Assembly (NCBI GenBank): GCA_030917225.1
Contig: JAUPVD010000476.1
Location: 1 to 12,172 of the forward strand
Direction: 5' to 3'
Length of the DNA stretch: 12,172 nt
Source: Pseudomonadota bacterium
Lineage (GTDB): Bacteria > Pseudomonadota > Gammaproteobacteria > Burkholderiales > Rhodocyclaceae
Shown piece after piece: positions 1 through 12,172 of the stretch (the first letter of the stretch is position 1; each line of letters opens with the position of its first letter). The position numbers were made by a program, and so were the translations under genes. Below the pieces are notes generated by a model. That model ran no database searches and was not told where the DNA came from. It saw nothing but the letters and a program-made list of their open reading frames with translations.

Positions 1-390
1 CGCCGCATCCTGATCGGCACCTACGTGCTGTCGCACGGCTACTACGACGCCTACTACCTGCAGGCGCAGCGCATCCGCCGCCTGATTGCCAACGATTTCG
101 TCGAGGCCTTCAAGCAGTGTGACGTAATCATGGGGCCGACCAGCCCGTGCACCGCCTTCGGCCTCGGCGAAAAGTCTTCAGACCCGGTGCAGATGTACCT
201 CTCGGACATTTACACCATCGCCGTGAATCTCGCCGGTCTGCCCGGCATGTCGATTCCTTGCGGCTTTTCGACCGGTTTGCCGGTCGGCCTGCAACTGATC
301 GGCGACTATTTCGCCGAAGCACGTCTGCTCAACGTCGCCCATCGCTACCAGCAGGTGACGGACTGGCACCTGAAGCAACCGAAGGAGTAA
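1..390 (+). CDS. gatA: Asp-tRNA(Asn)/Glu-tRNA(Gln) amidotransferase subunit A, C-terminal part
   Basis: This is the 3' end of gatA; the reading frame is open from base 1 and ends at TAA 388-390, so about 129 residues are present and the amidase core lies outside the window. GatA hydrolyses glutamine and supplies ammonia to GatB for amidation of mischarged Glu-tRNA(Gln) or Asp-tRNA(Asn) in the cytoplasm. The visible part carries family-typical C-terminal segments: a tyrosine-rich stretch ([16 protein letters not shown]), the [13 protein letters not shown] segment, the [14 protein letters not shown] segment and [15 protein letters not shown] close to the end. The catalytic Ser-cisSer-Lys triad is not in view. 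The gene is followed four bases later by a lipoprotein gene and then by gatB, which supports the assignment. The last codons (AAG GAG TAA) also provide the Shine-Dalgarno sequence of the next gene. Confidence 0.96.
380..386 (+). promoter_or_regulatory. Shine-Dalgarno of the lipoprotein gene, inside the end of gatA
   Basis: The bases GAAGGAG just before and within the last sense codons of gatA lie 8 bases before the ATG at 395. This fixes the start of the lipoprotein gene and suggests its translation is coupled to that of gatA. Confidence 0.7.
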
Positions 391-394
391 GCGC

Positions 395-928
395 ATGCTT
401 GCACGGATTTCATTGATTTTTATGGCAATAGTTCTCAGCGGCTGCGCCTTGTTCGAGCCGGAGCCAGCCCCTCCGCCGCCGCCCCCGCCGCCCAAGCCGG
501 CAGCCAAGGTCGAAACGCCGAAGATTGAATCCCAGCCGTTGAAGCACCTGGCCGGACGCAATTTGAAGCCGATGCCGATCAAGCCGCTGAACGTGAAGAC
601 GCAGTGCACCTTCCGCGACGAAGTGACCGGCACCCGCGGCAAGCTTGACGTGCAGGTGAAGGAAGACGAGGTAAAGCGTTTTGCCGCCGAGGTCAACATC
701 CCCAAACGTGGCATCTGCCGTTTCGACATCAAGGATTTTGGCCAGATCAAATCGCAACACCCGGTTACCTTGAACAGCCGTAACGGCAATGCCTGCGCTG
801 TTCGCATGTGGGAACAAGGCACCCGTGTCACCGTGGCCTTCAGCGATTGCTCGGTGCGGTGTGAGGGCAACGCCTTCGAATACCTCTGGCCAATCCTCAT
901 CGACGGCAAAACCGGCCGCTGCGTCTAA
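395..928 (+). CDS. Proline-rich, cysteine-containing lipoprotein of unknown function
   Basis: This encodes a 177-residue putative lipoprotein. A short positive N-terminus and hydrophobic stretch (residues 4-14) lead to a lipobox L14-S15-G16-C17, so C17 should be lipidated after signal peptidase II cleavage. Residue 18 is Ala, not Asp, which in enterobacterial rules favours outer-membrane sorting. A proline tract follows (eight consecutive prolines at 26-33), giving a stiff linker. The remaining domain (about 65-177) holds six more cysteines, the first at C71 and the last at C176, so disulfide bonding in the periplasm is plausible. I do not recognise a named domain. The gene sits between gatA and gatB, four bases after gatA and 23 before gatB, so it is probably cotranscribed with them, but nothing in the protein suggests a part in tRNA amidation. 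The coding call is secure; the function is unknown. Confidence 0.85.
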
Positions 929-951
929 GCAATCAGGACAAGAGAACACGC

Positions 952-2400
952 ATGAACCAATGGGAAGTCGTCATCGGCATCGAGACCCACGCACAGCTCT
1001 CGACCCAATCCAAGATTTTTTCCGGCGCCTCGACAGCCTTCGGTGCCGAACCAAATACGCAGGCCTGCGCCGTCGATCTGGCGCTGCCCGGCGTACTGCC
1101 GGTGCTCAACCGTGGCGCGGTCGAATGCGCGATCAAATTCGGCTTGGCCATTGACGCCGAAGTCGCACAGAAATCCGTATTCGCCCGCAAGAACTACTTC
1201 TATCCAGACCTGCCGAAGGGCTATCAGATCAGCCAGTTCGAACTTCCGGTCGTCGTCGGTGGCAAGCTCACGATCCAAGTCGGTCAGGGTGAAAAGGCAC
1301 AGGAAAAAACAGTCCGCCTGACCCGCGCGCACCTCGAAGAGGACGCCGGAAAATCGCTGCACGAGGACTTTCACGGCAAATCCGGCATCGACCTGAACCG
1401 TGCCGGCACGCCGCTACTGGAAATCGTGACCGAACCCGACATGTGTTCGTCGGCCGAAGCCGTGGCCTACGCCAAGGCACTGCATGCGCTGGTGCGCTGG
1501 ATCGGCATCTGCGACGGCAACATGCAGGAAGGCTCCTTCCGCTGCGATGCCAACGTTTCGGTACGCCGCCCGGGCCAACCGCTCGGCACCCGGCGCGAGA
1601 TCAAGAACCTGAACTCCTTCCGCTTCATGCAGCAGGCCATCGACTACGAAATCCAGTGGCAGATTGCCGAGATCGAGGACGGTCGCGCCATTCAGCAGGC
1701 AACGGTGTTGTTCGATCCCGATACCGGTGAGACGCGGATGATGCGCTCGAAGGAAGATGCGCACGACTACCGCTATTTCCCCGATCCTGATTTGCTGCCC
1801 TTGATGATTTCGCGCGACTGGGTCGAGCGCACGCGCAAGACCATGCCGGAACTGCCGGAAGCCAAGAAACAGCGCTTCGTGGCTGACTATGGCCTCTCCG
1901 CGTACGACGCCGCAGCGCTGACTGGATCGCTGGAGATCGCCGACTTCTACGAAGCCACCGTTAGCGCAGCAGGAAAACCGAGCGCCAAACCTTGTGCCAA
2001 CTGGGTCATGGTCGACCTCGCCGGACGACTGAACAAGGATGACAAGGAATTCGGTCAGTCGCCGGTTTCAGCCGCGCAGCTTGGCGGTCTCGTTGCCCGC
2101 ATCGCCGACAACACTATCTCCAACAACATCGCCAAGAAAGTGTTTGAGGCACTGTGGAATGGCGAAGGCAGTTCGGCCGATGAGGTCATAGAAAAACAGG
2201 GGCTGAAGCAGATCACCGACACCGGTGCCATTGAGGCGCTGATCGACGAGGTACTGGCTGCCAACGCGGCGATGGTCGCGGAGTTCAAGGCCGGCAAGGA
2301 GAAAGCCTTCAACGCGCTGGTCGGCCAGGCGATGAAGGCGACCAAGGGCAAGGCCAACCCGCAACAGGTCAACGAGCTGCTGAAGAAGAAATTGTCCTGA
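952..2400 (+). CDS. gatB: Asp-tRNA(Asn)/Glu-tRNA(Gln) amidotransferase subunit B
   Basis: This is full-length GatB, 482 residues, the usual size. GatB binds the mischarged Glu-tRNA(Gln) or Asp-tRNA(Asn), activates the side-chain carboxylate with ATP and amidates it using ammonia delivered from GatA. Family signatures are clear: the N-terminal [38 protein letters not shown] near residues 147-164, [19 protein letters not shown] starting at residue 187, and [11 protein letters not shown] soon after. The C-terminal 150 residues form the helical GatB/YqeY tRNA-binding region, ending in a lysine-rich tail (NELLKKKLS). The start at ATG 952 gives the canonical [14 protein letters not shown]-terminus, with a purine-rich AGGACAAGAGA stretch upstream as a plausible ribosome binding site. 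It is the last gene of the gatA-lipoprotein-gatB run. The sequence alone does not say whether Asn-tRNA, Gln-tRNA or both are made. Confidence 0.98.
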
Positions 2401-2424
2401 CCGGACAGTGACGTACTACCGGGT

Positions 2425-2443
2425 TCGCGCCCATCCGGCGCGA
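2425..2443. terminator. GC-rich hairpin between convergent gatB and the DUF4124-like gene
   Basis: Bases 2425-2431 (TCGCGCC) pair perfectly with 2437-2443 (GGCGCGA) around a five-base loop. It lies in the 53-base gap between two convergent genes, where a bidirectional terminator is expected. No T-run follows on either strand, so it is not a canonical intrinsic terminator and may only protect 3' ends. Confidence 0.35.
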
Positions 2444-2453
2444 CGCTTCGGGC

Positions 2454-3083
2454 TTACTGAGGTGGCGGACGGTTGCGCTTGAGGGCGACGAAACGACGCA
2501 GATCCTCGTCGTATTTTTCCCTGATCGTGTCCATTTCCTTGCGCTTCGCCGCGATCAGGTTTTCCTGCGCCTGGATCTCGAAATCGCCATCCCGGAGGCC
2601 TTTCTCGATCTCCGGTGGCAATGCGCGTTTCTTGTAGAACTCGGCTTCATCCTCGAATTTCTTGCGCCGCTGCTTGGCCTCGGCGATCTTGTCCATTGCC
2701 GCCTTGATGCTGGTGATGGTATCGGCCTCGGCCCGCTTGCGCATCAACTCGATATCGGCTTCGCTACCATAGGTCTGCAGCAAGGCGCGATCAAGGCGCG
2801 CCTGCTCCTTGGCCGCCGCCTCTTCTTCCTTCTTTCGCCGCTCTTCCGTCGCCCGCAGTGCCCGCTGCTCCGCCGTCAACGGTGCCTCGACCTGGCGCAC
2901 GGTCATGCCACTCTGGTTGAGTTCCCGATAAGCACGGCCGTAACACGCCGGTGGCAGGATATCCCCACACACCTGCTTGCCTCGCTCATCAAGACAGCAA
3001 ATGACGTTGGCTGCCGAGACGGGGGCCGCCGTGGCAAGTGCCAGCAGCAAAAAAGCTGTCGTGTTAGCCGCGCGCAACGCCAT
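2454..3083 (-). CDS. Exported DUF4124-like protein with charged coiled-coil region
   Basis: The chosen start (ATG at 3083) gives 209 residues. The N-terminus is a typical signal peptide, with a hydrophobic core ([13 protein letters not shown]) and a VSA-A cleavage site near residue 24. The mature protein opens with a short module, [29 protein letters not shown], resembling the DUF4124 domain seen in many betaproteobacterial periplasmic proteins and here holding four cysteines. The rest, from about residue 55, is rich in E, K, R, A and Q and is probably a long alpha-helical coiled coil, ending in a basic proline tail (KRNRPPPQ). The start overlaps the end of pyrE by 20 bases. AGGAG lies only one base before ATG 3083 but seven before a TTG at 3077, so TTG may be the real start; an ATG at 3116 is also in frame but would extend the protein before the signal peptide. 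Function unknown. Confidence 0.82.
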
Positions 3084-3708
3084 ACTCCTGTCGATAAGCC
3101 GCCACGGCCGCTTCATTCGCCTTCAGGTCGGCGCGACCGCCGAGAAATGCCAGCAGATCCTCCAGCGTCGCGACCGCAACCACCGGTATGCCGTAGTCGC
3201 GCTCGACTTCCTGCACAGCCGACAGCGAACTGGTGCCGCGCTCCATACGATCCAGCGCGATGACGACGCCGCAGGGCGACGCGCCGGCGGCGCGGATCAT
3301 CTCGACCGACTCGCGCACCGAGGTTCCGGCGGAGATGACGTCGTCGACGATGAGCACCCGCCCGGTCAGTGGCGCACCGACCAAGGTACCGCCTTCGCCA
3401 TGGTCCTTGGTTTCCTTGCGGTTGTAGGCATACGGAAGATTCGTGCCCTGCTGGGCCAGGGCCATAGCCGTCGCGGCAACAAGAGGTATGCCCTTGTAGG
3501 CCGGGCCGAACAGCACATCGATCGAGAGGCCGCTGGCCGAGATGGCCTTGGCGTAGAATTGCGCCAGACGATTGAGCGAAGCGCCGTCGTTGAACAGACC
3601 AGCATTGAAAAAGTAGGGCGACAACCGACCCGCCTTGGTCTTGAACTCGCCAAAACGAAGCACATTCTGGCCGACGGCAAACTCGATAAATTCTTGACGA
3701 AAGTCCAT
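3064..3708 (-). CDS. pyrE: Orotate phosphoribosyltransferase
   Basis: PyrE transfers the phosphoribosyl group of PRPP to orotate, forming OMP in de novo pyrimidine synthesis. The product has 214 residues, the family's usual length, if it starts at ATG 3708 ([20 protein letters not shown]). An in-frame ATG at 3732 would add eight residues not typical of the family. Visible motifs are the N-terminal [18 protein letters not shown], the [11 protein letters not shown] segment at 67-76, [15 protein letters not shown] at about 93-107 (the flexible catalytic loop with its lysines), and the PRPP-binding signature [14 protein letters not shown] at 118-131 with the acidic pair D122-D123. It is transcribed away from exoA, a common betaproteobacterial arrangement, and its 3' end overlaps the downstream DUF4124-like gene. 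Confidence 0.97.
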
Positions 3709-3723
3709 GGATATCCAGGTACG

Positions 3724-3740
3724 CCGCCTCAAGCAGGCGG
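3724..3740. other. Short perfect hairpin in the pyrE leader
   Basis: CCGCCT (3724-3729) and AGGCGG (3735-3740) form a six-base-pair stem with a five-base loop, starting 15 bases upstream of the pyrE start codon. It would lie in the pyrE 5' untranslated RNA. It lacks a T-run, so it is not an intrinsic terminator. It may modulate ribosome access or stability, or may be chance. Confidence 0.35.
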
Positions 3741-3759
3741 GGATTTCAATGAACTGCTC

Positions 3760-3788
3760 ATGCTACGCATCCTGACGCCGACTGACAA
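3760..3788 (-). promoter_or_regulatory. Candidate sigma-70 promoter for pyrE
   Basis: On the minus strand a -35-like TTGTCA (3788-3783) is separated by 17 bases from a -10-like TAGCAT (3765-3760, four of six consensus bases). The predicted transcription start, near 3753, would give a leader of about 45 bases that includes the hairpin at 3724-3740. The position and spacing are good, but the match is moderate. Confidence 0.45.
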
Positions 3789-3850
3789 CGGTAATAATTG
3801 GCATTTCCAGCATATCCCGACTTTCCGGACAACCGACACCAACAAATACC

Positions 3851-4639
3851 ATGCGCATCATCACACTCAACCTCAACGGCATTCGCTCCGCCTGGAACAA
3901 GGGCTTGCTCCCATGGCTGGAAGCGCAGAAGGCAGACGTCGTCTGCCTGCAGGAGCTAAAGGCGCAGCACGCCGACCTGACCGCCGAAATGCAGGCGCCG
4001 GACGGCCTGCACGCTTACTACCACTGCGCTGAAAAGAAGGGCTACAGCGGTGTCGGCCTGTGGTGCCGGAACAAACCAGACCGTGTCATCGAAGGGCTGG
4101 GGCACGTAGAGTTCGATGCCGAAGGCCGTTTCATCCGCGCCGACTTCGGCGCACTTTCCGTCATCTCGCTCTACCTGCCCTCCGGCTCCAGCTCGCCCGA
4201 ACGGCAGGAAGCCAAGTTCCGCTTCATGGACTACTTTCAGCCGATGATGGCCGATATCGCCAAGGAGGGTCGGGATGTGGTGATCTGCGGTGACTGGAAT
4301 ATCGCACACCAGCAGATCGACCTGAAGAACTGGAAGTCGAACCAGAAAAATTCCGGCTTCCTGCCCGAGGAACGTGCCTGGATGAGCCGGTTGCTTGACC
4401 TGAAGGATGGCGCGGGCTGGGTCGATGTCTATCGCACACTGCATCCGGAGACCACCGACGACTGCTACACTTGGTGGTCGAATCGAGGTCAAGCCTGGGC
4501 CAAGAACGTAGGCTGGCGACTCGATTACCAGTTGGCAACACCGGCCCTTGCGGCCAGGGCTCAGTGTGCTTCCGTATGGAAGACATCTCGCTTTTCCGAC
4601 CATGCCCCGCTGAGCATCGACTACGACTATGCGATCTGA
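3851..4639 (+). CDS. exoA: Exodeoxyribonuclease III / class II AP endonuclease
   Basis: This encodes a 262-residue member of the EEP (endonuclease/exonuclease/phosphatase) superfamily, of exonuclease III type, which incises DNA at abasic sites and removes 3' blocking groups in base excision repair. The metal and catalytic landmarks are present: N7 in LNLNGIRSA, E35 in VVCLQELK, a tyrosine in SLYLPSGSS, D148 and N150 in CGDWNIAHQQIDLKN, the GWRLDYQLAT segment, and the terminal SDHAPLSIDY with H251. Length is normal and nothing key is missing. No strong Shine-Dalgarno precedes ATG 3851, but the MRIITLNLNGIRSA start is canonical. It is divergent from pyrE across a 142-base gap. It could act in the same pathway as the uracil-DNA glycosylase encoded further on, since glycosylases create its abasic substrate, though the two genes are not in one operon. 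The xthA name is equally usable. Confidence 0.96.
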   Translation: MRIITLNLNGIRSAWNKGLLPWLEAQKADVVCLQELKAQHADLTAEMQAPDGLHAYYHCAEKKGYSGVGLWCRNKPDRVIEGLGHVEFDAEGRFIRADFGALSVISLYLPSGSSSPERQEAKFRFMDYFQPMMADIAKEGRDVVICGDWNIAHQQIDLKNWKSNQKNSGFLPEERAWMSRLLDLKDGAGWVDVYRTLHPETTDDCYTWWSNRGQAWAKNVGWRLDYQLATPALAARAQCASVWKTSRFSDHAPLSIDYDYAI

Positions 4640-4676
4640 TTGCCTTGCGGGGCGCGAAGCGCTACGCTAAGCAATC
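4638..4676. repeat. Imperfect inverted repeat after exoA
   Basis: GATTGC at 4638-4643, overlapping the exoA stop codon, is complementary to GCAATC at 4671-4676, and inner bases (TTGCG with CGCTAA) extend the pairing with small bulges. It could form a 3' stem-loop on the exoA message. The run TTTT at 4690-4693 is too far away for a classic terminator, and the repeat overlaps the candidate promoter of the next cluster. Confidence 0.35.
4661..4671 (+). promoter_or_regulatory. Candidate sigma-S-type -10 element for the yqjD-like cluster
   Basis: GCTACGCT at 4661-4668 fits the first eight positions of the sigma-S-preferred extended -10 consensus KCTAYRCTTAA; the next three bases (AAG) fit less well. 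A start near 4675 would leave a 44-base leader before ATG 4719. Escherichia coli yqjD and elaB are known to be RpoS-dependent, which makes this reasonable. No convincing -35 is seen, which sigma-S promoters tolerate. Confidence 0.4.
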
Positions 4677-4718
4677 GGAAGTCATTCGCTTTTAAACCCT
4701 CTTACTCAAGGAATCATC

Positions 4719-5033
4719 ATGGCTGACAACACCGAACTCGCCTCCAAGGACAAACTCGTTAGCGACATGAAGGTCGTCATCGCCGACGCTGAAGAAATGC
4801 TCCGCGTAACGGCCAACCAGGCCGGCGAGAAAGCCGTCGAGTTGCGCGCACGCATTACCGAGCGCCTGCGTGACGCCAAGGTGCGCATTCAGGATGCAGA
4901 AGCCGCGATCGTGGACAAAACCAAGGCTGCCGCCCGCGCCACCGATGACTTCGTGCACGACCACCCGTGGCAGGCCGTCGGTGTTGCCGCTGCGGTCGGT
5001 TTGGCGCTGGGCGTCCTCATCGGCCGTCGTTAA
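4719..5033 (+). CDS. YqjD/ElaB-like DUF883 tail-anchored membrane protein
   Basis: A 104-residue protein of the ElaB/YqjD/CsbD-adjacent DUF883 type. Residues 1-80 are charged and helical, with heptad-like runs (DKLVSDMKVVIADAEEMLRV), and the C-terminus is one membrane segment (about 83-101, WQAVGVAAAVGLALGVLIG) ending in a GRR tail. The HPWQAVG lead into the membrane segment is characteristic. Known homologues in E. coli attach to the inner membrane by this tail; YqjD and ElaB bind ribosomes in stationary phase. AAGGA ends seven bases before ATG 4719 and is a good ribosome binding site. It is the first gene of a four-gene cluster whose next members resemble YqjE and YqjK, matching the E. coli yqjD-yqjE-yqjK order. 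Ribosome binding is inferred from the family only. Confidence 0.9.
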   Translation: MADNTELASKDKLVSDMKVVIADAEEMLRVTANQAGEKAVELRARITERLRDAKVRIQDAEAAIVDKTKAAARATDDFVHDHPWQAVGVAAAVGLALGVLIGRR

Positions 5034-5042
5034 GCCGTCCGC

Positions 5043-5453
5043 ATGAGCTCCACCCCGGGCACAGGGGAGGCCGGCGGCCTCCTCGCCGCCCTGCGCAACA
5101 CGACAGCCACACTGGTGGCGACGGCGCGTACGCGCGTCGAGCTTGCCGGCAATGAACTGGAGACCGAGCGGCTTCGGCTGGTTCGGGCACTTTTCCTCGG
5201 CATCTCGGCGCTGTTCTGCTTTGGCGTCGGCCTTCTGCTGCTGCTTGGCTTGGTGCTGATCATCCATTGGGAAAGCAGGCTTCTGGTGCTGAGCGGTTTC
5301 GGTGCCACCTTCGTCCTCGCCGGTATCGTCCTTTTTGCCGCCATGAAGCAGGCCAACCGCCGGCATCAGGCTTTCGCCGCCACCATCGCCGAACTTGAAG
5401 AAGACCTTCGCCAGTTGCGCGCCGTCTCCGGCAATGACAAATCGCCAGATTGA
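5043..5453 (+). CDS. YqjE-like phage holin family (holin-X) inner membrane protein
   Basis: This 136-residue protein has a soluble N-terminal helix (about 14-47, with TARTRVELAGNELETERLRL), two membrane segments (about 48-75 and 79-101), and a charged C-terminal helix (about 103-130). This is the architecture of the YqjE / putative Actinobacterial holin-X group; despite the name these are chromosomal proteins with no shown lytic role. It starts nine bases after the DUF883 gene, with no obvious Shine-Dalgarno, so it probably depends on translation of that gene. Its end overlaps the next start by 20 bases. Family assignment comes from fold pattern and gene order; cellular function is not established. 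Confidence 0.85.
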   Translation: MSSTPGTGEAGGLLAALRNTTATLVATARTRVELAGNELETERLRLVRALFLGISALFCFGVGLLLLLGLVLIIHWESRLLVLSGFGATFVLAGIVLFAAMKQANRRHQAFAATIAELEEDLRQLRAVSGNDKSPD

Positions 5454-5763
5454 ACTCGCCCTGAAGCGGGGCCGCCTGCAGGAACGGATCGCCGGCCAGC
5501 GGGCTACGCTCGCCGTACAGACGGTTCCCATCATCAGGGCACTGGAAAAGACCGACCGGGCCATCGTTGCCGGGCGTACTGGCGTCGATTACATCAAGCA
5601 CCACCCCGGCCAGGTCGGTACGGCCATCGCCGTGCTCGCCATCCTGCGACCCAAGCGCGTCTGGCGCTGGGGAAGACGGGCCTTTGTCGCTTGGGGCATC
5701 TGGAAGAAAGTACGCGACCGGCTGGACAGCGCCGGACTGATCGGTCGGCGCAACGCGGCATGA
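5434..5763 (+). CDS. YqjK-like protein
   Basis: The start at ATG 5434 gives 109 residues and overlaps the upstream gene by 20 bases; an ATG at 5395 is also in frame but lies deeper in that gene and adds a non-typical N-terminus. The N-terminal part (TNRQIELALKRGRLQERIAGQR) is a basic amphipathic helix of the sort seen in YqjK proteins. A weakly hydrophobic segment (about 60-72, GQVGTAIAVLAIL) and a basic, tryptophan-rich C-terminus (KRVWRWGRRAFVAWGIWKKV) suggest membrane association. It stops at TGA 5761-5763, where ATGA starts the next gene. The position after a YqjD-like and a YqjE-like gene strongly supports the name. The molecular role is unknown. Confidence 0.8.
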   Translation: MTNRQIELALKRGRLQERIAGQRATLAVQTVPIIRALEKTDRAIVAGRTGVDYIKHHPGQVGTAIAVLAILRPKRVWRWGRRAFVAWGIWKKVRDRLDSAGLIGRRNAA

Positions 5764-6116
5764 GCGAAAATCGGGACAAACCAGCGCCAGTGACGGACGG
5801 CGCCCTGAATCGTTTTTTGACCAGCCAGAAGCGCGAAGCCCGGCATGTGCTCACCGAATTGCTGGCGGTGCGGGGGCTCATGCCCCTGCTGATGAAATCC
5901 CGCAACGGCGACAGCTGGACGGTTGAAGAAAAATCCGAGTTGATCGCCCAGTTGCGGCGCCTTTCACGCCTTTCGCCCTACCTGCTGTTCCTGCTTGTTC
6001 CCGGCTCAGCCCTGATGCTGCCGGCCTACGCCTGGTGGCTCGACCGTCGTCGCGAAACCCGACCGGAACAACCGCGTCCCGGACCCGCTTCAGCACCAGA
6101 TTCCCTGCGCCCTTAG
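5760..6116 (+). CDS. Small LETM1-like membrane protein
   Basis: This encodes a 118-residue protein whose ATG overlaps the stop of the YqjK-like gene (ATGA), so the two are probably translationally coupled. Residues 20-75 are helical and charged (REARHVLTELLAVRGL, SELIAQLRRLSRL). One hydrophobic segment follows (about 79-97, PYLLFLLVPGSALMLPAYAW), then WWLDRRR and a proline-rich tail. The combination of an LRRLS helix leading into a LVPGS-LP membrane stretch is reminiscent of small bacterial LETM1-like proteins; mitochondrial LETM1 is a cation/proton exchange factor, but that activity must not be assumed here. It closes the four-gene cluster. Its last 27 bases overlap the 3' end of the opposing glycosylase gene. 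Confidence 0.75.
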   Translation: MSENRDKPAPVTDGALNRFLTSQKREARHVLTELLAVRGLMPLLMKSRNGDSWTVEEKSELIAQLRRLSRLSPYLLFLLVPGSALMLPAYAWWLDRRRETRPEQPRPGPASAPDSLRP

Positions 6117-6812
6117 CTGCTTCTCGGCGGCCTCGGCCCAGCCACGATTGGCCGCCGGGCTGGCCGGACTCGGATGCAGCACGCGGCCGATCCTTACGTT
6201 CATGCCAACCAGCGCCTCGGCTGCGCGTGACTCGGCAAAACCACCGACACCGATCAGCCATTCAGGCTCAAGCGCCTCGACCACCGCCCGCAAATGCGCA
6301 TCGCAGGCGGCCTCCAGCGGCGCTGTCTCGCTTGCCGGCAGTTTGTCCGGTGTCAGATTGCGGCCATGGTCAAAAAAGGCCAGCGGGCAGTAGTTGGCAA
6401 CGAAATGCTCGGCAAAAAAATCGTCTGCGCGGGGAAAGTGCTGGCTGAACAGCCCCCACAACCGACGGCCGCTGACTTCCGAACGTGCGCAGGCAAACCC
6501 CTCGATTGGCCGCTTGGGATTCTCGACCGCAGGTTTGTTTACCGGTGCTTCGATGCCCATCCAGTTACGCACCGCCTCGATCTCGCCGAAGGGCACCCCC
6601 GTCTGCACCATGCCGAAAGGACCGGGGTTCATGCCGAGAAAGACAATGCGTTTGCGACCCGTGCCATAGCGGCGCAGATACTGTTCGTGTGGTGCCCAGG
6701 CATAGTCGAGCGGGTTATAGACATGGCTCACCGGCGCGGCAAAGCGCATCGGCGCCAACACTGCCGACAGTTCCTGGGCGGCGGCAATCAGTTTTTCCGA
6801 GCTTCGTTCCAT
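6090..6812 (-). CDS. SMUG1-type uracil-DNA glycosylase
   Basis: A 240-residue protein matching the SMUG1 family of uracil-DNA glycosylases (family 3), which excise uracil and some oxidised pyrimidines from DNA and leave an abasic site. Motif 1 is GMNPGPFGMVQTGVPFGE at 60-77, with N62 in place of the conserved Asn that polarises water in SMUG1; motif 2 is HPSPASP with H213. In between, VANYCPLAFF provides the Asn used for uracil recognition. The loop after motif 2 (AANRGW) corresponds to the DNA-wedging insertion that in human SMUG1 contains HPSPRNPQANKGW; the Arg of that motif is Ala here. AAGG eight bases upstream supports ATG 6812. It overlaps the end of the ampG-like gene by 25 bases and so is likely cotranscribed with it, and converges with the LETM1-like gene. 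Bacterial SMUG1 proteins exist (for example in Geobacter) but are scattered. Confidence 0.92.
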   Translation of the reverse strand: MERSSEKLIAAAQELSAVLAPMRFAAPVSHVYNPLDYAWAPHEQYLRRYGTGRKRIVFLGMNPGPFGMVQTGVPFGEIEAVRNWMGIEAPVNKPAVENPKRPIEGFACARSEVSGRRLWGLFSQHFPRADDFFAEHFVANYCPLAFFDHGRNLTPDKLPASETAPLEAACDAHLRAVVEALEPEWLIGVGGFAESRAAEALVGMNVRIGRVLHPSPASPAANRGWAEAAEKQLRAQGIWC

Positions 6813-8038
6813 GGCGCAACCTTGAACAGCAACAACATGCCCGGCACAGCGAGCACGAAACAGAGGAGGAAGAATACGACCCAGCCGAGCTGCTGCACCA
6901 GCCAGCCAGCGGAAGCATTGATGAAGGTGCGCGGCACGGCAGCCAGGCTGGTGAACAGCGCGAACTGCGTGGCGGTATAGGCCGGGTGCGTGGTTCGCGC
7001 GATATAGGCGACAAAGGCGGCCGTACCAAGCCCGACACCGAAAGCCTCGGTACCGATCACCAGTGCCAGCGACGCCAGCCGTTCAGGCGTAGCAGGCGCC
7101 GCTCCCAGCGATGCCAACCAGGCAAAGCCGAGGATGGCGACCATCTGGACTATGCCGAATACCCACAGCGAACGGTTGATGCCCAGCTTCACCATCCACA
7201 ACCCGCCCGCCAGACCACCGATCACGGAAGGCCACAGCCCGGCGTTCTTGGCGACGATGCCGATCTCGCTCTTGGAAAAACCCATCTCCAGATAGAAGGG
7301 GGTCGCCAGCGCGGTGCACAGTGAGTCGCCGAGCTTGTAGAGAAAGATGAAGCCGAGCACCAGCAGCGCGCCGGAAAGACCCGAGCGCCCCATGAATTCT
7401 CGGAAGGGTTCGATCACTGCAGCACGCAGGTCACGGGGCGGCGGCGCCTTGCCCGGTTCCTTGACCATCAGCGTCATGACCAGGCCCGGCAACATGAACA
7501 GTGCGGTGATCATGAACACTTCAACCCACGGCAGGCGATCCGCCAGCCACAGCGACAGCGACCCCGGAATCAGGCCGGCGACCTTGTAGGCATTCACATG
7601 CACGGCGTTGCCGAGACCGAGTTCGGCGTCTTCGAGCAGCTCACGGCGATAGGCGTCGAGCGCAATGTCGAGCGTTGCCGAAAAAACCGAAAGCAGGACG
7701 GCAACCGCAGCGATGGTAGCCAATTCTTCCTTCGGCGAGAGCGACCCCATCCAGGCGATGGCACCGATCAGCAACATGTGCGTCACCGCCATCCAGCTGC
7801 GCCGACGACCCAGCCAGGGCAGGGCGTAGCGATCCATCAACGGTGACCACAAAAATTTCCAGGTATAGGGAAACTGGATCAGCGCAAAAAGGCCGATTTC
7901 CTTGAGGCCGATCCCCTCGGTTTTCAGCCACGCAGGCAGAAGGTTGAGCAGCAGGAAGAGCGGCAGACCGGAACTGAAACCGGTGAACACGCAAATCAGC
8001 ATCCTGCGGGTAAGCAGCGGGGTGAGCCAGGCGGGCAT
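6788..8038 (-). CDS. ampG: AmpG-like muropeptide permease (MFS)
   Basis: A 416-residue major facilitator protein with about twelve hydrophobic segments. AmpG imports anhydromuropeptides released from peptidoglycan into the cytoplasm for recycling. The N-terminus is strongly AmpG-like: LICVFTGFSSGLPLFLLLNL (15-34), then WLKTEGIGLKEIGLFALIQFP and YTWKFLWSPLMDRY, followed by the GRRRSWM loop. Later a DAYRRELL segment and a second-half repeat (IGIVAKNAGLWPSVIGGLAGG) are also typical. It is shorter than E. coli AmpG (about 490 residues), consistent with twelve rather than fourteen segments. No strong Shine-Dalgarno precedes ATG 8038, so the start is less certain than the identity. The downstream glycosylase gene overlaps it by 25 bases. 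No ampC or ampR is in the window, so a role in beta-lactamase induction cannot be claimed. Confidence 0.88.
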   Translation of the reverse strand: MPAWLTPLLTRRMLICVFTGFSSGLPLFLLLNLLPAWLKTEGIGLKEIGLFALIQFPYTWKFLWSPLMDRYALPWLGRRRSWMAVTHMLLIGAIAWMGSLSPKEELATIAAVAVLLSVFSATLDIALDAYRRELLEDAELGLGNAVHVNAYKVAGLIPGSLSLWLADRLPWVEVFMITALFMLPGLVMTLMVKEPGKAPPPRDLRAAVIEPFREFMGRSGLSGALLVLGFIFLYKLGDSLCTALATPFYLEMGFSKSEIGIVAKNAGLWPSVIGGLAGGLWMVKLGINRSLWVFGIVQMVAILGFAWLASLGAAPATPERLASLALVIGTEAFGVGLGTAAFVAYIARTTHPAYTATQFALFTSLAAVPRTFINASAGWLVQQLGWVVFFLLCFVLAVPGMLLLFKVAPWNEARKN

Positions 8039-8122
8039 GAAATCAGCCAGATCAAAGAAGGCGACATCTTACCGTGTCGGCACAGCATGGACAGCGGATT
8101 GTCAGCCAGCCCGGCGCCTAGG

Positions 8123-8151
8123 CCGACACCGGCGACATTTGGCTCTATCAT
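8123..8151 (+). promoter_or_regulatory. Candidate sigma-70 promoter for the DUF1330 gene
   Basis: A -10-like TATCAT (8146-8151, five of six consensus bases) lies 17 bases after CCGACA (8123-8128, four of six). A start near 8158 would give a short leader to ATG 8181. It sits in the 142-base gap between the divergent ampG-like and DUF1330 genes, as expected. Confidence 0.45.
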
Positions 8152-8180
8152 TGGCACATCAATGGCTCGGAGACAAAACC

Positions 8181-8477
8181 ATGGGTACCGATAGTGCCGC
8201 CTACGTCATCGGCCACATCAGCGTTCTGGACGAGGCCAAGTGGGCCGAGTACCGCAGCCAGGTGCCGGCCACGCTCGCACCCTGGGGTGCCGAACTCCTG
8301 CTGCGCGCGCGAAAGGCCAAGGTCCTTGGCGGAACGCATCGGCACAGCGATGTTGTGGTGATCCGTTTTCCCGATCTCGCGGCAGCGGATGGTTGGTTCA
8401 ATTCCGCCGCCTATCAGTCACTCATCCCGCTGCGCAAGGTCGCGGCCGAAGTCGATCTGATCAGCTTTGCCGGCTGA
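8181..8477 (+). CDS. DUF1330 family protein
   Basis: A 98-residue cytoplasmic protein of the DUF1330 group, a ferredoxin-like alpha-beta barrel family with no firm biochemical role. Typical features are the opening AYVIGHISVLDEAKWAEYRSQ, the central GAELLLRARKAKVLGG, and VVVIRFPDLAAADGWFNSAAYQSLIPLRK, where the phenylalanine-proline and W-F/Y-S-x-x-Y-Q pattern is the most conserved part. GGAG (8169-8172) eight bases before ATG 8181 supports the start; the reading frame is open further upstream but without a better start. It has its own candidate promoter and is divergent from the ampG-like gene. A 72-base gap separates it from the membrane protein gene that follows. Confidence 0.9.
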   Translation: MGTDSAAYVIGHISVLDEAKWAEYRSQVPATLAPWGAELLLRARKAKVLGGTHRHSDVVVIRFPDLAAADGWFNSAAYQSLIPLRKVAAEVDLISFAG

Positions 8478-8549
8478 TGGCAGCATGAATATCATCGGGC
8501 CGCTGCCCATCGCCCCTGACCACTACGGTTCGCAAAGGAATCAGGAACA

Positions 8550-9617
8550 ATGACCGACTTTCTGCACAGCCTTCAGAACGCACCGCCTGCCTACCAGATC
8601 GTCTACGCAGCCATCGGCCTGATCGCACTGAGCGTGATCGCCGTCATGGCAGGCATGGAGGGGCGGCATTTCCGTGGGCTGAAGCTCGGCTCGGCCTGGC
8701 TCAAGCTGCGCATCGCCTCCTTGCTGATTCTGGCTGCCGCGATCGCGGCGATCCTCGGCACGATATCGGCGGTTGGCATCAGCGGCATGGAAGCGCTGGC
8801 AGTTGCCTATCTCGCCCTGATCACCGTCGGACCGCTCGTCTATTTCGGATTGCACTGGCTGCTCGGGCGCATGCTTGGTCTGTCGCGCGGGCAGAGTGCG
8901 TGGATCGGGTTCAGCGGTCTACTCATGCTCGGCATCATTCCCGCTATAGGTCAGACCCTGATGCCCTATGCGCAGGATCTGAAGCAGTTCCTCGACGAAC
9001 GGGCCGACAATGCCATACCTGTCGCCCCATCGCCCTACAAGCAGCATGACGCAAGGCGGTTCCGTCTGCCCAACGGGGCGGAAGTGTGGGCCATCCATTA
9101 TCAGGCGCCGGCCAGCCTGACGCTGCTCCGCCTCGACATGGAGACCAGCTACGGTCGCGCGAAGGACGTAGGGGCCCATAGCAGCAGTTCCCTCTGCCAT
9201 CAGGGCACCGACGTGCACCTGTTCTGGCCCGTTGATCGCCCTCTGCCGGTGCTGCGACTATTCTGGAAAGATGCTGCCGGCACGGCGTTCCAATCCACGT
9301 GGAAAGCGGTAGCCGCTGGAGGCTCGGCGGTGGATTTCGCTATCCGCTGGGCGGAAGCTGCCTTGCAACTGCCCGTGCCGCTACCACGTGACGGCCTGTC
9401 GCTGATCTGGGAACGACCGGATAGATCTCCAATTTTCGATTCCTTGGGAGACGCCAGCTCCTCGGGAAAGTGTGCGCCGCAGACGATCGAATTGCCGGAT
9501 CGCTCCGAACTGGGGCGGCCGAACCTGCTCCGCCTGCGCACCGACCAGGCACCGCCTACCGGTTCCTCCTGGGCCGATTTCCGGCGCCCGGAAGCCGACG
9601 CGAAGGCGCCTGACTAG
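8550..9617 (+). CDS. Unrecognised four-helix membrane protein with soluble C-terminal domain
   Basis: A 355-residue protein I cannot assign. The first 140 residues contain four likely membrane segments (about 15-36, 54-78, 82-104 and 117-139). The remaining 215 residues are soluble, with beta-rich stretches (RRFRLPNGAEVWAIHYQ, SLTLLRLDMETS, GTDVHLFWPVD, PVLRLFWKD) and a polar C-terminus. The alternation of hydrophobic residues and codon use matching neighbours argue that the whole frame is coding; I see no frameshift between the halves. AGGA seven bases before ATG 8550 gives a good ribosome binding site. It may be cotranscribed with the DUF1330 gene. Its stop shares the bases CTAG with the stop of the convergent metW. 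By topology it could be an envelope sensor or anchor, but no function is claimed. Confidence 0.78.
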   Translation: MTDFLHSLQNAPPAYQIVYAAIGLIALSVIAVMAGMEGRHFRGLKLGSAWLKLRIASLLILAAAIAAILGTISAVGISGMEALAVAYLALITVGPLVYFGLHWLLGRMLGLSRGQSAWIGFSGLLMLGIIPAIGQTLMPYAQDLKQFLDERADNAIPVAPSPYKQHDARRFRLPNGAEVWAIHYQAPASLTLLRLDMETSYGRAKDVGAHSSSSLCHQGTDVHLFWPVDRPLPVLRLFWKDAAGTAFQSTWKAVAAGGSAVDFAIRWAEAALQLPVPLPRDGLSLIWERPDRSPIFDSLGDASSSGKCAPQTIELPDRSELGRPNLLRLRTDQAPPTGSSWADFRRPEADAKAPD

Positions 9618-10207
9618 CCGCGTCCCAGCCGATAGAGTGCAACGTCGGCGTTGAGGTTGGGGTCTTCCGTCACCGCCCGGCCTTCGTCGAAAAACAGGCC
9701 TTCATGCACGACGATGCCATTGTCGGCGCACAGCGCCTCGAAGTCGGCAATGGTAAAGAAACGTACGTTCGGCGAGTTGAACCACTGATAGGGCAGGGCT
9801 TCCGAAACCGGCATGCGGCCCTTGGCGATCGCCTCACGGTGGCTGCGGTGACCGAAGTTGGGGAAGGACACCACGGCCTCGTGGCCGACGCGCAACATCT
9901 CCTGCACCAGCGGCACGGTATGGCGCACGGTCTGCAGCGACAAGGACATGATGACGTGGTCGAAGGCATCGTCATCGACACCGGCCAGGCCTTTTTCCAG
10001 GTCGAACTGCAGCACGTTCACGCCGTTCCTGATGGACGCCAGCACGTTGTGCGGATCGTTATCGACGCCGTAGCCACGGATGCCTTTTTCCGCCTTGAGG
10101 AATTTCAGCAGCGAACCGTCGCCGCAACCCAGGTCAAGCACGCGCTCGCCCGGCACGATCCAGCGGGCGATGACATCGAAGTCGAAGCGGCCAAAAATTT
10201 CGGTCAT
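9614..10207 (-). CDS. metW: Methionine biosynthesis protein MetW
   Basis: A 197-residue class I SAM-dependent methyltransferase-fold protein of the MetW family. The SAM-binding motif I is [15 protein letters not shown] (about 23-37), followed by GYGVDNDP (acidic end of the second strand), [13 protein letters not shown], and [14 protein letters not shown]. MetW is a standard partner of MetX in proteobacteria and has been linked to its activity, but its own reaction is not well defined. Its ATG overlaps the metX stop (ATGA at 10207-10204), so translation is coupled. It is the last gene of the metX-metW transcript, and its stop codon shares four bases with the convergent gene. Confidence 0.95.
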
Positions 10208-11331
10208 GTTTCGATCCGATCCAGATAGGCGCCCAGAACAGCGTGATAGTGCGCATCATCAAGCAGGAAGGAGTCGTGGCCGGCGCTGCACTCGATCTCG
10301 GCGTAGGACACATCACGGCCGTTGTGCATCAGCGCATAGACGATCTCCTGGCTGCGCTCCGGCGCAAAGCGCCAGTCGGTGGAGAAGCTGGCGACGAAAA
10401 AATTGGCCTTGGCGCGCGCCAGCGCCGCCTGCAAATCACCTTCGTAGTCGCGCGCCGGGTCGAAGTAATCGAGCGCCTTGGTCGTGATCAGGTAGGTGTT
10501 GGCGTCGAAGTAGGTGGTGAAACGATCGCCCTGATAGCGCAGGTAGGACTCGATCTGGAAATCGACGCCGTAGCCATAGGAGAGCTTGTCGTTCTTCAGC
10601 TCGCGGCCGAATTTCTCGCCCATCTGGTCGTCCGACAGGTAGGTGATGTGGCCGACCATGCGCGCCAGACGCAAGCCATTGACCGGCACCACGCCGTGTT
10701 CGTAATAGTGCCCGCCGTGGAAATCCGGGTCGCTGAGGATGGCCTGCCGCGCCAGTTCGTTGAAGGCAATGTTCTGCGCCGAGAGCTTGGGCGCCGAGGC
10801 GATCACCAGCGCGTGGCGGATACGATCGGGAAACTGCAGCGTCCATTCCATGGCCTGCATGCCGCCCAGCGAACCGCCGACCACAGCTGCCCAGCAATTG
10901 ATGCCGAGGTGATCGGCGAGCCGCGCCTGCGCGGCGACCCAGTCTTCGACCGTAACCACCGGGAAATCGGCGCCATAGGGCTTGCCACTGGCCGGGTTGA
11001 GGCTCATCGGCCCGGTCGAGCCGTAGCAGCCGCCGAGGTTATTCACGCCGACGACGAAGAAGCGGTTGGTATCGAGCGGCTTGCCCGGCCCGACCAGGTT
11101 GTCCCACCAGCCGACATTCTTCGGCTCGTCGGCATAGATACCGGCGACGTGATGGCTGCCGGACAGTGCGTGGCAGACGAGTACGGCATTGCTGCCTTCG
11201 GCGTTGAGTTCGCCGTAGGTCTCATAAACCAGCTCGAAGCCGGGCAGGGTGACGCCGCCCTTGAGGGTGATCGGGGCGCCGAAAGTCACGCGCTGCGGAG
11301 TGACGACACCAACGGAATTCATTTCGTGCAT
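10204..11331 (-). CDS. metX: Homoserine O-acyltransferase
   Basis: MetX acylates homoserine, the first committed step towards methionine. The 375-residue product is an alpha/beta-hydrolase: [13 protein letters not shown] near the N-terminus, [12 protein letters not shown], the nucleophile elbow [12 protein letters not shown] with S154, and D319 (STDWRFAPE) and H352 (AGHDSFLL) completing the triad. Length is as expected. Whether the donor is acetyl-CoA or succinyl-CoA cannot be settled by eye; proteobacterial members are often annotated as succinyltransferases (MetXS). Two starts are possible: ATG 11331, with GAAAGG only three bases upstream, or ATG 11322, with the same GAAAGG twelve bases upstream. 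Neither spacing is ideal. The gene is preceded by a SAM-II riboswitch-like leader and a terminator hairpin, so it is probably turned down when S-adenosylmethionine is plentiful. Confidence 0.96.
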
Positions 11332-11340
11332 CTGCCTTTC

Positions 11341-11385
11341 AAAAACAAAAAACCCAGTCGGCGGTGCTTTCGCGCGGACTGGGTT
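11341..11385 (-). terminator. Intrinsic terminator in the metX leader
   Basis: On the minus strand AACCCAGTC (11385-11377) pairs perfectly with GACTGGGTT (11359-11351), with a possible inner GCG/CGC extension. The stem runs straight into a T tract (six T, a G, five T down to 11341). It lies between the riboswitch-like RNA and the metX ribosome binding site, which starts at the next base. That placement marks it as an attenuator for metX rather than the ptsI terminator, although it could also stop read-through from ptsI. Confidence 0.85.
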
Positions 11386-11444
11386 GCCCTCGCTTTAGCC
11401 GCATTTATTGAGCGCCCGCAAGCTGATTCGTTCAAATCGGCGCT
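11386..11444 (-). promoter_or_regulatory. SAM-II riboswitch aptamer upstream of metX
   Basis: The minus-strand RNA has the layout of the SAM-II class. P1 is AGCGCC (11444-11439) with GGCGCT (11416-11411), six perfect pairs. The loop begins GATTTGAAC, as in SAM-II RNAs. The pseudoknot P2 is TTGCG (11421-11417) with TGCGG (11403-11399), five pairs counting G-U. The segment AATAAATG just before the 3' strand of P2 and GGCTAAA just after it match the conserved AUAAAUG and GCUAAA of the class, followed by GAGGG. Compared from memory with the Sargasso Sea metX RNA, P2 positions differ in compensated ways. SAM-II RNAs bind S-adenosylmethionine and reduce expression of genes such as metX and metA, which fits the downstream gene. 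Confidence 0.88.
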
Positions 11445-11454
11445 GTAAGACTGC

Positions 11455-11483
11455 AGTTAACCGCAGCCCGGAATAATTGTCAA
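11455..11483 (-). promoter_or_regulatory. Sigma-70 promoter for the metX-metW transcript
   Basis: A perfect -35 TTGACA (11483-11478) is followed 17 bases later by a weak -10 TTAACT (11460-11455, three of six). The predicted start, near 11448, lies only about four bases before the riboswitch aptamer begins, so the positions agree well. The -35 hexamer contains the TGA stop codon of ptsI. The weak -10 keeps confidence moderate. Confidence 0.6.
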
Positions 11484-12172
11484 TTCAGATTCTGCGGCGC
11501 GACACCGTTCAGCCGATCCAGTTGTTCGCGAATTTTCCCCGGTTCCTCAAGGCGCAGCATCTTGCGCACCTGCGGCGCCAGATCAGCGATGTTCGATTTG
11601 AGTACGCGGCTCTTCACTTCCAGAATTTGTGCCGGATGCATCGAGAAGGTACGCAGCCCCATGCCGAGCAGCAGGCGTGTCAGGCTGGCGTCGCCCGCGA
11701 GTTCGCCACAGACGGAAACCGGAATGCCGGCTTTTTCGCCACTGTGCAGCGTGTGTGCAATGAGCATCAGCACCGCCGGGTGCAATGGATCGTAGAGCGG
11801 CGCCACCTGTTCGTCGGTACGGTCGATGGCCAGCGTGTACTGGATCAGGTCATTGGTACCGATGGAGAGAAAGTCGAGCCGACGCAGGAACAGGCCGATG
11901 GCCAGCGCGGCCGCCGGAATCTCGATCATGCCGCCGATTTCGATGCTGGCATCGAAGCTGATCTTGTCGCCACGCAGGCTGGACTTGGCCTGCTCGACTG
12001 CCGCCAGCGTCGCGTCGATCTCGTGCGCATGCGCCAGCATCGGGATCAGCAGCTTGACCTTGCCGTATTTCGAGGCACGCAGAATGGCGCGCAACTGCGT
12101 CTGGAACATCCTTGGCTCAGCCAGCGACACGCGGATGGCGCGCATGCCCAGCGCCGGGTTGGTCTTGACCCG
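11480..12172 (-). CDS. ptsI: Phosphoenolpyruvate-protein phosphotransferase (PTS enzyme I), C-terminal part
   Basis: Only the 3' end of ptsI is present: about 230 residues, with the frame open to the window edge. Enzyme I takes phosphate from PEP and passes it to HPr, starting the phosphotransferase chain. The visible region is the PEP-binding TIM-barrel domain: NPALGMRAIRVSL at the cut end, KLLIPMLAHAHEI, IGGMIEIPAAAL, FLSIGTNDLIQYTLAIDR and PLHPAVL. The catalytic cysteine is in VSVCGELAGD, followed by LLLGMGLRTFSMHPAQI. The phosphorylated histidine lies outside the window. It ends at TGA 11482-11480. Betaproteobacterial PTS genes often serve regulation or a few sugars rather than broad transport, but the partners needed to judge are outside the window. 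Confidence 0.97.
   Translation of the reverse strand, partial: RVKTNPALGMRAIRVSLAEPRMFQTQLRAILRASKYGKVKLLIPMLAHAHEIDATLAAVEQAKSSLRGDKISFDASIEIGGMIEIPAAALAIGLFLRRLDFLSIGTNDLIQYTLAIDRTDEQVAPLYDPLHPAVLMLIAHTLHSGEKAGIPVSVCGELAGDASLTRLLLGMGLRTFSMHPAQILEVKSRVLKSNIADLAPQVRKMLRLEEPGKIREQLDRLNGVAPQNLN

Follow-up and report, generated by a model that had tools for sequence, protein, structure and literature searches.

The SAM-II riboswitch was described by Corbino et al. in 2005 as SAM_alpha (Rfam family RF00521); many of its members had terminators, and Bordetella was among the aligned sequences (PMC1273637). Terminators are the association most frequently found with the SAM-II elements of alpha- and beta-Proteobacteria (PMC2258182). 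For the SAM-II element of S. meliloti metZ, termination of transcription on SAM binding was predicted, and in rich medium its short leader RNA becomes more abundant (PMC9373788). SAM-V has a pseudoknot and a binding pocket similar to those of SAM-II, but is a translational switch (PMC6061858), unlike the one proposed below.

Two further beta-proteobacterial elements are of concern here. Leyn et al. (2014) located SAM_alpha only in Rhizobiales and Rhodobacterales, with none in the beta-proteobacteria of their set, and described metXZ as a new beta-proteobacterial element found in 35 genomes, 30 times in front of metXW and 5 times in front of metZ. It was given a pairing scheme of its own, in which regions 1-4 and 2-6 make up a pseudoknot, region 5 is an alternative partner of regions 1 and 2, and a terminator follows (PMC4239095). 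Bp2_287 (RF02424), from a Khoo-type Burkholderia sRNA screen, lies upstream of methionine genes and was suggested by its authors to be a cis-acting element (PMC3521395), and two later papers class it as an sRNA (PMC10987360, PMC6337395). Within the literature searched, which left most subscription papers outside, the name metXZ occurred in Leyn et al. 2014 only, and no paper in its excerpted text linked metXZ or Bp2_287 to SAM-II.

The SAM-II element in front of metX

The DNA analysed, referred to as the window, is the whole stretch of 12,172 nt, and belongs to a draft genome of 509 contigs with a completeness of 74%. The original prediction of a SAM-II element before metX-metW in a Rhodocyclales-type genome is borne out, and the nearest relatives of the metX gene are those of Rhodocyclales/Rhodocyclaceae. 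The layout of the locus is given below; the terminator, the promoter-like boxes, the switching mechanism and the second copy before metH had no part in that prediction, which had found the aptamer.

11480..12172, minus strand: end of a ptsI-like phosphoenolpyruvate-protein phosphotransferase gene, truncated at the window end (TIGR01417, 240.1 bits, cut-off 341.7)
11482-11480, minus strand: stop codon of the ptsI-like gene, overlapping the -35 box
11455..11483, minus strand: promoter-like boxes judged by sequence, TTGACA (11483-11478), 17 bases and TTAACT (11460-11455)
11378..11453, minus strand: SAM-II aptamer as covered by the RF00521 match (31.3 bits), with P1 to P2 at 11444-11390
11411..11444, minus strand: P1 hairpin, AGCGCC (11444-11439) with GGCGCT (11416-11411)
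11438-11432, minus strand: start of L1, GATTTGA, by sequence
11418..11426, minus strand: 5' strand of P2, UC(A)GCUUGC, with the core pairs of U11420, U11421, G11419 and C11418 kept
11390..11399, minus strand: 3' strand of P2, GC(U)AA(A)GCGA, with the core kept and the outer pairs weaker
11372..11393, minus strand: proposed antiterminator, GCG (11393-11391) and GGGC (11389-11386) with GUCC (11379-11376) and CGC (11374-11372)
11351..11385, minus strand: intrinsic terminator hairpin AACCCAGUC...GACUGGGUU, -18.5 kcal/mol, whose 5' arm has 11379-11377 in common with the antiterminator
11341..11352, minus strand: U tract of the terminator, TTTTTTGTTTTT, by sequence
11335..11340, minus strand: GAAAGG, likely ribosome-binding site of metX by sequence, outside the aptamer
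10204..11331, minus strand: metX, homoserine O-succinyltransferase type (NCBIfam MetX_succinyl NF047916, 670.5 bits, cut-off 560)
9614..10207, minus strand: metW, after metX (TIGR02081, 231.1 bits, cut-off 189.5)

The metX reading frame has two in-frame ATG codons, at 11331 and 11322, and the true start may be the latter, since in two related loci (L034 and L036) the start coincides with the second ATG (ATGAATTCC).

RF00521 matched the leader at 11453-11378 of the minus strand over model positions 1-79 of 79, with E 1e-5 in a search of 181 bases and E 3.4e-5 when scored against the whole genome. The gathering score of the family is 36 bits and the metX leader copy lies below it, so that default annotation overlooks the element; indeed, a scan of the whole window at the Rfam gathering threshold returned zero RNA families. 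The covariance-model hit expected by the original prediction is thus missing at the gathering threshold and clear by E-value. The element was still filed as SAM-II because the cut-off reflects a curator's choice and no property of the RNA itself, and because, of the 66 genomes of the order in which RF00521 matched at E ≤ 0.001, just 27 reach it. The leader has a P1 hairpin of six pairs enclosing an L1 with GAUUU, a P2 pseudoknot joining L1 and the 3' tail, and methionine genes downstream (metX-metW here, metH at the second copy), while SAM-V was absent among the three matches to the leader stretch at E ≤ 10. With SAM_alpha it shares P1, the P2 pseudoknot, the conserved letters and the downstream methionine gene and, as in many members of that family, a terminator lies between P2 and the gene (PMC1273637); it differs from a typical RF00521 member in its score and in the beta-proteobacterial flavour of its sequence. 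The metX leader therefore almost certainly carries a SAM-II aptamer, for which binding of SAM is predicted, and judged by its sequence the element is a real, ordinary SAM-II member of beta-proteobacterial type. A score under the curated cut-off might be expected of a chance resemblance or of a decayed copy, but this is hardly credible for an element with such a genome-wide E-value and a fitting downstream gene, and its conservation in relatives already refutes it, unless the window copy alone fails to bind SAM.

Conservation and variants of the aptamer

The pairing was analysed in an alignment of 84 relatives, named A1, whose rows were collected by a regular expression demanding GATTT, GC[TA]TGC and GCTAAA, so that the invariance of these letters in A1 is by construction (87 distinct matches, with L033, L088 and L104 omitted and L021 trimmed). 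P1 was paired in 99.2% of the cells, with changes from C-G to U-A in six rows, and P2 in 96.1%. The covariation was 0.140 against 0.060 in shuffled alignments, none of 500 shuffles being as high, and 44 of the 53 two-sided changes fell on the outer P1 pair. As A1 had been collected by motif, the pair counts were repeated on two sets recruited by models, whose alignment favours P1: set 2, with 61 model matches from 59 loci fetched by RF00521 (many rows being also in A1, and two of the 61 being second copies unlisted by RF00521), and set 3, with 29 distinct rows from metX loci (the window and loci outside A1). Each of the four pairs of the canonical P2 core (UUGC with GCUAA, the U bulged) was formed in 61/61 and 26/26 scored rows, respectively; the fifth pair was formed in 51/61 and 5/26, and the outer P2 pairs were weaker. 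The letters equated here with P2 are presumably those that pair in the SAM-II crystal structure. Since most of its positions never vary, the P2 core yields conservation and not covariation.

Concerning the pattern first reported for this leader, the six-pair P1, the GATTTGA loop, AAAT and GCTAAA all stood, and the pseudoknot TTGCG/TGCGG did not. The latter is possible in the window sequence, but is not conserved: one of its C-G pairs was formed in 18/84, 21/61 and 3/26 rows of the three sets, and over the 84 relatives the pairing held in 79.5% of the cells with zero two-sided changes.

Variant aptamers occurred in several relatives. Those with a long insertion (L172:1531-1600, L037:2856-2930, L071:2860-2935, L088, L104, L111 and L063) have a hairpin-like extra in L3 (L172, L037, L071 and the Undibacterium loci) or in L1 (L063), and RF00521 gave no match to L172 at E ≤ 1. 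Bacteroidetes and marine DNA had earlier yielded a long-loop variant of SAM-II (PMC2864571). Tandem pairs of SAM-II about 100-170 bases apart were found, among the matches listed, in at least six genomes:

L185:1523-1756, tandem aptamers
L179:1527-1760, tandem aptamers
L174:1606-1409, minus strand, tandem aptamers
G029:C22, G117:C13 and G139:C6, further tandem aptamers

In L185 and L179 a terminator-like hairpin follows the first aptamer and none follows the second, an arrangement which by its sequence suggests that transcriptional and translational control act in series. Downstream of the L185 pair, an ORF of 110 aa comes first, and then a long transporter-like ORF.

Expression platform and candidate mechanism

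Upstream of the aptamer, TTGAC[ATC] was present within 70 bases of its GATTT in 59 of 64 distinct metX leaders, against 4.7% of shuffles, and the -10 boxes of these leaders were weak, with 3 or 4 of 6 consensus positions. A generic sigma-70 scan reported no promoter here because it demands 4 of 6 in each box; likewise, a generic terminator scan reported none because its loops are limited to 3-8. A hairpin with a U tract followed the aptamer in 66 of 73 metX leaders, the count covering all 76 matched metX loci except L037, L071 and L090. Of the remaining seven, four (L036, L039, L040 and L103) have by eye a like hairpin that fails the U-tract rule, and the three Undibacterium leaders among the 73 had no terminator by the hairpin and U-tract test.

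The proposed switch works as follows. Transcription would start just before P1. Without SAM, the 3' strand of P2 and the bases that follow it (GCG.GGGC) would pair with the 5' half of the terminator (GUCC.CGC), and with this antiterminator formed metX would be transcribed. With SAM, GCUAAAGCGA would be held in the P2 pseudoknot and the antiterminator blocked, so that the terminator would form; we infer that SAM binding locks the P2 3' strand and thereby frees the terminator. The predicted termination of transcription is a likeness to S. meliloti metZ (PMC9373788), which differs in belonging to an alpha-proteobacterium.

Folding of the nascent window RNA gave, at 85-95 nt, a best fold in which GCG.GGGC pairs with GUCC.CGC, that is, the P2 3' strand with the 5' arm of the terminator. 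From 100 nt on the terminator was the best fold even without SAM, the folding program being one that cannot model the pseudoknot, and the antiterminator must hence win kinetically. The stability of the complete leader was unremarkable (z -0.96, 30/200 shuffles as good).

The pairing between tail and terminator arm was then evaluated in 60 leaders, reduced to 51 distinct ones; these are related, and the fractions that follow count non-independent trials. The mean energy was -10.2 kcal/mol. With arms of comparable length taken from 144 unrelated terminators at these loci it was -7.1 (mean z -1.17), and only 14 of the 51 leaders beat 95% of those arms. Against shuffled arms the mean z was -1.89, and 31/51 leaders beat 95% of the shuffles. 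When arms were exchanged among the 51 leaders, 0/5000 permutations reached the observed mean; when the exchange was confined to two groups of tail sequence (22 and 29 leaders), 410/5000 did as well, so that the covariation of tail and arm is chiefly one change between the groups.

Three other pairings were considered and set aside. The GC-rich P1/P2 segment, a GC-rich aptamer segment having been speculated to be the antiterminator strand by Leyn et al. (PMC4239095), gave no signal (z -0.05, with 4125/5000 exchanges as good) in a test without a working negative segment. Upstream, GGGCTG (11467-11462) could by eye pair with the terminator arm, but precedes the inferred start of transcription. 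The pairing of GCCGAUUU with AAAUNCGGC, to which the alternative pairing of metXZ as described corresponds in the window leader, holds in most pairs, but one pair is broken in 35/84, 36/61 and 21/27 scored rows.

The aptamer could instead control translation, with the SAM-bound P2 blocking ribosome binding and the terminator being constitutive or setting a basal level. Indeed, the metX SAM-II that was crystallised acts on translation (PMC6061858, PMC10907184), and the terminator that follows SAM-II at S. meliloti metA was predicted to be unresponsive to SAM (PMC9373788). Such control is unlikely here, for the probable ribosome-binding site at 11340-11335 comes some 50 bases downstream of P2, past the terminator, terminators follow nearly all metX aptamers in the count given above, and most SAM-II elements are termed transcriptional (PMC6061858, PMC2258182). 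Control of metX-metW by transcription termination, off at high SAM, is probable from the leader sequences, and so is the explanation taken as a whole, a SAM-II of beta-proteobacterial type that would switch metX-metW off in this manner. The particular antiterminator, GCG.GGGC with GUCC.CGC, is put forward from the folding models with less assurance, as the somewhat likely form of the switch.

Distribution, targets and probable other names

A second SAM-II is present in the same genome (L001:1508-1572, equal to C189:6103-6167), with 39 bits, over the cut-off, and 81 bases before the start of metH; by eye it has its own hairpin and U tract. Two weak matches in the genome (E 0.3 and 3.4) are attributed to chance because a search at E ≤ 10 gave matches in 14/14 control genomes.

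At E ≤ 0.001, RF00521 matched in 66/150 genomes of the order with a top score of 52.5 bits, 27/150 having a match over the cut-off, and in 0/14 controls. At E ≤ 0.01 it matched in 75/121 genomes of the family, 22/121 over the cut-off, and again in 0/14 controls. A clade model built from the 84 relatives and run without the control genomes matched in 109/150 genomes of the order at E ≤ 0.001. Around metX, a SAM-II model match at E ≤ 1 was obtained in 76 of 80 loci of relatives (two partial, one truncated where its contig stops), the clade model having been built in part from these same 80 loci, which are mostly of Rhodocyclales and also of Gallionellaceae, Noviherbaspirillum and Undibacterium. 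Four of the 80 (L049, L051, L106 and L113) had no SAM-II match at E ≤ 1, and 4 of the 19 metX loci submitted to Rfam passed the gathering threshold. The Propionivibrio metX leaders L049:2840-3005 and L051:2840-3005 have another, repeat-like sequence instead of SAM-II. It had been claimed that this locus extends the context of SAM-II; this cannot be maintained, beta-proteobacterial SAM-II having been in print since 2005-2009 and matches being widespread in the same family, as counted above.

Downstream of 67 distinct aptamers from the order and family, the first gene was of the Abhydrolase_1 family (MetX type) in 22 cases, Cys_Met_Meta_PP (MetZ type) in 19, S-methyl_trans (MetH type) in 14, SAM synthetase in 1 and PALP (threonine ammonia-lyase) in 1, at a family threshold of E ≤ 1e-10; about 10 of the 67 match nothing or an off-frame piece. 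Two of these targets deserve a description. The SAM-II at L012:1508-1571 lies before metK (TIGR01034, 621 bits), which would place SAM synthetase itself under feedback by SAM. The L167 aptamer (1501-1565) precedes a gene for threonine ammonia-lyase (TIGR01127, 413.8 bits, cut-off 378.75); such a target is unusual and would connect SAM to the threonine-isoleucine branch.

The metXZ element, compared by its text description only, is like the window element in clade, targets, pairings and terminator, and differs in that its authors did not recognise SAM-II (PMC4239095). From this description metXZ appears to be the SAM-II element under another name. The converse, in which the beta-proteobacterial element forms a class of its own that differs in ligand or fold and merely resembles SAM-II, could appeal to the lack of SAM_alpha in the beta-proteobacteria of Leyn et al., to the separate pairing scheme of their new element (PMC4239095) and to the window copy being under the gathering score. 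It is very improbable, since RF00521 itself recruits such leaders at the frequencies and scores reported above, P2 retains its core pairs, and the genes downstream are metX, metZ, metH and once metK.

As for Bp2_287, RF02424 gave 15.2 bits in the window against a cut-off of 70, with E 0.15 and on the plus strand, antisense to metX. It was placed 30 times in 29/150 genomes of the order, once over its cut-off, and at least 28 of these 30 placements have a SAM-II hit on the other strand (27 enclose a listed model hit, to which G119 is added). All 20 loci fetched by RF02424 have an opposite-strand SAM-II model hit inside the match, full-length in 19 and partial in L172, the very copy over the cut-off, whose aptamer has a long L3 insertion. 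Read as its reverse complement, the RF02424 model is a SAM-II leader together with the terminator, a link seen in the relatives, and the sequences suggest that a riboswitch was here modelled on its wrong strand. Unlike the window element, Bp2_287 is on the other strand, is typed as an sRNA gene and has a Burkholderia-type aptamer with a long L3 insertion.

Taken by itself, another SAM-II is not news; the value lies in two side results, the proposed antiterminator and the probable union of three names under one element. The RF00521 cut-off excludes most SAM-II copies in the order (27/150 genomes over it against 109/150 by the clade model), and this cut-off helps to account for the apparent spread of the element over other names (27, 66 and 109 of 150 genomes by the three counts). 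The orphan metXZ gains a candidate ligand, SAM, and the antiterminator is a concrete and testable proposal for SAM-II. It is fairly likely that SAM-II is the common switch of the beta-proteobacterial methionine pathway (metX, metZ, metH and once metK), hidden by the Rfam cut-off and known under three names (SAM_alpha, metXZ and Bp2_287), which would work by a transcription antiterminator made by the 3' strand of P2 together with the adjoining downstream bases, whose two partners changed together between clades.
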